From positions 3,795,001 to 3,859,000 of the forward strand of contig NZ_CP039690.1 in the NCBI RefSeq assembly GCF_005144885.1: 64,000 bases of DNA. Direction: 5' to 3'. The position numbers and the translations under genes are program-made. Within the stretch, counting starts at the first letter, position 1; each line of letters begins with the position of its first letter. The notes beneath the pieces are model-generated. The model did no database searches and was not told the origin of the DNA. It saw only the letters and a list, made by a program, of their open reading frames with translations. Below are positions 1-64,000 of this stretch, in pieces. Origin of the DNA: Phreatobacter stygius. GTDB taxonomy: Bacteria > Pseudomonadota > Alphaproteobacteria > Rhizobiales > Phreatobacteraceae.

Positions 1-294
1 CATCTCCAGGATGTCGCGGAAGCCGCGCGTGGTGATCAGGCCGAGCTTGGCGCCCTTGCGCTCGATCACCGCATTGGTCACCAGCGTCGTGCCGTGGACG
101 ATCTCGGATACCTCGCCAAGCGTGATGCCGGCCATGGCGACCAGTTCCTCGAGCCCGATCAGGGCTGCCTCGGACGGATCGTGCGGCGTGGTCAGGCGCT
201 TGTGCAGGCGGACCGATTTCTCGACGCCGTCATAGAGGATGAAATCGGTGAAGGTTCCGCCGATGTCGAAGCCGATGCGCCAACGCTGGGTCAT
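1..294 (-). CDS. Hydantoinase/oxoprolinase A family protein, N-terminal part (runs off the window)
   Basis: Only the first 98 codons lie inside the window; the frame is open to base 1. The protein starts MTQRWRIGFDIGGTFTD, the phosphate-binding strand-turn of the ASKHA-fold HyuA/5-oxoprolinase family, and continues with the family's HGTTLVTNAVIERKGA block at about residues 67-82. These proteins work with a HyuB partner in ATP-dependent opening of hydantoin, 5-oxoproline or related rings, or in acetone-carboxylase-type reactions; the substrate cannot be told. The ATG overlaps the stop of the upstream IclR gene (ATGA), so the two are translationally coupled and the regulator probably controls this enzyme. 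A second, complete HyuA lies at 25374-27389. Confidence 0.85.
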   Translation of the reverse strand, partial: MTQRWRIGFDIGGTFTDFILYDGVEKSVRLHKRLTTPHDPSEAALIGLEELVAMAGITLGEVSEIVHGTTLVTNAVIERKGAKLGLITTRGFRDILEM

Positions 295-1103
295 AAGCTC
301 TTCTCCTCAATAGGAAATCTCACGGGAATAAAACGCTTGTCGCCGATCACGGCGGCGATCTCGGCGGCCCCTTCGCCGAGCGCCGCGATGATCCGGGTCC
401 GCTCATGCGGCGTGACGGTGGATGCGGGATAAGAAATGCACAGCGCGGCCTCGTCGCCGGTGACGGGATCGCCGACGGCGACCGAGATGGCGCCGACCCC
501 GCGCACCGCCTCGTCATGGGATTCGGCAAAGCCCGCCCGGCGGATCGCGGCAAGCCGCGTGATCAGGTCGTCGAGCGTCTGCGGCGCGGTGGCAGACGGC
601 GGCACGAAACCCTGGGCGTAGAGCTTGCGCACCTCGTCATCGGGCAGCCGGGCGAGCAGGGCGCGGCCGGTGCTGCTGGCAAAGGCCGAGATCCGGTCGC
701 CGATGGTCGAGACCACGCGCAGGATGTTGCGGCCGGGGTGCACGGTGATGCCGACCACCTCGCCGCCGCGCCGCATGCTGATATAGCCGGTATGGCCGAT
801 CTCGGCCGCGACCCGCGCCACGATCGCGTCGGTCCGGTCGATCAGCGAGGTCGCGAAGCGATAGATGTGGCCGGTCTGGTGCAGCAGCAGGCCGGGCCGG
901 TAGCGTTTGGTTTCGCCCACGGTTTCCAGAAATCCGGCATCGCGCATTGCGCGCAGCAGGCGCGACACATTGCTCTTCGGCAGGCCGAGCACCGACGACA
1001 CTTCGGTCACCGTCAGCTCGTTGCGGGTGACGGAGAAACAACGGAGCACATCGGCCGCGCTGGAAAGGATGGACATGCGGGCCACGCCTTTCATTTGTTC
1101 CAT
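291..1103 (-). CDS. IclR family transcriptional regulator
   Basis: A 270-residue protein with an N-terminal winged helix-turn-helix (about residues 12-65, with LPKSNVSRLLRAMRDAGFL as recognition region) and the GAF-like IclR effector domain (about 80-250, including the GRALLA and AVRGVGAISVAV blocks). Length is normal for the family. Possible ATG starts are at 1103, 1094 and 1076; the first lies inside a perfect palindrome, so one of the later two may be used. It is the first gene of a two-gene unit with the hydantoinase A gene (4-nt overlap), so it probably senses that enzyme's substrate. The window does not show whether it activates or represses. Confidence 0.9.
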   Translation of the reverse strand: MEQMKGVARMSILSSAADVLRCFSVTRNELTVTEVSSVLGLPKSNVSRLLRAMRDAGFLETVGETKRYRPGLLLHQTGHIYRFATSLIDRTDAIVARVAAEIGHTGYISMRRGGEVVGITVHPGRNILRVVSTIGDRISAFASSTGRALLARLPDDEVRKLYAQGFVPPSATAPQTLDDLITRLAAIRRAGFAESHDEAVRGVGAISVAVGDPVTGDEAALCISYPASTVTPHERTRIIAALGEGAAEIAAVIGDKRFIPVRFPIEEKSL

Positions 1104-1113
1104 AAAATGGAAC
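1097..1113. promoter_or_regulatory. Perfect 7-3-7 palindrome, probable IclR autoregulatory operator
   Basis: GTTCCAT-AAA-ATGGAAC is a perfect inverted repeat lying directly on the first possible start codon of the IclR gene, in an otherwise AT-richer stretch. IclR-type proteins bind short palindromes with TTCC/GGAA arms. The position fits autorepression of the iclR-hyuA unit. Confidence 0.6.
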
Positions 1114-1302
1114 TTGAGTTCTATAATATGAAAATAGTGCGAATGTCACGGCGCTGTCAAACGCCGAGCGGCTCTGTCCGGAATTGTTCGTATGGCGCGG
1201 CGATGCGGCGCGGCCGACCGATGGCTGGCCGCCCGTTGCACGAGATCAGGACGGTACGGAGTTTCGCCGGGCGCGCCGGAGCAGCCTCGGCTGGTTGGCC
1301 GG

Positions 1303-2007
1303 TCAGCCGATCCTGAGCCGCTCGGCTTCCATCGCGGCCGTGGCCCGCTCGACCATTTCATTGCCGGTCAGGCCTGGCGGTATCGCCGGCAGATAGGACA
1401 CGACAATGGTGCCGGGGCGCCGGGCGCCGCCGGAAATGCCCCAGAAACGGCCCGAATTCACCACCACCGGCAGCACCGGCACGTCGAGCCTTGCATAGAT
1501 CATCTCGACGCCGCGCTTGAAGTCGATCGGTTCGTCCGGGCTCTTGCGCGTGCCTTCCGGAAAGACCAGAACCGGCCGGCCCTCGGCCAGCGCCGTCTTC
1601 GCGCCGTCGATCATCCTGCGCAGCGCCTGGGTGCCGAGCTCCCGGTCGATGGTGATCATCGGCTGGTTTCTCAGATACCAGCCGAACACCGGCACCTTGA
1701 GCAATTCCTTCTTGGCGACCACGGCGACATCGGGAAACAGCACGTTGGCGGCCAGCGTCTCCCAGGTCGACTGGTGGTTGCTCAAGACGATGCAGGGGCC
1801 GGCTGGCCGGTTTTCCAGGCCACGCTCGACATAATCGAGCCCGACGACATGTTTCAGAAGGAACAGCGCGCCGCGCACCCAGCGCCGCGACACCGAGCGG
1901 ACCATGCGCGGCGAGCCGACCAGCATGAGCACCGGAATGAAAGCGCCGAACAGCGCGGTCCACAGGCCGAACAGGATGTCGAACGTCTTCGAGCGAATGG
2001 TGACCAT
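1303..2007 (-). CDS. 1-acyl-sn-glycerol-3-phosphate acyltransferase (PlsC family)
   Basis: A 234-residue membrane-bound acyltransferase that makes phosphatidic acid from lysophosphatidic acid in phospholipid synthesis. The acyltransferase motifs are clear: NHQSTWE at residues 77-83 (the NHxxxxD/E catalytic block, with Glu in place of Asp) and FPEGTR at 149-154. A hydrophobic N-terminal helix (about 10-30) fits inner-membrane anchoring. The frame is open for another 40 codons upstream, but that part is Arg-rich and unlike the family, so the ATG at 2007 (MVTIRSKTFD) was chosen. It stands alone between a regulator and a repeat-rich spacer. The lysophospholipid class it uses is not predictable. 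Confidence 0.88.
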   Translation of the reverse strand: MVTIRSKTFDILFGLWTALFGAFIPVLMLVGSPRMVRSVSRRWVRGALFLLKHVVGLDYVERGLENRPAGPCIVLSNHQSTWETLAANVLFPDVAVVAKKELLKVPVFGWYLRNQPMITIDRELGTQALRRMIDGAKTALAEGRPVLVFPEGTRKSPDEPIDFKRGVEMIYARLDVPVLPVVVNSGRFWGISGGARRPGTIVVSYLPAIPPGLTGNEMVERATAAMEAERLRIG

Positions 2008-2434
2008 CTGTTCCGACCGAGCTTTGACCCGCCGGACCGGCAGAGTGCCACAAGTGATGCGCCACCCATAGGCAGGCGGAGATGCTATGTCACTGGCGAT
2101 TTCGTCACGGGCAAGGCGGCTTGGCAAGTTTCGGGGGATCGGATGGGGTTCGCGTCCTCAAAGTCTCGCACAGGAACCACCGACTTCACATCAGGACCAG
2201 GGGAGGAGGCCTTATCCAACCTCGCCACCCCATCCGTCATGGCCGGCCTCGTGCCGGCCATCCACGCATGACCTTGACCGTCGAAGACGTGGATGGCCGT
2301 CACAAGCACGGCCATGACGAGGTGGTGGGCGACGCGTCGGCGTTGCACCGTCGGTGTTGTTCCCCTCGCCGGCGAGAGGCCAAGCCTGTATGTCCCCCAC
2401 GCAATTCCCACCGTGGAGGACGTTCCGATCTGCC
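2008..2434. repeat. Repeat-bearing spacer with two inverted copies of a palindromic element
   Basis: This 427-base stretch holds no credible gene. At 2239-2261 ATGGCCGGC and GCCGGCCAT flank a 5-base loop. At 2293-2315 a second, diverged copy in the opposite direction has ATGGCCGT and ACGGCCAT around a 7-base loop. Both are embedded in the GTCATGGCC...GGCCATCCACG context known from dispersed intergenic repeats of alphaproteobacteria. A separate 12-bp palindrome, CTCGCCGGCGAG, lies at 2365-2376. The pair could form a larger cruciform or attenuate transcription; that is inference. Confidence 0.6.
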
Positions 2435-3292
2435 TCACTGGCCGGCGTCGATACCGACTTCGGTCAGGGCCTGGCTTTCCAGCCCATGTTTTTTCAACAG
2501 CGCCAGATAGGTGCCGTTGGCCATCAGCCGGGTCAGCGCCGCCGCGACGGCGTCGCGTAGCGCCGGATTGCCGCGCGGAAAGGCGAGGCCGGAAAGGTTG
2601 CGGCCGATCGGCGCGCCCACCGCCACGAAGGCGCCGGGGTTCTGCTGGCGCAGATAGGTGACATATTCGGCGCCCAGCAGGGCGGCATTGGCACGGCCCT
2701 GCTGCAGGTCGGCGCGACTGGCGGCGGCGCCCGCCGTGCCGATCACCTGCATCGGCGGCCGGCCGGCGGCGACGCAATTGGCCTCGCTCCAGGCTTGCGC
2801 GGTCGGGAAATAATTGGTGGTGCGCGGCGTGGCGATCGACTTGCCGCACATGTCGAGCGGGGTGGCGATGCCGCCGGCCTGCTGGCTGGTGGTGAAGATC
2901 TGCGGGCCGGTCGAGATATAGTCGACGAAGCTCAGCTTCTCGCGGCGTGCCGGCAGGTCGGTCATCGAACTGCCGCTGAAATCGACCCGTCCGGCGGTGA
3001 TGCCGGTGATCAATTGCTCGAAGGTCATTTCCTCCCACTGGATGGCGATGTTCAATTCCTTGGCGATGGCGGTCACCAGGTCGACATTCAGGCCGCGGCG
3101 CTCATTGGTCGCCGGGTCCTTGTAGGCCATCGGCGGATAGGTCGCCTCGATGCCGACGCGGATCGTGCCGGCGCTGCGGATCGCGTCCGGCAGCGGGATC
3201 GGGGCCTGGCCCTGCGCCGCCACCGGCGCGATGTGAGCAAGAACCAAGGCTGCGCCGGCAAGGCCGAGGCGCGATAGAAAACTGGTCATCAA
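2435..3292 (-). CDS. Periplasmic substrate-binding protein, polar amino acid type (SBP_bac_3)
   Basis: A 285-residue protein with a Sec signal peptide (cleavage probably after APVAA, about residue 26) followed by the type II periplasmic fold: IRVGIEATYPPMAY, the GLNVDLVTAIAKEL block, and GITAGRVDFSGSSMT. This family usually feeds HisP/GlnQ-type amino acid importers, yet no such permease is next door. It is instead the last gene of a LIV-type operon, 92 bp behind an unusual ATPase. It may be a second receptor or an unrelated passenger. Ligand unknown. Confidence 0.85.
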   Translation of the reverse strand: MMTSFLSRLGLAGAALVLAHIAPVAAQGQAPIPLPDAIRSAGTIRVGIEATYPPMAYKDPATNERRGLNVDLVTAIAKELNIAIQWEEMTFEQLITGITAGRVDFSGSSMTDLPARREKLSFVDYISTGPQIFTTSQQAGGIATPLDMCGKSIATPRTTNYFPTAQAWSEANCVAAGRPPMQVIGTAGAAASRADLQQGRANAALLGAEYVTYLRQQNPGAFVAVGAPIGRNLSGLAFPRGNPALRDAVAAALTRLMANGTYLALLKKHGLESQALTEVGIDAGQ

Positions 3293-3384
3293 ATTCCCCC
3301 ACGGACCCGGCCGGACTGTCCGAACCAGGCAAGCCGCAAGGATGCTAGTCGAGGCGGTGCGTCACAGCCAGTCTTCGGCCTGCC

Positions 3385-4032
3385 TCAATTTTGGAGCCGG
3401 GGCGCGGGTGCCGCCACAGGCGCCAGTTCACCCAGATAGGCGCGCACTGCCTGGTCGCGCACCGTCTGGTCGAAATCGGCAAATGCGGCGACCCGGCCGC
3501 CGGCCACGAACAGGAAGCGGTCGCAGATCTCCTGGAGGATATCGAGCTGGAACGGCGCGGTCGGATGCAGGCAGACGAAGACCAGCCGGCCTTCGCGCTT
3601 CAGCCGGCGGAAGAAATCCAGCATGAAGCCGATATAACCGTCCTGGGTGTTGAACTGCGGTTCGTCGAACAGATGGACCAGCGGATAGACGCTTTCAGCC
3701 CGCTGCATCAGAAAGGCCGGCTTGGTCTTGGCGAAACGGCGCACCTGGTAGGACTGGTGATAGTGGATGGCGAGCCGGTCGCGCTCGCGATAGCGCACCT
3801 GATGGATGTCGTGACCGGCGATCCGGATCTCGCCGCCATTCGGTGTGTTGGACCCGGCGATCATCTCGAACAGGGTGGTCTTGCCGGCGCCGTTCGGTCC
3901 CAGCACCCCGACGATTTCCGATCGGTCGAAGCTGAGGTCGACGCCGAGCCGGAAGGCCGGCGTGCGGACGATCAGGCCGCGGTGATAGACCTTCTCGACC
4001 CGGTCGAGGACAAGCAGCGGCGCGGTACTCAT
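3385..4032 (-). CDS. ABC-type ATPase lacking the signature (LSGGQ) motif
   Basis: A 215-residue protein. Walker A (GPNGAGKT, residues 45-52), the Q-loop glutamine (Q93) and Walker B with its catalytic glutamate (LFDEP, 121-125) are intact, with a likely H-loop histidine at H156. Only about 27 residues separate Q-loop and Walker B, against roughly 70 in a normal importer ATPase: the helical subdomain and its LSGGQ signature are gone. No stop or frameshift is visible, so this looks like an established compact form. It overlaps the upstream LivF-like gene by 4 nt, making it the third ATPase of the LIV operon. It may be regulatory, or pair with a normal ATPase. Function unknown. Confidence 0.75.
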
Positions 4033-4730
4033 TGCACGCCTCCGATCAGCGAACGCTTGAGTGCGGCATCGGCGACAAGCTCGGCCGCCTCGCCCGACCA
4101 GGCGACCTGGCCGCGCTGCAGCACCACCACCCGGTCGGCGACTGACAGCGCGACATCGGCATTCTGCTCGACGACGATCGCGGCGATGCCTTCGGCCTTC
4201 AGGCGCCGGATCACCGCCATCACGTCGTTGACGATCTTCGGCGCGAGCCCCTGGCTCGGCTCGTCGAACAGCACCAGCCCGGGACTGCCGAGCAGGGCGC
4301 GGGCGATCGCCACCATTTGCATCTCGCCGCCGGACAGGGTCTCGGCGTCGCGGCTCATCAGATATTTGAGCGCCGAGAAGATCTCGGTGACCTCGCCGAG
4401 CGTCCAGGGCCGGAACGCCGTGCGCTTGATGCCGAGCGCCAGGTTCTTTTCCACCGTCAGTGTCGGGCAGAGCCGGCGGTCGTCGGGCACCCAGCCAATG
4501 CCCTGCCGGGCGATCTGGTGGGTCGGGTTCGCGGTAATGGTCCGGCCGCGGAACCGGATCTCGCCGTGCCGCGGCCGGGTCAGGCCGAGGATCGAGCGCA
4601 ACAGTGTGGTCTTGCCCGCGCCATTGGCGCCGAGCAGCGCCAGGACCTCGCCGTCGCGCACGGTCAGCGAGACGCCGAACAGCGCCTGGGTCTCGCCGTG
4701 GAAAGTGTCGACCGCCTGGACATCGAGCAT
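4029..4730 (-). CDS. livF: Branched-chain-amino-acid-type ABC transporter ATPase, LivF-like
   Basis: A 233-residue ATPase with Walker A GANGAGKT (34-41), a complete signature [15 protein letters not shown], and Walker [14 protein letters not shown], the SxGLAP form typical of LivF. It powers a LIV/HAAT-type importer as partner of the LivG-like ATPase. The frame is open for 29 more codons, but the ATG at 4730 shares a base with the stop of the LivG gene (TGATG), the usual coupling in these operons, and matches the family N-terminus MLxVxxVxxFHGxxQAL. The substrate class (amino acids, amides, aromatic acids) cannot be deduced. Confidence 0.92.
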
Positions 4731-5473
4731 CAGTTCACCGTCCCGAGGCTTGAGGCTTTGACCCATGGATTGGCCATCAGTTCGGCCGGCGAGCCATGCG
4801 CGATCACCTGGCCCCAATGGATCACCGAAATCTCGTCGGCGAGCGAGAACAGGAAATCCATGTCGTGTTCGATGATCACGATGGTGACCAGGCCCTTCAG
4901 GCTGCGGATCAGCGTGGCGAGCCGGGCCCGGCCATCGCTGCCGAGACCGGCGGTCGGCTCGTCGAGGAACAACAGCTTCGGATCGGAGGCGAGCGCAACG
5001 GCGATTTCCAGCGCGCGCCTGGCGCCATAAGGCAGCGACTTCGCCGGGTCGTCGGCGCGGCGCGCCAGGCCGACCCGTTCCAGCACCGCCATGGCGGCGG
5101 CGGCGACGGCAGGATCGGCATAGGCCTGGCCGAGCGGGTCATGGACGCGCCCGCGGGTCGCCGGCAGCGCGATCGCGACATTCTCGAACACGCTGAATTC
5201 GTCGAACAGGTTCATCAGCTGGAACGACCGGGCTATGCCGAGCCTGGCGATCCGGTGCGGTTTCAGGCCGGTAATGTCCTGGCCGTCGAACAGCACCTGG
5301 CCGCGATCGGGCCGATAGCGGCCGGTCAGCACGTTGAAGCAGGTGGTCTTGCCGGCGCCGTTCGGCCCCATGATGCCGGAGAGCTTGCCGGCCTCGAAGG
5401 CGAGCGAAATATTCTCCAGCACCACCCGGTCGCCGAAGCGCAGATGCAGGCCCTTGGCTTCGAACAAGGCCAT
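4730..5473 (-). CDS. livG: Branched-chain-amino-acid-type ABC transporter ATPase, LivG-like
   Basis: A 247-residue ATPase with Walker A GPNGAGKT (36-43), the LivG-type [11 protein letters not shown] block after the Q-loop region, a signature that reads [12 protein letters not shown] instead of LSGGQ (the LxYGxxR form is normal for LivG), and Walker [12 protein letters not shown]. Start ATG 5473 is 3 bases beyond the stop of the permease gene. It is the cytoplasmic partner of the LivF-like ATPase and of the two permeases that precede it. Confidence 0.92.
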
Positions 5474-5476
5474 GGC

Positions 5477-6481
5477 TCAGGCCTCCTTCGCATCGGGCGC
5501 GGCGACCGGCGCCGGCGGCGGCTTGCGGCGCAGCGCCTCGAACAGGCCGGCAAGCCCCTCGGGCCGGAACAGCACCAGGATGACGAACAACAGGCCGAAC
5601 CACAGCATCCAGCTGGTGGTCAGGGCACCGATCAGGTCGCGTGCCAGGAAGAACACGACGGCGCCGATCACCGGCCCCCAGAACGACACGAGGCCGCCGC
5701 CGATCAGCGTCATCATGACGATATAGCCGGAATAGTGCAGGCTCATCACATCGGGAAAGGCCGAGCGCTGGGCCATGGCGAACAGCCCGCCGGCCAGGCC
5801 CGAGAGCGCCGCCGACAGCACGATGACGGCGAACTTGCAGGCCCAGACGTCGTAGCCGATGAAGCGGGCGCGCTCCTCGTTCTGCTTGATCGCTTTCACC
5901 ACCCGTCCGAACGGCGAATGGATCAGCCGCCAGAGCCCGAGCGACACCAGCATGAACATCGCCAGCACGCCGTAATAGAGCGCCACATTGGTCTCGAGCG
6001 GGATCGCCGTCAGGCCGAGATCGGCCGGCAGCCGGGCGATCTTCAACAGGCCGTCCTCGCCGCCGGTGATCGCGTGCGCCTTCATCGCGACGAACCAGAA
6101 CACCTGGCCGAAGGCGATCGTCATCAGCGAGAAATAGATGCCGCGCCGGTGCGAGATGAACAGGGCCACCAGGGCGCCGGCAAGCGCGGTCGCCAGCACC
6201 GCGACGGCGAGGCAGATCCAGAGGTTCGGCGCGATGTTGAATTGGGCGAGCCCGAAGGCATAGGCGCCGATGCCGAAAAACGCGCCGTGGCCGAACGAGG
6301 GCAGGCCGGCATGGCCGAGCACCAGGTTATAGGCGAGCGCATAGGTCGCGAAGATCAGGATCTCGATGCCGAGATAGTGGTAGAGCCCGATGGGCTCGAT
6401 CCAGAACGGCAGCGTGGCGAACAGGGCCCATGTGACCAGCATGGCGGGCGTCAGCGTCGGAACCGTCCGGCGGGCGTCCAT
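5477..6481 (-). CDS. livM: LIV-type ABC transporter permease, LivM-like
   Basis: A 334-residue inner-membrane protein with about nine hydrophobic segments and the LivM hallmarks GHAGLPSFGHGAFFGIGAYA (about 55-74), SHRRGIYFSLMTIAFGQ, and a conserved ITGGEDGL block. It forms the translocation pore with the LivH-like protein. The C-terminus ends in a Pro/Ala-rich tail (PPPAPVAAPDAKEA). It starts one base after the LivH stop, so the two are co-translated. Confidence 0.92.
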   Translation of the reverse strand: MDARRTVPTLTPAMLVTWALFATLPFWIEPIGLYHYLGIEILIFATYALAYNLVLGHAGLPSFGHGAFFGIGAYAFGLAQFNIAPNLWICLAVAVLATALAGALVALFISHRRGIYFSLMTIAFGQVFWFVAMKAHAITGGEDGLLKIARLPADLGLTAIPLETNVALYYGVLAMFMLVSLGLWRLIHSPFGRVVKAIKQNEERARFIGYDVWACKFAVIVLSAALSGLAGGLFAMAQRSAFPDVMSLHYSGYIVMMTLIGGGLVSFWGPVIGAVVFFLARDLIGALTTSWMLWFGLLFVILVLFRPEGLAGLFEALRRKPPPAPVAAPDAKEA

Positions 6482-6482
6482 T

Positions 6483-7406
6483 TCAGGCCTCCAGCACGCT
6501 CTTCTTGCCGAACAGCCCGCGCGCGCGGAAGGTCACGACAAGGATGAGCAAGAGATACATCGAGAGCAGCGACCACTCCGAGGCATAGGCCCCGGACAGG
6601 CCGACCACCATGCCGACCAGGAGACCGGCAATGACCGCCCCCCAGAAGCTGCCGACCCCGCCGAGCACGATGACCAGGAAGGCCGGGACCACCGCGTCGA
6701 CCCCCATATGCGGGCGGATGCCCCAGATCGGCGCCAGGATGACGCCGGCGAGCGCCGCCAGCATGGTGCCGAAGACGAAGACCCCGGTGCGCAGCTTCTT
6801 CAGGTCGATGCCCAGCGCCTGGACGATCTCGCTGTCATGGGCGCCGGCCTTGACCATGGCGCCGAAGCGGGTGCGCTCGACCACCAGCCAGACGATGGCG
6901 ATCGCCGCGATGGCGAAAGCGGCGGCCCAGAAGCGATATCTCGACCAGATCAGATCGAGGAACAGGAAGCCGCCGGAAATGTCGCGCGGCACCGGCAGGA
7001 CATAGTCGCGGGTGCCCCAGACCGCCCGGATCAGGTCCTCCAGCACCATGGCGATGCCGAAGGTCAGCAACAGGCCGTAGAGCGGGTCGCGGCCATAGGT
7101 GCGCCGCATCAGCCGCTCGATCACCACGCCGAACGGGGCGACCAGCACCGGCGCGATCAGGATCGCCGCGGTATAGCGCCAGCCGAGCGGCACGCCGGCC
7201 CAGATCTTCAGCATGTCGGGCGGCAAAGGCAGGCGCGGCGTCGCGATGGCAAAGGCGAAATAGGCGCCGAGCGCGAACAGCGAGCCATGGGCGAGATTGA
7301 TCTGCTCCATCAGGCCGAGGATCAGCATGAAGCCGAGCGCGATCAGCGCGAACAGCAGGCCTAGCGTCAGGCCGTTGACCAGATGCGGCAGGAGATCAAT
7401 CAGCAT
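6483..7406 (-). CDS. livH: LIV-type ABC transporter permease, LivH-like
   Basis: A permease of about 307 residues with the LivH N-terminus (LLPHLVNGLTLGLLFALIALGFMLILG), the INLAHGSLFALGAYFAF block and the GVGSFWGAVIAGLLVG block. Two starts are possible. A GTG at 7478 overlaps the receptor stop (GTGA) but adds 24 Pro/Asp-rich residues foreign to the family; the ATG at 7406 gives normal length and was chosen, although its ribosome-binding site is weak. It lies directly behind the receptor gene. Confidence 0.9.
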   Translation of the reverse strand: MLIDLLPHLVNGLTLGLLFALIALGFMLILGLMEQINLAHGSLFALGAYFAFAIATPRLPLPPDMLKIWAGVPLGWRYTAAILIAPVLVAPFGVVIERLMRRTYGRDPLYGLLLTFGIAMVLEDLIRAVWGTRDYVLPVPRDISGGFLFLDLIWSRYRFWAAAFAIAAIAIVWLVVERTRFGAMVKAGAHDSEIVQALGIDLKKLRTGVFVFGTMLAALAGVILAPIWGIRPHMGVDAVVPAFLVIVLGGVGSFWGAVIAGLLVGMVVGLSGAYASEWSLLSMYLLLILVVTFRARGLFGKKSVLEA

Positions 7407-7474
7407 GTCCGACCAATCACTTGTGGAGGGCCGGGGCGGCGGCTCGGCCGCCCCTTCGTCAGTGTCCGGACGCG

Positions 7475-8782
7475 TCACATCTCGTAGGTCGGCACCTTGT
7501 CATAGGCGATGAGGTTGCACTTGCCCGGCGCGGCGTCGTCCATGGCGTTTTTCGGCTCGGTCTGGCTCAGGATCTCGAACAGGTCGGTCGGATCCGACGG
7601 CCGGGCGTTGCGGCGCGCCAGATAGATCGTCTGCTGCACCTGGTGGGTCGCCGGATCGATCACCGCATCGAAATGCTGCATGCGGTCGGCGGCGGTCATT
7701 TTCAGCCCTTCGAGCTGCTTGATGACGGCAATATTATTGGTCGAGCCGGCTCGTTCGATCGCCCGCAGCAATTCGCGCGTCGCGGTATAGCCGTTATAGG
7801 ACACGTTGCCGGGCACCGGGATCGGCGACTGCGGATAGGCGGTCTGCCAGCGCCTGACGAATTCGGCGACGCCCGGCAGTTGCAGCTTGTGGTACCAGGT
7901 GGTGCCGAACACGCCGAACAGGCTGTCGGGTGCCCCCCAGATATCCGGCCAGTCCTGCTGGTTGTTGATCCAGGCGGTGCGCTCCTCCAGCTTCAGGTCG
8001 GTGACCTGCTGGCGCAAGGCCTTGATGTCGTCGCCGCCAATCGCGGTGGCCACCACGTCCGGCCGGGTCTGCTGGATCTTCAACAGATAGGACGTGAAGT
8101 CGCGGGTGTTCTGCGGCACCAGCAGGTTGTCGATGATCTGGCCGCCGGCGGCTTCCACCAGCGCCTTGGTCGAGGCCGAGGTGGTATGGCCCCAGACATA
8201 GTCATTGGTCAGCAAAAGCCAGCGCTTGCCGACCTTGTCGACGGCGTTGCGCACCGAGGCCTTGGAGAAATTGGTGCCGTTGCCGTCCCAGACGAACTTG
8301 ACGCGCGAGCAATTCTCGCCTGCCTCACTCGGCGCCGAGGAATTGGTGTTGATATAGACGGTGCCATATTTCGCCGCGACCTGGGTGATCGCATTGGCGA
8401 CGCCCGAATGCACCGCGCCGACCAGGAAGCCGCATTGCTCCTGGGCGATGAAACGCTCGGCGACACGGGTGGCGGTGGCCGGATTGGTTTCGGTATCGGT
8501 GGTGATCCATTCGATCTTGCGGCCGGCGACGCCGCCCTTGGCATTGAACTCGTCGATGGCGAGCCGCATGCCCAGGAGATCGTCCTGACCGCTATTGCCA
8601 TACTGGCCGCTGGCGTCGCAGGTCAGCCCGAGCTTGATCGGTTTCTTGGCGCCTTGCGCCCAGACCCGGTTGGCCTTCCAGGGACCGAAGAAGCTGCCCG
8701 CTCCGGCAAGCGCTGCCGCCATCAGGCTGCCATGCACGACGCTGCGCCGAGACATGCGCCCCAAGATGCGCTTCTGGGTCAT
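7475..8782 (-). CDS. LIV-type ABC transporter substrate-binding protein
   Basis: A 435-residue type I periplasmic receptor. The N-terminus carries a twin-arginine-like signal (RMSRRSVVHGSLMAAALAGAG) ending near VWAQ, then IKLGLTCDASGQYGNSGQDD and the GMRLAIDEFNAKGGVAGRKI block of the peripla_BP_6 family. It captures the substrate for the downstream LivHMGF-like transporter. Its relatives bind amino acids, amides, urea or aromatic acids; the ligand here is open. It is the first gene of the operon and is divergent from an RpiR regulator, with a palindrome in the shared promoter region. Confidence 0.9.
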   Translation of the reverse strand: MTQKRILGRMSRRSVVHGSLMAAALAGAGSFFGPWKANRVWAQGAKKPIKLGLTCDASGQYGNSGQDDLLGMRLAIDEFNAKGGVAGRKIEWITTDTETNPATATRVAERFIAQEQCGFLVGAVHSGVANAITQVAAKYGTVYINTNSSAPSEAGENCSRVKFVWDGNGTNFSKASVRNAVDKVGKRWLLLTNDYVWGHTTSASTKALVEAAGGQIIDNLLVPQNTRDFTSYLLKIQQTRPDVVATAIGGDDIKALRQQVTDLKLEERTAWINNQQDWPDIWGAPDSLFGVFGTTWYHKLQLPGVAEFVRRWQTAYPQSPIPVPGNVSYNGYTATRELLRAIERAGSTNNIAVIKQLEGLKMTAADRMQHFDAVIDPATHQVQQTIYLARRNARPSDPTDLFEILSQTEPKNAMDDAAPGKCNLIAYDKVPTYEM

Positions 8783-8829
8783 CGTTTCCTCCTCTTGGCT
8801 TTTTATTGGCCTTGGGTGTTAGAATGAAC

Positions 8830-8856
8830 ATTCCATTTGATACTGTAAAGTGGAAT
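8830..8856. promoter_or_regulatory. Inverted repeat between receptor and RpiR gene, candidate RpiR operator
   Basis: ATTCCA (8830-8835) and TGGAAT (8851-8856) are perfect inverted arms 15 bases apart in the AT-rich shared promoter region. The arms continue loosely (TTT / AAAG). Position between a regulator and its likely target operon supports an operator. RpiR proteins are dimers and bind such spaced arms. Confidence 0.5.
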
Positions 8857-8917
8857 ATATGATCCACGACCTGCGGCAGGCCCGGCTGCAGCGAAACGAC
8901 GCATCGAAGGAGGCGGC

Positions 8918-9754
8918 ATGAACGAGATCTGGCCGAGCGGGGCGACCTATGACGAATTGCGCAGCGCCATCGCCCAGCGCCACGGCGCCCTGTCGGGCCG
9001 CCTGCAGCAGATCGCCGAATTCGTGCTCGACCACCCGACCGATGTGGCGCTCGGCACGGTTGCCGAGGTGGCCGGGCGGGCAGGGGTCCAGCCTTCGGCG
9101 ATCGTCCGTTTCGCCCGCGCGCTCGGCTTCGGCGGCTTCACCGAGATGCAGCAGGTGTTCCGTTCGCGCCTGGTTGCCGGCGTTGCGCCGAGCTACAAGG
9201 CGCGGCTGGCCCGCATGAAGCGCGAGGAGAACTCGACGCTCGGCCGCAAGCCCGCGGCGGTGCTCGGCCGCTTCGTCACCGAGGCCCATTCCGCGCTCGA
9301 TACGCTCAGCCAGTCGGCCCATGAGCGCGATCTCGATGCCGCCATCGCCATCCTGCAGCCGGCCCGCGACATCTATCTGCTGGGTCTCGGCGGCTCCTAT
9401 CCGGTTGCCGCCCATCTCGCTTACGTCCTGCGCAAGCTCGGCCGCCGGGTCGTGCTGCTCGACGGCATCGGCGGCAGCATCGGCGAGCAGTCGCATGCGG
9501 CGACATCGGAGGATGCGCTGGTCGCCATCAGCTTCCGCAACTACTACCCGGACACCGCGCGCCTGTTCCCGCAGATCCTCGCCCAGGGCGTGCCGGCGAT
9601 TGCCATCACCGACAGCCTGCTCAGCCCGATCGTCAGTGGCGCCGGCGTGGTGTTCGAGATCCAGGACATGCCTGAGGCGGCGCTGCGCACCCTGGTCGCG
9701 CCGATGTGCCTGGTCCAGGCTCTGGCGATCGGCCTCGATCTCGCCGCAGACTGA
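8918..9754 (+). CDS. MurR/RpiR family transcriptional regulator with SIS domain
   Basis: A 278-residue protein: an N-terminal RpiR helix-turn-helix (about 10-85, with SAIVRFARALGFGGFTEMQ as the recognition helix region) and a C-terminal SIS sugar-isomerase-fold sensor domain (about 120-260, with YLLGLGGSYPVA and SIGEQSH). Such regulators usually sense phosphosugars or related metabolites. A good ribosome-binding site (AAGGAGG) precedes the ATG. It is divergent from the LIV-type operon and followed by an SDR gene 26 bases later, so it probably controls both. Confidence 0.9.
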   Translation: MNEIWPSGATYDELRSAIAQRHGALSGRLQQIAEFVLDHPTDVALGTVAEVAGRAGVQPSAIVRFARALGFGGFTEMQQVFRSRLVAGVAPSYKARLARMKREENSTLGRKPAAVLGRFVTEAHSALDTLSQSAHERDLDAAIAILQPARDIYLLGLGGSYPVAAHLAYVLRKLGRRVVLLDGIGGSIGEQSHAATSEDALVAISFRNYYPDTARLFPQILAQGVPAIAITDSLLSPIVSGAGVVFEIQDMPEAALRTLVAPMCLVQALAIGLDLAAD

Positions 9755-9780
9755 CGCACAAGGCAAGCAGGAGGAAGACC

Positions 9781-10668
9781 ATGACATCCAAGGAGGCCGC
9801 GCGCCCGCTCGCCGGCAAGGTTGCCCTGGTGACCGGTGCCGGGCCGAAATCGCTTGAGACCCCGCGCCCGCTCGCCGGCAAGGTTGCCTTGGTGACCGGT
9901 GCTGGGCGCGGGCTCGGCCGCGCCTTTGCCGAAAAGCTCGCGGCCATGGGCGCCGCCATCGCCATTCACGGCATGCGCGAGACCGGCCCGGCCGAATATG
10001 GCGAGGGCACCACCCTGACGGCAGTCGCCGAAGAGGTTGGCCGCGACCACGGCGTGCGCACCGTCAGCGTGCTTGGCGACCTGACCCGCGGCGACGAGAT
10101 CGCGCGGGTGGTATCGACCGCCAGCGAAGCCCTCGGGCCGATCGACATCCTCGTTCACAATGCCGGCGGCGACATTGCCGCCAGGGGCGGCAAGCCGGAT
10201 CCGAACGATGCCGTCGGCATTGCCGAGGAGGACGTGCGGGCGGTGCTCGACCGCAATCTCCTGAGCACCATCCTGACCTGCCAGGAGGTGGCGCGCGGCA
10301 TGATGCAAAGGCGCACCGGCCGGATCGTCACGCTCGGCTCGATCGCCGCCTTCAAGGGCCGCACCAACGGCGCGATCTATGCGGTCGCCAAGGCCGGCGT
10401 GACCCATTACACGCGCTGCCTCGCCGACCAGTTGCGAGATTACGACATCACGGTCAATTGCATCGCGCCGGGCGACACCCGCACCGGCCGTTTTCTCGGG
10501 ACACGCGCGGTCGATCCCGCGCGGATGGCCGAAGGCGGCACGCTCGACCGCATCGCCACCGTCGACGAGGTGGCGCGCATCGTCGAGATCTTCGCAGGTC
10601 CCCTCGGCGCCTTCGTTTCGGGCCAGGTGCTGAGGGTCGATGGCGGCGGCCAGTGCTGGCCGGGCTGA
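9781..10668 (+). CDS. SDR family oxidoreductase with a duplicated N-terminal nucleotide-binding strand
   Basis: A 295-residue short-chain dehydrogenase. The functional core has TGAGRGLG (the TGxxxGxG cofactor loop), NAGG, the catalytic Ser region (TLGSIAAF) and YAVAKAG (the YxxxK pair), ending with the usual SGQVLRVDGGG. Before the core the protein repeats itself: ARPLAGKVALVTGAG, a six-residue linker, then PRPLAGKVALVTGAG again. At DNA level this is a near-identical in-frame repeat at 63-base spacing. The first copy lacks the glycines that follow, so the second must form the Rossmann fold. AGGAGG lies upstream of the ATG. Substrate unknown; it follows the RpiR gene. Confidence 0.88.
   Translation: MTSKEAARPLAGKVALVTGAGPKSLETPRPLAGKVALVTGAGRGLGRAFAEKLAAMGAAIAIHGMRETGPAEYGEGTTLTAVAEEVGRDHGVRTVSVLGDLTRGDEIARVVSTASEALGPIDILVHNAGGDIAARGGKPDPNDAVGIAEEDVRAVLDRNLLSTILTCQEVARGMMQRRTGRIVTLGSIAAFKGRTNGAIYAVAKAGVTHYTRCLADQLRDYDITVNCIAPGDTRTGRFLGTRAVDPARMAEGGTLDRIATVDEVARIVEIFAGPLGAFVSGQVLRVDGGGQCWPG
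9800..9907 (+). repeat. In-frame direct repeat of 45 bp at 63-bp spacing inside an SDR gene
   Basis: Bases 9800-9844 and 9863-9907 match at 43 of 45 positions (differences at 9826/9889 and 9840/9903). The 18 bases between the copies do not match the sequence after the second copy, so it is not a plain slippage duplication of a 63-base unit. The frame is kept. Confidence 0.85.
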
Positions 10669-10696
10669 GCCGGCGCGCCAGCCGCCGCTGTGGCCG

Positions 10697-12034
10697 CTAC
10701 TGGCCCGGGGCGATGGCCTCCATCGACCGGTCGTCGGCCGCCGCGAGGCCGGCCGGCGGCGGCTCGCGATAGAGCAGGAAACCGACTATGCCGACGGCCG
10801 CGGCGAAGAAGATGTAATAGACCGGCGCCAGCTTGTTGCCGGTGGTGCTGACCAGCCAGGTGTTGATGAACGGGGCGAGGCCGCCGAACAGCATGACCGC
10901 CAGATTGTAGACCAGCGAGACGCCGGTCGAGCGCAGGCGGACCGGGAAGATCTCGGTCATTGCCGCCGGCGCCGGGCCGGCGAGCACGCCGAGCAGCAGC
11001 GCGCAGGCCTGGACATAATAGAGGTTCTGGATCGTCGGATCGGCGATCAGCCGCGACAGCATCAGGTAGAACATGATGCAATAGGCGATCGTCGCCGGCA
11101 GCAAGACGTTGCGCCGGCCGATCTTGTCCGACAGCGCGCCCGACAGGACCACCACGACGGTGTTCAGCGCGCTGAACACGATCAGGCCGAACTGGGCATC
11201 GGCGAGATTGAGCTTCAGCTCGGTCACCGCATAGGTGGTGATATAGACACCGGCGACATAGTTGATCGCGGTGCCGACGGCGATGATGCAGAAGGCCGTC
11301 ACCAGTTCGCGCGGATATTGTCTGATGACGTCGCGCAGCGGCGAGTTCTCGACCACCGTCCGCGACGCCATCAGCGCCTTGAACTCCGGCGTCTCGTCGA
11401 TGGCGCGGCGCAGGTAGAACCCGATCGGGCCGATCAGCACGCCGAGAATGAAGGGAACGCGCCAGCCCCAGCTGTCGAAGGCCTCGGGCGAGAGCCGCGA
11501 CGACAGCACATAGGCAAAGCTCGCGCCCATGGCGAAGGCGAGCATCTGCGACACCATTTGCCAGGAACCGTAGAAGCCGCGCCGGCCGGGCGGCGCGAAT
11601 TCGATCAGCATGGCGCTGGCGCTGCCGAATTCGCCGCCGGCCGAGAAGCCCTGGATCAGCCGGGCGATCAGCACGCAGATCGGTGCGGCAATGCCGATCG
11701 CCGCATAGGTCGGCAAGACGCCGATCATGCCGGTGCCGACGGCCATCATCATGATCATCACGATCAACGCGCGTTTGCGGCCGTATTTGTCGGCATAGAT
11801 GCCGAAGACCAGGCCGCCGAGCGGCCGGGCGGCGAAGGCGATGCCGAAGGTCGCGAAGGTCAGCAAGAGCGAGTTCGACGGATCGTTCGACGGGAAGAAG
11901 TGCTTGGCGATGACGCCGGCGAACAGCCCGAACACCGTGAAGTCGAACCATTCGAGCGCATTGCCGATGGTCGAGGAGATGACCACCCGGCGACGCATGG
12001 CGTCGCTCACTGGCGGCAGGCTCGAAGCGTTCAT
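10697..12034 (-). CDS. MFS transporter, metabolite:H+ symporter (MHS) type
   Basis: A 445-residue, 12-helix inner-membrane carrier. The loop after helix 2 reads GGLVFGIYADKYGRKRAL (the GxxxDxxGR signature) and the N-terminus RRRVVISSTIGNALEWFDFTVFGLFAG is that of the MHS/proline-betaine-citrate-shikimate branch (ProP, ShiA, KgtP). It probably takes up an organic acid or zwitterion with protons. It is convergent with the SDR gene and transcribed alone. Substrate not predictable. Confidence 0.9.
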   Translation of the reverse strand: MNASSLPPVSDAMRRRVVISSTIGNALEWFDFTVFGLFAGVIAKHFFPSNDPSNSLLLTFATFGIAFAARPLGGLVFGIYADKYGRKRALIVMIMMMAVGTGMIGVLPTYAAIGIAAPICVLIARLIQGFSAGGEFGSASAMLIEFAPPGRRGFYGSWQMVSQMLAFAMGASFAYVLSSRLSPEAFDSWGWRVPFILGVLIGPIGFYLRRAIDETPEFKALMASRTVVENSPLRDVIRQYPRELVTAFCIIAVGTAINYVAGVYITTYAVTELKLNLADAQFGLIVFSALNTVVVVLSGALSDKIGRRNVLLPATIAYCIMFYLMLSRLIADPTIQNLYYVQACALLLGVLAGPAPAAMTEIFPVRLRSTGVSLVYNLAVMLFGGLAPFINTWLVSTTGNKLAPVYYIFFAAAVGIVGFLLYREPPPAGLAAADDRSMEAIAPGQ

Positions 12035-12202
12035 GGCACTCTCCGCATGAAATTTTTTGTGATTGTCTCGTCTGAGCTTTCTGGCCGCGTCGCAAATGTG
12101 TCAACGGCAAAGCAGGCTTGCGGAAAGGCGATGGGGGATTTGTGCCCGGGCATGTCAGCAATGCGGCGGAAAAGCCGCGCATTGCTCACAGCGGTCGGCT
12201 TG

Positions 12203-13429
12203 TCACTCGCTCGCCAGCACCATGTTGCGCACGATCGGATAGACTTGGCCGTCCCATTTGCGGCCGCTGAACACGCCGTAATGGCCGACGCCGGCCTGCA
12301 TGTGGTGGCGTTTGCGGAACGGCTTCAGGCCGGTGCAGAGATCGTGGGCAGCGACCGTCTGGCCGAGCGCGCAGATGTCGTCGCGTTCGCCCTCGACGGT
12401 CAGCAGCGCGGTCTTGGTGATCGCCCCGGGATTGACCTTCCGGCCGCGATAGGTCAGTTCGCCCTTGGCCAGCAGCGCCCGCTGGAATACCCGGTCTATG
12501 GTCTCGAGATAGAATTCGGCCGTCAGGTCGAGCACGGCGAAATATTCGTCGTAGAAGGTCCTGATCGCCTCGGCCTTGTCGGTCTCGCCGGCGGCGATAT
12601 GGCCATGCAGGTCGAGATGCGCCTTCACGTGGCGCTGCTGGTTCATGGTCATGAAGGCGATGAGCTGCAGGAAGCCCGGATAGACCCTGCGGCCGGCGCC
12701 GGCATTGGGCAGCGGCACGGTCGAGATCAGGTTGCTCTCGAACCACTCATAGGAGTGCTGGAAGGCGAGCTCGTTGACCTTGGTCGGGTTGATCCGGACA
12801 TCCACCGGGCCGGCCATCAGGGTCATGCTGCGCGGCTGCGCCGGGTCGCCCGCCTCGGCCATCACGGCGGCCGCGGCCAGCGCCTGGACGCAGGGTTGGC
12901 AGACCGCCACGACATGGGCGCCCGGGCCCAGCACCTGGAGGAACTGGATCAGGTGGCCGACATAGTCGTCGAAGCCGAAATCGCCGGCGGTCCAGGGCAC
13001 ATCGCGGGCATTGTGCCAGTCGGTGATATAAACATCATGATCGGCGAGCAGGGTCCTGACCGTATTGCGCAGGAGGGTCGCGAAATGCCCCGACAGCGGC
13101 GCCACCACCAGCACCCGTGGCTGGGTCACCGTCGTGTCCTTCTTGAAATGCAGCAGCGTGCCGAAGGCGGTGCTGTGCACGGCGACCTCGGTCACCGGCA
13201 CTTCGCGATTGCCGACACTGACGCTGTCGATGCCGAAGGGCGGCCGGTGATGGGTGAAGCCGGCGCGCACGATCAGCTCCCAGCTCGCCAGGAATTCCCG
13301 GCCGAGCCGCTGGTCGATGCCGTCAAGCATCGGGCCATAGGCTGCGATCGCCCATCGGGCCATGTCCCGCACCGGAGCAAACAGCATGCTCTGGGCTTCG
13401 AAGGCTTGATAGATCATCGGCCAACCCAT
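12203..13429 (-). CDS. phaZ: Intracellular polyhydroxyalkanoate depolymerase
   Basis: A 408-residue alpha/beta-hydrolase-fold depolymerase that mobilises PHB granules. The family starts with MIYQAFEAQ-like sequence and uses Cys in place of Ser as nucleophile: VAVCQPCVQ places it at C177. The acid and histidine are in TVEGERDDI and GVGHYGVFSGRKW near the C-terminus, the conserved PHB_depo_C blocks. The ATG at 13429 has AGGGGG eight to nine bases upstream; MIYQ at 13417 is an alternative. It is divergent from a glutathione-transferase-like gene, with a TGC-rich motif between them. Confidence 0.9.
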   Translation of the reverse strand: MGWPMIYQAFEAQSMLFAPVRDMARWAIAAYGPMLDGIDQRLGREFLASWELIVRAGFTHHRPPFGIDSVSVGNREVPVTEVAVHSTAFGTLLHFKKDTTVTQPRVLVVAPLSGHFATLLRNTVRTLLADHDVYITDWHNARDVPWTAGDFGFDDYVGHLIQFLQVLGPGAHVVAVCQPCVQALAAAAVMAEAGDPAQPRSMTLMAGPVDVRINPTKVNELAFQHSYEWFESNLISTVPLPNAGAGRRVYPGFLQLIAFMTMNQQRHVKAHLDLHGHIAAGETDKAEAIRTFYDEYFAVLDLTAEFYLETIDRVFQRALLAKGELTYRGRKVNPGAITKTALLTVEGERDDICALGQTVAAHDLCTGLKPFRKRHHMQAGVGHYGVFSGRKWDGQVYPIVRNMVLASE

Positions 13430-13473
13430 TGGACCCGGCCCCCTGGAGGGCTTGTCAAAAAAAGCTAGTGCAC

Positions 13474-13491
13474 TTTTTGCTGCACTGCGAG
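13474..13491. promoter_or_regulatory. TGC-rich motif upstream of phaZ, possible PhaR-type site
   Basis: TTTTTGCTGCACTGCGAG contains overlapping TGC units (TGCTGCACTGC) and lies about 50 bases upstream of phaZ. PhaR, which couples granule state to phasin and phaZ expression in proteobacteria, binds TGC-rich sites. The symmetry is imperfect and the match is by eye only. Confidence 0.3.
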
Positions 13492-13545
13492 ACTATTCTT
13501 TCTCACGCTTTGCTGCGGCACAGCAGCGACCGTCCCCGGGGAGGC

Positions 13546-14208
13546 ATGACGATGGCCAAGGCCGAGCTGACCATCTCCAGCAAGAACTACTCGTCCTGGT
13601 CGTTGCGCGGCTGGCTGTTGTGCCGGCTGGCCGGCCTCGACTTCGACGAGGTGCCGGTCTCCATGGACGACCCCGGCATGCGCGCCGAGTTGCTGCTGCT
13701 CTCTCCGTCTTTCCTGGTGCCGTGCCTGACCGACCAGGGCATCAAGATCTGGGACACCTGGTCGATTGCCGAATATCTCGCCGAGAAGGCGCCGAAGGCC
13801 GGTCTGCTGCCGGAGGAGGCCGCCGCCCGGGCCCATTGCCGCTCGGTCTCGGGTGAGATGCATTCGGGCTTCCACAACCTGCGCTCTGCGCTGCCGATGA
13901 ATCTCAAGGGCCATTATCCCGGCTTCAAGATCTGGGCCGGCGCCCAGCCTGACATCGACCGCATCACCGCGATCTGGCGCGACTGCCTGACCACCTATGG
14001 CGGGCCTTTCCTGTTCGGCGCCAGGCCGACGGTGGCGGATGCCATGTATGCCCCGGTCTGCAGCCGCTTCGTCACTTATGACGTCGGGCTCGACGCGATC
14101 TCGTCAGGCTATTGCCGCGCCATCATGAGCTGGGCGCCAATGCGGGAATGGATCGAGGCGGCCAAGCGCGAGCCCGACGAGATGGACGAGCTCGACGTCG
14201 AATTCTGA
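13546..14208 (+). CDS. Glutathione S-transferase-like protein
   Basis: A 220-residue cytosolic protein with a thioredoxin-like N-terminal domain (ISSKNYSSWSLRGWLLCRLAGL, residues 8-29, where Ser would be the thiol-activating residue) and an all-helical C-terminal domain with PTVADAMYAPVCSRF, the GST N-capping region. It probably conjugates or reduces an electrophile with glutathione. The open frame extends 39 codons further upstream, but the ATG at 13546 has a strong GGGGAGG site and matches the family N-terminus. Substrate unknown. Confidence 0.88.
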   Translation: MTMAKAELTISSKNYSSWSLRGWLLCRLAGLDFDEVPVSMDDPGMRAELLLLSPSFLVPCLTDQGIKIWDTWSIAEYLAEKAPKAGLLPEEAAARAHCRSVSGEMHSGFHNLRSALPMNLKGHYPGFKIWAGAQPDIDRITAIWRDCLTTYGGPFLFGARPTVADAMYAPVCSRFVTYDVGLDAISSGYCRAIMSWAPMREWIEAAKREPDEMDELDVEF

Positions 14209-14276
14209 GGTCGAGCCTGTCCGAGCCGAAAGGCTGTGGCCGGCGCGTCGGGCGGCTTGCCTCCGGCTTGAAAAAA

Positions 14277-14291
14277 GAACATAAAGAGAAC
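14277..14291. promoter_or_regulatory. Alphaproteobacterial LexA (SOS) box
   Basis: GAAC-N7-GAAC on the plus strand is GTTC-N7-GTTC on the minus strand, the direct-repeat SOS box of alphaproteobacteria, within an A-rich stretch. It lies ten bases before the ATG of the small gene at 14301, where bound LexA would block transcription. Confidence 0.6.
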
Positions 14292-14300
14292 ATCGGCAAG

Positions 14301-14657
14301 ATGCATTCGACCGGCGATCGGGGTCTCCGCGCCGTCCCGGCGCGGCGGCGGCAGGATGGTCGTGGCGATACGGTTGTGGCGATCCCTGGCGACCGGCATG
14401 CAGGCAGTGAAGGACCAGCATCGATGAGAGGCAAGCGATCGGTCGCCCTGGTCGACGACGAAAGGCTGCTCGCCGCACTCAAGGAGGCGCGGCACGAATG
14501 TCTCAGGGCTCTCGACGTCCTGCCGCTTCACGGCGAGGACTACCGCACCGTCGAAGGCGTCGCGGCGGCGATCGATGGTCTGGCCGGCCTCTTGTCCGGC
14601 AACCCGTGGGTCTTTTCGGCACCCGCCGCCGGCGCGCAGGCGAAGTCGCCGCGCTGA
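14301..14657 (+). CDS. Small hypothetical protein, probably SOS-controlled
   Basis: A short frame of 118 codons from ATG 14301, or 77 from ATG 14424. Only the downstream part (from MRGKRSVALVDDERLL) looks like folded protein: an amphipathic helix ERLLAALKEARHECLRAL, then DYRTVEGVAAAIDGLAGLLSGN, a second helix. The upstream 41 codons are Arg/Gly-rich and may be leader. No family is recognised. A LexA-type box stands just upstream and no other gene could be its target. Damage-inducible regulation is inferred from the box alone. A weaker alternative is that the region is non-coding. Confidence 0.5.
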   Translation: MHSTGDRGLRAVPARRRQDGRGDTVVAIPGDRHAGSEGPASMRGKRSVALVDDERLLAALKEARHECLRALDVLPLHGEDYRTVEGVAAAIDGLAGLLSGNPWVFSAPAAGAQAKSPR

Positions 14658-14759
14658 CCTCGGTCGACGCGGCCTGCCACGATTTGGCCGGCAAAGTCGC
14701 TCTTGAAATGGTTGTGCCGCTAAGCGAGGCTCAGCTGCGCTTCGGGCGCGTGGAGCGCG

Positions 14760-16016
14760 ATGATGAGCTTGCCCTGGCAATGGCTGTTGGCGGTAGCGGC
14801 TACCGGGCTCGTGTCGTCTTTGGCGTCGGCCGAGCCGGTTCTGCGCCGCGACGCCTGTGAAGTTCCCGTTTATGGCGAGGCGCCGGCCGCCGCCTCCGGC
14901 GCCGCTGACGACGACGATTCGAGCGCCACGGCGGAGCCGGATACGACGCTCTACGCGCCGCTGCCGGGCGGCGGCTGTCTGTCGGTGAACACCTGGGCCA
15001 GCGCCATCCTCATCGCCACCGATCTTCGTTTCGACGATCCGCGCCTGCGGGCGACGGCGCCGTCGTCCTTCGGCTCTTTCCAGGCGGGCGCGCAAACGAC
15101 GGTCGCGACCGGCTGGAAGACCGAGGGTCTGTTCGTCGGCACGACCCTCGTCTTCGTCGCCGGCGTTCGTCTGCCGTCGAGCGGCGGCTTCGTCAAGGAA
15201 GCCTCGTTTCGCATCGATCGGCTGCTCGCGGGCTACGCCCAGTCGACCTTCAACTATTGGAACATCGACGATTTCGCCAATGCCGTGTTCACCCCGCAGC
15301 GCCGCACCGCGCTTCTCGCCTTCGACATCGTCAAGCCGTCGCCCTGGTCGGTGACGCTGGCCTTCGAACAGGCCAGCATCCGCCCGGCGGTCACATTGCC
15401 GGCCGTGCCCTTGCTGCCGGCGCTCATGCCGCGCGACGAGGTCGTGTCGAGCGCCCCCGACATCGTCCTGCGCGGGCGCTATCAGACCGACAGCCTGGCG
15501 TTTCATGCCGCCGTTGCGCTCCGGCCCAATGTCCCGGGCAACAGCGCCCGCCCGCGCGCCGGTTTTGCTGCCACGGTGGGTGGTCTCTGGGCCACCACGA
15601 TCGGCAATGTCACCCACACCTTTTCCGGGCAGCTGGCTTATGCCAGCGATATGCCGACCTATCTCGGCACGCCGGTCGATATCGGCACGCTCGCCTCCAT
15701 CCTGCAGCCGACCGATGCGACCCGCGGTTACAGTGCGGTCGTGTCGCTCAAGCAGGATTGGACGCCGAAGCTCTACACGGCCTTTTATGTCAGCCACATG
15801 AGCCTGTCCTTTCCGACCATCTCGCCGCATCGCGGCAGCGCCCGCCTCACCCGGGCGGCGGCCAACATCACCTACCAGACGACGGCGCAGTCGAGCCTGG
15901 CGCTGGAACTCGGTTATGGCTCGGGTTCGCTCGATCTGCCGGACCGGCAAAGCCCGTTCTTTGATCTGGGTGGCCGCGCGATCAGCCTGACCCTGACGGC
16001 TTCGGCCTGGTTCTGA
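14760..16016 (+). CDS. Porin-like outer membrane beta-barrel protein
   Basis: A 418-residue protein with a signal peptide cut near SLASA (about residue 24), a short region with a Cys pair around an acidic stretch (RRDACEVPVYG ... LPGGGCLSV), and then alternating amphipathic strands ending in phenylalanine (LTLTASAWF), the outer-membrane insertion signal. The Cys-x-x-x-x-YG ... GGGCL layout resembles rhizobial Porin_2 proteins (CxxYGxGFYYIPGTDTCLK) in diverged form, with an unusual DDDDSS insert at about 50-56. It is probably a diffusion channel, but the usual porin signature is degraded. Confidence 0.6.
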   Translation: MMSLPWQWLLAVAATGLVSSLASAEPVLRRDACEVPVYGEAPAAASGAADDDDSSATAEPDTTLYAPLPGGGCLSVNTWASAILIATDLRFDDPRLRATAPSSFGSFQAGAQTTVATGWKTEGLFVGTTLVFVAGVRLPSSGGFVKEASFRIDRLLAGYAQSTFNYWNIDDFANAVFTPQRRTALLAFDIVKPSPWSVTLAFEQASIRPAVTLPAVPLLPALMPRDEVVSSAPDIVLRGRYQTDSLAFHAAVALRPNVPGNSARPRAGFAATVGGLWATTIGNVTHTFSGQLAYASDMPTYLGTPVDIGTLASILQPTDATRGYSAVVSLKQDWTPKLYTAFYVSHMSLSFPTISPHRGSARLTRAAANITYQTTAQSSLALELGYGSGSLDLPDRQSPFFDLGGRAISLTLTASAWF

Positions 16017-16126
16017 CGCAGGCAGCGCCGACGGCGAATACGGCCCTCCCGCCCAAGGGGCTGCCGCGGCCCGCGTCTTGCTGGTAGGGACGGTCGACTG
16101 TTCCCGCCGGAAAGCGCCTGCCCTCC

Positions 16127-17566
16127 ATGACCGATGCCCGCCTTGCCGATCTCGAAGCCCGTGTCCGTGGCGATCTCGCCCGGATCGCCCATCCGCATGC
16201 CGAATGGCTGAAGCCGCGAACCGCGCCCGATGGCTCCAAGGCGCTCGATGTGCTGATCATCGGCGCCGGCCAATCGGGCATTGCCGCGGCCTTCTGCCTG
16301 AAGCGCAACCGGGTCGACAACGTGCTGGTCATCGACAAGGCGCCTTATGGCCGGGAGGGACCCTGGGTCACCTATGCCCGCATGAAGACCCTGCGCAGCC
16401 CCAAGGACTTCACCGGCCCCGACCTCGACATTCCCAGTCTCACCTATCAGTCCTGGCACGAGGCGCGTTACGGCCAGGCGCATTGGCAGGCGCTGGAGCT
16501 GATCAGCCGCCACGACTGGAACGACTATCTTCTGTTCGTCCGGCGGGTCACCGGCGTCGAGGTGCTCAATGACACCGCTCTCGTCGGCCTTGACGACGAT
16601 GGCGGCCTGGTTCGGGCGACGGTCGAGGGGCCGGGCGGCCGGCGCGGGCTGTTTGCCCGCAAGGTGGTGCTCGCCACCGGCCAGGAATCGACCGGTCGCT
16701 GGTGGATGCCGGAATTCGTCTCGGCCCTGCCTGCGACGCTGCGGGCCCATGCCGCCGATCCGATCGATTTCGAGGCCCTGAAGGGCAAGGTCGTGGCGGT
16801 GCTCGGCGCCGGCGCCTCGGCTTTCGACAATGCCGCGGTGGCGCTGGAGCAAGGTGCTGGCGAGGTTCACCTGTTCTGCCGGCGCGCCGAGGTGCAGGTC
16901 GTCCAGCCCTATCGCTACATCACCTTTCGCGGCTTCCTGAAACATCTCGGCGATCTCGACGATGTCTGGCGCTGGCGGTTCATGGCCAGGGTCTTGAGCC
17001 TGCGCGAAGGCTTTCCCCAGGCAACCTATGACCGCTGCGGCCGCCATCCGAATTTCGTGCTGCACACCGACGCCGCCTGGACCGGCGCCCGTGTCGCCGC
17101 CGGCCGGCCGGTGGTCACCACGCCCCATGGCGAGTTCACCGCGGATTTCCTGATCTGCGGCACCGGCATTGCCATGGATTATGAGGCGCGGCCGGAGCTT
17201 TCAGGCTTCGCCGGCAATATCCTGACCTGGGCCGACCGCTACGACCCGCCGGCGGAGGAACGCGACGACCGGCTCGCCGCCTTTCCTTATCTTTCGGCCG
17301 AATATGCCTTCATGGAGCGGTCGCCGGGCCTGACGCCCTGGATCGCCAATGTCCATCTGTTCACCATTGCCTCGACCATGAGCTTCGGCCCGTCGGGCTC
17401 CTCGATCAATGCCATGACCACGGCGATCCCGAAGCTCGTCGAGGGGGTCACCCGCGGCCTGTTCGCCGACGACATCGAGGCGCATTGGCAGGCCTTCCAG
17501 GCCTATGACGTGGCCCAGGCCAAGGTCGGCGTCACGGTTAAGGGCCTTGGGCCGGCGGCCGAATAG
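16127..17566 (+). CDS. FAD/NAD(P)-binding oxidoreductase, flavin-monooxygenase-like
   Basis: A 479-residue protein with two Rossmann motifs: GAGQSG (about 47-52) for FAD and GAGASAFDNA (about 225) for NAD(P). Between them LATGQESTGRWWMPEF resembles the ATG-containing hinge of flavin-containing and Baeyer-Villiger monooxygenases, and CGTGIAMDYEARPEL sits in the third conserved region. It likely hydroxylates or oxygenates a small molecule using NADPH and O2. Substrate unknown. It is preceded by the porin-like gene and converges with the dipeptide-type ATPase. Confidence 0.8.
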   Translation: MTDARLADLEARVRGDLARIAHPHAEWLKPRTAPDGSKALDVLIIGAGQSGIAAAFCLKRNRVDNVLVIDKAPYGREGPWVTYARMKTLRSPKDFTGPDLDIPSLTYQSWHEARYGQAHWQALELISRHDWNDYLLFVRRVTGVEVLNDTALVGLDDDGGLVRATVEGPGGRRGLFARKVVLATGQESTGRWWMPEFVSALPATLRAHAADPIDFEALKGKVVAVLGAGASAFDNAAVALEQGAGEVHLFCRRAEVQVVQPYRYITFRGFLKHLGDLDDVWRWRFMARVLSLREGFPQATYDRCGRHPNFVLHTDAAWTGARVAAGRPVVTTPHGEFTADFLICGTGIAMDYEARPELSGFAGNILTWADRYDPPAEERDDRLAAFPYLSAEYAFMERSPGLTPWIANVHLFTIASTMSFGPSGSSINAMTTAIPKLVEGVTRGLFADDIEAHWQAFQAYDVAQAKVGVTVKGLGPAAE

Positions 17567-17576
17567 GCCAGCCGAT

Positions 17577-19274
17577 TCAGGATGCAAGCGCCGCCGATCC
17601 GCCCGCCGTCTTGGCATGGCCGGCATTCGGGTCGAAATGCGGGATCGCCGAGATCAGCTCCGCCGCATAGGCCGATTTCGGTGCGACGAACAATTCGGCG
17701 CTCCGGCCCTCTTCGACGATCTGGCCCTTCTGCAGCACGATGGTGCGCTCGCACATCATGCGCACGACGTTCAGGTCGTGGCTGACGAACAGGTAGGACA
17801 GGCCGGTCTCCCGGCGCAGCTTGTCGAGCAAATGCAGGATCACCGCCTGGACCGATACGTCGAGCGCCGCCGTCGGCTCGTCCAGCACCAGGAGGCGCGG
17901 TCCGGCGGCGATCGCGCGGGCAATGCCGACACGCGCCTTCTGGCCCCCCGAGAGCTGGTGCGGGAAGCGGTCGAGGAATTCCGCCGGCAAGCCGACGCGC
18001 TCAGCGCATTCGGCCACCTTGGCCCGCAATTCCCGGGCGTCGTGCAGGCCGGCCAGGAGCTTCAGCGGATCGGCGATCGAATCGAAGGCCGAGAAGCGTG
18101 GATTGAGGCTGTCGCCGTGATCCTGGAAGACGATCTGGATATCCCGGCGGAAGCGCGAGCGGTGGAACTCGCGTGTCGGGATCTTGCCGATATCCTGGCC
18201 GTCGAAGCTGATCGCGCCGGACGTGTGGTCGATCAGCCGGCAGATCAGCCGCGAGATCGTGCTCTTGCCCGACCCGGATTCGCCGACCAGGCCAAGGCTC
18301 TCGCCCTGGCCGAGCGCGAAGGAGACGTCGTCGACCGCCTTGAAATCGGCGCCGAACCGCTTGACCAGGTTGCGCACGTCCAGGAGCGGCGGCGCGGCCC
18401 GGCGCTGGATGATCGCCGGCACCGGCCGTGGCCCGGCCTCACTGTCGACCACCAGGCTTTCGACCGTCGAGGTGCGGGTCGGCGAGGCCGCGACCAGGCG
18501 CTTGGTATAGCCGTGGCCCGGCCGGCCGAACAGCGTTTCCGGTGGCGCCTGTTCGACCACCAGGCCTTGTTCCATGACCGCGACACGCCGGCAATATTGC
18601 GCGGCGAGACCGAGGTCATGGGTGATCAGGATCATCGCCATGTCGCGCCGCCGGGTGATCTCGGCGAGCAGGTCCATCACCGTTTTCTGGGTGGTGACGT
18701 CGAGGCCGGTGGTCGGCTCGTCGGCGATCAGGAGGCTCGGTTCGCAGGCGATCGCCATGGCCACCATGACCCGCTGGCACATGCCGCCCGAGAGCTCGTG
18801 CGGATAGGCGTCGAGCCGGCCGACCGGATCGCGGATCAGCACCGCCTGCAGGAGCTCGACGGCGCGGTCGCGCGCCTGCTTGTGCGAGACGTCGCCATGG
18901 GCGCGCAACACGTCGGCGATCTGCAGGCCGACCGTCCGGATCGGGTTGAGCGCTGCCCGCGGGTTCTGGAAGATCATCGACATGGCGGCGCCGCGCAGCG
19001 GCTGCAGCACGGCGCGCGAGGCCCGGGTGATGTCCTGGCCACGGAAGGTGATGCGGCCATGGGTGATCCGGCCGGCGCGGTCGAGCAATTGCATCACCGA
19101 AAAGGCGGTGACCGACTTGCCCGAGCCGCTCTCGCCGACAATGCCGAGCGTCTCGCCGGCAGCGACCGCGAGCGAGATGCCTTTGATCGCTTCGACCTGG
19201 CCGCGCCGGGTCGAGAACGATACGCGCAGGTCTTCGATCGCGAGCAGCGGCGCGGTCATCTGCGCATCGCTCAT
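17577..19274 (-). CDS. Fused dipeptide-type ABC transporter ATPase (DppD-DppF type)
   Basis: A 565-residue protein with two complete ATPase domains. The first has Walker A GESGSGKS (47-54), signature LSGGMCQRVMVAMAIA and Walker B LLIADEPTTGLD. The second, after about residue 270, has GESGSGKS, LSGGQKARVGIARAIA and LLVLDEPTAALD. Both carry the extra C-terminal segment of oligopeptide ATPases. One chain therefore replaces the usual DppD/DppF pair, as in GsiA. The ATG at 19274 overlaps the permease stop (ATGA); 51 further open codons upstream lie inside the permease gene. It powers the importer encoded just upstream. Confidence 0.92.
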   Translation of the reverse strand: MSDAQMTAPLLAIEDLRVSFSTRRGQVEAIKGISLAVAAGETLGIVGESGSGKSVTAFSVMQLLDRAGRITHGRITFRGQDITRASRAVLQPLRGAAMSMIFQNPRAALNPIRTVGLQIADVLRAHGDVSHKQARDRAVELLQAVLIRDPVGRLDAYPHELSGGMCQRVMVAMAIACEPSLLIADEPTTGLDVTTQKTVMDLLAEITRRRDMAMILITHDLGLAAQYCRRVAVMEQGLVVEQAPPETLFGRPGHGYTKRLVAASPTRTSTVESLVVDSEAGPRPVPAIIQRRAAPPLLDVRNLVKRFGADFKAVDDVSFALGQGESLGLVGESGSGKSTISRLICRLIDHTSGAISFDGQDIGKIPTREFHRSRFRRDIQIVFQDHGDSLNPRFSAFDSIADPLKLLAGLHDARELRAKVAECAERVGLPAEFLDRFPHQLSGGQKARVGIARAIAAGPRLLVLDEPTAALDVSVQAVILHLLDKLRRETGLSYLFVSHDLNVVRMMCERTIVLQKGQIVEEGRSAELFVAPKSAYAAELISAIPHFDPNAGHAKTAGGSAALAS

Positions 19275-20119
19275 GTCCGCATCCTTGGATCGAGGATGTC
19301 GCGCAGACCGTCGCCGAGCAGGTTGAAGCACAGCACGGCGAACATCAGCGCCGCGCCGGGGAAGACCACCAGCCACCATTTGCCCGTGGTGATGAAACGT
19401 GCGCCCTCGGCGACCATGATGCCCCATTCCGGCGTCGGCGGTTTGACGCCGAGGCCGAGGAAGGACAGGCCCGCGGCATTCAGGATGGCCCAGCCGAGAT
19501 TGAGCGAGATCTGCACGGCCATGGCCGGCAGCACATTGGGCAAGAGGAACAGCATGACGACGCGAGCATGGCTGTTGCCGGAGGCGCGCGCCGCCTCGAC
19601 CCAGCCGGCGCCGCGCCGGACATTCACCTCGGCGCGGGCGAAGCGGATGTAGAACGGCAGGTTGATGATGGCGGTGGCGTAGATGATGTTCTCGACCCGG
19701 TTGCCGAGCGCCGCGACCATGGCCATGGCCAGAACGAACAGCGGGAAGGCCATCAGCACGTCGACGAAGCGGCCGACCCAGCGGTCGAGCCTGCCGCCGG
19801 TATAACCGCAGAAACTGCCGATCAGCGCGCCGATGATGAAGGACAGGCTCACCGCGGAAGCGGCGATCAGCAGATCGAGCCGGGTTGCCACGACCACCCG
19901 GCTGAACACGTCGCGGCCGAGCTGGTCGGTGCCGAACCAGTGGGCGGCGCTCGGCGGCTGCAAGGCGATCGGCACGTTCGAGGCGATCGGATCATAAGGC
20001 ACGATCCACGGGCCGCAGAGGGCGAGCAGCACCAAGAGCGCCGCGCCGATGCTGGCGGTGAGCGTCATCGGGTTGCCGCGCAGGATCCAGCCGGTATGGC
20101 GAAGGGTTGCAGCTATCAT
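19271..20119 (-). CDS. Dipeptide-type ABC transporter permease, DppC-like
   Basis: A 282-residue permease with the N-terminal hydrophobic segment and HWFGTDQLGRDVFSRVV block of DppC/OppC, about six membrane helices, and the EAA coupling loop EAARASGNSHARVVMLFLLPN that docks on the ATPase. It overlaps DppB-like by 4 nt and the ATPase by 4 nt, so the three are translationally coupled. Confidence 0.92.
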   Translation of the reverse strand: MIAATLRHTGWILRGNPMTLTASIGAALLVLLALCGPWIVPYDPIASNVPIALQPPSAAHWFGTDQLGRDVFSRVVVATRLDLLIAASAVSLSFIIGALIGSFCGYTGGRLDRWVGRFVDVLMAFPLFVLAMAMVAALGNRVENIIYATAIINLPFYIRFARAEVNVRRGAGWVEAARASGNSHARVVMLFLLPNVLPAMAVQISLNLGWAILNAAGLSFLGLGVKPPTPEWGIMVAEGARFITTGKWWLVVFPGAALMFAVLCFNLLGDGLRDILDPRMRT

Positions 20120-21147
20120 TCGATCGAGATCCGGGGATCGGCGAGGCCATAGAGCACATCGACGGTCAGGTTCACCGCGACGAAGATCGTCGCCATCAGC
20201 AGCACGAAGCCCTGCACGGGGGCATAGTCGGAGGACAGCAGGGCATCGAGCGCATAAGAGGCGACGCCCGGCCAGGAGAACACTTTCTCGACCAGCACAT
20301 TGGCGCCGAGCATGGTCGAGAACACGATGCCCATGATGGTCAGCACCGGCAAAAGCGCGTTGCGCAGGGCATAGACCAGCACGACCCGCCGGCGCGACAG
20401 GCCGAGCGCCTCGCCGGTGCGGACGAAATCGCTGGTCAGCACCGCGAGCATCGAGGCGCGCGTCATGCGGGCGAGCGGCGCCAGCACGAACAGCGCCATG
20501 GTCGAGGCCGGCAGCACCAATCGGCTCGCCGCCGAACGCCAGGCCTCCCAGTCGCCGGCGAGCGCCGCATCGATCAGCAGGAAGCCGGTCACGACGGGCG
20601 GCTGGCTGGCGAAAATGTCGATCCGGCCGGTCGGGTCGGGAGCAATGCCCAGGAGGTAATAGAAGGCGAAGATGAACAGCAGGCCGGAGACGAAGGTCGG
20701 CACGCAGACGCCGAGCGTGCAGAGGAAGCGCACGGCATTGTCGACGATCGAATTGGGTTTCAGCGCCGCCAGGATGCCGAGCGGCAGCGCCAGCGACAAA
20801 GCCAGGATCAGCGCGACGAAGGTCAGTTCGAGCGAAGCCGGCAGCCGGTTCTTCAGGTCGGACAGCACCGGCTGGCCCGTCGTCATCGAGCGGCCGAGAT
20901 TGCCGGTGGCGATGTCGCGCAGATAGAGCACCAGCTGTTGCGGGATCGGCTTGTCCAGGCCCATCTGCTCGCGGATCTGTTCGATCTCGGCCTGGCCGGC
21001 ATTGGGTCCGGAGGCGAAAAAGATCGCCGGGTCGCCCGGCAGGACGCGCATCAGGAGGAAGGTGAACACCACCACCCCCAACAGCGCCGGCAGGGACGAG
21101 ACGATCCGTCGCCCCGCCCGCCGCGCAATCAGACCCGCAAGACCCAT
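20116..21147 (-). CDS. Dipeptide-type ABC transporter permease, DppB-like
   Basis: A 343-residue permease starting MGLAGLIARRAGRRIVSSLPALLGVVVFTFLLMRVLPGDPA, the typical DppB/OppB N-terminus with the GDPA motif. The EAA-type loop is GEALGLSRRRVVLVYALRNALLP. The open frame extends 53 codons upstream into the receptor gene; the ATG at 21147, eight bases after the receptor stop, fits the family. It pairs with the DppC-like subunit to form the channel. Confidence 0.92.
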   Translation of the reverse strand: MGLAGLIARRAGRRIVSSLPALLGVVVFTFLLMRVLPGDPAIFFASGPNAGQAEIEQIREQMGLDKPIPQQLVLYLRDIATGNLGRSMTTGQPVLSDLKNRLPASLELTFVALILALSLALPLGILAALKPNSIVDNAVRFLCTLGVCVPTFVSGLLFIFAFYYLLGIAPDPTGRIDIFASQPPVVTGFLLIDAALAGDWEAWRSAASRLVLPASTMALFVLAPLARMTRASMLAVLTSDFVRTGEALGLSRRRVVLVYALRNALLPVLTIMGIVFSTMLGANVLVEKVFSWPGVASYALDALLSSDYAPVQGFVLLMATIFVAVNLTVDVLYGLADPRISIE

Positions 21148-21155
21148 GGACCGGC

Positions 21156-22769
21156 TCACACGCGCTTCATGTCGCGATAGTCGACCTGGCGGTGATAGCC
21201 ATAGACGTAACCGTCGATGGTCTTGGCCATGACCGCGTCCTGGTTCGGCTGCCACAGCATGATCATCGGCACCTCCTCGGCGAGCACGGCGATCATCCGC
21301 TTGCACAGCTTCTCATAGGTTGCCGCATCCTGCTCGAACCGTGCCTGGGCGGTCAGCGCGTTGATCTCGGCATTGTTCCAGGAGGAATAGTTCCAGCGCT
21401 GGTCACCGGTGAAGAAGTTGCGGAAGAAATAGTCGGTCGACGGCAGCCAGGCGATCGAGGTCTCGGTCAGGAACGGCAGCTTCTTCTCGGTGACCAGCGT
21501 CGAGATCTGCGCGTCCGGCAGTTTCTGGATGTCGACCCGGATGCCGATCTTGCCGAGCGATTCCTTGATCAGGGCGGCCATTGGCTCGCTCACCGCGGCC
21601 GAGCCGACATTAAACGAGAAGGTGGTGTCGAGGCCGTTGGGGAAGCCGGCCTCGGTCAACAGCTGTTTGGCCTTGGCGAGATCGGTCTTCAGCGGCATCG
21701 GCTGCGGGAACACCGCCTTGTCGGGCCCCTCGGTCCAGGTGCCGCCGAACAGCGCCGCGCCGCGCTCGAACAGGGCGGCCTTGAAGATATCCTGGTAAGG
21801 CATCGCGGCAGCCACCGCCTGGCGCAGCTTTACATTGTTGAACGGCGCCATCTGGGTGTTGAAGGCGACCATGGTGAAGGCGTTGAACTGTGGCGTCGAG
21901 ACCACCTTGACCCGTTCGCGGGTCGCCAGCGTCGGCACGTCGCTCGCCTGCAGGTCGATGGCGATGTCGGCGTCGCCCTTCTCGATCAGGCTGGCGCGGG
22001 TGGCGGCCTCCGGGATGGTCTGGCAGATGATCCGGCGGAAATGCGCCGGCTTGCCGTCCTCGCCGCCCTTCCAATGGTCGTTGCGCCGGAGCACCACCTG
22101 CTCGCCGGGCTTGAAGCTCTCGACCATATAGGCGCCGGAGCCGGCGGCATTGTCCTTCAGCCAGGCCTGGGCCCAGGGGTCCTGGGCCGTCATATGCGGT
22201 TTCACCAGCTTGGTGTTGAAGATGATGCAATAGAGCGTGCAGAGGTTCGGCAGCGCCAGCCGGTCGGGTTTGTCGACCTTGGCCTCGACGGTGAACGGAT
22301 CGATGATCTTGAACTGGTCGGGCTTGGTCCAGGATCCGGTCTGGATCTGGGCGGCGGCCAGCGATCTGGCCGAGACGGCCCGGTCGAGCGACCATTTCAC
22401 GTCCTCGGCGGTGACCGGCGCCCCGTCATGGAACTTGGCGTCGCGGCGCAGGTGGAAGGTGAAGGTCATGCCGTCGGCGCTGGTGACGACGCGTTCGGCC
22501 AGTTCGCCGCGGATCGTGTCGGGGTCGAACACCCAGCCATTGCCGAGCTTCTTCTTGCCGAAGGAAACCAGCCGGTCATAGACATTGACGCTGATGCCGA
22601 AGGCCTCGCGGGTCGAGCCGGGCATGGTCGGGTCGAGTGTGTTGACCGCATTGCCGGTGACCTGGCGCAGCGTTTCGGCACGGGTCTGGGCCGAGGCCGA
22701 ACCGCCCATTGTCGCAGCCGTGGCCAAGGCGGCCGAACCGGCGAGCACATCCCGACGCGTGATTGTCAT
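21156..22769 (-). CDS. Dipeptide-type ABC transporter substrate-binding protein (SBP_bac_5)
   Basis: A 537-residue periplasmic receptor with a twin-arginine-like signal (TRRDVLAGSAALATAATMGGSASA), then LDPTMPGS and the family 5 block GELAERVVTSADGMTFTFHLRRDAKFHDGAPVTAEDV. Such proteins bind di- and oligopeptides, opines, nickel complexes or glutathione. The operon partners (aminotransferase, hydantoinase A/B, SDR) suggest a non-peptide amide or amino compound. About 220 bases separate it from the SDR gene, so a second promoter is possible here. Confidence 0.9.
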   Translation of the reverse strand: MTITRRDVLAGSAALATAATMGGSASAQTRAETLRQVTGNAVNTLDPTMPGSTREAFGISVNVYDRLVSFGKKKLGNGWVFDPDTIRGELAERVVTSADGMTFTFHLRRDAKFHDGAPVTAEDVKWSLDRAVSARSLAAAQIQTGSWTKPDQFKIIDPFTVEAKVDKPDRLALPNLCTLYCIIFNTKLVKPHMTAQDPWAQAWLKDNAAGSGAYMVESFKPGEQVVLRRNDHWKGGEDGKPAHFRRIICQTIPEAATRASLIEKGDADIAIDLQASDVPTLATRERVKVVSTPQFNAFTMVAFNTQMAPFNNVKLRQAVAAAMPYQDIFKAALFERGAALFGGTWTEGPDKAVFPQPMPLKTDLAKAKQLLTEAGFPNGLDTTFSFNVGSAAVSEPMAALIKESLGKIGIRVDIQKLPDAQISTLVTEKKLPFLTETSIAWLPSTDYFFRNFFTGDQRWNYSSWNNAEINALTAQARFEQDAATYEKLCKRMIAVLAEEVPMIMLWQPNQDAVMAKTIDGYVYGYHRQVDYRDMKRV

Positions 22770-22992
22770 GTCACCCTCTCGATTGGTTTCTTGAAGCCTT
22801 GGCTTGCCCGACCTGCCGGCCGCCTCAGGTCATGGTGGCATCGAAGCAATCCACGTACCAGCATCCGGGCGTGGAGAATCTTCTCCTTCGGTACGTCCAG
22901 GCGACTCATTTGTTTCAAAACGCCGTCCGCGATGCCTTGGTGTTCAGACAGGTCATGGAACCATCGGCTGCCGGCTTTTTGGGCAGGCTGCC

Positions 22993-23750
22993 TCATCCGG
23001 CGAGCCAGCCGCCATCGACCGCAAGTGTCGTGCCCGTCGTGAAGGCGGAAGCGTCGCTTGCCAGGAACAGGGCGGCCTCCGCGACCTCTTCCGGCAGGCC
23101 CAGGCGGTTGAGCGGGTGGCGCTGGCGCGAGGCCTCCTCGGCGGCGTGCGGGTCCGGCTTGCGGGCGAAGCTGCGCCTGAGCATCGGCGTGTCGATGGCG
23201 CCCGGGACGAGTGCATTGACCCGGATGCGATCGGCGGCGAAATCCAGCGCCATGGTGCGGGTCAGGCTGAGGATGGCGCCCTTGGCGGCGATATAGGCGC
23301 TGTTGCCGGCGCCGCCGGCCAGGGCGAGCTGGGATGCCGTGGTGATGATCGCGCCGCCGCCTTGCCGTTGCATGGCCGGCACAACGGCCCGGGCCCAGAG
23401 CCAGGTGCCGCCGACATTGGCGCGGAACACCGCGTCCCAATCCTCCGGACGGGTGGTCAGCACCGTACCGCCGACCGAAAAGCCGGCGGCGGTGAACAAC
23501 ACGTCGATCCGCCCGAACCGTTCGAGGGCCGCGGCGGCGTCGCGATCGGCCGAGCCGGGCTCGCCGACATCGGCGATCCGCACCATGACCTCGCCGCCCG
23601 TCGACAGGATCATCGCGGCGGTCTCATTGGCGCCGGCCGCGTCGCGGTCGACGAGGCAGAGCCTGGCGCCCTCGCTGGCGAATTTGACGGCCGAGGCGCG
23701 GCCGATGCCGGATCCGCCGCCGGTGATGACCGCGACCTTGTCCTTCAGCC

Positions 23751-23754
<4 letters not shown>
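22993..23754 (-). CDS. SDR family oxidoreductase
   Basis: A 253-residue classical SDR: TGGGSGIGRA (cofactor loop, 11-20), D37-type acidic residue after the second strand (LVDRDA, NAD preference), a catalytic Ser in ITTASQLALAG and YIAAKG (YxxxK), ending TGTTLAVDGGW. The ATG overlaps the hydantoinase B stop by 4 nt. It is probably an NAD-dependent alcohol dehydrogenase acting on an intermediate of the same pathway. Confidence 0.9.
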
Positions 23755-25370
<1,616 letters not shown>

Positions 25371-25373
25371 GGC

Positions 25374-27389
25374 TCAGACCTCCACATGCAGGTGGCCGGC
25401 AGTGTCGCGCCGGCAGGTCGCGCCGGGCGGCAGCACCACCGTCGACCAGGCATCCTCGATCACCGCGGGGCCGGCGACCGGCACGTCGATCGGCAAAGTC
25501 TCGCGGCCGTGGCGCGGTGTCGCGACCGCGCCGCCCGGCCCGAAGATGCAAGGCAAAACCGAGACGGCCTCGGGCAGGGCGGTGCCGGTCGCGCCATGGC
25601 GGGTCGAGAGCACGTCGGCGCCGGGCGCCGAGGCTTCGATGCGCAGGCTCTCGATCTGGAACGGCTCGTCGGTGGCATAACCATAGGTGCGCTGGTGCAC
25701 CTCGCGAAAGCTCCGGCCAATGGTTGCAAGATCGGCATCGGGGCCGACCGGCACTTCGACCGCCACGCTCTGGCCGACATAACGGATGAGCAATTGCTCG
25801 GCATGGCGGATGGCCTCCGGCCTGACGCCCGAGCGCATCAGCGCAGCCGAGAGATCGCTCCGGATCCCGGCGCGCTCGCGGTCGAGCCGGGCCGCGTCGA
25901 AGTTTTCGCTGTCGAGCCGGATGGTCTTCTGTTTCGCCATCAGGGGCGGCGCGGCAATGCAGCCGAAGGCCGAGAAGCCGCTGGAGAATTCCGGCACGAG
26001 AACATGGCTGATGCCGATCTGGCGGGCGAGCGACACCGCATGCATGGGCCCGGCGCCGCCAAAGGCGACCAGCGTCGCGCCGCGCAGGTCGACGCCGCGC
26101 TGCACGGTGACGCGCCGCAGCGCCCGCGCCATCACCGCATTGGCGACGTCGAGCACGCCGAGCGCGACCTCTCCGGCCGGCCGGCCGAGCCTGCCGGCGA
26201 TCGGTTCGAGCGCCTGGCGCGCCTTGGCCGGATCGACCGTGATGGCCCCGCCGAGCCGGCGCGCCGGATCGAGATAGCCGAGCAGCACATTGGCATCGGT
26301 AATGGTCGGTTCGGTGCCGCCGAGGCCGTAGCTCGCCGGACCCGGATCGGAGCCGGCGCTGTCCGGCCCGATGGTCAGGCCGCCGGCACCGAGCCGGACC
26401 AGCGAGCCGCCGCCGGCGCCGACCGTCTCGATGGCGATCATCGGCTGGCGCACCGGCCGGCCGCCGAGCTTGCGGTTGGTGGCGATCTCGGCCCGGCCAT
26501 GGGCGACCAGGCAGACATCGGTGGTGGTGCCGCCCATGTCGAAGGCGAGGCCGGTCTCGATGCCGAGCTTGCGGCAGACATCGGCGGTCGCGATGGCGCC
26601 GGCGGCCGGCCCGGACAGTGCCAGCGCCAGCGGCGCCGAGCGCAGCACCGCCGGCATGGCGACGCCGCCGGCCGAATGGAACAGGCTGATCGCGGTGGTC
26701 TCGGGCACGCTCGCCAGCAGCCTGTCGACATAAGCCGAGGCGCGCGGCATGACCGCGGCATTGAGGGCGGTCGAGGCGGTGCGCTCATATTCGCGCGCCT
26801 CCGGGCTGACTTCGTGGGACAGCGAGACATAGGCCAGGACCTCACGCAGCGCCGCGCCGAGCCGCGCCTCGTGTTCGGGATTGGCATAGGCGTGCAAGAG
26901 CGACACCGCCACCGCCTCGGGCCTGGTCGCGCGCACGAAAGCGACGGCTCGGGCGATCTCGGCCTCGCTCAGGGCCTCGATCACCTCGCCCCGGAAATCC
27001 ATCCGTTCGGTGATGCCGAAGGTCAGCTCGGGCGGCACCAGCGACGCAAGCCGCGGCGGCCTATCCAGGCTGTAGAGGTCGTCGCGGCTGGCGCGTGCGA
27101 TATGCAGCACGTCCTCGAAGCCGGCGGTGGTGATCAGCGCGACCCGGGCGAGTTTTGCCTCCACCAGCATATTGGTGACCAGCGTCGTGCCGTGGATGAG
27201 CGAGCCGATCGACGGCCAGTCGAGATCGACCGCCGCGATCGCTTTTTCAAGCCCGGCGAGCGGATCGCCCGGCGTGGTCGGTGTCTTGGCGTGGCGCAGC
27301 CCCTCCGGGCCCACCGCCACCACGTCGGTGAAGGTGCCGCCAATGTCGATGCCGACGGTCCAGCCGCCGGAACGGGTCTCGTCCGCCAT
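25374..27389 (-). CDS. Hydantoinase/oxoprolinase A family protein (HyuA)
   Basis: A 671-residue ASKHA-type ATPase: VGIDIGGTFTDVVAV (residues 12-26), LIHGTTLVTNMLVEAKLARVALITT, FDMGGTTTDVCLV and the C-terminal VAFGGAGPMHAVSLARQIGI block. It probably phosphorylates the carbonyl of a cyclic imide or ketone before HyuB acts. It sits 3 bases behind the aminotransferase gene in a tightly spaced operon. It is a paralogue of the partial gene at 1-294, whose neighbours differ. Confidence 0.92.
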   Translation of the reverse strand: MADETRSGGWTVGIDIGGTFTDVVAVGPEGLRHAKTPTTPGDPLAGLEKAIAAVDLDWPSIGSLIHGTTLVTNMLVEAKLARVALITTAGFEDVLHIARASRDDLYSLDRPPRLASLVPPELTFGITERMDFRGEVIEALSEAEIARAVAFVRATRPEAVAVSLLHAYANPEHEARLGAALREVLAYVSLSHEVSPEAREYERTASTALNAAVMPRASAYVDRLLASVPETTAISLFHSAGGVAMPAVLRSAPLALALSGPAAGAIATADVCRKLGIETGLAFDMGGTTTDVCLVAHGRAEIATNRKLGGRPVRQPMIAIETVGAGGGSLVRLGAGGLTIGPDSAGSDPGPASYGLGGTEPTITDANVLLGYLDPARRLGGAITVDPAKARQALEPIAGRLGRPAGEVALGVLDVANAVMARALRRVTVQRGVDLRGATLVAFGGAGPMHAVSLARQIGISHVLVPEFSSGFSAFGCIAAPPLMAKQKTIRLDSENFDAARLDRERAGIRSDLSAALMRSGVRPEAIRHAEQLLIRYVGQSVAVEVPVGPDADLATIGRSFREVHQRTYGYATDEPFQIESLRIEASAPGADVLSTRHGATGTALPEAVSVLPCIFGPGGAVATPRHGRETLPIDVPVAGPAVIEDAWSTVVLPPGATCRRDTAGHLHVEV

Positions 27390-27392
27390 CGA

Positions 27393-28739
27393 TCAGGAGG
27401 CCACGCGGGCAAGCGCCGCCGTCGTCGCCGCCTTCAGCGTCTCGACCATCTGGTCGATCTCGGCCCGCGAGATGATATAGGGCGGCGCCAGGATGACGTG
27501 GTCGCCGTTGTAGCCGTCGGCCGTGCCGGGCGAGGGATAGCAGAGCAGGCCGCGGCTGAACGCCTCCTCCTTGATCTTCGCCTGCACGCCGAGGGCGGCG
27601 GCAAACGGCGCCTTGGTCTCGCGATCCCTGACCAGTTCGAGCGCGACGAAGAAACCGCGGCCCCTGATGTCGCCGACATGCGGGTTCTGCCCGAAGGCCT
27701 CGCGCAGCGCGCCCATCAGGTAGTCGCCGTCGGTGCGGCATTTTTCCACCAGGCCGTCGCGGATGATCACCTTCTGCACGGCGAGGCCGGCGGCGCAGGC
27801 CGCGGTATGGCCGGAATAGGTATGGACGCTGGCAATCGTGCCGAACACGTCGGCAATGGTGCGGTAGACCTCTTCGGTCATCAGCGCCGCGCCGAGCGGC
27901 GCGTAACCGCCGGCAAGCCCCTTGGCCGTATACATCACGTCGGGTGCGACGCCGTCATGGGCGAGCGCCCGCCAGGTGCCGCAGCGGCCGACGCCGCACA
28001 TCACCTCGTCGGCGATCATCAAGATGCCGTAGCGCGTGCAGATCTCGCGCATCTTCCGGGCATAGCCCTCGGGCGCCGGCACGGCGCCGCCGGCGGCCCC
28101 CACCACCGGCTCGAAGAACAGGGCGGCGACATGCTCGGCGCCGACCCGGTGGATCTCGCGCTCGAACTCGGCGGCCAGATGCTCGGCCAGTTCATCGGGC
28201 GCGACGCCGGCCGGCGGGCGATAGGCATTGGCCGGCGACAGATGGGTCACCGGCATCAGCGCCGCGGCATAGGGCTTGCGCCGGGCCGGATGGCCGGACA
28301 GCGACAGCGCGCCGAAGGTATAGCCGTGCCACGACTGCCGCCGGGCGAAGAAATGGGTGCGGCCGGAATGGCCGCGGGCGAGGTGGTATTGCAACGCGAT
28401 CTTCATTGCGGTTTCGGTGGCCTCCGAACCGCCGGAGACGAAGCTGACCCGGCTCATGCCGCCGCCGGCCTGGTCGATGATCGTCTCGGCCAGTTCGTCG
28501 ATCGGATCGGAGGTGAAATTTGCCGAATAGCCGAAGGACAGCTTGTCATATTGCGCCTTGATCGCCTCGATCACCTCGCGATGGCCGTGGCCGAGGCAGA
28601 ACAGCGCCGGCCCCGACGAGCCGTCGAGATAGCGCCGCCCGGTCTCGTCGATGACATAGATGCCTTCGCCGCCGACCGCCTTGGGCAGCCGCTCGCCGAC
28701 CTTGTGCTGGTTCAACCAGCGATGACCGATATCGTTCAT
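27393..28739 (-). CDS. Class III PLP-dependent aminotransferase
   Basis: A 448-residue omega-aminotransferase. Motifs: SGGSEATETAMKIA (about 102-115), RQSWHGYTFGALSLSG, ILMIADEV (Asp244 pairs with the PLP ring nitrogen) and the Schiff-base lysine in TAKGLAGGYAPLGA (K273). Members transfer an amino group from omega-amino acids, diamines or beta-amino acids to pyruvate or oxoglutarate. It is the first gene of the operon that continues with HyuA, HyuB, SDR and the dipeptide-type importer, so it probably acts on an amine released by the pathway. Confidence 0.92.
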   Translation of the reverse strand: MNDIGHRWLNQHKVGERLPKAVGGEGIYVIDETGRRYLDGSSGPALFCLGHGHREVIEAIKAQYDKLSFGYSANFTSDPIDELAETIIDQAGGGMSRVSFVSGGSEATETAMKIALQYHLARGHSGRTHFFARRQSWHGYTFGALSLSGHPARRKPYAAALMPVTHLSPANAYRPPAGVAPDELAEHLAAEFEREIHRVGAEHVAALFFEPVVGAAGGAVPAPEGYARKMREICTRYGILMIADEVMCGVGRCGTWRALAHDGVAPDVMYTAKGLAGGYAPLGAALMTEEVYRTIADVFGTIASVHTYSGHTAACAAGLAVQKVIIRDGLVEKCRTDGDYLMGALREAFGQNPHVGDIRGRGFFVALELVRDRETKAPFAAALGVQAKIKEEAFSRGLLCYPSPGTADGYNGDHVILAPPYIISRAEIDQMVETLKAATTAALARVAS

Positions 28740-28789
28740 GTGAAGCCCTCGTGACGCGAAGGCTAGGGTCGAGCGGAGCGGACGGTCAA

Positions 28790-28804
28790 ATGCGCAATGC
28801 GCAT
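28790..28804. promoter_or_regulatory. 15-bp palindrome upstream of the aminotransferase-hydantoinase operon
   Basis: ATGCGCA-A-TGCGCAT is a perfect inverted repeat about 50 bases upstream of the aminotransferase start. It could be the operator of the long operon. No regulator gene is adjacent, so the binding protein (for instance of Lrp/AsnC or GntR type) would be encoded elsewhere. Confidence 0.45.
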
Positions 28805-28895
28805 GCCGCCGCCCGGATCACGGGGTTGCATGGCCGCGGCTTCGGTGATTTCGTAGCGCCCCCGAGATTGGCCGGGAGCCGAAGCGGGTGGCGGT

Positions 28896-29849
28896 TCAGC
28901 CGGTCTTGTCCAGCCAGTCGAGATAATCCGGGATCGCTGTTGCCAGGTCGAAGCGCGGCTTGAAGCCGGTGGCCGCCTGCAGGCGAATGAAGTCGCTCGG
29001 CCGGCGATCGGCCGGCAGCTGGAAGCGGATGTTGGGATCCTCTTCGTCGATCCGGTAGCTCCAGCCGGGCAGGCGCGCCGCCAGGGCCTGGCAGAAATCC
29101 AGGATCGAGAACACCTCCTGGCCGCCGAGATCGAACACCGGTGGCGGCTCGGGGAATTTCTTGTCGATCAGCGCCACCAGGGCGGCCGCCGCGTCGCGCG
29201 AATAGAGCCAGCCGCCGAAGCCCGGCCGCGACAGGCGCACCTCTTCGCCGCGTCGCGCCAGCGCCACGACCTGGGCTTGCGCCGACAGGATCTCACGGAC
29301 GCCGCTGTCGCGCTCGAACGGGCCATAGACCGCCGACAGCCGGACGATCGGCAGGCAAAGGCCGTAGACCACCGCAAGCCGGAGCGCGATCTGCTCGGCG
29401 GCGAGCTTGGTCATGCCATAGAGCGCCGCCGGTGCCGGCCGGTCGATACGCGCGTCGAACCGGCCTTCGCCGTTCTTGTCGAGCGGATAGACGCTGCCGG
29501 ACGATGCCAGGATCACCTTCTTGATGCCGCTCTCGGCAGCCGCCCTGAGAACTGCGGCGGTGCCCGCGACATTGACCGCGACCACCCGCTCGGGCGCGTG
29601 ACGCTCCTGTTCGGGACCGGCCGTCATGGCGGCGGCATGGATCACCACCGTCACCTTCTCGGCGGCCATGGCCGCCTTCACCTGATCGGCGTCGGTAACG
29701 TCGCCGATGATCTCCACCGCCTGCTCGGGCAACCAGCCCGGTGGCGCGGGATGGGTCGCGAAGGCGACCGCGCGCCGGCCCATGCGTGCCAGATGGTCGG
29801 CGACCGCGACGCCGACAAAACCCGTGCCACCCGTGATCATGACCGTCAT
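28896..29849 (-). CDS. NAD-dependent epimerase/dehydratase family protein (extended SDR)
   Basis: A 317-residue extended SDR with GGTGFVG (7-13), the substrate Ser region (ILASSGSVYP) and YGMTKLAAE (YxxxK). It acts on a nucleotide sugar or other sugar-like substrate with bound NAD. The open frame extends 22 codons upstream; ATG 29849 (MTVMITGGTG) fits the fold. It is transcribed alone, towards the aminotransferase operon's upstream region. Confidence 0.85.
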   Translation of the reverse strand: MTVMITGGTGFVGVAVADHLARMGRRAVAFATHPAPPGWLPEQAVEIIGDVTDADQVKAAMAAEKVTVVIHAAAMTAGPEQERHAPERVVAVNVAGTAAVLRAAAESGIKKVILASSGSVYPLDKNGEGRFDARIDRPAPAALYGMTKLAAEQIALRLAVVYGLCLPIVRLSAVYGPFERDSGVREILSAQAQVVALARRGEEVRLSRPGFGGWLYSRDAAAALVALIDKKFPEPPPVFDLGGQEVFSILDFCQALAARLPGWSYRIDEEDPNIRFQLPADRRPSDFIRLQAATGFKPRFDLATAIPDYLDWLDKTG

Positions 29850-29982
29850 AGCGCCGCACCTGTTTCGATCGCCGTGCCCCCGGCCGCCCGACATTGCCGC
29901 GAGCGAGGTTGGCATCTAGGCTTTGCGAACAGAAGCGCGGGCCGGTCATCCCAGGCCTGCCGACAGGGGTCGGGTGGCTGTC

Positions 29983-30255
29983 ATGCGCCTGCGTGGAGTG
30001 GTTCTGGCGATCGGCGGAGCCGAAGCGCTGCTCTGGCTCTTGGTCGCGGCCAACGGGCTGCTGTCGCGCTCCGATCCGGCGACGCGCGGGCTCGACACGG
30101 CCGCAGCACTCATCGCCACCGGCATTTTCGCGGTGTCCGGCCTGCCCGCTCTGGTGCTCGCCTTCAAGAACCGCGGCTTGCGCTTCGCTTTCGTCCTGGC
30201 CTTGCTGCCGGTGGTCACGCTGGTGGTGGCCATCCTGGTCTGGGGCGCGTTCTAG
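29983..30255 (+). CDS. Small membrane protein of unknown function
   Basis: A 90-residue hydrophobic protein with three likely membrane helices (VLAIGGAEALLWLLVAANGLL, AAALIATGIFAVSGLPALVLAF, FAFVLALLPVVTLVVAILVWG) linked by short polar loops. ATG 29983 follows GGGGTCGGGTGG; a GTG at 29974 in the same frame is an alternative. No family recognised. It is flanked by unrelated genes and its coding status rests on the regular helix pattern. Confidence 0.55.
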   Translation: MRLRGVVLAIGGAEALLWLLVAANGLLSRSDPATRGLDTAAALIATGIFAVSGLPALVLAFKNRGLRFAFVLALLPVVTLVVAILVWGAF

Positions 30256-30445
30256 GGTCTGACCGTCTCGCATCGAAGCGCACGGCGCCGCGGTTTGCCG
30301 TCCTTCGAGGCTTGCTTCGCTCTCACACGATCACGTGCTAAAGCGCGATCGCCAGCCGGCGCGATCCAGCCTGGCCCTCGTTGCGACATGCTGGCGCCAT
30401 GAACGGCCGGCACCGATGCCGCCGTCACGGCATCTGGGGTTCGGC

Positions 30446-31834
30446 ATGCGCCTGCTCGTCGCGGTCTTCACGATTGTCTTTCTGGCGACGGCGCAGGCGC
30501 AACCGGCCGTGCCCGAAACCAAGGCGGCCGCGGTCTTTGCCGCCTGGCTGGACGCCTTCAACTCCGCCGATGCCGTCAAGGTCGGCGCCTTCGACCGAAC
30601 CTATCGGCCAGCGCCTTCACTGGCGCAGTTGAGCGGCCTTCGCCGGCAGAGCGGCGGCTTCGTCCTGGTCCGGGTGGTGGCGAGCGAGGCAAGCCGCTTC
30701 ACCGGCCTGTTGAAGGAAGTGGAGAGCCAACGTTTCGCGCAGGTGCAGATGGCTCTGACCGGCGATCCCGAACCGGTCCTGGCGAGCTTCGCGCTCGATC
30801 TCGTGCCGCCGCCGGCGGACCTCGCCGTGCAGCGCCTGTCCGAGGCCGATGCGGTCGCCCAACTGGTCAGCCACCTCGATGAAGCGGCGCGCCGCGACCG
30901 TTTCGCCGGCGCCGTGCTGGTGGCCCGCGACGGCAAGGTTCTGCTGGAACGCGCCTGGGGGCTGGCCGATCGTGCGCGCAATCTGCCGGCAACCGTCGAG
31001 ACGCGCTTCCGCATCGGCTCGATGAGCAAGATGTTCACCGCCGTTGCGGTCCTGCAACTGGTCGAGGCCGGCAAGCTGGGGCTCGACGACACCGTCGGCC
31101 GACATCTCGCCGGCTATCCGAACCGGGCCATTGCCGAGACCGTCACCATTCGCCAGCTCTTGACCCATACCGGCGGCACCGGCGACATTTTCGGTCCCGG
31201 CTTCGCCGAGAACCGGCACAATCTCAGGACCCATGACGACTATGTCAGGCTTTATGGCGAGCGCGCCCCGGACCATCCGCCGGGCGCCGGCCAGCGCTAT
31301 TCCAACTATGGCTTTATCCTGCTCGGTGCGCTGATCGAGACGGCGAGCGGCATGAGTTATGACGACTATGTCCGCCGCCACCTGTTCGAGCCGGCGGGCA
31401 TGACCTCGACCGGCTCGCTGCCCGAATCCGAAGCGGTGCCGGAGCGTGCCGTCGGCTATATCAGCCGCGGCAACGAGCTGGTGCCGAACAGCGATACGCT
31501 GCCATGGCGCGGGACATCGGCCGGCGGCGGTTATTCGACCGTCGGCGACCTCCTCCGCTTCGTCGAGGCGCTGCAGGCGGGCCGGCTGATATCGCCGGCG
31601 CTGTTTCAGGCCGCGACCCGCCGGCAGGCCGGCCCGTTCGGCCTGGGTTTTGCCGTCGTCGGCGACGGCGACTGGCAGGGGTTCGGCCATAATGGCGGCG
31701 CGCCCGGCATGAGCGGCGACCTCCATGTCTTCCCCAGGCTCGGCTATGTCCTGGTGGCGCTCGCCAATCTCGATCCGCCGGCCAGTTCCCGCCCGCTGGA
31801 ATTCATCGAACCGCGGCTGCCCGAGGCCCGCTGA
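30446..31834 (+). CDS. Serine hydrolase of the class C beta-lactamase family
   Basis: A 462-residue secreted protein. A signal peptide (MRLLVAVFTIVFLATAQAQ) is followed by a helical region of about 120 residues and then the beta-lactamase/DD-peptidase fold: IGSMSKMF (SxxK, catalytic Ser), YSNYG (YxN) and GHNGG (in place of the KTG strand). Such proteins include esterases, D-aminopeptidases and penicillin-binding-protein-like hydrolases; true lactamase activity is not implied. ATG 30446 gives a clean signal peptide; an upstream ATG at 30416 adds ten residues. Confidence 0.85.
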   Translation: MRLLVAVFTIVFLATAQAQPAVPETKAAAVFAAWLDAFNSADAVKVGAFDRTYRPAPSLAQLSGLRRQSGGFVLVRVVASEASRFTGLLKEVESQRFAQVQMALTGDPEPVLASFALDLVPPPADLAVQRLSEADAVAQLVSHLDEAARRDRFAGAVLVARDGKVLLERAWGLADRARNLPATVETRFRIGSMSKMFTAVAVLQLVEAGKLGLDDTVGRHLAGYPNRAIAETVTIRQLLTHTGGTGDIFGPGFAENRHNLRTHDDYVRLYGERAPDHPPGAGQRYSNYGFILLGALIETASGMSYDDYVRRHLFEPAGMTSTGSLPESEAVPERAVGYISRGNELVPNSDTLPWRGTSAGGGYSTVGDLLRFVEALQAGRLISPALFQAATRRQAGPFGLGFAVVGDGDWQGFGHNGGAPGMSGDLHVFPRLGYVLVALANLDPPASSRPLEFIEPRLPEAR

Positions 31835-31995
31835 GCCGGCCCGTCCGACCCGCCTTGCGATAGTCAAAGGCTATCGGGTCCCGCACTGTTTTGACTTGCG
31901 ACCTCCGGCCCGTCGTCAAAGGTGACGGGCACGGGCGGCCGCTGCGCGTCGTCCGATCGGCAGGAGTGTGAATCGAGACACCAGAGATCGGAGGA

Positions 31996-32016
31996 CATCC
32001 GGCGGAGAACCGGATG
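31996..32016 (+). other. Hairpin in the leader of a Bug-type receptor gene
   Basis: CATCCGG and CCGGATG pair across a 7-base loop, 25 bases upstream of the receptor ATG, followed by GCCGGCAACC. It is a stable stem in the untranslated leader, but no known riboswitch could be matched to it. Confidence 0.35.
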
Positions 32017-32041
32017 CCGGCAACCCAGCGGGAGGACAATC

Positions 32042-33031
32042 ATGACGACACGACGGATGGCCAGTGCATTCATCGGGGCGGCGCTCGCGGCGCCCGTCCT
32101 GCCGCGGCTCGCTCGTGCCCAGGCCGCCTGGGCGCCGAGCCGGCCGATGCGCCTCGTCGTGGCCTATCCGGCGGGTGGCGCGACCGATGCCATCGCCCGT
32201 ATCGTCGCCCATCAAATCGCGACGCCGCTCGGCCAGAACGTCATCGTCGAAAATGTCGCCGGCGCGTCGGGCGCGCTCGGCACCCGCCAGGTGGCGCGCG
32301 CCGAGCCCGATGGTCACACCATCATCTTCGGCAACAACCAGTCGCATGGCACCAACATGTTCCTCATGCGCACGCCCGGTTATGACGCGGTGAAGGACTT
32401 CGCCGCGCTCGCCGGCGCCGGCGCCTTCGAGAATGTCCTGGTGGTGCGCGCCGACATGCCGGTCCGGTCGATCGCCGAATTTGTCGCTTATGCCAAGGCG
32501 CGTCCGGGCGAACTGAACTTCGCCTCGACTGGCCCAGGTTCGGGCTCGCACCTGTCGGCCGAGCTGTTCATGGCGCGCACCGGCACCAAACTGACCCATG
32601 TGCCCTATCGTGGCCTTGCCGCCATGGCCCAGGATCTGGTCGCCGGCCGGATGGATTTCGCCTGCGCCGTGCTGCCGAGCGTTGTGGCGCAGATCCAGGC
32701 TGGCCAGGTCAGGGCGCTCGCCATGCAGAGCGCCCGGCGCAACGCCATGATCCCCGACGTGCCGACGCTCAGCGAGCAGGGCGTGGTCAATGCCGACCTG
32801 TCGTCCTGGACCGCCTTCTTCGCGCCGGCGACCGCGCCGCCCGCTTCGGTCACGCGCCTGTCCCAGGAGATCGTCGCAGCACTCGGCGCACCGCCGGTGG
32901 TGGAAGCGATCAGCCGGCTCGGCTTCGCCATCGAGGTGCGCGATGCCAAGGCCTTCGCGGCCTATCAGGTCAGCACCATGGCGGTGCTGGCCGACATCAT
33001 CAAGGCCGCCAATCTCAAGCCGGAAGACTGA
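32042..33031 (+). CDS. Tripartite tricarboxylate transporter-type (Bug) substrate-binding protein
   Basis: A 329-residue periplasmic receptor. A signal with a twin Arg (TTRRMASAFIGAALAAPVLPRLARA) is followed by RLVVAYPAGGATDAIARIVA and the Bug blocks FGNNQSHGTN, FASTGPGSGSHL and VPYRGLAAMAQDLVAGRMD. Bug proteins bind carboxylates or aromatic acids for TctAB-type carriers, or act as sensors. No TctA/TctB genes are nearby. GGGAGGAC precedes the ATG. It is followed 18 bases later by an FAD-dependent oxidoreductase, probably co-transcribed. Confidence 0.9.
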   Translation: MTTRRMASAFIGAALAAPVLPRLARAQAAWAPSRPMRLVVAYPAGGATDAIARIVAHQIATPLGQNVIVENVAGASGALGTRQVARAEPDGHTIIFGNNQSHGTNMFLMRTPGYDAVKDFAALAGAGAFENVLVVRADMPVRSIAEFVAYAKARPGELNFASTGPGSGSHLSAELFMARTGTKLTHVPYRGLAAMAQDLVAGRMDFACAVLPSVVAQIQAGQVRALAMQSARRNAMIPDVPTLSEQGVVNADLSSWTAFFAPATAPPASVTRLSQEIVAALGAPPVVEAISRLGFAIEVRDAKAFAAYQVSTMAVLADIIKAANLKPED

Positions 33032-33049
33032 AACCATGGAATTGTCCTG

Positions 33050-34318
33050 ATGAGCCCTGCCGAAACCTATGATGTCGTGGTGGTGGGTGGCGGCTCCGCC
33101 GGCATCGCGGCGGCGGTCGGCGCGGCGCGCAATGGCGCGCGCACCCTGCTGGTCGAGCGCTATGGCTTTCTCGGCGGCTCGGCGACCAACGCCTCGGTGT
33201 TGTCCTATTGCGGCCTGTTCGCCCAAGGCACCGCTATCGAACCGGTGGTCGGCGGTGTCGGCGCCGAGCTGCTCGATCAGCTCGGCCGGCTTGGCCTCGA
33301 CCGCCGTCCGATCCGCAGCGCCTCGGGCAATCTCATCGTCATGCTCGATCCGGAAATCCTCAAGCTCGCGCTCGACCGGCTGGTCGGTTCCAGCGGTGCC
33401 GAACTCAGGCTGCATGCCTCGCTCGTCGGTGCCGCGACCGATGGCCGGCGCATCACCGGTGTCACCATCCAGGACCATGCCGGCCCGTGCGACATCCGCG
33501 CCAGGGCCTTCGTCGACGCCAGCGGCGAAGGCGATCTCGCTGCCCTGACCGGCGCCCTCGTGCCGGCCGAGGCGATCGCGCCCGGCCGGCACCTGCAGCC
33601 GGCCTCCTATCCCATTCGCATTGGCGGCGTGGCGCCGGATGTCGCCTTCTCCAAGGCGGTGATGAGCGCGGCGGTTGCGGCCTATAATGCCACCGCGCGC
33701 TTTCCGATCCATCGGCTGTCCGGCGGCGTCGGCGCGCGCCTGCCGGTCTCCGGCGACCTCTGGTGGCTGGTCGCCGACCTCGAAACCGACGGGGTCAGCG
33801 CAGCGAGCCTGACCGCCGCCGAATTGCAGGGCCGTGAAATGGCCTTTGGCCTGGTCGAGGCGCTGCGCGCCGGCGCGCCGGGTTTCGACAAGGCCCATAT
33901 CGTTTCGACCGGGCCGCAGGTCGGCATCCGCCAGTCGCGCCGTGTCGCGGCGCGCGAAAGCCTGTCGGGCGCCGCCGCCGAACAGGGCCTCACGCGCGAC
34001 GACGGCATTGGCCGCGGCGGCTGGCCGGTGGAGATCCATCACGGCCCCGGCCGCATCGAGTTTCGCAATATTGGCGGCAAGGGCTATTTCGACGTGCCCT
34101 TCGGCAGCCTGCGTGCCGGCAACACGGACAATCTCTGGCTCGGCGGCCGGCTGATCGGCTGCGACGACATTGCCTTCGCGTCCGTCCGGGTGATGGGCAC
34201 GGCCTTTGCCACCGGCCATGCCGCCGGCCTTGCCGCGGCGCTGCAGGCGGCCGGCACCGACGACGTCGCGGTTGGCCTGCTGCGCAGCGCGCTGAGCCGC
34301 CAGGGCGCGATCCTGTGA
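33050..34318 (+). CDS. FAD-dependent oxidoreductase (FAD_oxidored type)
   Basis: A 422-residue flavoprotein starting with a GGGSAG dinucleotide-binding motif (about 13-18), the ERYGFLGGSATNASV segment characteristic of the PF12831 type, FVDASGEGDLAAL in the middle and a closing LGGRLIGCDD...GHAAGLAAAL block that binds FAD. It oxidises an unknown substrate, perhaps the ligand of the Bug receptor encoded 18 bases upstream. A LysR regulator follows in the same direction. Confidence 0.85.
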   Translation: MSPAETYDVVVVGGGSAGIAAAVGAARNGARTLLVERYGFLGGSATNASVLSYCGLFAQGTAIEPVVGGVGAELLDQLGRLGLDRRPIRSASGNLIVMLDPEILKLALDRLVGSSGAELRLHASLVGAATDGRRITGVTIQDHAGPCDIRARAFVDASGEGDLAALTGALVPAEAIAPGRHLQPASYPIRIGGVAPDVAFSKAVMSAAVAAYNATARFPIHRLSGGVGARLPVSGDLWWLVADLETDGVSAASLTAAELQGREMAFGLVEALRAGAPGFDKAHIVSTGPQVGIRQSRRVAARESLSGAAAEQGLTRDDGIGRGGWPVEIHHGPGRIEFRNIGGKGYFDVPFGSLRAGNTDNLWLGGRLIGCDDIAFASVRVMGTAFATGHAAGLAAALQAAGTDDVAVGLLRSALSRQGAIL

Positions 34319-34346
34319 TAGGCTCGGGTCCCCGTTTCTCCGCTTG

Positions 34347-35285
34347 ATGTCCATGACCCTGACACTGCGCCAGATCGAAATGTTCCGCGCCGTGATGGCG
34401 GCCAAGAGCTTTATCGGCGCGGCGCGCCTGCTGCGCGTCGCCCAGCCGACGGTGACCAATGTCATCGCGCGCATCGAGGACCGGCTCGGTGTGCCGCTGT
34501 TCCTGCGCCAGGGCGGCCGCATCTATCCGACCGCCGAAGCGGTCAACATCCTCGCCGAGATTGACCGCGCCTTCGTCCAGCTCGAACAGGCGGTGATGCG
34601 GGTCGACAAGGTGGCCCGGCGCGAGGCCGCGACGCTTCGGCTCGGGGCGGCGCCGAGCATTGGCCGCCGGCTGGTTCCGGAGGTGCTGAACGCGCTGGTC
34701 ACGCGTCATCCGGGGCTCACCGTGCATCTCGAGATCCTGTCGGTTGCCCAGGTGCTCGATTATGTCCTGGGGGGTCCCGGCGAATGCGCGGTGTCGGTCT
34801 TTCCGATTGCCCATGGCGCCATTCGCAGCACCCGCCTCGGCCAGGCCCGGCTGGTCTGCCTGGTGCCCCACGAGCTGGCGCAGCGTTTCGACGGCGCCGT
34901 CGCGCCCGGTCATCTGAAGGACGAGACCCTGATCGTCTTCGAGCCGCATACCGTGCACGGCCAGGCGATCGCGCGGTTCCTCGGCTCGGCCGATGTCAGC
35001 CTCGGCCGCACCCATCAGGCGCGCTTCGCCGAAACCGCGGTTGGCCTCGCCGAGGCCGGCCTGGGCATTGCCCTGGTCGACGAGTTCAGCGCACTCTCCG
35101 CCGATCAGAGCCGGGTTGCGGTGAAGCCGGTCGCTTTCGACCCGGCCTTCGACATTTTCCTGCACGTCAATCACGAGCGTCCGGTCAGCCATTTCACTCA
35201 ACTGTTCCAGCGCGAGCTGACCCGCCAGCTCGCCGCCATTGCCGCCGCGGCGCCTTGCGCCACGGTCCGCTCGGTGCCGCGATAG
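34347..35285 (+). CDS. LysR family transcriptional regulator
   Basis: A 312-residue regulator: N-terminal helix-turn-helix TLRQIEMFRAVMAAKSFIGAARLLRVAQPTVTNVIARIE and a C-terminal periplasmic-binding-protein-like effector domain (about 92-300). Starts are packed as TTG-ATG-TCC-ATG from 34344; ATG 34347 or 34353 is likely. It lies behind the Bug receptor and flavoprotein genes in the same direction, unlike the usual divergent arrangement, and may control them or the following gene. Confidence 0.88.
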   Translation: MSMTLTLRQIEMFRAVMAAKSFIGAARLLRVAQPTVTNVIARIEDRLGVPLFLRQGGRIYPTAEAVNILAEIDRAFVQLEQAVMRVDKVARREAATLRLGAAPSIGRRLVPEVLNALVTRHPGLTVHLEILSVAQVLDYVLGGPGECAVSVFPIAHGAIRSTRLGQARLVCLVPHELAQRFDGAVAPGHLKDETLIVFEPHTVHGQAIARFLGSADVSLGRTHQARFAETAVGLAEAGLGIALVDEFSALSADQSRVAVKPVAFDPAFDIFLHVNHERPVSHFTQLFQRELTRQLAAIAAAAPCATVRSVPR

Positions 35286-35393
35286 CCCGGCGCTATCGGC
35301 GACCCCAAGGTCTGGCCTTGGCCGGCGAGGCCGGCCCGTCGACAATCGCCCGGGCCGCCCATCAGCCGAGCGGCCAAGCCCTGAGGGATTGCC

Positions 35394-36692
35394 ATGACAT
35401 CCGGATGCGCGACCGAGGCCATGGCCGGGCTCGACCCGATCGCCGCGACCGAACAGCTCGGCGGCACGACCGCCTTCCTGTTCCAGCGGTTCGACCTCTC
35501 GACCCGCCGGCTCACCCGCACGGTGGTCGGCCTGGATGTCGCGATCATCGACGGCGGCAACTTTGCCGGCGCCTTGCGCAGGGGTTTGAGCCAGCTCGAT
35601 CGAGCCGCATCCGAACCCGGCCTGATGCTGGTCTTTGCCGGCTTCGAAACCCTGCTCGGCCGGCCGCCGGCAAGGAGCCCCGGCCTGCCCGGCCACCTCG
35701 TCGCCGAGGTCAGCGAGGGTTTCGTCATCGACCATGCGGCCGGCACGCTCAGCCTCGTCTCGGCCGACGTCGCGGCGCTGCGTCGCCGGCTTCTCGCCCT
35801 GCCGCGTCACGCCGGGCCGCCGGCGGGCGGCGAATTGCGCGCCGATCTCTCCGATTGGACCGCCGATCTCGGTTTTGCCGACTATGCCGGCCGTGTCGAG
35901 ACCATCAAGCGGGCCGTCGCCGCCGGCACGGTCGAGGGCGCGGTGCTGTCGCTCGGCCTGTCGAAGCCGACCGGGGCGAGCCCCTTCGCGCTCTACCGCG
36001 AATTCGTCGCGGCCAATCCCTCGCCTTACGGTTTCGTCCTGAAGCATGACGGCAGCGCGCTGGTCGGCAGTTCGCCGCTCGCCTATCTCACCGCGAGCCA
36101 CGGCCGGCTGCATCTCGAAACCGATGCCGGCACGCGGCCGGTCGGCGGTGATGCCGCCAGGGACGAAGCCGCCGCGCGCGATCTTCTGGTCAATGCCAAG
36201 GATGCCGCCGAACACCGGGTGGTGGTCGAAGCCGAACGTGACGCCCTCCTGCCGATCGCCCGCGACGGCGCGATCGAGGTGGTGATCGATCGGCAGGTGC
36301 GGCGGTTCTCCCATGTCATGCATCTCTATTCGGCGCTGGAGGCGGAGCTTGCCGATGGCTGCGATATCGCCGATGCGATCCTGGCTCTGGCGCCCGCCGC
36401 CGCCGTCTCCGGCCGGCCGAAGCGGGCCGCCGCCGCGCTCGGGTCCGGCGGCGAGGCTGGCGCGCGCGGTCCTTATGGCGGGGTCATTGGCCTGGTCGAG
36501 CCAGGTCTCGCGGACCTCGCCGTGGTCATCCGTTCGCTCTGGATCGCTGAAGGCCGTGCGGCGCTGCGTGTCGGCGGCAAGGTCGTCGGCACCTCGGCGG
36601 CCGAGGACGAATACCGCGAGGCCTTGTCCAAGGCGCGCTTCCTGATCGACGGCGTCGCGCGGGCCGAGGCGCGCGGCACGCCAGGCGGCTGA
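35394..36692 (+). CDS. Chorismate-binding enzyme family protein with eroded active-site motifs
   Basis: A 432-residue protein of the anthranilate/aminodeoxychorismate/isochorismate synthase fold. Recognisable: PSPYGFVLKHDG (209-220), AGTRPVGGD (245-253), NAKDAAEH (267-274), RRFSHVMH (303-310), VSGRPKRAA (338-346) and GPYGGVIGL (359-367). Several normally fixed positions differ: GSSPE reads GSSPL (L229), PIAGTR reads TDAGTR, LVDLxRND reads VVEAERDA, and FPAGTVSGAPK reads LAPAAAVSGRPK. It may be an enzyme with changed chemistry or an inactive relative. No glutamine amidotransferase partner is adjacent, and its neighbours are a LysR gene and a toxin-antitoxin pair. Confidence 0.7.
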   Translation: MTSGCATEAMAGLDPIAATEQLGGTTAFLFQRFDLSTRRLTRTVVGLDVAIIDGGNFAGALRRGLSQLDRAASEPGLMLVFAGFETLLGRPPARSPGLPGHLVAEVSEGFVIDHAAGTLSLVSADVAALRRRLLALPRHAGPPAGGELRADLSDWTADLGFADYAGRVETIKRAVAAGTVEGAVLSLGLSKPTGASPFALYREFVAANPSPYGFVLKHDGSALVGSSPLAYLTASHGRLHLETDAGTRPVGGDAARDEAAARDLLVNAKDAAEHRVVVEAERDALLPIARDGAIEVVIDRQVRRFSHVMHLYSALEAELADGCDIADAILALAPAAAVSGRPKRAAAALGSGGEAGARGPYGGVIGLVEPGLADLAVVIRSLWIAEGRAALRVGGKVVGTSAAEDEYREALSKARFLIDGVARAEARGTPGG

Positions 36693-36787
36693 CGGCGGTC
36701 AGGCGCGGCCCTGATGCCTCACTCCGCCGAGCGCGCAAGTCCCGGCACATGCGACAGGATGGGGGTCGAGAAGCCGCTGTCGACGGT

Positions 36788-37114
36788 TCATTCCTCATCG
36801 ATTTCGAGCTGGCGCCCGGCGTAGAGGATACGAAGCACCACGACTTCTTCGGCCTCGACGATGAAGGCGATGCTTATTCGCCGCGCAAACCCAATGACCC
36901 GCAACCCTGGGCGGATTTCGTCGCGTACCGTGCCGCGCTCGGGGAACAGATCGAACCCCGCCAGATCGGTCAAAATGCGATCGACGTAGCTTCGCGCCGT
37001 GCGCGGGGAGGCTTGGTCACGGATGAACGCGTAGATGCCTTTGAGGTCGGCCTCGGCGCCTCGGTCAGGCGAACGCGATGCACCAAGGTTAGCGGGGTTT
37101 CTTGTCGGCGGCAT
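36788..37114 (-). CDS. ParE/RelE family toxin
   Basis: A 108-residue protein with the ParE fold: EADLKGIYAFIRDQASPRTARSYVDRILTDLAGFDLFPERG, then the strands IRPGLRVIGFARRISIAFIVEAEEVVVLRILYAGRQ. Family toxins poison gyrase (ParE) or cut mRNA at the ribosome (RelE). ATG 37114 was chosen, overlapping the antitoxin end by 26 nt, a common toxin-antitoxin layout; upstream codons in the frame read through the antitoxin. It is paired with the adjacent ParD-like gene. Confidence 0.82.
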   Translation of the reverse strand: MPPTRNPANLGASRSPDRGAEADLKGIYAFIRDQASPRTARSYVDRILTDLAGFDLFPERGTVRDEIRPGLRVIGFARRISIAFIVEAEEVVVLRILYAGRQLEIDEE

Positions 37115-37334
37115 CCATGAAGCTGTCCAGCTCCGCAGCAACGGCCGACAACGGCCGCGCCTTGCCCGGGTTCTTGCGGTGGGCATCATAGGTCGGAGCC
37201 ACCTCATCCCGCAGCCAACGCTCCACGGCAACGTCGCGCTCCTGCAAGGCCCGCAGGCTCTCGCGGATCACCTCGCTTTCGGATGCATATGCTCCGCTCG
37301 ATACCTTCTCTTTGACAAGCCGCGCCATCTCCAC
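37089..37334 (-). CDS. ParD/CopG-like antitoxin, start possibly frameshifted
   Basis: An 81-residue reading from GTG 37334: MEMARLVKEKVSSGAYASESEVIRESL..., a ribbon-helix-helix DNA-binding domain whose helices are complete, with a C-terminal toxin-binding part. The N-terminal beta-strand is missing in this frame. Just upstream, ATG 37351 encodes MSITPP in the +1 frame, running out of frame at a run of five G (37335-37339; C on the coding strand). One more base would give MSITPPVEMARLVKEKV, a typical ParD start. Either the GTG start is used and the strand is lost, or a base was lost in the homopolymer. Confidence 0.72.
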   Translation of the reverse strand: MEMARLVKEKVSSGAYASESEVIRESLRALQERDVAVERWLRDEVAPTYDAHRKNPGKARPLSAVAAELDSFMDAADKKPR

Positions 37335-37400
37335 GGGGGCGTGATGCTCATCTGTTGGGTGGATCGCCGATGGCGCGGTTGGTGCCAGTGACCAGCGCCC

Positions 37401-38231
37401 TCATGCCGGCGCCCGCCGGGCTTCAGCCGCGGCGACTGTCGCCTTCGCGGCGGCGAGCGTCCGGCGCGCCCATTCCTCGGGACCGAACTGAGGCGCCCGG
37501 CTCTCGCTCGGCAATTCGACGCTGACCGGCAGGTCACCGGGCAAAGTTGCGAACAGGCCGACGAGGTCGATGCCGCCTTCGCCCGGCAGCAGGCGTTCGC
37601 AGCGCGCGGTATGGATCAGTGCGTCGACAGGTGCCGTGCCGGCCGGCCCGTCGCAGATCTGGGCATAGTGCAGCCATTTGCGCGGGATCGCCGCGACATC
37701 GGCAAGCGTCGAACTGGACCGGCCATAATGCAAAGCGTCGACCAGGACGCCGCCGTTTTTCTGGTCGGCGCGCGAAACGATGCGCAATGCCGAGGACGCG
37801 TCCGGCACCTTGGTCCAGGGCATGAATTCGAGATCGCAGCTGAGTTCGAAAGGCGCTGCCGCTTCGCAGAGCGCAGCGAAATTCGCCGTCAGCCGCCCTT
37901 CGTCCGGATCGTCGCCGGCGACCAGGATGGCCCGGGCGCTGAGCCTCTGGCCGACTTCGAAGAAGGCGAGATAGTCGCTGGCCCTGAAGTCGGGGCCGAT
38001 GCGGATGATCTCCAGGTCGAAGACGTCGACATCGGTGTCCGCCATCAGGGCGAGCATCAAACGGACGGTGCCAGGATCGTCCATCAGCCGATAGCACCGT
38101 CCGCCGGGCGAGGCGGGCAGCAGGCGCAGGCCGATGAACTGGTAGCCGGTCTTGGCCGCCGCGTGGACCAGTTCGGTGGGCGAAAGGTCCAGCAGCGTGA
38201 GGTGGGCAAGCGAGTATCGCGTCGACATCAT
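37401..38231 (-). CDS. TIM-barrel sugar phosphate isomerase/epimerase-like protein
   Basis: A 276-residue AP-endonuclease-2-type barrel: YSLAHLTLLDLSPTELVHAAAKTGYQFIGLRL at the start, then the metal-ligand positions of the family (E135-type in CDLEFMPW, D in LVDALHYGRS, H in WLHYAQICD, E in VSVELPSE). Members isomerise sugars or dehydrate ring compounds such as 3-dehydroshikimate. It is the last gene of the minus-strand catabolic operon, 9 bases behind the NIPSNAP gene. Its substrate is inferred only from neighbours. Confidence 0.85.
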   Translation of the reverse strand: MMSTRYSLAHLTLLDLSPTELVHAAAKTGYQFIGLRLLPASPGGRCYRLMDDPGTVRLMLALMADTDVDVFDLEIIRIGPDFRASDYLAFFEVGQRLSARAILVAGDDPDEGRLTANFAALCEAAAPFELSCDLEFMPWTKVPDASSALRIVSRADQKNGGVLVDALHYGRSSSTLADVAAIPRKWLHYAQICDGPAGTAPVDALIHTARCERLLPGEGGIDLVGLFATLPGDLPVSVELPSESRAPQFGPEEWARRTLAAAKATVAAAEARRAPA

Positions 38232-38240
38232 CCGTTTCCG

Positions 38241-38855
38241 TCAGGCGAGCGGCGAGATTGCGGTCGGCAGGCCGATCGTCGAGACCATCTCGCCGGTCAG
38301 CCAGTCCGGCCCACCCTTGGGTGGCCAGACACCCCCGGCAACCGACTCGGTGCGCACCGCCGCACGCGCGTCGAGGCTGGCATAGGGCCAGATATGAGTG
38401 AAGCGCTGGGGCCCATCGAGCGCATACATGGCAATCGTCAGGGGCGACAGCTTGGCCCGCTCCGGCATGGCGGCCTCCCAGGCTGCGCTGGTCGGGCCGA
38501 CGCCGCCGAGTTTCAGGCCATAGGTGCGGATCTCGTAGACCTGGCCGAACTTTCCCGTGGTGACCGGCGGCAGGAAGGAAAACGGCGCATAACTTTCCAG
38601 GCGCAGATGGCTCAGCGCCTCGCCACAATGGAACGGATTGGTGGTGCCGAGCGTGCGGGTCCGCTCGGCCGCAAGCGCGTCGGCGTCGGCGAAGCCGCGC
38701 AGCACGACGAGGCGGTTGAGCTCGCCGATCTCGCTCGCCCAGCAGCCGAGCAGGCGGCCTTTCGCGGTGGGCTCCTTCACATAGCTGTCGATGCCGGCAA
38801 TGGCCTTGGCCGCGGTGCCGAGACGGATGGACAGCGTGGCGAGTTCATAGAGCAT
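38241..38855 (-). CDS. NIPSNAP family protein
   Basis: A 204-residue protein with two ferredoxin-like repeats, the second carrying the NIPSNAP signature VYEIRTYGLKLGG followed by a tryptophan-rich stretch (FTHIWPYASLDARAAVR). NIPSNAP proteins are small dimeric alpha+beta barrel proteins, sometimes catabolic accessory enzymes, whose role is generally unknown. It overlaps the flavoprotein gene by 11 nt, so it is part of the same operon. Confidence 0.85.
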   Translation of the reverse strand: MLYELATLSIRLGTAAKAIAGIDSYVKEPTAKGRLLGCWASEIGELNRLVVLRGFADADALAAERTRTLGTTNPFHCGEALSHLRLESYAPFSFLPPVTTGKFGQVYEIRTYGLKLGGVGPTSAAWEAAMPERAKLSPLTIAMYALDGPQRFTHIWPYASLDARAAVRTESVAGGVWPPKGGPDWLTGEMVSTIGLPTAISPLA

Positions 38856-40599
38856 GGCCTGGCTCCGGGGTTGAAGAAGGTCGATCGGGATCTTGTGGCA
38901 GCGGCGTGCCGCTGGCGTGATGGGCGGCGATGAAACCGAAGGTCATGGCGGGCCCGAGCGTGATGCCGCCGCTCGGGTAATTGCCGCCCATGATGCTCGC
39001 CATGTCATTGCCGACGGCATAGAGGCCGGCGATCGGCCGGTGATCGGGACCGAGCACGCGGGCATGTTCGTCGGTGGCGAGCCCGGCGAAGGTGCCGAGG
39101 CTGCCGGCGACGATCTTCACGGCATAGAACGGGCCGTCGAGGATCGGCCCGACGCTCGGATTGAGCGGGTGATGCGGCTCGCCCTGCACCCGGTTGTAAG
39201 CGCTCTCGCCGCGGTGGAAGAGCGGGTCGCGACCTTGCGCCGCGTGGTGGTTATGGACGGCGAGCGTTTCGACGAGGCCGCTGGGGTCGATGCCGCAGGC
39301 TTCGGCGAGCTGTTCGACGGTCGTCCCGCGCTTGAGATAGCCGCTGGCGAGCCAGCGTCCGAGCGCGAAGGGGCGCGGTCTCGCATGGCCGAGGCCGTAG
39401 CGGCGCTGGAACCGGTGGTCGCAGACGAGCCAGGCTTCCGGCGCTTCGCCCTTGGGCGTCGCGGCGAACAGCGCCGTCATCATGTCGTGATAGGAATCCG
39501 CCTCGTTGGTGAAACGCCGGCCGTCGCGGCGCACGGCGATGAGACCGGGCTTGGCCCGTTCGATCAGGTGCGGGAAGTGGCCGGTGGTGCCGTCGGGCCT
39601 GGGCACCAGCGACACCGGCGCCCAGGCGCCGGATGCAGCCAGATCGCGGCCGACCGCGCCGCCGGCGCTCTCGCCGAGCCTGAGCCCGTCGCCGGTATTG
39701 CCCGCCGGCGCCGCCGACCAGTGCTCGGTCCCGGTTGGGGCGTGCGCGAACAGTTCCGCCTTGCGTGCCGTGTCATGGGGAAAGCCGCCGGCCGCCAGCA
39801 CCACACCGCGCCGCGCCCGGATCGTGACGCTCCGGCCGTCATGTGCGGCGCTGACGCCGACCACCGCTGCGCCCTCGCGCACGAGACCGTGCGCCGGTGT
39901 CGCCGTCATGATCCGCACCTTGAGATCGTCGGCCGATTTCAGGAGCGCGGCGACCAGCGCATTGCCATTGACCAGGTGCATGCCGCGGCCGTTCAGCGCG
40001 ACATCCCGCCAGTGCCGCACGAGGCGCATCGCGACATGCCGGAACGAGGCGAGCGAAAAGGTGGCGCCGAGGAAATGTCGGAGATCGTCGCCAGCGGCGA
40101 TGCCCATGCCGAAGGGCGAGATCTCCTGGAGCGGCGGACGCAGATCCTTGATCCGCGGACCGAGCTTGCGGCCGTCGAACGGCGCGGCGCAGACCGAGCG
40201 GCCGCCGAGCGCGGCGCCGGGACTGCCGCCGTGGAAGTCCGGGATGGTATTGCCGGCAATGAAGCTGAGCGCGGTATGCGCGGTGAAGAAGGACACCATG
40301 CGCGGGCCCTGCGCCAGGAACATGTCGACGAAACGGGCGTCGTAGCGGTTGCCGAGCTCGTGGCGCAGATAGTCGCGCGGCCGCGCCGGGTCTTCGTCGA
40401 TGCCGGCGGCGCGCGCCAGCGGATTGCGCGGGATCCACAGCCAGCCGCCGGACCAGGCGCTGGTGCCGCCGAGCACCGGCTCCTTCTCGATGACCACCAC
40501 GTCGAGCCCGAGCCAGGCGGCGGTGACCGCGGCCGCAAGCCCGGCAGCGCCCGATCCGACGACGACGAGGTCGCAGCTGTCCTGATCCGGCATGGTCAT
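38845..40599 (-). CDS. FAD-binding dehydrogenase, 3-ketosteroid-dehydrogenase-like (first of two)
   Basis: A 584-residue flavoprotein: GSGAAG FAD motif (about 14-19), VIEKEPVLGGTSAWSGGWLWIP, VVLAAGGFPHD in the middle and the C-terminal GLYAVGNDMASIMGGNYPSGGITLGPAMTFGFIAA, which matches the ketosteroid Delta1-dehydrogenase/fumarate reductase branch. These enzymes desaturate next to a ring ketone or reduce enoyl acids. The frame continues upstream into the neighbour; ATG 40599 or 40593 is the likely start, 13 bases after the previous stop. It is a tandem paralogue of the next gene. Confidence 0.88.
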   Translation of the reverse strand: MTMPDQDSCDLVVVGSGAAGLAAAVTAAWLGLDVVVIEKEPVLGGTSAWSGGWLWIPRNPLARAAGIDEDPARPRDYLRHELGNRYDARFVDMFLAQGPRMVSFFTAHTALSFIAGNTIPDFHGGSPGAALGGRSVCAAPFDGRKLGPRIKDLRPPLQEISPFGMGIAAGDDLRHFLGATFSLASFRHVAMRLVRHWRDVALNGRGMHLVNGNALVAALLKSADDLKVRIMTATPAHGLVREGAAVVGVSAAHDGRSVTIRARRGVVLAAGGFPHDTARKAELFAHAPTGTEHWSAAPAGNTGDGLRLGESAGGAVGRDLAASGAWAPVSLVPRPDGTTGHFPHLIERAKPGLIAVRRDGRRFTNEADSYHDMMTALFAATPKGEAPEAWLVCDHRFQRRYGLGHARPRPFALGRWLASGYLKRGTTVEQLAEACGIDPSGLVETLAVHNHHAAQGRDPLFHRGESAYNRVQGEPHHPLNPSVGPILDGPFYAVKIVAGSLGTFAGLATDEHARVLGPDHRPIAGLYAVGNDMASIMGGNYPSGGITLGPAMTFGFIAAHHASGTPLPQDPDRPSSTPEPGHAL

Positions 40600-40612
40600 G
40601 GTCGGCAGGTCA

Positions 40613-42322
40613 TCAGTTGGTTTCGCCGTGCAGGGCGTGGCGGATGGCGCGATAGGCGAAGGTGATGGCCGGGCCAATGGTGATGCCGGGGCCGGGATAG
40701 GTACCGCCCATGATCGACTGCATGTCGTTGCCGCAGGCATAGAGGTGGCGGATCGGCTGGTTGTCGCGGTCGAGCACTTGGGCCTGTTCGTCGGTGACCA
40801 GGCCGTTGGCCGCGCCGATATCGCCGGGATAGAGTTTGACGGCGTAGAACGGCGCGGTCGCAATCGGCCCGAGCGTCGGGTTCGGCTGCTGGCCGGCATC
40901 GCCATTGACCCGGTGATAGGCGGTCGTGCCGCGGCCGAATGCGGTATCCACGCCGGTGGCCGCATAGCCGTTCATGGCGGCGATGGTCTGTTCCAGCGCC
41001 TGGTCGTCGATGCCGAGCTTCTCCGCGAGTTCGGCAACGGACGGTGCTTCCGTCAGATAGCCGTCGGCGAGGTAAGGCTTCAGCCGGCGGCCGCCGGGGC
41101 GCACCATGCCGAGCCCGTATTTCCGCAAGCCCTCGGCATCGGTGATCAGGAAGGCCGGGATGCAGGGCGCCTGAGGATGCGTCTCGAACATGGCGCGCGA
41201 AAACAGGTGATAGGACACGGTTTCATTGACGAAGCGGCGGCCGAGGCTGTTGACCGCCACCGTGCCGGGTTTGCTCCGGTCCATGACAAAATGCGGGAAC
41301 ACCGCGGTCGAACCATCCGCGCGCTTGCGTACCGAGACCGGCGCCCAGAAGGCATTATCGAGACTGCCCTCGCCGAAGCGTGCGCCGAGGCCGAGCGCCA
41401 GGTCCTGCAGTTCGCCGGTATGGCCGGGCGCGCCAGGGCTATAGGCGGGCGTCGGCCGGTGCAGCATTTCGGCGCGGCGCGTCTTGTGCCGGTTGAAGCC
41501 GCCCGATGCCATGACGACGGCGGAGGTTGCGGTGATGCGCCGCGCCGCGCCCTGGCTCGCCAGCACGACACCGGTGACCGTATGGCCGTCCCGGATGAGC
41601 TCGGTGACCGACGTCTGAAGCACAATGTCGACCTGGCGTTGCCTGAGTGTCAGCAGCATCCGGCCGATCAGTGCATTGCCCATGACCAGCCGGGTGCCGC
41701 GCGGGCGGCTCAGCCGGTCGAGGGCATGACGTCCAAGCATCTTGGCTGCGTGGCGGAACGAGGCTACCGACTGTTTCAGCTTCAACAGGTGGCCGATATC
41801 GGTACGGTCGACCATCATGCCGCCGAAGATCGTGAATTCCGGGATCGGCGGACGCACCAGCGCCAGGACCTCGCCCAGTTGCCGTCCGTCGAAGGGCAGG
41901 GGTTCCAGGGCGCGGCCGGTCAGCGTCGCACCCTCGACCTCCTGGACATAGTCCGGATGCAGCGCATAGGGCCTGAACCTGACATCGGAACCGGCCTCCA
42001 GCACGGCGATGGCTTTTGGTGCGCTGCGCAAAAAGGCCCGGCGCATGTCGAGCCGCGAATGATTGCCGACGACATTGGTCAGGAACCGGTCGGCCTTCTC
42101 GAAACTGTCGCCCGATCCCTTGGCATGGTGGCTGTTCGGTGCCCAGGTGGTGGCAGCCGACAGCGCCGTCGTGCCGCCGAGATATTCGGTCCGCTCGACC
42201 AAGAGAACCCGCTTGTCCTCGATCGCCGCGAACACGGCGGCCGCCATGCCGGCGCCGCCCGATCCGATCACCACCACGTCGTAGCTGGCGCCGTCCTGAA
42301 GGCCGTCGAGCTTGCCGATCAT
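40613..42322 (-). CDS. FAD-binding dehydrogenase, 3-ketosteroid-dehydrogenase-like (second of two)
   Basis: A 569-residue flavoprotein: GSGGAG (about 20-25), LVERTEYLGGTTALSAATTWAPN, VVMASGGFNRHKTRR and the closing LYACGNDMQSIMGGTYPGPGITIGPAITFAYRAIRHA. Domain order and length match its downstream paralogue, so the pair arose by duplication and probably acts on consecutive or alternative ring positions. It overlaps the AroE-like gene by 4 nt. An alicyclic keto acid is a candidate substrate; that is inference from the operon. Confidence 0.88.
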   Translation of the reverse strand: MIGKLDGLQDGASYDVVVIGSGGAGMAAAVFAAIEDKRVLLVERTEYLGGTTALSAATTWAPNSHHAKGSGDSFEKADRFLTNVVGNHSRLDMRRAFLRSAPKAIAVLEAGSDVRFRPYALHPDYVQEVEGATLTGRALEPLPFDGRQLGEVLALVRPPIPEFTIFGGMMVDRTDIGHLLKLKQSVASFRHAAKMLGRHALDRLSRPRGTRLVMGNALIGRMLLTLRQRQVDIVLQTSVTELIRDGHTVTGVVLASQGAARRITATSAVVMASGGFNRHKTRRAEMLHRPTPAYSPGAPGHTGELQDLALGLGARFGEGSLDNAFWAPVSVRKRADGSTAVFPHFVMDRSKPGTVAVNSLGRRFVNETVSYHLFSRAMFETHPQAPCIPAFLITDAEGLRKYGLGMVRPGGRRLKPYLADGYLTEAPSVAELAEKLGIDDQALEQTIAAMNGYAATGVDTAFGRGTTAYHRVNGDAGQQPNPTLGPIATAPFYAVKLYPGDIGAANGLVTDEQAQVLDRDNQPIRHLYACGNDMQSIMGGTYPGPGITIGPAITFAYRAIRHALHGETN

Positions 42323-43140
42323 CGGCGCGCACCCGCTTCCGTGCTCGATCCACCCAGCAGGAATTCCAGCATCAACTGCTGTTCGGCCGCATACATGTCG
42401 CCGCCGACCGAGGTCTTGCAGCCGATGGCGCGGGCAGCCTCCACCATGGGCGACACGGCCGGCGCGGTGATCACGCAGCCGACGAACATGTCGGGCGTGA
42501 AATGTTCGATCCTGACCGGCAGCGGGTCGGTCGGCCGCATGCCGGCGGGCGTGGCATTGGCGATCAGTTCGAAACCGGCCGGATCGGGCGACCCGATGCT
42601 GACCGGCGTCGCCGTCACGGCGGCGAGCCGCTTGATCAATGCGTCGCGCCGCACGCTGTCCGCGTCATGGATGGCGAGCTCGCGGACGCCGGCCTCGACC
42701 AGGGCGAGTGCGATCGCCGAGCCGGCACCGCCGGCGCCGACCAGCAGTGCGCGTTTGCCCTTGGGCTCGCCGCCTTTGGCGCGCATGCCGCCGACGAAGC
42801 CGAGGCCGTCGAACATCTCGCCGAACCAGCCGCCATCGGCGGTCCGCCTGATGATGTTGACCGCGCCGAGGAAATGCGCCCGCTCGGTGGCGCTGGTGCA
42901 ATGGGCGTAGCAGGCGAATTTATGCGGCACGGTGACGATGATGCCGTCCAGGTTCTGCGCCAGGCTGGCGCCGGCCAGCAGGCCGGGTAGATCCTTCGGC
43001 GCCACGTGGATCGGCACGCAGAGCGCGTTCCGGCCACGGGTGGCGAAGGCTGCGCTCATGCCGGTGGGCGATTTCACCTGGGCGATCGGGTCGCCGACGA
43101 TGATGTGGAGCCGGGTCGCTCCGTCGACTGTCACGGTCAT
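42319..43140 (-). CDS. Shikimate/quinate dehydrogenase-like protein (AroE family)
   Basis: A 273-residue AroE-family oxidoreductase. Substrate domain: IIVGDPIAQVKSP (13-25), TVPHK with catalytic lysine K74, GAVN (N95) and FDGLGF with catalytic aspartate D111. NAD(P) domain: LLVGAGGAGSAIA (132-144). The loop after the next strand reads IHDADSVRR, an acidic residue that favours NAD over NADP, as in catabolic quinate/shikimate dehydrogenases. Its place in a transport-linked operon supports a catabolic rather than a biosynthetic role. Confidence 0.85.
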   Translation of the reverse strand: MTVTVDGATRLHIIVGDPIAQVKSPTGMSAAFATRGRNALCVPIHVAPKDLPGLLAGASLAQNLDGIIVTVPHKFACYAHCTSATERAHFLGAVNIIRRTADGGWFGEMFDGLGFVGGMRAKGGEPKGKRALLVGAGGAGSAIALALVEAGVRELAIHDADSVRRDALIKRLAAVTATPVSIGSPDPAGFELIANATPAGMRPTDPLPVRIEHFTPDMFVGCVITAPAVSPMVEAARAIGCKTSVGGDMYAAEQQLMLEFLLGGSSTEAGARR

Positions 43141-43179
43141 GGCAATGCTCCATCCCTTGTCGGGCTGTCGGGTCTGATC

Positions 43180-45708
43180 TCAATGAACGGCTTCGGGTGT
43201 CGCTTCGGCCTGGACGACGCCGAGCAGGCGCGCCTGCAGCTTGTGGTCCTGTTCGAGTACTGCGGCGTCGCCCTCGAAGGCGACCCGGCCATTGACCAGG
43301 ACATAGGCCCGGTCGACGATCGGCAGCACGGTTTCGGCATGGTGCTCGACGATCACCATGGCGACCTTGCCGCGCAGCCGGACCAGCGCCTCCATCACCT
43401 CCTTGACGACCGCCGGGGCCAGGCCCTCGAACGGCTCGTCGAGCAGGATCAGCTTGCTCGGCATGACCAGGGCGCGGGCGATCGCCGCCATTTGCCGCTC
43501 ACCGCCGGACAGGCTTTCGGCCTTGGCGCGCTGGCGCGCCTTCAGCCGCGGGAACAGCTCGAACACCGCGTCGAAGGACAGCCCGCCCGGTCGCGCGGCG
43601 ATCTGCAGGTTCTCCATGACGGTGAGGTTCGGGAACAGCCGCCGGCCTTCCGGCACCAGGGAGATGCCGAGCCGGTTGATCTCATAGGTCTTGGATGCCG
43701 AGATATCGGTGCCGTCGAAACTCATGGCGCCGGAGCTTATCGCCAGGCTGCCGGTCAGCGCACGCAGCGTCGTCGTCTTGCCGACGCCGTTGCGTCCGAG
43801 CAGGGCGACGGCCTCGCCCTCGCGGACGACCAGGTTGAGATCGTCGAGCACCGACGAACCGCCATAACCGACGGCGACGTTTTTCACCACCAGCAGCGGT
43901 TTCGACGTGGTGGTGTCGGTACGCGTCACCGCCGGTGCCGCCGCCGCGCCGGCGTCCTTGGCGGCGCCGAGATAGGCCGCGATGACCTCGGGGTTGGAAC
44001 CGACCTCGGCCGGCGGGCCATCGGCGATCAGGCGGCCCTGATGCAGCACGGTGATGCGGTCGGACAAGGCCAGCACCCGGTCGATATCATGTTCGATCAG
44101 CAGCACGGCGTGCCGGTCGGCGAGCTTGCGGATCAGGGCCGCCACGACCTGGCGATCGGCTTCGGCAAGGCCTGCCAGCGGCTCGTCGAGCAGCAGCAGC
44201 TTGCAGTCGGTGGCGAGCGTCACCGCGATCTCGAGCAGACGCTTGGCGCCGTGGGGCAGATTGGCGCACGGCTCGGCTGCCTGGTCGGCGAGACCCACCG
44301 CGTCGAGGATCGACCAGGACCGGTCGTTGATACCGGTCAGATCATAGGCGTCGCGGATCAGCCCGCTGATGCCGTGGCGCTGCGCCTGCACCGCGACCCG
44401 GACATTCTCGAACACGGTCAGGTTCGGGAAGATCGACAGGATCTGGAACGATCGGCTGATGCCGAGCCGGGCCCGCGCATACATCGGCAGACCGGTGATG
44501 TCCTTGCCCTCGAAGGTAATGGTGCCGCTGTTCGGCGGCAGGACGCCGGTCAGCATGTTGAACAAGGTGGTCTTGCCGGCGCCGTTCGGGCCGATGATGC
44601 TGTGCAGCCGGAACGGCATGACCTCGAGGTCGATGGCATTGGCCGTGACCAGGCTGCCGAAGCTCTTGCTCAAGCCCCTGACCGACAGGATCGGCCTGGC
44701 GGCATCGACCTGGATCGCGGCGCTCTCATAAGGCGCGATGTCAGCCGGGCGCGCAGGGATCGCGGCGCGCGTCAAGGTCCAGCGCTCGCGGCGCATGATC
44801 CGCTGGGCGAGCCCGTGGATGCCTTCCGGCGACAAGAGCGCGAAGGCGATGATGATCGGCGCGAAGATCAGCCACCAGTTCTCGGTCAAGGCCGACAGCC
44901 GGTTCTCCAGCACGATGAAGGCAATGGCGCCCCACAGCGGCCCGAGGAAATGGTGGACGCCGCCGAGCACGGTCATCAGGAGCGGGTCGCCGGCATGCTG
45001 CCAGCTCAGATTATTGGCATAGACCCCCTGCAGCATGAGGGTCAAAAGCGCGCCGGCATAACCGATGACGCCGGCCATCAGGGTGAACGAGCCGAGCTTG
45101 ATCAGATAGGTGTTGTAGCCGAGGCTCGAGGCGCGCTGCTCGTTGTCGCGCACCGCCTGCAGCACCCGGCCGAAGGGGGCATGGACCAGCCGCCAGAGGA
45201 ACCACAGGCCGGCGACGACGCTCGCCACCGTGAAGATGTGGAAGGCCATGTCGCTGCCGAAGGAGGGCCGCGGGACGCCCTGGATGCCGTTCTCGCCGCC
45301 GGTGACGCTGGTCCATTTGAACGCCAGTTCGAAGGCGATCTGCGAGAAGGCGAGCGTCAGCAGCGAAAAATAGAGGCCGCGGCGGCGGAGGATGATCAGC
45401 CCCATCACCAGCGCCATGACCATGGAGAAGACGACCGACAGCACCAGCGCGGCGAATTCGTTGCCGACCACGCTGACAATGGCGAAGGCGGCGGCATAGC
45501 TGGCGCAGCCGAAGAACACCGAGGCGCCGAACGGCACCAGGCCGGTATAACCGATCAACAGGTTCACGCCGGCGCCGTAGAGCGCATAGATGGCGATCTG
45601 GGTGACCAGCGAGATCGGCGCGCCGAGCGCGGTCCACAAGACCGACAGGGCGGTCAGCACGACCGCGACCCACAGGATCGGATTGGTCAGGAGCGACGGG
45701 GTTTTCAT
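43180..45708 (-). CDS. LivM-LivG-LivF triple fusion ABC transporter
   Basis: An 842-residue single chain. Residues 1-310: LivM-type permease (GYTGLVPFGASVFFGCASYA, RRRGLYFSLLTLAFSQIAFE, VTGGENGIQG). Residues 335-585: LivG-type ATPase (Walker A GPNGAGKT 373-380, signature LPHGAKRLLEIA, Walker B LLLLDEPLAGL). Residues 600-842: LivF-type ATPase (GRNGVGKT 638-645, LSGGERQMAAIARAL, LILLDEPFEGLAP). Linkers at 311-335 and 582-602 are Ala/Pro-rich. All motifs are intact. LivM-LivG fusions are known; carrying LivF too is uncommon. It overlaps the LivH-like gene by 4 nt. It should assemble with LivH and the receptor. Confidence 0.92.
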   Translation of the reverse strand: MKTPSLLTNPILWVAVVLTALSVLWTALGAPISLVTQIAIYALYGAGVNLLIGYTGLVPFGASVFFGCASYAAAFAIVSVVGNEFAALVLSVVFSMVMALVMGLIILRRRGLYFSLLTLAFSQIAFELAFKWTSVTGGENGIQGVPRPSFGSDMAFHIFTVASVVAGLWFLWRLVHAPFGRVLQAVRDNEQRASSLGYNTYLIKLGSFTLMAGVIGYAGALLTLMLQGVYANNLSWQHAGDPLLMTVLGGVHHFLGPLWGAIAFIVLENRLSALTENWWLIFAPIIIAFALLSPEGIHGLAQRIMRRERWTLTRAAIPARPADIAPYESAAIQVDAARPILSVRGLSKSFGSLVTANAIDLEVMPFRLHSIIGPNGAGKTTLFNMLTGVLPPNSGTITFEGKDITGLPMYARARLGISRSFQILSIFPNLTVFENVRVAVQAQRHGISGLIRDAYDLTGINDRSWSILDAVGLADQAAEPCANLPHGAKRLLEIAVTLATDCKLLLLDEPLAGLAEADRQVVAALIRKLADRHAVLLIEHDIDRVLALSDRITVLHQGRLIADGPPAEVGSNPEVIAAYLGAAKDAGAAAAPAVTRTDTTTSKPLLVVKNVAVGYGGSSVLDDLNLVVREGEAVALLGRNGVGKTTTLRALTGSLAISSGAMSFDGTDISASKTYEINRLGISLVPEGRRLFPNLTVMENLQIAARPGGLSFDAVFELFPRLKARQRAKAESLSGGERQMAAIARALVMPSKLILLDEPFEGLAPAVVKEVMEALVRLRGKVAMVIVEHHAETVLPIVDRAYVLVNGRVAFEGDAAVLEQDHKLQARLLGVVQAEATPEAVH

Positions 45709-46574
45709 TCAAATCTCTCCCAACGCTCGCCGAACAGGCCGCGCGGCCTGACGAGAAGGATGATCGCCATCAGCACGTACATGGCCGCGCCCGAGGCTTC
45801 CGGTTTGAACTGGATGGTCATGGCGGTGACCAGGCCGACCAGGAGGCCGGCAATGATCGCGCCGTTATAGGAGCCGAGCCCGCCAATGGTGACGATGACG
45901 AAGGCCGGCATGATGGCGCCGGCGGCCATTGACGGATTGACCGTCCAGAGCGGCGCGGCGAGCATGCCGGCAAGCCCCGCGAGCAGGCAGCCGAGGCCGA
46001 ACACGCCGGAGAGCACGCGCGGCAGGTTGATGCCGAGCAGGCCGACCATCTCGCCGTCGCGTGAACCGGCGCGCAGGATCCGGCCATAAGGCGTGTAGAC
46101 CAGGAAGGCCCAGAGCCCGATCAGCGCGGTGACGGTCGTTGCGAGCACGAACAGCCGGTACCTGGTGATCAGGATCGGGCCATATTCGATGAAGCCGGAC
46201 AGGAAGCGCGGCGCGCTGAACGGCACTGGCGCGCCGCCATAGGCGAGCCGCAGCAGGGCCTCGATCAGGAGCGCCAGCGCGAAGGTCAGGATCAGGCCGA
46301 GCAGCGGCTCCTTGCCGTAGAGCCTGCGGATCAGCACGAATTCGACCACGATGCCAACCAGGCCGGTCAGCACCGGCGCCAGCCAGATGGCGGCCCAGCC
46401 GAACTGGCGCGACAGCGACAGGGCGAAATAGGCGCCGAGCGCGAAGAATGCGCCATGGGCGAAATTGACGATGCCGAGCAGGCCGAAAATGATCGACAGG
46501 CCGATGGCGATCAACACGTAGAGGAAGCCGAGCACGAGGCCGTTGACGGCTTGAGACAGGATCATGTCGAGCAT
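45705..46574 (-). CDS. LIV-type ABC transporter permease, LivH-like
   Basis: A 289-residue permease of the LivH type: MILSQAVNGLVLGFLYVLIAIGLSIIFGLLGIVNFAHGAFFALGAYFAL at the N-terminus and GGLGSYNGAIIAGLLVGLVTA near the end. It is the only separate membrane partner of the triple fusion. ATG 46574 or 46565 is possible. It is 108 bases downstream of the receptor gene. Confidence 0.92.
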   Translation of the reverse strand: MLDMILSQAVNGLVLGFLYVLIAIGLSIIFGLLGIVNFAHGAFFALGAYFALSLSRQFGWAAIWLAPVLTGLVGIVVEFVLIRRLYGKEPLLGLILTFALALLIEALLRLAYGGAPVPFSAPRFLSGFIEYGPILITRYRLFVLATTVTALIGLWAFLVYTPYGRILRAGSRDGEMVGLLGINLPRVLSGVFGLGCLLAGLAGMLAAPLWTVNPSMAAGAIMPAFVIVTIGGLGSYNGAIIAGLLVGLVTAMTIQFKPEASGAAMYVLMAIILLVRPRGLFGERWERFE

Positions 46575-46682
46575 GGGGCACCTTCCGGAGCGGCGACACC
46601 GGCGGCATGGGCCGGTGTCGCGCCTGGCGCTCGCTATCGAGCAGTCATGGTGTCATGAGGGGATCGGGCGGACCGGGCGCCG

Positions 46683-47942
46683 TCAGACCCCGTCCATGGT
46701 GCAGCCGATCTGCTGGCGCGTGCCGAAGATCGGCTCGATCTCGGCGGCGCTGCGCGGCAGGTTGGCCTTGGCGTCGAAATAGTCCCAGCGATCGGTGATC
46801 TTGGGCTTGGTCTCGACCACCACGGTGCGCCGCAGCATCTGGTGGTCGAAGTCGCGATATTTGACCGAGAGGTCGCCTTCCCGGGTGGTCCAGCGTTCGA
46901 GCGCGCCGACGATCTCCGGGGCCGCCGTCGACTTGGCGAGCTCGATGCTTTCCAACAGCGACTTCATGCCGAACCAGCCCATCCAGGCTTTGTCGGCCGC
47001 CGGCCGGTTGTGCTTCTTCAGATAGGCCGCGGCGAAGGCCTTGTCCTCGGCGGTGTTGTTCGGATTGTTGAAGTACCAGGTCTTGGTGAAGATGCCGGTC
47101 GCGGCGTCAGCGCCGACGCCCCAGATATCGGTGTCGCCGATCGAGATTTCGGCGAAGGGAATGCGCCCCTTCATGCCGAGCTCGTTCCACTGCTTGAGGA
47201 AGGTGGTGAGGTCGCCGGCGGCGATGCCGCCGATCACCGCATCGGGCCGGGCCTGGCGGATCTTCAGGATGAAGGACGAATAGTCGGGCGTGTTGACCGG
47301 CACCTCGTCGGCGCCGACCACCGTGCCGCCGGCCTGTTTCAGGTAATCGGTGAACGACGCCTTGATGTCCTGTCCGAAGGCGTAGGACGCGGTCAGGAGA
47401 TACCATTTCTTGCCGTGTTCCAGCACATAGGGCGCCAGCACGCGGGCATGGACGTCGACCGGCGGCTGCAGCCGGAAGGTATATTTGTTGCACGACTTGC
47501 CGGTCAGGTCGGCGGTCGCCGCATTGGCGGCGACGAATGGGATCTTGGCGCGCTTGGCGACCGCCGAGATGGCCAGCGCATTGGACGACAGCGCGCCGCC
47601 GATCAGGCCGACCACCTTGTGCTCGTCGATCAGGCGCTGGGCATTCTGCTGGGCGCCTTGCGGATTGGGCTCATCCAGCCAGACGATCTCGGCGGGTCGG
47701 CCGAGCAGCGTGTTGTTGAGCTGTTCGAGTGCCAGGAAACCGCCCTGGGCGAGATATTCCGACTGGTCGACGATGGTGCCGGTCTTGGCCCAGAGCATGC
47801 CGATCTTGATCGGCTCGGCGGCGCTGGCCTTGCCGATATAGGGCGCGCCGAGGTGGGTTGCGGCAAGACCGCCGGCGCCGATCAAGAGGCTGCGGCGGCC
47901 GATCAGGCCGAGCCTGGATGGGATCCCTGTCATGTCATTCAT
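46683..47942 (-). CDS. LIV-type ABC transporter substrate-binding protein
   Basis: A 419-residue type I periplasmic receptor. The signal carries a twin Arg (GLIGRRSLLIGAGGLAATHLGAP), then IKIGMLWAKTGTIVDQSEYLAQGGFLALEQLN and QRLIDEHKVVGLIGGALSSNALAISAVAKRAKIPFV of peripla_BP_6. It is the first gene of the minus-strand catabolic operon and its promoter region contains the palindromes shared with the divergent Gfo/Idh-IclR arm. Ligand inferred to be the pathway substrate. Confidence 0.9.
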   Translation of the reverse strand: MNDMTGIPSRLGLIGRRSLLIGAGGLAATHLGAPYIGKASAAEPIKIGMLWAKTGTIVDQSEYLAQGGFLALEQLNNTLLGRPAEIVWLDEPNPQGAQQNAQRLIDEHKVVGLIGGALSSNALAISAVAKRAKIPFVAANAATADLTGKSCNKYTFRLQPPVDVHARVLAPYVLEHGKKWYLLTASYAFGQDIKASFTDYLKQAGGTVVGADEVPVNTPDYSSFILKIRQARPDAVIGGIAAGDLTTFLKQWNELGMKGRIPFAEISIGDTDIWGVGADAATGIFTKTWYFNNPNNTAEDKAFAAAYLKKHNRPAADKAWMGWFGMKSLLESIELAKSTAAPEIVGALERWTTREGDLSVKYRDFDHQMLRRTVVVETKPKITDRWDYFDAKANLPRSAAEIEPIFGTRQQIGCTMDGV

Positions 47943-48028
47943 TGGCGTCCTCCCGGGGCTGATTTGTTGTTCTGCGGCATGCGTGGCGGTGACCGCCGCG
48001 TCCGTTGTTGGGCAGTGCTATAAATCAA

Positions 48029-48078
48029 ACTGGAATCCGATTCCAGTAAAATTATTGAAACTGGAATTGCGTTCTGGT
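48029..48078. promoter_or_regulatory. Two palindromic sites in a divergent promoter, probable IclR operators
   Basis: ACTGGAATC-C-GATTCCAGT (48029-48047) is a perfect 9-1-9 palindrome. A second, imperfect site (ACTGGAAT at 48060 and TTCTGGT at 48072) follows 31 bases on. Both lie in AT-rich DNA between the receptor gene (minus) and the Gfo/Idh-IclR genes (plus), which explains joint control by the IclR encoded at 49230. Confidence 0.65.
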
Positions 48079-48156
48079 ATTGTAATTCCCGCCCGATGGG
48101 ATTGAGTCCTGCCGGGTCGAGCCCTGGCAGGCTCTGGACGATAAGGATCTCGGGAC

Positions 48157-49206
48157 ATGGCGAAACTCAGGATGGCGGTTGTCGGCGCCGGCGCGATCGG
48201 CCGGGCCCATGCCGAGGTCATCGCGGCCGGCAATGTCGCCGAGCTCGCCGCGATCGTTGACCCGACCGATGCGGGCAGGGCCGTCGCCGTGCATTTCGGC
48301 GTGCCGTGGTTTGTCGATCAGGACGCCCTGCTGGCGGCCGGCACGGTGGATGCGGCCATCGTCGCGACGCCCAACCAGACCCACCTGCCGGTTTCGCTCG
48401 CCTTCATCGAACGCGGCATTCCGGTGCTGGTCGAAAAGCCGATCGCCAGCACGCTGGCCGAGGCGCGGGCGCTGACCGCGGCCGCCGAGAAAGCCGGTGT
48501 TGCCGTCCTGGTCGGTCATCACCGGCGGCATAATCCGATCGCCAGGCGCGCCCGCGACCTGGTGCGCTCGGGCACGCTCGGGCGGCTGACATCGGTCTCG
48601 GTGCTCTACACATTCCTGAAACCCGACAGCTATTTCGAGCTCGACTGGCGGCGTCGCGCCGGCGGCGGCCCGGTCTTGATCAACCTGATCCATGAGATCG
48701 ACCTGATCCGCTTCATCTGCGGCGAGATCGAATCGGTCCAGGCGGTCACCTCCAATGCGGTCAGGGGCTTCGAGGTCGAAGACAGCGCCGCCGTCATCCT
48801 CCGGCTCGCCGGCGGCGCGCTGGTGACGGTCAATGTCTCGGACACCGCGGTCGCGCCCTGGAGCTGGGATATGGCGACGCGCGAAAGCCAGCATTATCCG
48901 CAGTTGCCGGTGCCGGTGAATTCGCATTACCTGTCCGGCACGGCGGCGTCCTTGACCTTGCCGCAGCTCGACCTCTGGCGTTATCCAGGCAAGGCCGGCT
49001 GGCACGAACCGATCGCCCGCGAGACGGTTCCGGTCGAGCGCGCCGATCCCTATGCCGAGCAGATCCGCCACCTCTGCGCGGTCGCGCGCGGCGAGGAGCA
49101 GCCGGTGATCAGCGCCGCCGACGGCACCCGCACCCTGGAGGCGACGCTCGCCGTGCATGAGGCTGCCAGGATAGGAGCGCCCGTTGCTCTGAGCTATGGA
49201 CAATAG
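48157..49206 (+). CDS. Gfo/Idh/MocA family NAD(P)-dependent oxidoreductase
   Basis: A 349-residue protein: N-terminal Rossmann domain with VVGAGAIGRAHAEVI (8-22), VLVEKPIAST (the EKP motif, about 92-100), and a C-terminal alpha/beta domain with GGPVLINLIHEIDLIRFI holding the catalytic histidine. It oxidises or reduces a hydroxyl of a sugar, inositol or other cyclic polyol. It is the first gene of the plus-strand arm of the catabolic locus. Confidence 0.9.
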   Translation: MAKLRMAVVGAGAIGRAHAEVIAAGNVAELAAIVDPTDAGRAVAVHFGVPWFVDQDALLAAGTVDAAIVATPNQTHLPVSLAFIERGIPVLVEKPIASTLAEARALTAAAEKAGVAVLVGHHRRHNPIARRARDLVRSGTLGRLTSVSVLYTFLKPDSYFELDWRRRAGGGPVLINLIHEIDLIRFICGEIESVQAVTSNAVRGFEVEDSAAVILRLAGGALVTVNVSDTAVAPWSWDMATRESQHYPQLPVPVNSHYLSGTAASLTLPQLDLWRYPGKAGWHEPIARETVPVERADPYAEQIRHLCAVARGEEQPVISAADGTRTLEATLAVHEAARIGAPVALSYGQ

Positions 49207-49229
49207 CTGTGTTGAACGGAGAATCGCTG

Positions 49230-50081
49230 ATGGCCGCGGCGCAAGATGAAGGCTCTGGCCCGTCCGGACTGCTGGAGAGAACCCTTGGTGTCCTGGAGAT
49301 CCTGGCGCTCAACGCCCATGGGCTTCAGCTCTTCGAGATCGCCGACAAGCTGCATATCCCGCGCAGCGCCACCCATCGCGTCCTGACCAGCCTGGTCGAG
49401 CACGGTTATGTCCGGCAGGAGCGCTACCACGGCGCCTATCTGCTGACCGCCAAGATCGCCTCGCTCGCCTTCACCTTCCTGTCCGAAAGCGGCATCACCG
49501 ACCTGGCCCAGCCGATCCTCGACCGGCTGGCGCGCGACACCGGCGAGCTCATTCGCCTCGCCCTGGTCGACGACCAGCGGCTGATCTGGGTCGCCAAGTC
49601 GCAAGGTGCCCAGTTCGGCCTGCGCTACGATCCGGACATGGGGCGCGAGGGCCGGCTGTCCTGTTCGTCGAGCGGCCATGCCTGGCTCTCCACCATGAAG
49701 GAAGAGGATGCCCTGGCGCTGGTCGCCAGGCAGGGTTACGGCTCGCGTGAGGAATATGGGCCGCGCGCGCCGCAGACGCCGCAGGCGCTGGTCAAGCAGC
49801 TGAGAGCCGCCCGCAAGCGCGGCTATGCCTTCGTGGTCCAGGCCTTCACCCCCTGGATGAACGCCATGGCGGCGATCATCCGTTCGCCGGTCACCGGCGA
49901 GGTCACCGGCACGGTCAGCATTGCCGGGCCGCATGTCCGGCTCACCGAGCCGCGCATGCACGAACTCGCGCCGCTGCTGCTGACGGCAGCCAAGGAATTG
50001 TCGCTTGCGAGCGCCGCCTCGCCGACGTTGTCCGGCCGTGCCGGCGGCGATCAGCGCGACGGCCTGGTGCCGCTGATCTGA
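49230..50081 (+). CDS. IclR family transcriptional regulator
   Basis: A 283-residue regulator: winged helix-turn-helix (LFEIADKLHIPRSATHRVLTSLVEHGYV, about 35-62) and GAF-like effector domain (ILDRLARDTGELIRLALVD, SSSGHAWLSTM, FVVQAF...AAIIRSPVTGEVTGTVSIAG). ATG 49230 has ACGGAGA upstream; GTG at 49209 would add seven residues. It is 23 bases behind the Gfo/Idh gene and most likely controls both arms of the locus through the palindromes at 48029-48078. Confidence 0.9.
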   Translation: MAAAQDEGSGPSGLLERTLGVLEILALNAHGLQLFEIADKLHIPRSATHRVLTSLVEHGYVRQERYHGAYLLTAKIASLAFTFLSESGITDLAQPILDRLARDTGELIRLALVDDQRLIWVAKSQGAQFGLRYDPDMGREGRLSCSSSGHAWLSTMKEEDALALVARQGYGSREEYGPRAPQTPQALVKQLRAARKRGYAFVVQAFTPWMNAMAAIIRSPVTGEVTGTVSIAGPHVRLTEPRMHELAPLLLTAAKELSLASAASPTLSGRAGGDQRDGLVPLI

Positions 50082-50139
50082 GCGCGGCCGGGCGGGCGCC
50101 CGGTCCATCGAACCCGAGACAGGCCGGGAGGCTTCGGAC

Positions 50140-51039
50140 ATGCGCGTACTGGTCACCGGCGGCAAGGGTTTTCTCGGCGCCTGGATCATCCGGCGCCTGC
50201 TCAAACAGGGCCTGGCCGTCAGGATCTTCGACGTCGCCGAGGACCGGGGCCTGGTCGAGGCCATCGGCGGCATCAGGGCGGGCGAGGTCGAATGGCATGT
50301 CGGCGACATCGTCACGGGCGAAGACGTCCTGACGGCGGCCGCCGGCTGCCATGCCATCGTGCATCTGGCCGGGGTCCTGACGCCAGCCTGCCAGGCCCAC
50401 CCGGTGCGCGGCGCCGAGATCAACCTGATCGGCACGCTGAACGTCTTCGAGGCGGCGCTTCGCCACGGCATCAGCCGTGTCGTCTATACCAGCAGCGCCG
50501 GCGTCTATGGTCCCGACGACGGCCTGACGCCACGCCCGACCACCCATTACGGCACCTTCAAGCTCGCCTGCGAGGGCAGCGCCCGGGCCTATCTCGCCGA
50601 TCATGGCCTGGCCAGCATCGGCTTCAGGCCGTTCATCGTCTACGGCCCCGGCCGTGAGACCGGCCTGACCGCCGGACCGAGCCTGGCCTGCCGGGCGGCG
50701 GCGCGCGGCGAGAGCTACCGGATCCCCTATAGCGGCAGCGCCGGCCTGGTTTTCGTCGACGATGTCGCCGCGGCTTATGAAAGCGCCGTGCTGCGCGACC
50801 CCGCCGGCGCCCATGTGTTCAACCTGGTCGGCACCACGGTCTCCAATGACGATGTCGTCGCGGCGATCCGCCGGGTCGTCGCGAGCGCCGATATCACCGC
50901 CGGCGGACCGGCCCTGCCGATCGCGGCCGATGTCGATCCCGGTGCGATCGCCGCGGTCCTGCCCGGCCTGCCGCAGACCAGCCTGACCGACGGCATTGCC
51001 CTGACCGTCGATTTCTACCGGCAAGGTGGCCGCCTATGA
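50140..51039 (+). CDS. NAD(P)-dependent epimerase/dehydratase family protein
   Basis: A 299-residue extended SDR: GGKGFLGAWI (7-16), VVYTSSAGVYGPDDG (Ser) and THYGTFKLACE (YxxxK). Members act on nucleotide-sugars, lactones or hydroxy-acids. Its stop overlaps the start of the next TIM-barrel gene by 4 nt. It probably handles a ring-hydroxyl or lactone step in the plus-strand arm of the locus. Confidence 0.88.
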   Translation: MRVLVTGGKGFLGAWIIRRLLKQGLAVRIFDVAEDRGLVEAIGGIRAGEVEWHVGDIVTGEDVLTAAAGCHAIVHLAGVLTPACQAHPVRGAEINLIGTLNVFEAALRHGISRVVYTSSAGVYGPDDGLTPRPTTHYGTFKLACEGSARAYLADHGLASIGFRPFIVYGPGRETGLTAGPSLACRAAARGESYRIPYSGSAGLVFVDDVAAAYESAVLRDPAGAHVFNLVGTTVSNDDVVAAIRRVVASADITAGGPALPIAADVDPGAIAAVLPGLPQTSLTDGIALTVDFYRQGGRL

Positions 51040-51869
51040 CCCTGCCGCGCCTTGGCGCCCATACCTTCGGTTTCGCCTGGGACCGCGATGCCGAGGCGGC
51101 GTTCGAAGCCCTCGCCGGCGCAGGCTTTTCGACCCTCCAGCTGATGGCGGCGCCGCCACATTACGATCCCTGGGCTGCCGACCCGGCCTTGCAGCGCCGG
51201 CTCCGCCGCCTGATCGATCGGGCCGGCATCGCGCTGCTGGCACTCGATCTGGCGAGCAACGACGTCAATCTGGCGAGCCCGTCGCGCGCGGTGGTCGATT
51301 TTGCCGTCGATGCCTATGGCCGGGCGATCGATCTCGGCGCCGACCTCGGCGCCCGCGGCATCTGCGTCGCCTCGGGCCGGCGCCATGCGCTGGCGCCGCA
51401 GGCAGGCGACCAGCTTCTCGGCATCTATCGCGACGCCTTCGAGCGCATCCTGTTGCGCGCCCGCGACGCCGGCATGGGTGTCGTCCTGGAGAACCATCCG
51501 AACGGCCTGCTGGCGGAGATGGAAGCGATCGAAAGCTTCCTGGCCGCCGGCGCTTATGATGGCGTTTCGATCGCCTATGACGTCGCCAATGCCGCCGCCA
51601 TCGGCGAGGACCCCTCGGCCGGCTTGCGGCGGCTCCTGCCACATCTCGGCATCGTCCATCTCTCCGATGCGCCGCGCGGCGCGTGGCGCCATGATCCGAT
51701 CGGCTCGGGCGATATCGATTTCTCGGCGATCGGCGGAACCATCAGGGAGATCGGCTTCGCCGGCCCGGTCGTGCTCGAAATCATCTCCAGCCGGCCGCTC
51801 GACGATATCCTGGCCGGCCGCGACCGGCTCCTGGCCGCCGGCTGGCATTTTGCCGGTCAACCAGGTTGA
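51036..51869 (+). CDS. TIM-barrel sugar phosphate isomerase/epimerase-like protein (second copy)
   Basis: A 277-residue AP-endonuclease-2-type barrel: FAWDRDAEAAFEALAGAGFSTLQLMA, metal-ligand residues in MGVVLENHPNG (E), IAYDVANAAAI (D), IVHLSDAPRG (H) and VVLEIISSRP (E). It is the same family as the gene at 37401-38231 but only distantly similar by eye. Its ATG overlaps the epimerase stop (ATGA), so it ends the plus-strand arm. It may isomerise a ketose or dehydrate a ring. Confidence 0.87.
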   Translation: MTLPRLGAHTFGFAWDRDAEAAFEALAGAGFSTLQLMAAPPHYDPWAADPALQRRLRRLIDRAGIALLALDLASNDVNLASPSRAVVDFAVDAYGRAIDLGADLGARGICVASGRRHALAPQAGDQLLGIYRDAFERILLRARDAGMGVVLENHPNGLLAEMEAIESFLAAGAYDGVSIAYDVANAAAIGEDPSAGLRRLLPHLGIVHLSDAPRGAWRHDPIGSGDIDFSAIGGTIREIGFAGPVVLEIISSRPLDDILAGRDRLLAAGWHFAGQPG

Positions 51870-51875
51870 GGCGGC

Positions 51876-52769
51876 TCAGCGCTTCAGGTTGACCAGCACG
51901 ACGCCGCCGAGCGCCAGCGCCCCGCCGGCAAGCCCCATCAGGCTCGGCACCTCGCCGAGCCAGAGAAAGCCGATCAGGGTCGCCACCGGCGGGATGCAAT
52001 AGAGGAAGTTGGAGGCGCGTGCGGCCGGCAGGCGCGACAGGGCGGTGGCCCAGGCCGCATAGGCGATGAGCCCCGGCACGATGGCGAGATAGATCACGGC
52101 GAACCAGGCCGCCGGGCTCGCCTGGTATGCCTGGGCCAGGCCATTGGGCAGGCCCGGCGCCAGGCACAGCGCGCCGAGGATCATGTTGTAGGCCGAAACG
52201 GTCAGAGGCTTGTGGCGGGCAAACAGCGGCTTCTGGACGATGGTCGAGACCGCCGTGCAGACCGCCGAGCCGAGGATCATCAAGGCGCCCATGCCGAAAT
52301 CGAGGCTGTCGCCTTCGCCGAGCGCGATCAGCCCGACACCGGCAAACGAGATGGCGGTGCCGGTCCAGGCCAGCGCCGAAAAGCGCTCGCCGAGCAGCAC
52401 TGTCGCCATGGCGGCGGTCATGACCGGGCTGACATTGATGATGAAGCTCGCGGCGCCCGACGGCACGGTCTGCTCGCCGGCATTGAGCAGCAGCGTATAG
52501 AGCGCGATGAACACCACGCCGCCGAAGCCGAAGCGCCAGGCTTCGCTTGAGGTCGGCAGGCTCGGCCGGACGACCGCCAGGAACAGCGCGGCCGGAATGG
52601 CGGCGATGGCGAAACGCACCGCGCCGAGCTCCAGCGGCCCGAAGCCGGCAAGGCCGGCGCGGATCGCCGGAAACGACGAGGCCCAGCCGATCACCGTCAC
52701 GGCGACGGCGGCGATGCTGATGCCGTCGACGCTGGCGCGGGCCGGCTGGCTGGGGGTCATGGCGCTCAT
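51876..52769 (-). CDS. DMT superfamily transporter (EamA family)
   Basis: A 297-residue, ten-helix inner-membrane protein with two EamA halves (about 20-150 and 160-290); the second half ends [31 protein letters not shown]. EamA carriers mostly export amino acids or related metabolites. ATG 52769 was chosen (MSAMTPSQ); 30 open codons upstream look non-coding. It is divergent from a LysR gene that may control it. Confidence 0.88.
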
Positions 52770-52857
52770 CGGTGGCCTTGGGCGGTGGTCGGACCGGGGG
52801 TTTGTCGGCCTGACGGCACCGGTTGACAATCGAATAGACCGGGGCTCAGCTGTGAGC

Positions 52858-53775
52858 ATGGATCACAGCTTGAGCCCGCTGCCACCGCTCGACACCCTGC
52901 GCGCCTTCGAAGCGGCGGCACGCGCCGGCAGCTTTTCCGCTGCTGCCGACGCCTTGAACCTCACCCACGGCGCAATCAGCCGGCAGGTCGCCCGGCTCGA
53001 ACACTGGCTCGGCCAGCGGCTGTTCGAGCGCGAGGCGCGCGGCGTCTCGCTGACGCCCGAGGGCGAGCGGCTGTTCGAGAGTACGACCGAAGCCTTCGCG
53101 CTGATCGCCGAGACCTCCGACCGCTGGAGCGAGCCGCGCGGCGGCGCGGTGGTCCGGCTGAACTCCTTGCCGTCGATCTGCGGTCTCTGGCTGATGCCAC
53201 GCCTGGCGCGGCTCGAGGCGGGCGATCCGCCGGCGCGCATCTCGTTCCGGATCGACCAGCGGCAGGTCGATCTCGGCGAGGCCACCGACCTGGCGCTGCG
53301 CTGCGGCCGGGCCGGCGTGCCCGGCCGGGTCTCGGTCCAGCTGTTCGAGGAATGGTGCTACCCCGTCGCCTCGCCCGCGCTCGCCAGGACGCTGGGTTCG
53401 GGGCAAGCCGGGCGGATCCTGACGGCACCGCTGATTCACGATTCCTGCGCCTCGACCTGGCGTGCCTGGTTCGGCAGCCATGGCCTCGACTATCGGCCGC
53501 GGCCGCAGGACCGGCGCTTCGAGGATTACAGCCTGGTGCTGGATGCCGCCGCCCACGGCCTCGGCGTGGCGCTGGCCCGGCCGCCGCTGGCGCAGGCGCT
53601 GATCGACAGTGGCCGCGTCGTGGTGGTCGACCCGCACACGGCGCTCAATCCGTTTTCCTATTGGCTCGACCGGGCGCCCGGCGACGTCAGGCCGGCTGCT
53701 GCCGCCGTCGCCCGCCGGATCGGCGAGGAGGCCGGTGTCGCACCGGCGGCCATGGAGCGGTTCTTGCGGAGTTAG
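52858..53775 (+). CDS. LysR family transcriptional regulator, GcvA-like
   Basis: A 305-residue regulator: [41 protein letters not shown] (N-terminal helix-turn-helix, typical of the GcvA/AmpR branch) and an effector domain (about 95-300). The open frame extends 117 codons upstream through the divergent EamA gene; ATG 52858 fits the family. A TTGACA sequence at 52823 could be part of its promoter. It probably controls the EamA gene. Confidence 0.9.
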
Positions 53776-53789
53776 GGCAGGGGGAATCA

Positions 53790-53840
53790 ACCCTCTCCCA
53801 AAGGGAGAGGGTGGCGCCGTCAGGCGCCGGGTGAGGGGCG
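53790..53840. repeat. Intact copy of the palindromic intergenic repeat
   Basis: CCCTCTCCC and GGGAGAGGG pair across AAA (53791-53811), followed by GGCGCC-GTCA-GGCGCC (53813-53828) and GGGTGAGGGG. This is the layout of the dispersed GAGAGGGTGG...CCGGGTGAGG repeat of alphaproteobacteria. It lies just after the LysR stop and may also act as a terminator hairpin. It is the undamaged form of the copy split by the IS110 element. Confidence 0.8.
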
Positions 53841-53899
53841 TAAGCCCTCAGAACTGATGCCGCCGCGCTTCCCGCATACCGTCTCATTCGGAGAGGGAC

Positions 53900-53932
53900 G
53901 ACCCCTCACCCGGCAGCTGACGCTGCCACCCT
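53900..53932. repeat. Left half of a second repeat copy, cut by the IS110 element
   Basis: The stretch reads as the reverse complement of the intact copy at 53790-53840 (CCCCTCACCCGGC, then a stem, then GCCACCCT) and stops at CT (53931-53932). The rest of the repeat resumes at 55104 on the other side of the element. Confidence 0.75.
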
Positions 53933-53949
53933 TGCATGTTTGCGGGACC

Positions 53950-54121
53950 GACTCAGCGCAGGCTGAGAGGTGCGTCGAGGCCGGTGGCCACCGGCCTCGA
54001 CGCGGATGTCCGGGACCGTTTCACCCTTTGGCTCAGCACCGCGGGAGAGCATGGTCCGGCCGTCCTCTGGCTCTTGTCCTGAACAGATGCTGGGGAGGAA
54101 GTCCCGTATGCAAGGCAAGGA
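53950..54121 (+). ncRNA. Predicted IS110 bridge RNA
   Basis: Ends are approximate. From 5': a small hairpin CTCAGC-GCAG-GCTGAG (53952-53967); a 32-base perfect palindrome (53972-54003, arm GCGTCGAGGCCGGTGG); a target-binding loop closed by GGACC (54013-54017) and GGTCC (54053-54057). That loop holds CACCCT (54022-54027, identical to the left target plus core) and GGGAGAG (54043-54049, complement of core plus right target). A donor loop follows, closed by CTTGTC (54073-54078) and GGCAAG (54114-54119). It holds ACAGATGCT (54083-54091, identical to the right end plus core) and ATGCAAG (54108-54114, complement of core plus left end). The last guide covers the transposase start codon. Confidence 0.75.
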
Positions 54122-55088
54122 AGCGTCCAAACAAGAGACCGAAGGCAAGTCTACCGTGGGAATCGACGTCAGCAAGAGCTGGCTCGACATCCACGTTCTG
54201 CCCGGCGGGGAGACCCACCGTTTTGCCAATGCCGAGTTGGGCATCCGGCAGTTGAAGCGCTGGCTTCAGCGCTTTGATCTGGCGCTGGTCGTGGTCGAGG
54301 CGACCGGCAAGTGGCACCGCCAGGTTCGCCGAAGCCTGCATGCCTCGGGCGTGCCGGTTGCCGTGGTCGATCCTTATCGCGTGCGCATGTTCGCGCGTGC
54401 CACGGGCACCTTGGCCAAGACCGACCGGCTCGATGCCCGCGTGTTGGCCCTGTTCGCGCGGGCCATGAACCCGGCCCAGCGACCGCCGGCACCGGAAGCC
54501 CTCGATGCGCTCAATGAGTTGGTCAGCGCCCGCGATGCGGCCGTCGGCGAACAGACAGCCCTCAAGAACCAGCGGCACGCGGTCACCGACAAGTTCCTGA
54601 TCCGCCATCTCGCTCACCGTCTCACCCGGATCGCCAAGGCTATCGAAGCCATCGCCGGCGAGATCGCCAAACGCATCGCGGCCGATCCATGCCTGGCCAG
54701 ACGCCACGACATTCTGATCTCGATCCCTTCGTTCGGCCCGGCGGTCGCCACGACCCTGGTGGCCGCCCTGACCGAGCTGGGGACCTGCAACATCAAACAG
54801 ATCAGCCTGTTGGCGGGACTAGCCCCGATCGCCGATGATTCCGGTGAACGACAGGGCGTCCGCGTCATCTGGGGCGGACGCTCCCGGGTGCGCCGCGTTC
54901 TCTACCTGGCGGCGCTCTCGGCCACGCGCTGCAACGCCGACATGAAAAGTTTCCACGACCGCCTGATCGCCAAGGGCAAGAAGCCCAAATGCGCCCTCAT
55001 CGCCGTGGCTCGAAAGCTCGTCGTCCTCGCCAACACCCTTATCGCTCAGGACCGCACTTGGGCCACTCACGCTCCAAAACAGGCTTGA
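54108..55088 (+). CDS. IS110-family transposase (DEDD recombinase)
   Basis: A 326-residue recombinase with a RuvC-like N-terminal domain: GIDVSK (D20), VVVEATG (E64) and AKTDRLDARVLA (D106, D109), the DEDD set. A coiled-coil linker (about 135-200) leads to the Tnp_20 domain with IPSFGPAVATTLVAALTELG and APIADDSGERQGVRVIWGGRSRVRR, where S245 is the likely nucleophilic serine. A GGGGAGGAAG site precedes ATG 54108. All catalytic residues are present, so the element is probably active. It would use the upstream RNA to pair donor and target. Confidence 0.93.
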   Translation: MQGKEASKQETEGKSTVGIDVSKSWLDIHVLPGGETHRFANAELGIRQLKRWLQRFDLALVVVEATGKWHRQVRRSLHASGVPVAVVDPYRVRMFARATGTLAKTDRLDARVLALFARAMNPAQRPPAPEALDALNELVSARDAAVGEQTALKNQRHAVTDKFLIRHLAHRLTRIAKAIEAIAGEIAKRIAADPCLARRHDILISIPSFGPAVATTLVAALTELGTCNIKQISLLAGLAPIADDSGERQGVRVIWGGRSRVRRVLYLAALSATRCNADMKSFHDRLIAKGKKPKCALIAVARKLVVLANTLIAQDRTWATHAPKQA

Positions 55089-55103
55089 CCCGAAACACAG
55101 ATG

Positions 55104-55125
55104 CTCTCCCTTTGGGAGAGGGTTT
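55104..55125. repeat. Right half of the repeat copy cut by the IS110 element
   Basis: CT-CTCCC-TTT-GGGAGAGGG resumes the interrupted repeat directly after the element. With 53900-53932 it restores one full reverse-oriented copy. Confidence 0.75.
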
Positions 55126-55139
55126 GTTGAGCGGCGTGA

Positions 55140-56399
55140 TCACGCCGGTGCGGTCACCCGCTCCGCGACCTCGGCCTGCGACGGCTTGGCGGCTTCCGCT
55201 TGCCTGGCGTCGCCTTGGGCCGACGTGGTGCGGGCGAGCTGGGCGATGGCGGCAGCGACGCCGCCGGCGCCATGGGGGATATTGAGCGCGTTCAAGGCCA
55301 TCTCGATGGCGCTCAAGGTGCCCATCACCATCGGCGCGTTGACATGGCCCATATGGGCAATGCGGAACGCCTTGCCGGTCAGCTCGCCAATGCCGGAACC
55401 GAGCGTCACGCCGCAGACGGTTTCGGTATATTTGGCGATGGTTTCCGGCTCGATGCCCTGGACCAGCACCGGCGTGACCGAGGCGGCGCGTTGCGACGGT
55501 TCGACCACGTTGCAGGACAGCACCTGGCCCTCGGCCCATTTCGACACGGCGGCATGGGTGGCGTCGGCCAGCAGCGCATGGCGCTGCCAGACCGCTTCGA
55601 GCCCTTCCTCCAGGATCATGTCGAGCGCCGCGCGCAGCGCGAACAGCAGATGTTCGGGCGGGGTGCCGCAATATTTCATGTAGTGCGGCGGCTGCTGGCG
55701 CGCGGTCCAGTCCCAGTAGAGCGTCTTCATGGTGGCGTGTTCATGCGCCCGATGGGCCTTGTCATTGGCCGCGACGAAGGCGAGGCCGGGCGGCGTCATC
55801 AAGCCCTTCTGCGCGGCGGTCATCGCGACATCGATGCCCCAGGCGTCCATTTCGAACCGCACGCAGCCGACCGAGGCGACGCCGTCGATCATATAGAGCG
55901 CGGGATGGCCCGCGGCATCGATCGCCTTGCGCACCGCCTTGACGTCGTTGACGACGCCCGAGGCGGTGTCGATCTGGACCATGAGCACGGCCTTGATCTC
56001 GTGGTTCTTGTCGCGCCGGAGCCGCTCCTCGACGGCGGCCGGGTCGACGGAAGCGCGCCACGAACCTTCCAGCACCTCGACATCGGCGCCGATGAACCGG
56101 GCCATTTCGCCCCAGCCAATGGCGAACCGTCCGCTCGACAGCACCAAAACCTTGTCGCCGCGCGAGAGCACATTGGTCAGCGCCGCTTCCCAGCCGCCAT
56201 GGCCGTTGGCGGCGTAGATATAGGTCCGCGACTTGGTGCGGAACACCTTGCGGAGATCGTCGAGCAGGCTGTCGGTCAGGCCGACCATCGCGCCGGTATA
56301 GATCTCTTCGGCCGGGCGGATCATCGCCTGAAGCACGCGGTCCGGAATGTTGGTCGGGCCGGGAATTGCGAGCAAGGCCCGGCCATTGGCGACAGTCAT
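55140..56399 (-). CDS. Class V aminotransferase, serine/alanine-glyoxylate type
   Basis: A 419-residue PLP enzyme: AIPGPTNIPDRVLQAM (11-26), NGHGGWEAALTNVLSRGDKVLVLSSGRFA (65-93), MIDGVASVG with D172, and the Schiff-base lysine in TAAQKGLMTPPG (K198). It matches serine-glyoxylate/alanine-glyoxylate aminotransferases, which move amino groups to glyoxylate. About 30 Ala/Glu/Thr-rich residues are added at the C-terminus (AQGDARQAEAAKPSQAEVAE), beyond the family norm. It faces the IS110 element on one side and the GntR gene on the other. Confidence 0.9.
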   Translation of the reverse strand: MTVANGRALLAIPGPTNIPDRVLQAMIRPAEEIYTGAMVGLTDSLLDDLRKVFRTKSRTYIYAANGHGGWEAALTNVLSRGDKVLVLSSGRFAIGWGEMARFIGADVEVLEGSWRASVDPAAVEERLRRDKNHEIKAVLMVQIDTASGVVNDVKAVRKAIDAAGHPALYMIDGVASVGCVRFEMDAWGIDVAMTAAQKGLMTPPGLAFVAANDKAHRAHEHATMKTLYWDWTARQQPPHYMKYCGTPPEHLLFALRAALDMILEEGLEAVWQRHALLADATHAAVSKWAEGQVLSCNVVEPSQRAASVTPVLVQGIEPETIAKYTETVCGVTLGSGIGELTGKAFRIAHMGHVNAPMVMGTLSAIEMALNALNIPHGAGGVAAAIAQLARTTSAQGDARQAEAAKPSQAEVAERVTAPA

Positions 56400-56597
56400 G
56401 AACGGCTCCCTTTGCCTGATGGCACGTCCTCAGCCAGGCTGTCGGACGGACACGGCTTTCGATCGAGGCACCCCTTCTACCCGCGCGCAGGATCGGCCGC
56501 TAGCCGAGGACGGGCTGAATCGGCGCGGACCTGATATCGCGATTTTGCGCCGCCAAGGCCGGCATTGGGTCGCGATCGTGGCGCTTTCGGTGAAAAT

Positions 56598-57389
56598 CTA
56601 AAGCGCGATCGGAGCGTCTCGCATCGTCCCGCGCGGCACCTTGGCCTGCGCCGTGGGCATGGCCAGCGGCAGGACCCTGCGGGTCGTTTCGTTCAGGTGG
56701 TCGCGCATCAGCCTGCCGACCAAAGCCACGTCGCGCGCCAGGGCGGCGTCCATCAGCGCCCGGTGCTCGGCATCGATCGGGCGCTCGTGGGAGGCTGCCG
56801 GTACCGACAGCCGCCGGTAGCGCTCGCTCTGATCGTAGAGGATCGCGCGCAGCCTCAGCCGCCACGGACTGTCGCAGGCCGCGACCAGGGCGGCATGGAA
56901 TGCTTTGTGGGCGAGCGCCCAGTCCTCGCTGACCACCATCGGGTCGCCGTCGACCCGTTCCGGGGTGCGCGACAGGCGGTGATAGGCGGCGACGATGCCG
57001 GTCTCCCATTCGACGTCGCCGCGTTCCAGCGCCCGTCCAAGGCAGGCGAGCTCCATCTCGATGCGCGTGCTGGTCAGGTCGATCAGGTCGTCCTGCGACA
57101 CCGGCGCGACGCTGAAGCCGCGCTGGGCCTCGGCGACCACCAGGCCATCGGCGGTCAGCCGCGACAGCGCCTCGCGGATCGCGCCCAGGCTGACGCCGCG
57201 GGAAGCGCAGATGTCGTTGATCTTGATCTTCTCGCCGGGCGCCAGGCGGCAAGCCAGGATATCCGCCCGCAAGGCCAGATAAGCCGCTTCGGTCAGGCTC
57301 TTGGTGGCTGCCCGGTGTCCGATCAACAGAAACGCCCCTCCATCCGGCTCGAGCGTCTGGACGGCGCTCGCCGATGATTCAGATGACAC
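56598..57389 (-). CDS. GntR family transcriptional regulator (FadR/FCD subgroup)
   Basis: A 263-residue regulator with a GntR winged helix (SLTEAAYLALRADILACRLAPGEKIKINDICASRGVSLGAIREALSRLTADGLV, about 32-85) and an all-helical FCD effector domain (about 100-235) whose histidines probably hold a metal ion. FCD regulators sense carboxylic acids. It is divergent from the FAA-hydrolase and Bug genes with an AT-rich inverted repeat in between, and likely represses that arm. Confidence 0.9.
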   Translation of the reverse strand: MSSESSASAVQTLEPDGGAFLLIGHRAATKSLTEAAYLALRADILACRLAPGEKIKINDICASRGVSLGAIREALSRLTADGLVVAEAQRGFSVAPVSQDDLIDLTSTRIEMELACLGRALERGDVEWETGIVAAYHRLSRTPERVDGDPMVVSEDWALAHKAFHAALVAACDSPWRLRLRAILYDQSERYRRLSVPAASHERPIDAEHRALMDAALARDVALVGRLMRDHLNETTRRVLPLAMPTAQAKVPRGTMRDAPIAL

Positions 57390-57432
57390 GAATAGGCGGA
57401 AAACGGATGGGTCGCAAGAATATATATTTTTA

Positions 57433-57464
57433 TTGACAGATCGATTTTATATCGGCTGATCTAT
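57433..57464. promoter_or_regulatory. Promoter and inverted repeat in the GntR-FAH divergent region
   Basis: A consensus -35 box TTGACA (57433-57438) lies in an AT-rich stretch upstream of the FAA-hydrolase gene. Inverted arms AGATC (57438-57442) and GATCT (57458-57462) lie around it, a candidate GntR operator overlapping the promoter. No good -10 box could be fixed. Confidence 0.4.
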
Positions 57465-57492
57465 CGCAACAAGTGATGAGGAGCGTCTGAAA

Positions 57493-58356
57493 ATGCGGTT
57501 TGCGGCTTTCCGCCAGGATGGTGTGCGTGGTCTCGCGGTGGCGGTCGACGGGGGCCGCTATATCGGCCTGACGGCCAAGGATGCCGGTTATCCCGGCGAT
57601 CTCGACGGGCTGATCGTCGAAGGCCAGGCGGCGCTGGCCGCCGCGCACCGGGCGCTCTCGGCCGGCCGGCCGATCGACCTCGACACGGTCTCGCTGCTGC
57701 CGCCGCTGTCCAATCCCGGCAAGATCATTTGTGTCGGGCTGAACTATGTCGACCATTCCGCCGAGAGCGGCTTCAAGCAGCCGGACTATCCGACCCTGTT
57801 TTCGCGTTTCGCATCGAGCCTGATCGGTTCGGGCGCGCCGATCATCCGTCCGACCGTTTCCGAACAGCTCGACTACGAAGGCGAGCTGGTGGCGGTCATC
57901 GGCCGCGGCGGCCGGCATATCCCGCAAGCCCAGGCGCTCGATCACGTCATCGGCTATTCGATCTTCAACGACGCCTCGATCCGCGACTATCAGTTCAAGG
58001 CGCCGCAATGGACGGTCGGCAAGAATTTCGACGACACCGGCGCCTTCGGCCCGGTCTTCGTCACCGCCGACGAATTGCCGCCCGGCTGCAAGGGCCTGAA
58101 GCTCGAAACCCGGCTCAACGGCCAGACCGTCCAGAGCGCCTCGATCGACGCCATGGTGTTCGATGTGGCGTCCCAGATCGCCATCATCAGCGAGGCGATC
58201 ACCCTGTCGCCCGGTGACATCCTGGTCACCGGCACGCCGTCGGGCGTCGGCCTTGCCCGCAAGCCGCCGCTCTGGATGAAACATGGCGATATCTGCGAGG
58301 TCGAGATCGAACGCATCGGCGTCCTGAGCAATCCGGTCGCCAACGAGCTCCGCTGA
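57493..58356 (+). CDS. Fumarylacetoacetate hydrolase family protein
   Basis: A 287-residue protein with the FAH fold: KIICVGLNYVDHSAESGF (about 76-93), the metal-ligand run LDYEGELVAVIGRGGRHIP, FNDASIRDYQ and GKNFDDTGAFGPVFV, ending with ILVTGTPSGVGLARKPP. Members hydrolyse, decarboxylate or hydrate acyl-pyruvate-type intermediates of aromatic acid breakdown. It is followed 78 bases later by a Bug receptor, so an organic-acid degradation unit under GntR control is likely. Confidence 0.9.
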   Translation: MRFAAFRQDGVRGLAVAVDGGRYIGLTAKDAGYPGDLDGLIVEGQAALAAAHRALSAGRPIDLDTVSLLPPLSNPGKIICVGLNYVDHSAESGFKQPDYPTLFSRFASSLIGSGAPIIRPTVSEQLDYEGELVAVIGRGGRHIPQAQALDHVIGYSIFNDASIRDYQFKAPQWTVGKNFDDTGAFGPVFVTADELPPGCKGLKLETRLNGQTVQSASIDAMVFDVASQIAIISEAITLSPGDILVTGTPSGVGLARKPPLWMKHGDICEVEIERIGVLSNPVANELR

Positions 58357-58434
58357 ACCCGCGCCGCCCGGCTGGCCCGAGGGGCAGCCGCGGCGGGCCT
58401 ATGGCTTCGTCCCTGTCCTCAAAGGAAGAGACCC

Positions 58435-59421
58435 ATGTCTTTTTCGCGCCGTCGATTTGTTGCCGGCAGTGCCGCTTTCGGCGTCCTGTCCAGTGTGTCT
58501 CAGGCCCGCGCCCAGCCGGCCTTTCCGAGCCAGCCGGTGCGCGTCATCGTGCCCTTCGCGGCCGGCGGCACCACCGACATGCTGGCTCGCCAGTTCGGCC
58601 AGAGGATGCAGGAGGCGCTCGGCCAGCCTGTCGTCATCGAGAATATCGGCGGCGCCGGCGGCTCGATCGGCGCCGAGCGGGTCGCGCGGTCGGCGGCCGA
58701 CGGCCATACGCTGCTGTTCCACAACCTGACCTTTTCGGCGACGACGGCGGCCTTGCAGGCGGCGGGGCGTTCGCCGCACGACATCGAGAAGGACTTCGCC
58801 CCGGTCTCGCTCGGCGCCAATGTCCCGATGGTGGTCATGGCCGGCACCGTCGTGCCGGCCAAGGACCTGCGCGAATTCGTCGCCTATGCGAAGTCCTCGT
58901 CGCAGCCGCTGTTTTACGGTTCGACCGGCCCCGGCAGCGTGATGCATCTGGTGTCCGAGGTGCTGAAGCGCGATGGCGGCATCCGGATGGAGCATGTGCC
59001 GTTCCGCGGCGCGGCGCCCTTGATGCAGGAGATGATCGCCGGCCGCGTGCAGTTCGGCGGCGACCAGCTGTCGACCTCGCTCGAGTTCATCCGCGCCAAT
59101 TCGGTCAAGCCGCTGGCGACGCTGGCGGCCGAGCGCATGGCGCCCTTTCCCGACGTGCCGACGGTGCGCGAGCTGGGTTTCCCCAATATGGAGCTGCGCG
59201 GCTGGAACGGCTTCTTCGCGCCGAAGGCGACGCCGGCCGCCGTCATCCAGCGCCTGCAGGGCGTGATCCAGGCGGCCGCCGCCGACCCCGAGCTCAGGCG
59301 CCGGTTGAGCGATGTCGGCGCCGAAGCCGTCGGTTCGTCGCCCGATGAACTCGGCCGGGTGGTCAGCGAACAGGTCGCCAAGGTGCGCCCGCTGGTCGCC
59401 GAGTTGAAACTGCTGATCTAA
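58435..59421 (+). CDS. Tripartite tricarboxylate transporter-type (Bug) substrate-binding protein
   Basis: A 328-residue periplasmic receptor with a twin-Arg signal (SFSRRRFVAGSAAFGVLSSVSQARA), then RVIVPFAAGGTTDMLARQFG, FYGSTGPGSVMHLVSEVLK and VPFRGAAPLMQEMIAGRVQFGGDQ. It is a paralogue of the gene at 32042-33031. As there, no TctA/TctB membrane genes are adjacent; the membrane partner must lie elsewhere. An AAAGGAAGAG site precedes the ATG. Confidence 0.92.
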   Translation: MSFSRRRFVAGSAAFGVLSSVSQARAQPAFPSQPVRVIVPFAAGGTTDMLARQFGQRMQEALGQPVVIENIGGAGGSIGAERVARSAADGHTLLFHNLTFSATTAALQAAGRSPHDIEKDFAPVSLGANVPMVVMAGTVVPAKDLREFVAYAKSSSQPLFYGSTGPGSVMHLVSEVLKRDGGIRMEHVPFRGAAPLMQEMIAGRVQFGGDQLSTSLEFIRANSVKPLATLAAERMAPFPDVPTVRELGFPNMELRGWNGFFAPKATPAAVIQRLQGVIQAAAADPELRRRLSDVGAEAVGSSPDELGRVVSEQVAKVRPLVAELKLLI

Positions 59422-59520
59422 CCGCGCCGGGTCCATTCACGGCGGTCGCGCCAGCGCGGTCGCCGCCAGAACCGGCGCCATGAGCCGGGTCGCAAGCATG
59501 CGCCGCTGGAGGACGCCGCC

Positions 59521-60482
59521 ATGACGCAGATCAGGGGCTATGTCAGCCCGACCCGCCGGCCCGGCGAGCTTGGTGTCCATTCGCTCGACCACTTCAATCT
59601 GGTGGTGCCGGACCTCAAGGCCGCCGACAGCTTCTACACCGCCTTCGGCCTCGACATGCGGACTTTTGGCAACAGCCTCGGCTTTCACACCGAAGGCCAC
59701 GGCCATCGCTGGGGCACCGTCAGCGAAGGCGACCGCAAGCAGCTCTCGCATCTCACCTTCGGCTGTTTCGACGACGATCTGGCGCGCTTCCGCCACCGCC
59801 TGCAGGAGCTCGGCATGCCCCAGCTCGATCCGCCGCCGGGGTTTGAATCGAACGGCCTGTGGTTCCGCGATCCCGACGGTTCGCTGGTCGAAATCCGGGT
59901 TGCCGACAAGAGCTCGCCGAACGAGAAGTCCGGCTCCAGCAACGTCTCCGGGCCGGCCGGCACGCAGACCTCGCCGAACCGCAGCGCGGCGCCGCTGGTC
60001 CGGCCGCGGCGGCTCGCCCATATCCTCATCTTCACCGCCGATGTCGGGCGCGCCATCGCCTTTTATTCACGCGTGCTGGGCCTTCGCCTGTCCGACGTTC
60101 GGGCGATGGCATCGCCTTCATGCATGGCATCCACGGCAGCGACCATCACCTGATCGCGCTGGCCAAATCCGAAGGGCCGGGGCTGCACCATCTGAGCTGG
60201 GACGTCGGCTCGATCCACGAGATCGGCCTTGGCGCCATGCAAATGGCCGACAAGGGGTTTTCGGCCGGCTGGGGCCTCGGCCGCCATGTCCTTGGCTCGA
60301 ATTTCTTCCACTATGTCCGCGATCCCTGGGGCAGCTATTCGGAATATTCCTCCGACATCGACTACATTCCCGCCAATTTCGAATGGGAGGCCGGCGATCA
60401 TCCCGGCCATGACGCCTTCTATGTCTGGGGACCGACGCCGCCGGAAGACTTCGCCTTCAACCACGAAGCCGCCAAAGGTTGA
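59521..60482 (+). pseudogene. VOC-family dioxygenase-like gene interrupted by a -1 frameshift
   Basis: Two overlapping frames together give about 320 residues of a two-module vicinal-oxygen-chelate protein (extradiol dioxygenase-like): HSLDHFNLVVPDLKAADSFYTAFGL in the first module and RLAHILIFTADVGRAIAFYSRVLGLRLSD in the second. At about 60097 the first frame turns into nonsense and the other carries on with SGDGIAFMHGIHGSDHHLIALAKSEGPGLHHLSWDVG. Adding one C would give LRLSDRSGDGIAF, the expected sequence. The metal ligands (H, H, E) are spread over both frames, so neither half alone would work. It lies behind the Bug gene. Confidence 0.8.
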
Positions 60483-60512
60483 CCTGGCCGAAGGCGAAGG
60501 CACGCCGTAGCC

Positions 60513-61028
60513 TCAGCGGCGAAGCAGCATGGGAATCCACGCCGCGACCAGCTTGGCCATGAACTTCAGCGGAAACCCCGGATAGGCCGGCAGGTCGTCC
60601 GGGATGACGCTGTCGCCGGCCTTGAACTTGGTGCAGATGCGCATTTCGAGCGGCGGGACGTCGGTCTCGAAACGGGCCCGGTACATCGAGACCCAGTGCC
60701 GGGAATCGTCGAAGCCCATGGTCATCGCAGCATTGCAGCAGGTGGCGACGATCCGGTTGGTCGCCGATATGTCCTTGAGCTTGTAGCTCTTGAGCAGCGT
60801 CGCACCCTCGATGCATGTCACGCGATCCTTGCGGTAGAGAACATAGGGCGTGCCGCCGGCTGCATCGCGCACCGGCGCTGCGCCCGGCAAGGCCTCGACC
60901 GCGAGGGAGCCGGCCTGGCAATCGTCGCAATGGCAGGCAAGGCTGATGATCGGCGCGCCGGCCGCTTCCAGCTGGACCCTGCCGCAGGAGCAACGCACCG
61001 TCAGGCTGTTTTTCAGTGGCTCGGGCAT
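60513..61028 (-). CDS. GFA-like zinc-binding protein
   Basis: A 171-residue protein with VRCSCGRVQLE and LACHCDDCQAG, the CxC and CxCxxC zinc ligands of the glutathione-dependent formaldehyde-activating (GFA) fold, and a later ATCCNAAMTMGF in place of the third motif. The rest has the expected strand pattern (LYRKDRVTCIEG, LKSYKL). It is probably a small enzyme or carbonyl-binding protein; a formaldehyde role is only one option. Its neighbours give no clue. Confidence 0.7.
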   Translation of the reverse strand: MPEPLKNSLTVRCSCGRVQLEAAGAPIISLACHCDDCQAGSLAVEALPGAAPVRDAAGGTPYVLYRKDRVTCIEGATLLKSYKLKDISATNRIVATCCNAAMTMGFDDSRHWVSMYRARFETDVPPLEMRICTKFKAGDSVIPDDLPAYPGFPLKFMAKLVAAWIPMLLRR

Positions 61029-61060
61029 CGGGGCCTCCTGTCGTCGGGTGCTCGCGCGAC

Positions 61061-61912
61061 CTAGGCGCGGTCACCCTGGAGCACCCGGTGCAGGGTCTCG
61101 GCGAAGGCCTGCGCATGGAGACCGTAGCCGCCATGGTCACCCGGAAAGGCGACCGGCGCGCTGCCGAGCTTTTCGGCCAGCGCCAGGCCGGTGCTGTGGG
61201 CGATTTGCCCTGAAGTCTCTGCGCCGACGCCAACCACCACGCGGGGGCGTCCGGCCCGCAAGGTCGCGATATCGGGCTGGTAGCGCGACAGCGGCATCAA
61301 TCCATGCGCGATGAAATAGTCCATATTGCCGTCGATCCGGCCGAAGGTCTCCAGAGCCTCGGGCGGCATGGCGTGCTCCGGCGGCGCCTGGTCACCTTCC
61401 GGTCCACCGCTCAGACCCGCCATCACCATGAACTTCTCGACGGCGGGGCCGAGCCCCTCCCGGTGATAGATGTCATGGATCTCCTGGTCACCGGCCAGCG
61501 CCTCCGACGGGTCGGCGAGCAGCATCAGGCAGGGCGGCTCGTGGGCCACCAGCGCCTTGACCCGCTCCGGGTGGCGGGCGGTCAGGTTGAGCCCGATCTG
61601 GGCGCCGCCGCTATTGCCGAACACGTAAGCCTGGCCCGCGCCGAGCGCCTCGATCAGCCGCGCGGCATCGTCGCCATGGACATCGAGCCGCTGCTCTTCC
61701 GGGTCGCCGTCGAGGGTGCTGCGCGAGTTGCCGCGCGGGTCATAAGCCACCACCGTGTAGCGGTCGGCGAGATGGTGCGAAAGCTCGGCAAAGACGCCGG
61801 CATCGGTCGGGCCGCCGGGGATCAGGAGCAGCATCGGACCGGCTCCCCGGACTTCGTAATAGATCCTGGCGCCCGGGACTTTCAGCGTGGCGGATGGGGT
61901 CGGGTCGGTCAT
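61061..61912 (-). CDS. Alpha/beta hydrolase
   Basis: A 283-residue hydrolase: LLLIPGGPTDAGVF (oxyanion region), YDPRGNSRST, a nucleophile elbow GNSGGAQIGL (Ser) and a late GDHGGYGLHAQAF (His). Members are esterases, epoxide hydrolases or haloperoxidase-like enzymes. The open frame continues 55 codons upstream into the neighbour; ATG 61912 is the sound start. It follows a VOC protein gene in the same direction, and both are divergent from a TetR regulator, so an inducible detoxification pair is likely. Confidence 0.87.
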   Translation of the reverse strand: MTDPTPSATLKVPGARIYYEVRGAGPMLLLIPGGPTDAGVFAELSHHLADRYTVVAYDPRGNSRSTLDGDPEEQRLDVHGDDAARLIEALGAGQAYVFGNSGGAQIGLNLTARHPERVKALVAHEPPCLMLLADPSEALAGDQEIHDIYHREGLGPAVEKFMVMAGLSGGPEGDQAPPEHAMPPEALETFGRIDGNMDYFIAHGLMPLSRYQPDIATLRAGRPRVVVGVGAETSGQIAHSTGLALAEKLGSAPVAFPGDHGGYGLHAQAFAETLHRVLQGDRA

Positions 61913-61970
61913 GGCTATGTCTCCTGGTCGAGGTCTTGCGCGACTGCCTGGGGTCATCTGCCGGCAGGGG

Positions 61971-62336
61971 TCACCGGCTGCCGAGCACCATGCGGTTGCC
62001 CTCGCTATCGCGAAACTCGGCGACCGTGCGGCCGGGCTGCCAGGGCGCCTCCTGCGGTTCGGTGATGATCTCGACACCGCCGGCCTTCAGCGCCGCAACC
62101 GTCGCTTCGATGGCCGCGTCGACCAGCACCATCACCGGATCGGTGGAGGGTTTGTCGTCGGGACGCTTGACGAAGTGCAGGGTGGTTTCGGCGCCCTGAA
62201 ACTTGAGCTCGATCCAGCGCCACCCGTTTGGGCCCATGGCCGCGTCGGCGGCGACCTCGCAGCCGAAATGCCGGGTGTAGAAGCGCTTGGCGCGGTCCTG
62301 GTCGAACACCGGAAGCTCGGCGAACTGGATGTGCAT
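61971..62336 (-). CDS. VOC family protein (glyoxalase/bleomycin-resistance-like)
   Basis: A 121-residue single-module VOC protein: IQFAELPVFDQDRAKRFYTRHFGCEVAADAAMG, WIELKFQGAETTLHFV and a closing AEFRDSEGNRMVLGSR with the C-terminal ligand position. It may bind a toxic compound or act as a small isomerase. The pair with the alpha/beta hydrolase lies 58 bases downstream, and the twin operators of the TetR gene lie just upstream. Confidence 0.88.
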   Translation of the reverse strand: MHIQFAELPVFDQDRAKRFYTRHFGCEVAADAAMGPNGWRWIELKFQGAETTLHFVKRPDDKPSTDPVMVLVDAAIEATVAALKAGGVEIITEPQEAPWQPGRTVAEFRDSEGNRMVLGSR

Positions 62337-62380
62337 GGCTCGGTTCTCCTTGCAGGTCGAGACCGGCGGCCCGGCACAAA

Positions 62381-62426
62381 ACTAGACCGTCCAGTTCCGA
62401 AGTTGCGCGAAACTAGACTGTCCAGT
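62381..62426. promoter_or_regulatory. Two TetR-type operators in a divergent promoter
   Basis: ACTAGAC-C-GTCCAGT (62381-62395) and ACTAGAC-T-GTCCAGT (62412-62426) are 15-bp near-palindromes (one arm mismatch each) spaced 31 bases centre to centre, about three helical turns. They lie between the VOC and TetR genes. Two sites on one face of the helix suggest cooperative binding by the encoded TetR protein. Confidence 0.75.
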
Positions 62427-62471
62427 ACTGTCGAGTCAACCGGGATTCCCCCGGGCCGGACAAAAACTTTC

Positions 62472-63131
62472 ATGACCAGGTCGGCGCCAGCGAAAAACTC
62501 GGTCGAGCCCGAGGCCAGCGGCCAGTCGGCGCGCAAGCGCCGGGCGATCCTCGACGCCGCCACCGAGGTCTTCCTGAAGAGCGGTTATCTCGGCACCAAC
62601 ATGGACGAGATCGCCGCCCTGTCGGAGGTGTCGAAACAGACCGTCTACAAACATTTCGCCAGCAAGGAGGCCTTGTTCGTCGAGATCGTCATGCGCATGA
62701 CCAGGGCCGCCGGCGACACCGTGCACAACGAGATGCAGGACCTCGCCAAGGGCGGCGATGTCGCGGACTATCTGCGCAACTACGCCTTCCGGCAGCTCAC
62801 CGTGGTGCTCACCCCGCGCCTGATGCAGCTGCGCCGCCTGGTCATCGGTGAGGTCAGCCGCTTCCCGGAGCTTGCCAGGGTGCTCTACGAAGGCGGGCCG
62901 AAACGCGCGCTGGCGATCCTGGCGGACGCTTTCCAGCGCCTGGCCGATCGTGGCCTCTTGACCATTGACGATCCCTTGCTGGCGGCGTCCCATTTCAACT
63001 GGCTGGTCATGTCGCAACCGCTGAACCAGGCCATGCTCTTGGGCGACGCGGCGATCCCGAAACCGGCGGAACTGCGCCGCCATGCCGCCGACGGCGTGCG
63101 GGTGTTCCTGGCGGCCTACGGCAAGGCGTGA
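62472..63131 (+). CDS. TetR/AcrR family transcriptional regulator
   Basis: A 219-residue regulator: RRAILDAATEVFLKSGYLGTNMDEIAALSEVSKQTVYKHFASKEALF (HTH, about 23-69, with the QTVYKHF recognition helix) and a variable helical effector domain (AefR-type C-terminal region, about 90-215). The open frame extends about 195 codons upstream through the VOC gene; ATG 62472 is 45 bases after the second operator. It probably represses itself and the VOC-hydrolase unit. Confidence 0.9.
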   Translation: MTRSAPAKNSVEPEASGQSARKRRAILDAATEVFLKSGYLGTNMDEIAALSEVSKQTVYKHFASKEALFVEIVMRMTRAAGDTVHNEMQDLAKGGDVADYLRNYAFRQLTVVLTPRLMQLRRLVIGEVSRFPELARVLYEGGPKRALAILADAFQRLADRGLLTIDDPLLAASHFNWLVMSQPLNQAMLLGDAAIPKPAELRRHAADGVRVFLAAYGKA

Positions 63132-63450
63132 TCCTGGAGCGGTGAAGGCCGGCGCTCACGTGGAGAATCATACCGACGCCGGGCGCGCGCTTGAACCTCG
63201 ACGTCACCCCCGGCTGACTGAGCGAAGCGAAGGAAGGGAAGGGGGCCCAGGAGTTGCAGAGCGCCTACCCCAACACCGCGAAATCACCTGAACGGATGCA
63301 CGGAGAGCGCGGTCTGTTGGCTCCTGGACCCCTTCCCCTCGCTTCGCTCGGCCGGGGGTGACGTCGAGGCTATGCCGGCAGTCGGGCGGCGCACTTCGGC
63401 AGCATCACAAGCCACCCCGCCGCCCCCTCACCTGGACCACGCCCGTGAGC
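63132..63450. repeat. Spacer with a large imperfect inverted repeat
   Basis: This 319-base stretch holds no gene. The left arm (63196-63253) starts CCTCGACGTCACCCCCGGC, passes through GAGCGAAGCGA and ends CCCAGGAG. The right arm (63321-63369) is its inverse: CTCCTGG, CGCTTCGCTC, GCCGGGGGTGACGTCGAGG. About 67 bases lie between. The arms match only with small gaps, as expected for two oppositely oriented copies of one dispersed repeat. Converging transcripts from the TetR and AraC genes meet here, so termination is a possible role. Confidence 0.75.
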
Positions 63451-64000
63451 CTACCCCGCCTGGCCGCGCAAATGGCTCGGCGCGGTGCCGATGATGCGCT
63501 TGAACGCCCGGCTGAAGGCGGCTTCCGAATCATAACCCAGCCGGCGCGCCACGTCGGAAATGCGGGCGCGGTCGCGCTGGATCCATTGGCGTGCCTGGTG
63601 CATCCGCACCTGGGCGACATAACGGGCCGGCGTCTCGCCGACGATGGAAGCGAAGCGGTCGGCGAAGCTCGAGCGTGACGCGCCCATGATCCCGGCCAGC
63701 GCCGCGACCGTCCAGTCCCGGTCCGGGTTGAGGTGAATCGCCGCCAGCACGCGGCCGACATCCGGGTTGCGCACCGCCGCGATCCAGCCGGTGGCGTCGC
63801 CGCAGCCGTGCTCGACCCAAAACCGGATGATCTTGGCGGCGAGCACGTCGGCGAGCCTGGCGGCAATGCCGGCGGCGCCGACCCGGTCCAGCGCCACCTC
63901 GCGCCCCATCGCCTCCAGGAGATGCGGCACGGCCGGCTCCCTGGCGATCAGCTCGGTGGCGCGCATGACGTCGGGCATCATCCGCAACAGCGGATGCAGG
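63451..64000 (-). CDS. AraC family transcriptional regulator, C-terminal part (runs off the window)
   Basis: The frame is open to the right edge; the last residues visible (HPLLRMMPDVMRATEL) belong to the end of the N-terminal cupin-6 type domain. The C-terminal double helix-turn-helix is complete: DWTVAALAGIMGASRSSFADRF and ISDVARRLGYDSEAAFSRAFKRIIGTAPSHLR. The HTH pair matches the branch with AraC-binding-like cupin domains. The start lies beyond base 64000. Confidence 0.88.
   Translation of the reverse strand, partial: LHPLLRMMPDVMRATELIAREPAVPHLLEAMGREVALDRVGAAGIAARLADVLAAKIIRFWVEHGCGDATGWIAAVRNPDVGRVLAAIHLNPDRDWTVAALAGIMGASRSSFADRFASIVGETPARYVAQVRMHQARQWIQRDRARISDVARRLGYDSEAAFSRAFKRIIGTAPSHLRGQAG

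Follow-up and report, generated by a model that had tools for sequence, protein, structure and literature searches.

The canonical LIV importer contains one copy each of LivH, LivM, LivG and LivF. Importers of this LivFGHM/HAAT type (TC 3.A.1.4) share with the system described here the binding protein, the pair of BPD_transp_2 permeases, the LivF-like ATPase and the LivG-like ATPase with its BCA_ABC_TP_C domain. The difference is that in the present system LivM, LivG and LivF make up one chain, and that the E. coli-type Liv models score its parts under their cut-offs. Close to it stand the LivM-LivG fusions (L003, L008, L009, L010 and L147 among the loci that we read), where a permease is likewise joined to a LivG-like ATPase but LivF is separate; four of them (L003 and L008-L010) group with another lineage of triple fusions, not with the one analysed here. 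Two ATPase domains in one chain are also found in DppD of the DppABCD importer of M. tuberculosis (8wdb); DppD, however, presumably has no permease domain, and DppABCD belongs to a different importer family.

Public (NCBI) annotation already uses a fused name, so the object is not unseen. The product name 'branched-chain amino acid ABC transporter ATP-binding protein/permease', the same for all these matched genes, is given to plasmid genes of Roseomonas, Methylobacterium nodulans, Rhizobium sullae, Paracoccus methylovorus and Paraburkholderia largidicola, as well as to a more distant gene of Ponticoccus (of the 40% type defined below); the part 'ATP-binding protein/permease' is silent on the presence of two ATPase domains. 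A search of the open-licence literature by title and abstract opening found no description of the triple fusion, and an earlier description in print may exist. What we describe is an uncommon but stable and widely inherited variant of a well-known transporter.

The fused LivM-LivG-LivF chain

The window (the whole stretch of 64,000 nt of the Phreatobacter stygius genome that was analysed) carries on its minus strand a stop-free frame of 842 codons that starts with ATG (43180-45708). Pfam finds in its translation one BPD_transp_2 domain (residues 32-290), two ABC_tran domains and BCA_ABC_TP_C (residues 559-583). With the help of an AlphaFold model and an alignment of 87 family members (the 80 loci kept from the scan described below and seven others), the minus-strand chain was divided into a LivM-like permease domain (residues 1-302; 44803-45708), supported by the Pfam match and the model helices; linker 1 (residues 303-338; 44695-44802) with the conserved motif WTLTRxxIPxRPxxIxPY; a LivG-like ATPase domain, NBD1 (residues 339-583; 43960-44694), at whose C-terminal end lies BCA_ABC_TP_C; linker 2 (residues 584-603; 43900-43959), variable and Ala/Pro-rich; and a LivF-like ATPase domain, NBD2 (residues 604-831; 43216-43899), whose best solved relative is 1ji0.

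Walker A, signature, Walker B and H-loop motifs are readable in both NBDs. Across the alignment the Walker A motif of NBD1 is identical in 87/87 members, the Walker A lysine of NBD2 is present in 86/87, and the Walker B DEP of either domain in 87/87. The signature of NBD2 is LSGG in 85 members and ISGG in two, and its H-loop EH occurs in all 87; NBD1 has LPHGA in place of the textbook LSGGQ, with the HG retained in 87/87. The catalytic motifs of the two domains are thus kept in nearly all members and no degenerate site is evident; from these kept motifs ATP-driven uptake is predicted. A sequence-only reading of this DNA had proposed that LivM, LivG and LivF are fused in this order into one 842-residue chain with intact motifs. 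The single frame, the Pfam domains and 80 of 80 relatives bear out the fusion, and for the two ATPase domains the conservation of Walker A (86-87 of 87 members) and of the Walker B DEP (87 of 87) bears out the motifs.

On the opposite strand a frame of 954 codons (43006-45870, plus strand) spans the whole fusion in codon register. It was considered as a gene and rejected, being stop-free over the fusion in 15/80 orthologues and interrupted by 1 to 15 stops in the others; it is probably a shadow of base composition.

Conservation, linkers and origins of the fusion

A scan of named genome contigs yielded 232 candidates, 171 of them relatives, of which the best 80 were kept. All 80 carry the three domains in one frame (two of them cut by a contig end), with 63-93% identity to the window's chain. 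They come from Alpha- and Betaproteobacteria, including Bosea, Bradyrhizobium, Xanthobacter, Acetobacteraceae, Azospirillum, Burkholderia, Paraburkholderia, Caballeronia and Bordetella. Since the search ranks long single-frame matches first and could miss split orthologues, the 80/80 count demonstrates the age and stability of the fusion but not the absence of split orthologues. In six same-genus copies (L034-L037, L041 and L042) a whole-genome search (described below) reported '1 TGA' inside the match; all six proved to be whole triple frames when read.

Because all of the kept loci carry one frame, the fusion is, as judged from these sequences, genuine and not the artefact of lost stops. That a sequencing or assembly error, or a recent mutation, removed two stop codons is a general possibility for any such chain, and nothing more specific speaks for it; given the same frame in the 80 kept loci, in copies from further genomes (93% and 65-68% identical) and in annotated plasmid records, we regard its probability as negligible. 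Stop codons at the linkers, named beforehand in the sequence-only reading as the observation that would count against it, are likewise contradicted by the relatives with the same open frame.

The two linkers, both of which that reading had described as Ala/Pro-rich, differ in character. Linker 2 fits the description: it varies from 16 to 29 residues among the 87 members with a mean identity of 23% to the window, is Ala/Pro-rich, and is predicted to be disordered (pLDDT <50 at residues 581-593 of the AlphaFold model). Linker 1 does not: it has 36-41 residues and a mean identity of 54%, is predicted with fair confidence (pLDDT 72-84 in the blocks of residues 301-340, mostly without helix or strand), and is a conserved segment, not a loose Ala/Pro spacer. 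The motif W-[TSA]-[LVI]-[TVSAL]-R-x-x-[IV]-P-x-R-P is found in its sequence in 80/87 members; the other seven (L033, L051, L052, L055, L056, L094 and L108) have a close variant, e.g. RWTLTNNTIPPRP. Counted over triple-fusion loci, 81/107 have the motif; of the 26 that lack it, seven are the members just named, 16 belong to the 40% lineage and three to the second lineage. Split or LivM-LivG loci lack it (0/28, a few of these loci overlapping one another). The motif is therefore a marker of the window's family and not of the fusion as such.

In whole-genome searches at E <= 1e-120, with the window's own genome counted each time, matches were found in 18/61 relatives, 9/240 genomes of the class and 16/299 genomes of the phylum. 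The loci read in the 18 matched relatives were all triple fusions, as were those in eight of the nine matched genomes of the class and in 10/10 of the genomes read among the 16 matched in the phylum. The exception in the class, L147, turned out on reading to be a LivM-LivG fusion plus LivF. By these counts the triple fusion has a wide distribution but is uncommon. The window's genome contains, at another place, a second triple fusion of about 40% identity, and a triple fusion of roughly this 40% type is carried by 11/11 genus mates, one of which (G003) has the window's type as well. Four LivM-LivG fusions were found among the loci read in the window's genome (L003, L008, L009 and L010); L003, considered as a third triple fusion there, was dropped when reading showed LivM-LivG plus a separate LivF.

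In a concatenated three-domain tree of 69 rows (46 triple, 19 split and four LivM-LivG) the window's family and the 40% family fall together with an SH-aLRT value of 98, and a mixture-model tree of 57 rows keeps this group at 92. In the 69-row tree the triple fusions L045-L047 group elsewhere, alongside one split system and the four LivM-LivG fusions. A tree constrained to unite all triple fusions is worse by 128 log-likelihood units (p-AU 2.4e-5), in a test whose constrained group was named after the first tree had been seen and in which many split rows have long branches. At least two separate origins of the triple fusion are what the trees best support. Members from Alpha- and Betaproteobacteria are intermixed, and some are carried by plasmids or large extra replicons; both observations suggest horizontal transfer.

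The window's genome (7.35 Mb) has a large set of importers of LIV or sugar type, with 106 BPD_transp_2 permease domains over cut-off. First-look candidate counts in 49 genomes of the same order outside the genus had a median of 170.5 in the six with a match and 92 in the 43 without; the difference (Mann-Whitney p 0.046) is uncorrected for genome size or kinship and was not used as evidence for a link between the fusion and richness in ABC systems. Other kinds of fusion were also seen. Two loci of the window's genome, 4436063-4437829 and 6496764-6498641, have two permease domains each, which were assigned to open frames of equal length (685 and 696 aa), and are possible LivH-LivM fusions. LivH-like and LivM-like domains share one frame in L027, and also in a related importer of Haloferax larsenii (L131, 1445-3472), a fusion of another type.

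Assembly and mode of action

LivH is encoded separately, as the sequence-only reading had noted, by a gene directly upstream (45705-46574, minus strand), both in the window and in 77/80 loci; in the other three (L097, L119 and L126) the fused gene is at or near a contig end. In the window the stop codon of LivH overlaps the start of the fusion in ATGA (45705-45708). The same kind of overlap ends the LivH frame in the 77 loci (ATGA in 65, GTGA in 12), and in 76/77 the start codon within it shares the reading frame of the fusion, so coupled translation of the two genes is likely. A scan for sigma-70 promoters and terminators added nothing to this picture. In our judgement LivH, the fused chain and the binding protein probably form a working ABC importer of LIV (HAAT) type.

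The AlphaFold model of the fused chain, built from 49 sequences as a monomer without LivH, has a mean pLDDT of 84.7, with values <50 at residues 1-6 and 832-842 besides the stretch at linker 2; its pTM of 0.68 makes the domain placement uncertain. Foldseek ranks first 8wdb_D, the chain with two ATPase domains in the ATP-bound DppABCD structure (rmsd 5.4; TM 0.71, normalised by target length). VIA-align superimposes on this chain 460 residues of the model range 338-833 (Z 27.1, rmsd 4.5) and places it at row 40, behind single-ATPase chains; all its rows are ATPase-domain matches, no model range starting before residue 332, so the permease fold is outside this comparison. The model thus supports, without proving, a pairing of NBD1 with NBD2 of the same chain.

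The fused chain might dispense with LivH and form a homodimer with two LivM, two LivG and two LivF parts, much as exporters with membrane-ATPase fusions homodimerise (PMC2821768). Yet such a dimer would contain four ATPases, two from each chain; in the model, NBD1 and NBD2 are partners, like the two domains of a tandem-ATPase chain; and a LivH gene adjoins and overlaps the fusion start in 77/80 loci, the remaining three being at contig ends. We consider a homodimer highly improbable.

'LIV' is the name of a family, not of a substrate, and the traits of the LIV/HAAT type are present: two permeases matched by BPD_transp_2 (LivH 125.6 bits, fused chain 113.3 bits; cut-off 26.8), a LivG-type ATPase with BCA_ABC_TP_C (39.9 bits in the whole chain, 42.0 bits in the domain alone; cut-off 25.5) and a Peripla_BP_6 protein in the cluster. 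That the system imports branched-chain amino acids proper (LIV-I) or urea is suggested by the best models of the two ATPase domains, UrtD/LivG and UrtE/LivF, and the whole chain indeed passes the UrtD (343.9) and UrtE (305.6) cut-offs. It does so because two ATPase domains are summed; with domains scored apart, UrtD (224.2/304.1) and UrtE (200.2/285.8) both fail, as does UrtC (114.4/296.2), and the urea-importer label was rejected. UrtA (75/492.75) and UrtB (175.5/250.3) are under their cut-offs too, and so are the E. coli-type models of LivM (104.8/366), LivG (208.9/362) and LivF (167.5/441), domains apart, and of LivH for the LivH gene (96.5/379). None of these scores measures substrate, but together with a gene cluster that looks catabolic they make a LIV-I or urea importer unlikely. 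The system belongs to the broad LIV family and probably acts as a LIV importer does, but by the curated models it is neither LIV-I nor Urt. The UrtD/UrtE case also illustrates that whole-protein cut-offs can mislabel multi-domain chains.

The importer built of LivH, the fused chain and the binding protein probably works in the same way as the usual version with separate parts. LivH and the fused chain would be made by coupled translation through the overlapping stop and start; the binding protein would hand its solute to a pore that LivH and the LivM domain build together; and NBD1 and NBD2 of one chain, to go by the model, would come together in the usual two-site ATP sandwich, with each domain in contact with one membrane half. 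Packed between the last LivM helix and NBD1, linker 1 may act as a constrained connector, and linker 2 may be a flexible tether on which NBD2 can move into position beneath LivH. One membrane half and both ATPases would thus come in a fixed ratio, in a genome with many paralogous LIV parts. The sequence-only reading had pointed out the 1:1:1 ratio forced by the fusion; this ratio is not new in principle, since LIV importers are already taken, as general knowledge, to hold one of each subunit.

A doubtful extension is that the triple fusion is a repeated answer to subunit mixing, which keeps the importer from borrowing paralogous ATPases where about fifty LIV- or sugar-type permease pairs coexist; in the window's lineage linker 1 would then have turned into a functional part, a brace of conserved and ordered sequence holding NBD1 against LivM, with NBD2 loosely tethered, and the importer would be asymmetric. 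The two likely separate origins allow a comparison of whether fusion guards against cross-assembly in paralogue-rich genomes. In a natural single-chain importer of this kind stoichiometry and asymmetry of the ATPase sites are easy to test, as one mutated site means one ATPase per complex.

The gene cluster and the candidate substrate

Upstream of LivH the minus strand encodes the periplasmic substrate-binding protein (46683-47942; Peripla_BP_6, 230.5 bits), and a related binding protein accompanies the fusion in 74/74 loci with room or a match. Downstream of the fusion, on the same strand and identified by profile matches, follow a shikimate-dehydrogenase-like protein (42319-43140) and a FAD-dependent oxidoreductase similar to ketosteroid and cyclohexanone dehydrogenases (FAD1, 40613-42322), then a second FAD-dependent oxidoreductase (FAD2, 38845-40599), a NIPSNAP family protein (38241-38855) and a xylose-isomerase-like TIM barrel with a weak match to the 3-dehydroshikimate dehydratase QuiC (37401-38231). 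The FAD2 frame extends to 40965, where its first ATG overlaps the adjoining oxidoreductase gene; since homology sets in at about residue 123, translation probably starts at 40599. Divergently, on the plus strand, lie a Gfo/Idh/MocA oxidoreductase (48157-49206), whose nearest model is inositol 2-dehydrogenase, below cut-off, and an IclR-family regulator (49209-50081). Downstream of the latter the plus strand encodes an NAD-dependent epimerase and another TIM barrel of the xylose-isomerase-like kind (50140-51869), which possibly belong to the same pathway. An IS110-type transposase (53970-55088, plus strand) is located near the outer edge of the cluster.

The neighbour counts cover both strands to a distance of about 6 kb and include the loci that have room for the gene or a match to it. 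The shikimate-dehydrogenase-like protein is present in 42/79 loci, FAD1 in 36/72, FAD2 in 31/68, NIPSNAP in 27/63, the TIM barrel in 30/65, IclR in 28/65 and Gfo in 33/66; the binding protein, LivH, the shikimate-dehydrogenase-like protein, FAD1, FAD2 and the TIM barrel occur together in 18/80 loci. Because the set of neighbouring enzymes varies from locus to locus, members of the family may have different substrates.

The nearest named activities of the neighbours (shikimate, cyclohexanone and ketosteroid dehydrogenases, dehydroshikimate dehydratase and inositol dehydrogenase) concern six-membered carbon rings. The named models are not passed (QuiC 32.2/1200, inositol dehydrogenase 146.3/355 and shikimate dehydrogenase 119.2/252 bits), and FAD1 and FAD2 pass only the unspecific 'FAD-dependent oxidoreductase' models. 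From these neighbours only, we tentatively infer that the substrate may be a hydroaromatic or cyclitol-like acid with a six-membered ring and not a branched-chain amino acid, a proposal about which we remain somewhat more doubtful than convinced; once imported, such a solute would be oxidised by the neighbouring dehydrogenases. A search for ring-opening IolD-type enzymes in the clusters of two relatives led to thiamine-diphosphate enzymes that were fitted best by acetolactate-synthase models and were over no cut-off among the 25 best rows. In two Rhodopila genomes (L078, 2243-4797, and L077, 2255-4820) two binding-protein genes stand in tandem upstream of the fused importer.

Follow-up and report, generated by a model that had tools for sequence, protein, structure and literature searches.

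Whether the left end of an IS110-group element in Phreatobacter stygius encodes a bridge RNA of the type known from Escherichia coli IS621, with four guides readable against the insertion site and the element's own ends, is the question raised by this locus, which lies in a 64,000-nucleotide stretch of the genome analysed here as a whole (the window). The left end very probably does encode a bridge RNA working as in IS621, the mechanism being judged in its entirety, and the element is a real addition to the known bridge RNA family, not a new kind of system. Support for the IS621-type reading put forward in the original prediction comes from a covariance model that fits relatives, from targets that follow changed guides, and from a homologous recombinase. 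The element, its coding sequence and its ends are placed as follows:

53931..55105, + strand: IS110-group element bounded by the CT core on each side, its length being 1,173 bp without the second CT core
54108..55088, + strand: DEDD recombinase of 326 aa (PF01548, PF02371), from ATG at 54108 to the TGA ending at 55088
53931..53937, + strand: left end CTTGCAT (core plus right donor), CTTG[CT]AT in nearly all relatives and CTTGTAT in IS621
55097..55103, + strand: right end ACAGATG (left donor), present in copies and relatives

These boundaries are set by eight near-identical copies, which have exactly 53931..55105 in common and diverge beyond it. All eight are full length in the 7.35 Mb single-contig genome, differing from one another by 0–3 bases over 1,172 bp at only three variable positions, with open reading frames in 8/8 and a bridge RNA region that is the same in every copy (no differences; identical covariance scores). 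The CT core flanks each of the eight copies on both sides, and joining the flanks restores an intact repeat that has only one copy of the core. The coding sequence leaves non-coding ends of about 175–176 bases upstream and 15 downstream, and its product retains all five catalytic residues (D20, E64, D106, D109 and S245) and is homologous to the recombinases of IS621 (E 1e-31) and ISCro4 (E 8e-30), both solved relatives. No close match to the recombinase was found at strict thresholds in the other 11 Phreatobacteraceae genomes (family search, 12 genomes), and a class search of 385 genomes at strict thresholds returned it from its own genome only; the nearest named element is ISMno29, with 80.7% DNA identity.

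The original prediction placed four guides in the left end in the order of IS621-type bridge RNAs, and all four were recovered exactly, in that order, together with the targets that they read:

54022..54027, + strand: left target guide CACCCT, with a possible 5′ extension to 54019 via a U-G wobble
54041..54049, + strand: right target guide, core part GGGAGAG at 54043–54049, extended to GCGGGAGAG
54050..54051, + strand: CA, a putative handshake guide able to pair with G at donor position 7 and T at position 6 under IS621 geometry (PMC11208158)
54083..54091, + strand: left donor guide ACAGATGCT, conserved in relatives only as far as ACAGAT(G)
54108..54114, + strand: right donor guide ATGCAAG, contiguous, without the two-base bulge of IS621, its ATG being the transposase start codon
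53927..53932, + strand: left target CACC plus core CT, from the copies and their flanks
55104..55110, + strand: core CT plus right target CTCCC, in 8/8 copies

CACCCT is the same as the left flank through the core (53927–53932), and the right flank CTCTCCC (55104–55110), read on the opposite strand, gives GGGAGAG; ACAGATGCT is identical to the right end of the element at 55097–55105, and the left end CTTGCAT (53931–53937) gives ATGCAAG when read on the opposite strand, each as had been claimed. To the further claim that every guide includes the CT core it must be added that the left donor guide does not keep its CT in relatives, where other bases follow ACAGAT(G). The proposed match lengths of 6, 7, 9 and 7 bases are those of the window copy, whereas the right target match reaches 8–9 nt at 7/8 copies, where CTCTCCCG or CTCTCCCGC pairs with guide GCGGGAGAG; the exception is the window copy with CTCTCCCT, the sole one of the eight sites lacking G after CTCTCCC. 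Dinucleotide-preserving shuffles of the 175-base left end held all four guides in 0/100,000 cases and three guides in 2, with the left donor guide alone occurring in 0.045% and the right donor guide in 0.5%; the absence of any shuffle with all four indicates that the matches are not due to chance. The donor guides ACAGATG and ATGCAAG match their own ends in the window and in relatives, the donor ends hardly varying within the clade. The putative handshake pairs, CA with G7 and T6 in the window, are only partly present in relatives. In Rhizobium sp. NZLR1 p3 (L127), ACAGATT replaces ACAGATG at the right end and A replaces C immediately after the right target guide, a single case of paired changes that would fit the handshake pairing described for IS621.

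Recognition of the chromosomal site differs between the two sides. The right flank is CTCTCCC in 8/8 copies, with CTCTCCCG in 7/8, whereas the four bases before the core on the left are CACC at four sites, CCCC at two (L002, L008), GGCC at one (L003) and CCCT at one (L005). Across these eight sites, the uniform right flanks and variable left flanks show recognition to be strict on the right and looser on the left; an exact CACC+CT match is found at 4/8 sites, and one or two mismatches in the four core-adjacent positions at the other four point to loose pairing of the left guide. The flanks of the window copy, once joined, read ...CTCACCCGGCAGCTGACGCTGCCACC-CT-CTCCCTTTGGGAGAGGG and match an uninterrupted, inverted copy of the repeat lying about 80–150 bases from the element:

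53781..53850, − strand: intact, unoccupied target repeat copy, whose reverse complement holds uninterrupted CCACCCTCTCCCTTTGGGAGAGGG, equal to the joined flanks

The 13-mer CCACCCTCTCCCG occurs exactly 36 times in the genome, compared with once for a reversed control, and this abundance, together with the agreement between joined flanks and intact repeat copy, argues that the element inserts into a dispersed REP-like palindrome. IS621 and ISPpu9 likewise insert into REP-type sequences (PMC11208160, PMC8450116).

The folding of the left end was assessed on an alignment of 14 left ends, comprising the window sequence and relatives with ≥46% protein identity, from which a consensus emerged with a 5′ stem-loop, a target-loop stem and a small hairpin within each loop:

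53947..54125, + strand: predicted bridge RNA, its start placed from the putative −10 and its end from IS621 geometry
53972..54003, + strand: 5′ stem-loop, with changes on both sides in 13/13 pairs across relatives
54004..54018, + strand: target-loop stem, 5′ strand, pairing with 54052–54065, with both-sided changes in 7/14 pairs and 97% of cells paired
54052..54065, + strand: target-loop stem, 3′ strand, partner of 54004–54018
54030..54040, + strand: small GG...CC hairpin between the target guides, in the same place as the IS621 stem-loop
54092..54105, + strand: GGGGAGGAAGTCCC hairpin GGGA/TCCC, conserved, also holding the likely Shine-Dalgarno sequence

Built from these 14 left ends, the covariance model called for by the original prediction fits across relatives with compensatory change, and matches the window at 53932–54118 with 172.6 bits, the window sequence being itself part of the model. 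Cells were paired in 94.1% of cases compared with 78.6% after shuffling (14 left ends; left-end/guide complementarity excluded), both-sided changes were seen in 20/33 pairs against 12.6 (0/500 shuffles as good), and double-change cells numbered 76 against 25.4; sliding the partners by one column reduced pairing to 45–52%. The GG...CC hairpin offers no test of covariation, as its GG and CC are invariant in the 14 sequences, and the donor-loop pairs CCU/AGG and GGGA/UCCC are present and almost invariant. Closing stems had been described for both loops, and compensatory changes uphold that of the target loop; the covariation test did not uphold the outer donor-loop stem, whose own strands paired no better than swapped ones (mean −6.38 and −6.49 kcal/mol, respectively) and which is not claimed as a conserved stem. 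The single-sequence minimum-energy fold, which did not cleanly give the two-loop form, was set aside, and the RNAalifold pairing of columns 1–7 with 201–207 (left end with right donor guide) was rejected as RNA structure since it is the guide–donor complementarity.

Beyond the clade, the model matches the left ends of numerous IS110 elements at greater distance (L025, 70 bits; L029, 56 bits) and finds matches in 26/397 genomes of the order (Rhizobiales). An Rfam scan of the window returned no family at threshold, and the clade model gave no match to the IS621 RNA; kinship with the latter is accordingly read from architecture and protein. Planctomycetales bacterium ZRK34 carries seven copies of a distant IS110 element on one chromosome (L070, L072–L077), with a model match of 52.7 bits at the L070 left end, the one copy scanned, and this set would be good material for comparing guides with targets. 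Minor features of the left ends include an extra hairpin in the window, CUCAGC-GCAG-GCUGAG at 53950–53966, 5′ of the stem-loop, whose conservation in relatives is not obvious, and, in L043 (1291–1330), an 18-base piece of the left end, CTTGCATATTGGATAGGC, present in two tandem copies, with an additional G ahead of the core at the right end of the same element.

Within the P. stygius genome every copy has the same recombinase and the same RNA, which leaves protein and RNA specificity inseparable there. This speaks for a rival reading in which the recombinase picks its target by reading DNA and the RNA resembles the site because the left end took up target sequence long ago. Elements with different targets bear on this reading, as they match those targets at the same RNA positions. 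Among related elements, guides co-vary with flanking targets as the original prediction required, own guides outperforming swapped ones for both: the left guide agrees with its own left target at 3.65/4 core-adjacent positions and with swapped targets at 2.27 (13 guide classes, kinship ignored; 0/200,000 shuffles as good), and the right guide at 5.01/6 and 3.11 (8 guide classes, kinship ignored; 3/200,000 shuffles as good), with the guide register placed by hand from the CT preceding the GG hairpin. ISMno29 pairs guides UCUCCCUCU and GGGAAAG with targets CTCCCTCT and CTTTCCC; Rhizobium elements with guide GGGAUGAG have target CTCATCC at five different sites; and L047/L048 combine guide UCUUGCCU with target TCTTGCCT. 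As the RNA is also what sets specificity in IS621 (PMC11208160), target choice by the protein is very improbable here, and targeting by the bridge RNA is the reading retained.

A narrower comparison is provided by a genome of the same genus (G279), which holds a sister element with 90–91% identity at the right end and 86% at the left; the draft assembly is interrupted at each of its roughly eight copies (loci L172–L191; contigs C3, C8, C14, C23, C25, C27, C30 and C38, and further C39, C41, C46, C47, C50, C75 and C78); these breaks prevent the left and right flanks of individual copies from being joined. One base distinguishes the sister's right target guide, GGGUGAG, from GGGAGAG in the window element, and its right flanks read CTCACCCG in 7/8 and CTCTCCCG in 1/8, a CTCACCC site in place of CTCTCCC (Fisher p = 0.0014 against the 8/8 CTCTCCC of the window element). 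Since CTCACCCGGC is the other arm of the same repeat, a single altered guide base accompanies a move from one arm to the other. Sister elements in one genus thus occupy different arms of one dispersed repeat, as if retargeted by one guide base, a natural comparison that tests bridge RNA targeting cleanly in organisms other than E. coli.

For transcription, promoter, RNA ends, RNA–protein binding and chemistry, we infer a scheme on the pattern of IS621, in which the left end would encode a bridge RNA of about 180 nt and the element would be excised as a circle, right end joined to left end, to build a promoter absent from the integrated form:

55085..55090, + strand: putative −35 TTGACC, overlapping the stop codon TGA
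53935..53940, + strand: putative −10 CATGTT, 17 nt after the right-end TTGACC, forming a promoter only in the excised circle

This putative TTGACC-17-CATGTT promoter across the circle junction would transcribe the RNA, and has the same 17-nt spacer as TTGCAG-17-TATTAT across the junction of IS621; TTGAC lies 14 nt before the core in relatives with a visible right end, with TTGAT in L045. The recombinase would bind the bridge RNA, whose target-loop guides CACCCU (left) and GCGGGAGAG (right) would pair with the two strands at the chromosomal site and whose donor-loop guides ACAGAUG(CU) (left) and AUGCAAG (right) would pair with the circle junction; strand exchange at the CT core would then lead to insertion at CACC-CT-CTCCCG in the dispersed palindromic repeat. 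The −10 CATGTT is weak and a poor match to consensus, as might be expected had the element kept an intact bridge RNA but ceased to be active in this host, silent or self-limited, as a fossil of the mechanism; such a reading is unlikely, as the near-identity of the copies with their identical RNA regions, their eight open frames and the lack of a close match in the other 11 family genomes jointly suggest recent spread.

Comparison with known systems places the element nearest to IS621 (E. coli; PMC11208160, PMC11208158; L169) in mechanism, with an RNA in the left end, the same order of 5′ stem-loop, target loop and donor loop, guide strands with a CT core, a small hairpin between guides, a homologous DEDD recombinase, REP-type targets, a left end CTTG(T/C)AT (CTTGTAT in IS621, CTTGCAT here) and a right end ACAG.... 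In the plasmid record of IS621 (L169), the left target guide ATCGGGCCT is followed by one base, a GG...CC hairpin and the right target guide, and the donor loop contains ACAGTATC and ATTTGCAAG, an order of parts that is the same here. The IS621 right donor guide AUUUGCAAG has two flipped-out bases, whereas AUGCAAG is contiguous; the IS621 start codon lies about 12 nt past the right donor guide, whereas here it lies inside it; and the right target guide of 7–9 nt is longer than that of IS621 and reads a different target. With its distant IS621 homology, contiguous right donor guide and longer right target guide, the element is a candidate programmable recombinase system with targeting rules of its own. 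ISMno29 (Methylobacterium nodulans pMNOD02, L124), 80.7% identical in DNA over its full length and 74.5% in protein, shares the architecture, donor guides and start-codon overlap but differs in its target guides, UCUCCCUCU and GGGAAAG, with matching changed targets; no mention of it was found in the literature searched. The seekRNA of IS1111/IS110 elements (PMC11187229) is similarly element-encoded with two short target matches; IS1111 elements, however, have a long right end that carries the RNA 3′ of tnp, whereas here it lies upstream, and a right non-coding end of only 15 bases does not fit the IS1111 group and its seekRNAs.

The position of the right donor guide brings RNA and message together, as AUGCAAG holds the transposase start codon in frame in 19/19 intact relatives, its AUG sharing a reading frame with the conserved GIDVSK motif at a spacing of either 15 or 17 codons (19 intact sequences), GGGAG lying shortly upstream in 20/20 sequences, and several intact sequences having no other in-frame start. 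The ribosome-binding sequence in a hairpin directly ahead of the start codon recalls ISPpu9 of Pseudomonas putida, an IS110-family element inserted in REP sequences, with two small RNAs, Asr9 (antisense) and Ssr9, and a structured leader thought to bury the ribosome-binding site (PMC8450116), and could be taken to make the left end a mere structured 5′ leader controlling transposase translation, with incidental guide matches. There is next to no chance that this is the full account, since incidental matches would not follow insertion sites across relatives or the one-base change of the sister element, and a leader role is in any case compatible with the guide role that we favour.

As read from the sequence, the overlap of guide and start codon is present, and bridge RNA and recombinase mRNA would share one stretch that includes the start codon, ribosome-binding site and first codons. 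Its regulatory effect is proposed tentatively, as a possible but somewhat doubtful reading: a transcript might act as guide or as message, not both at once; recombinase that has bound its own guide might block its own translation; and the need for AUG might freeze the right donor guide. The overlap offers a testable idea of how such elements might limit their own activity. Among the papers on bridge RNAs and seekRNAs that were searched, no main text takes up a guide containing a start codon, although the search made in one of these studies took in 50 bases of coding sequence. In L027 and L028, the ATG looks out of frame, so that translation probably does not begin at the guide AUG there. The more distant L021, L022, L023 and L025 have, 5′ of tnp, the donor guide ATGACAAG, and a second start codon occurs further on in the frame set by its ATG.
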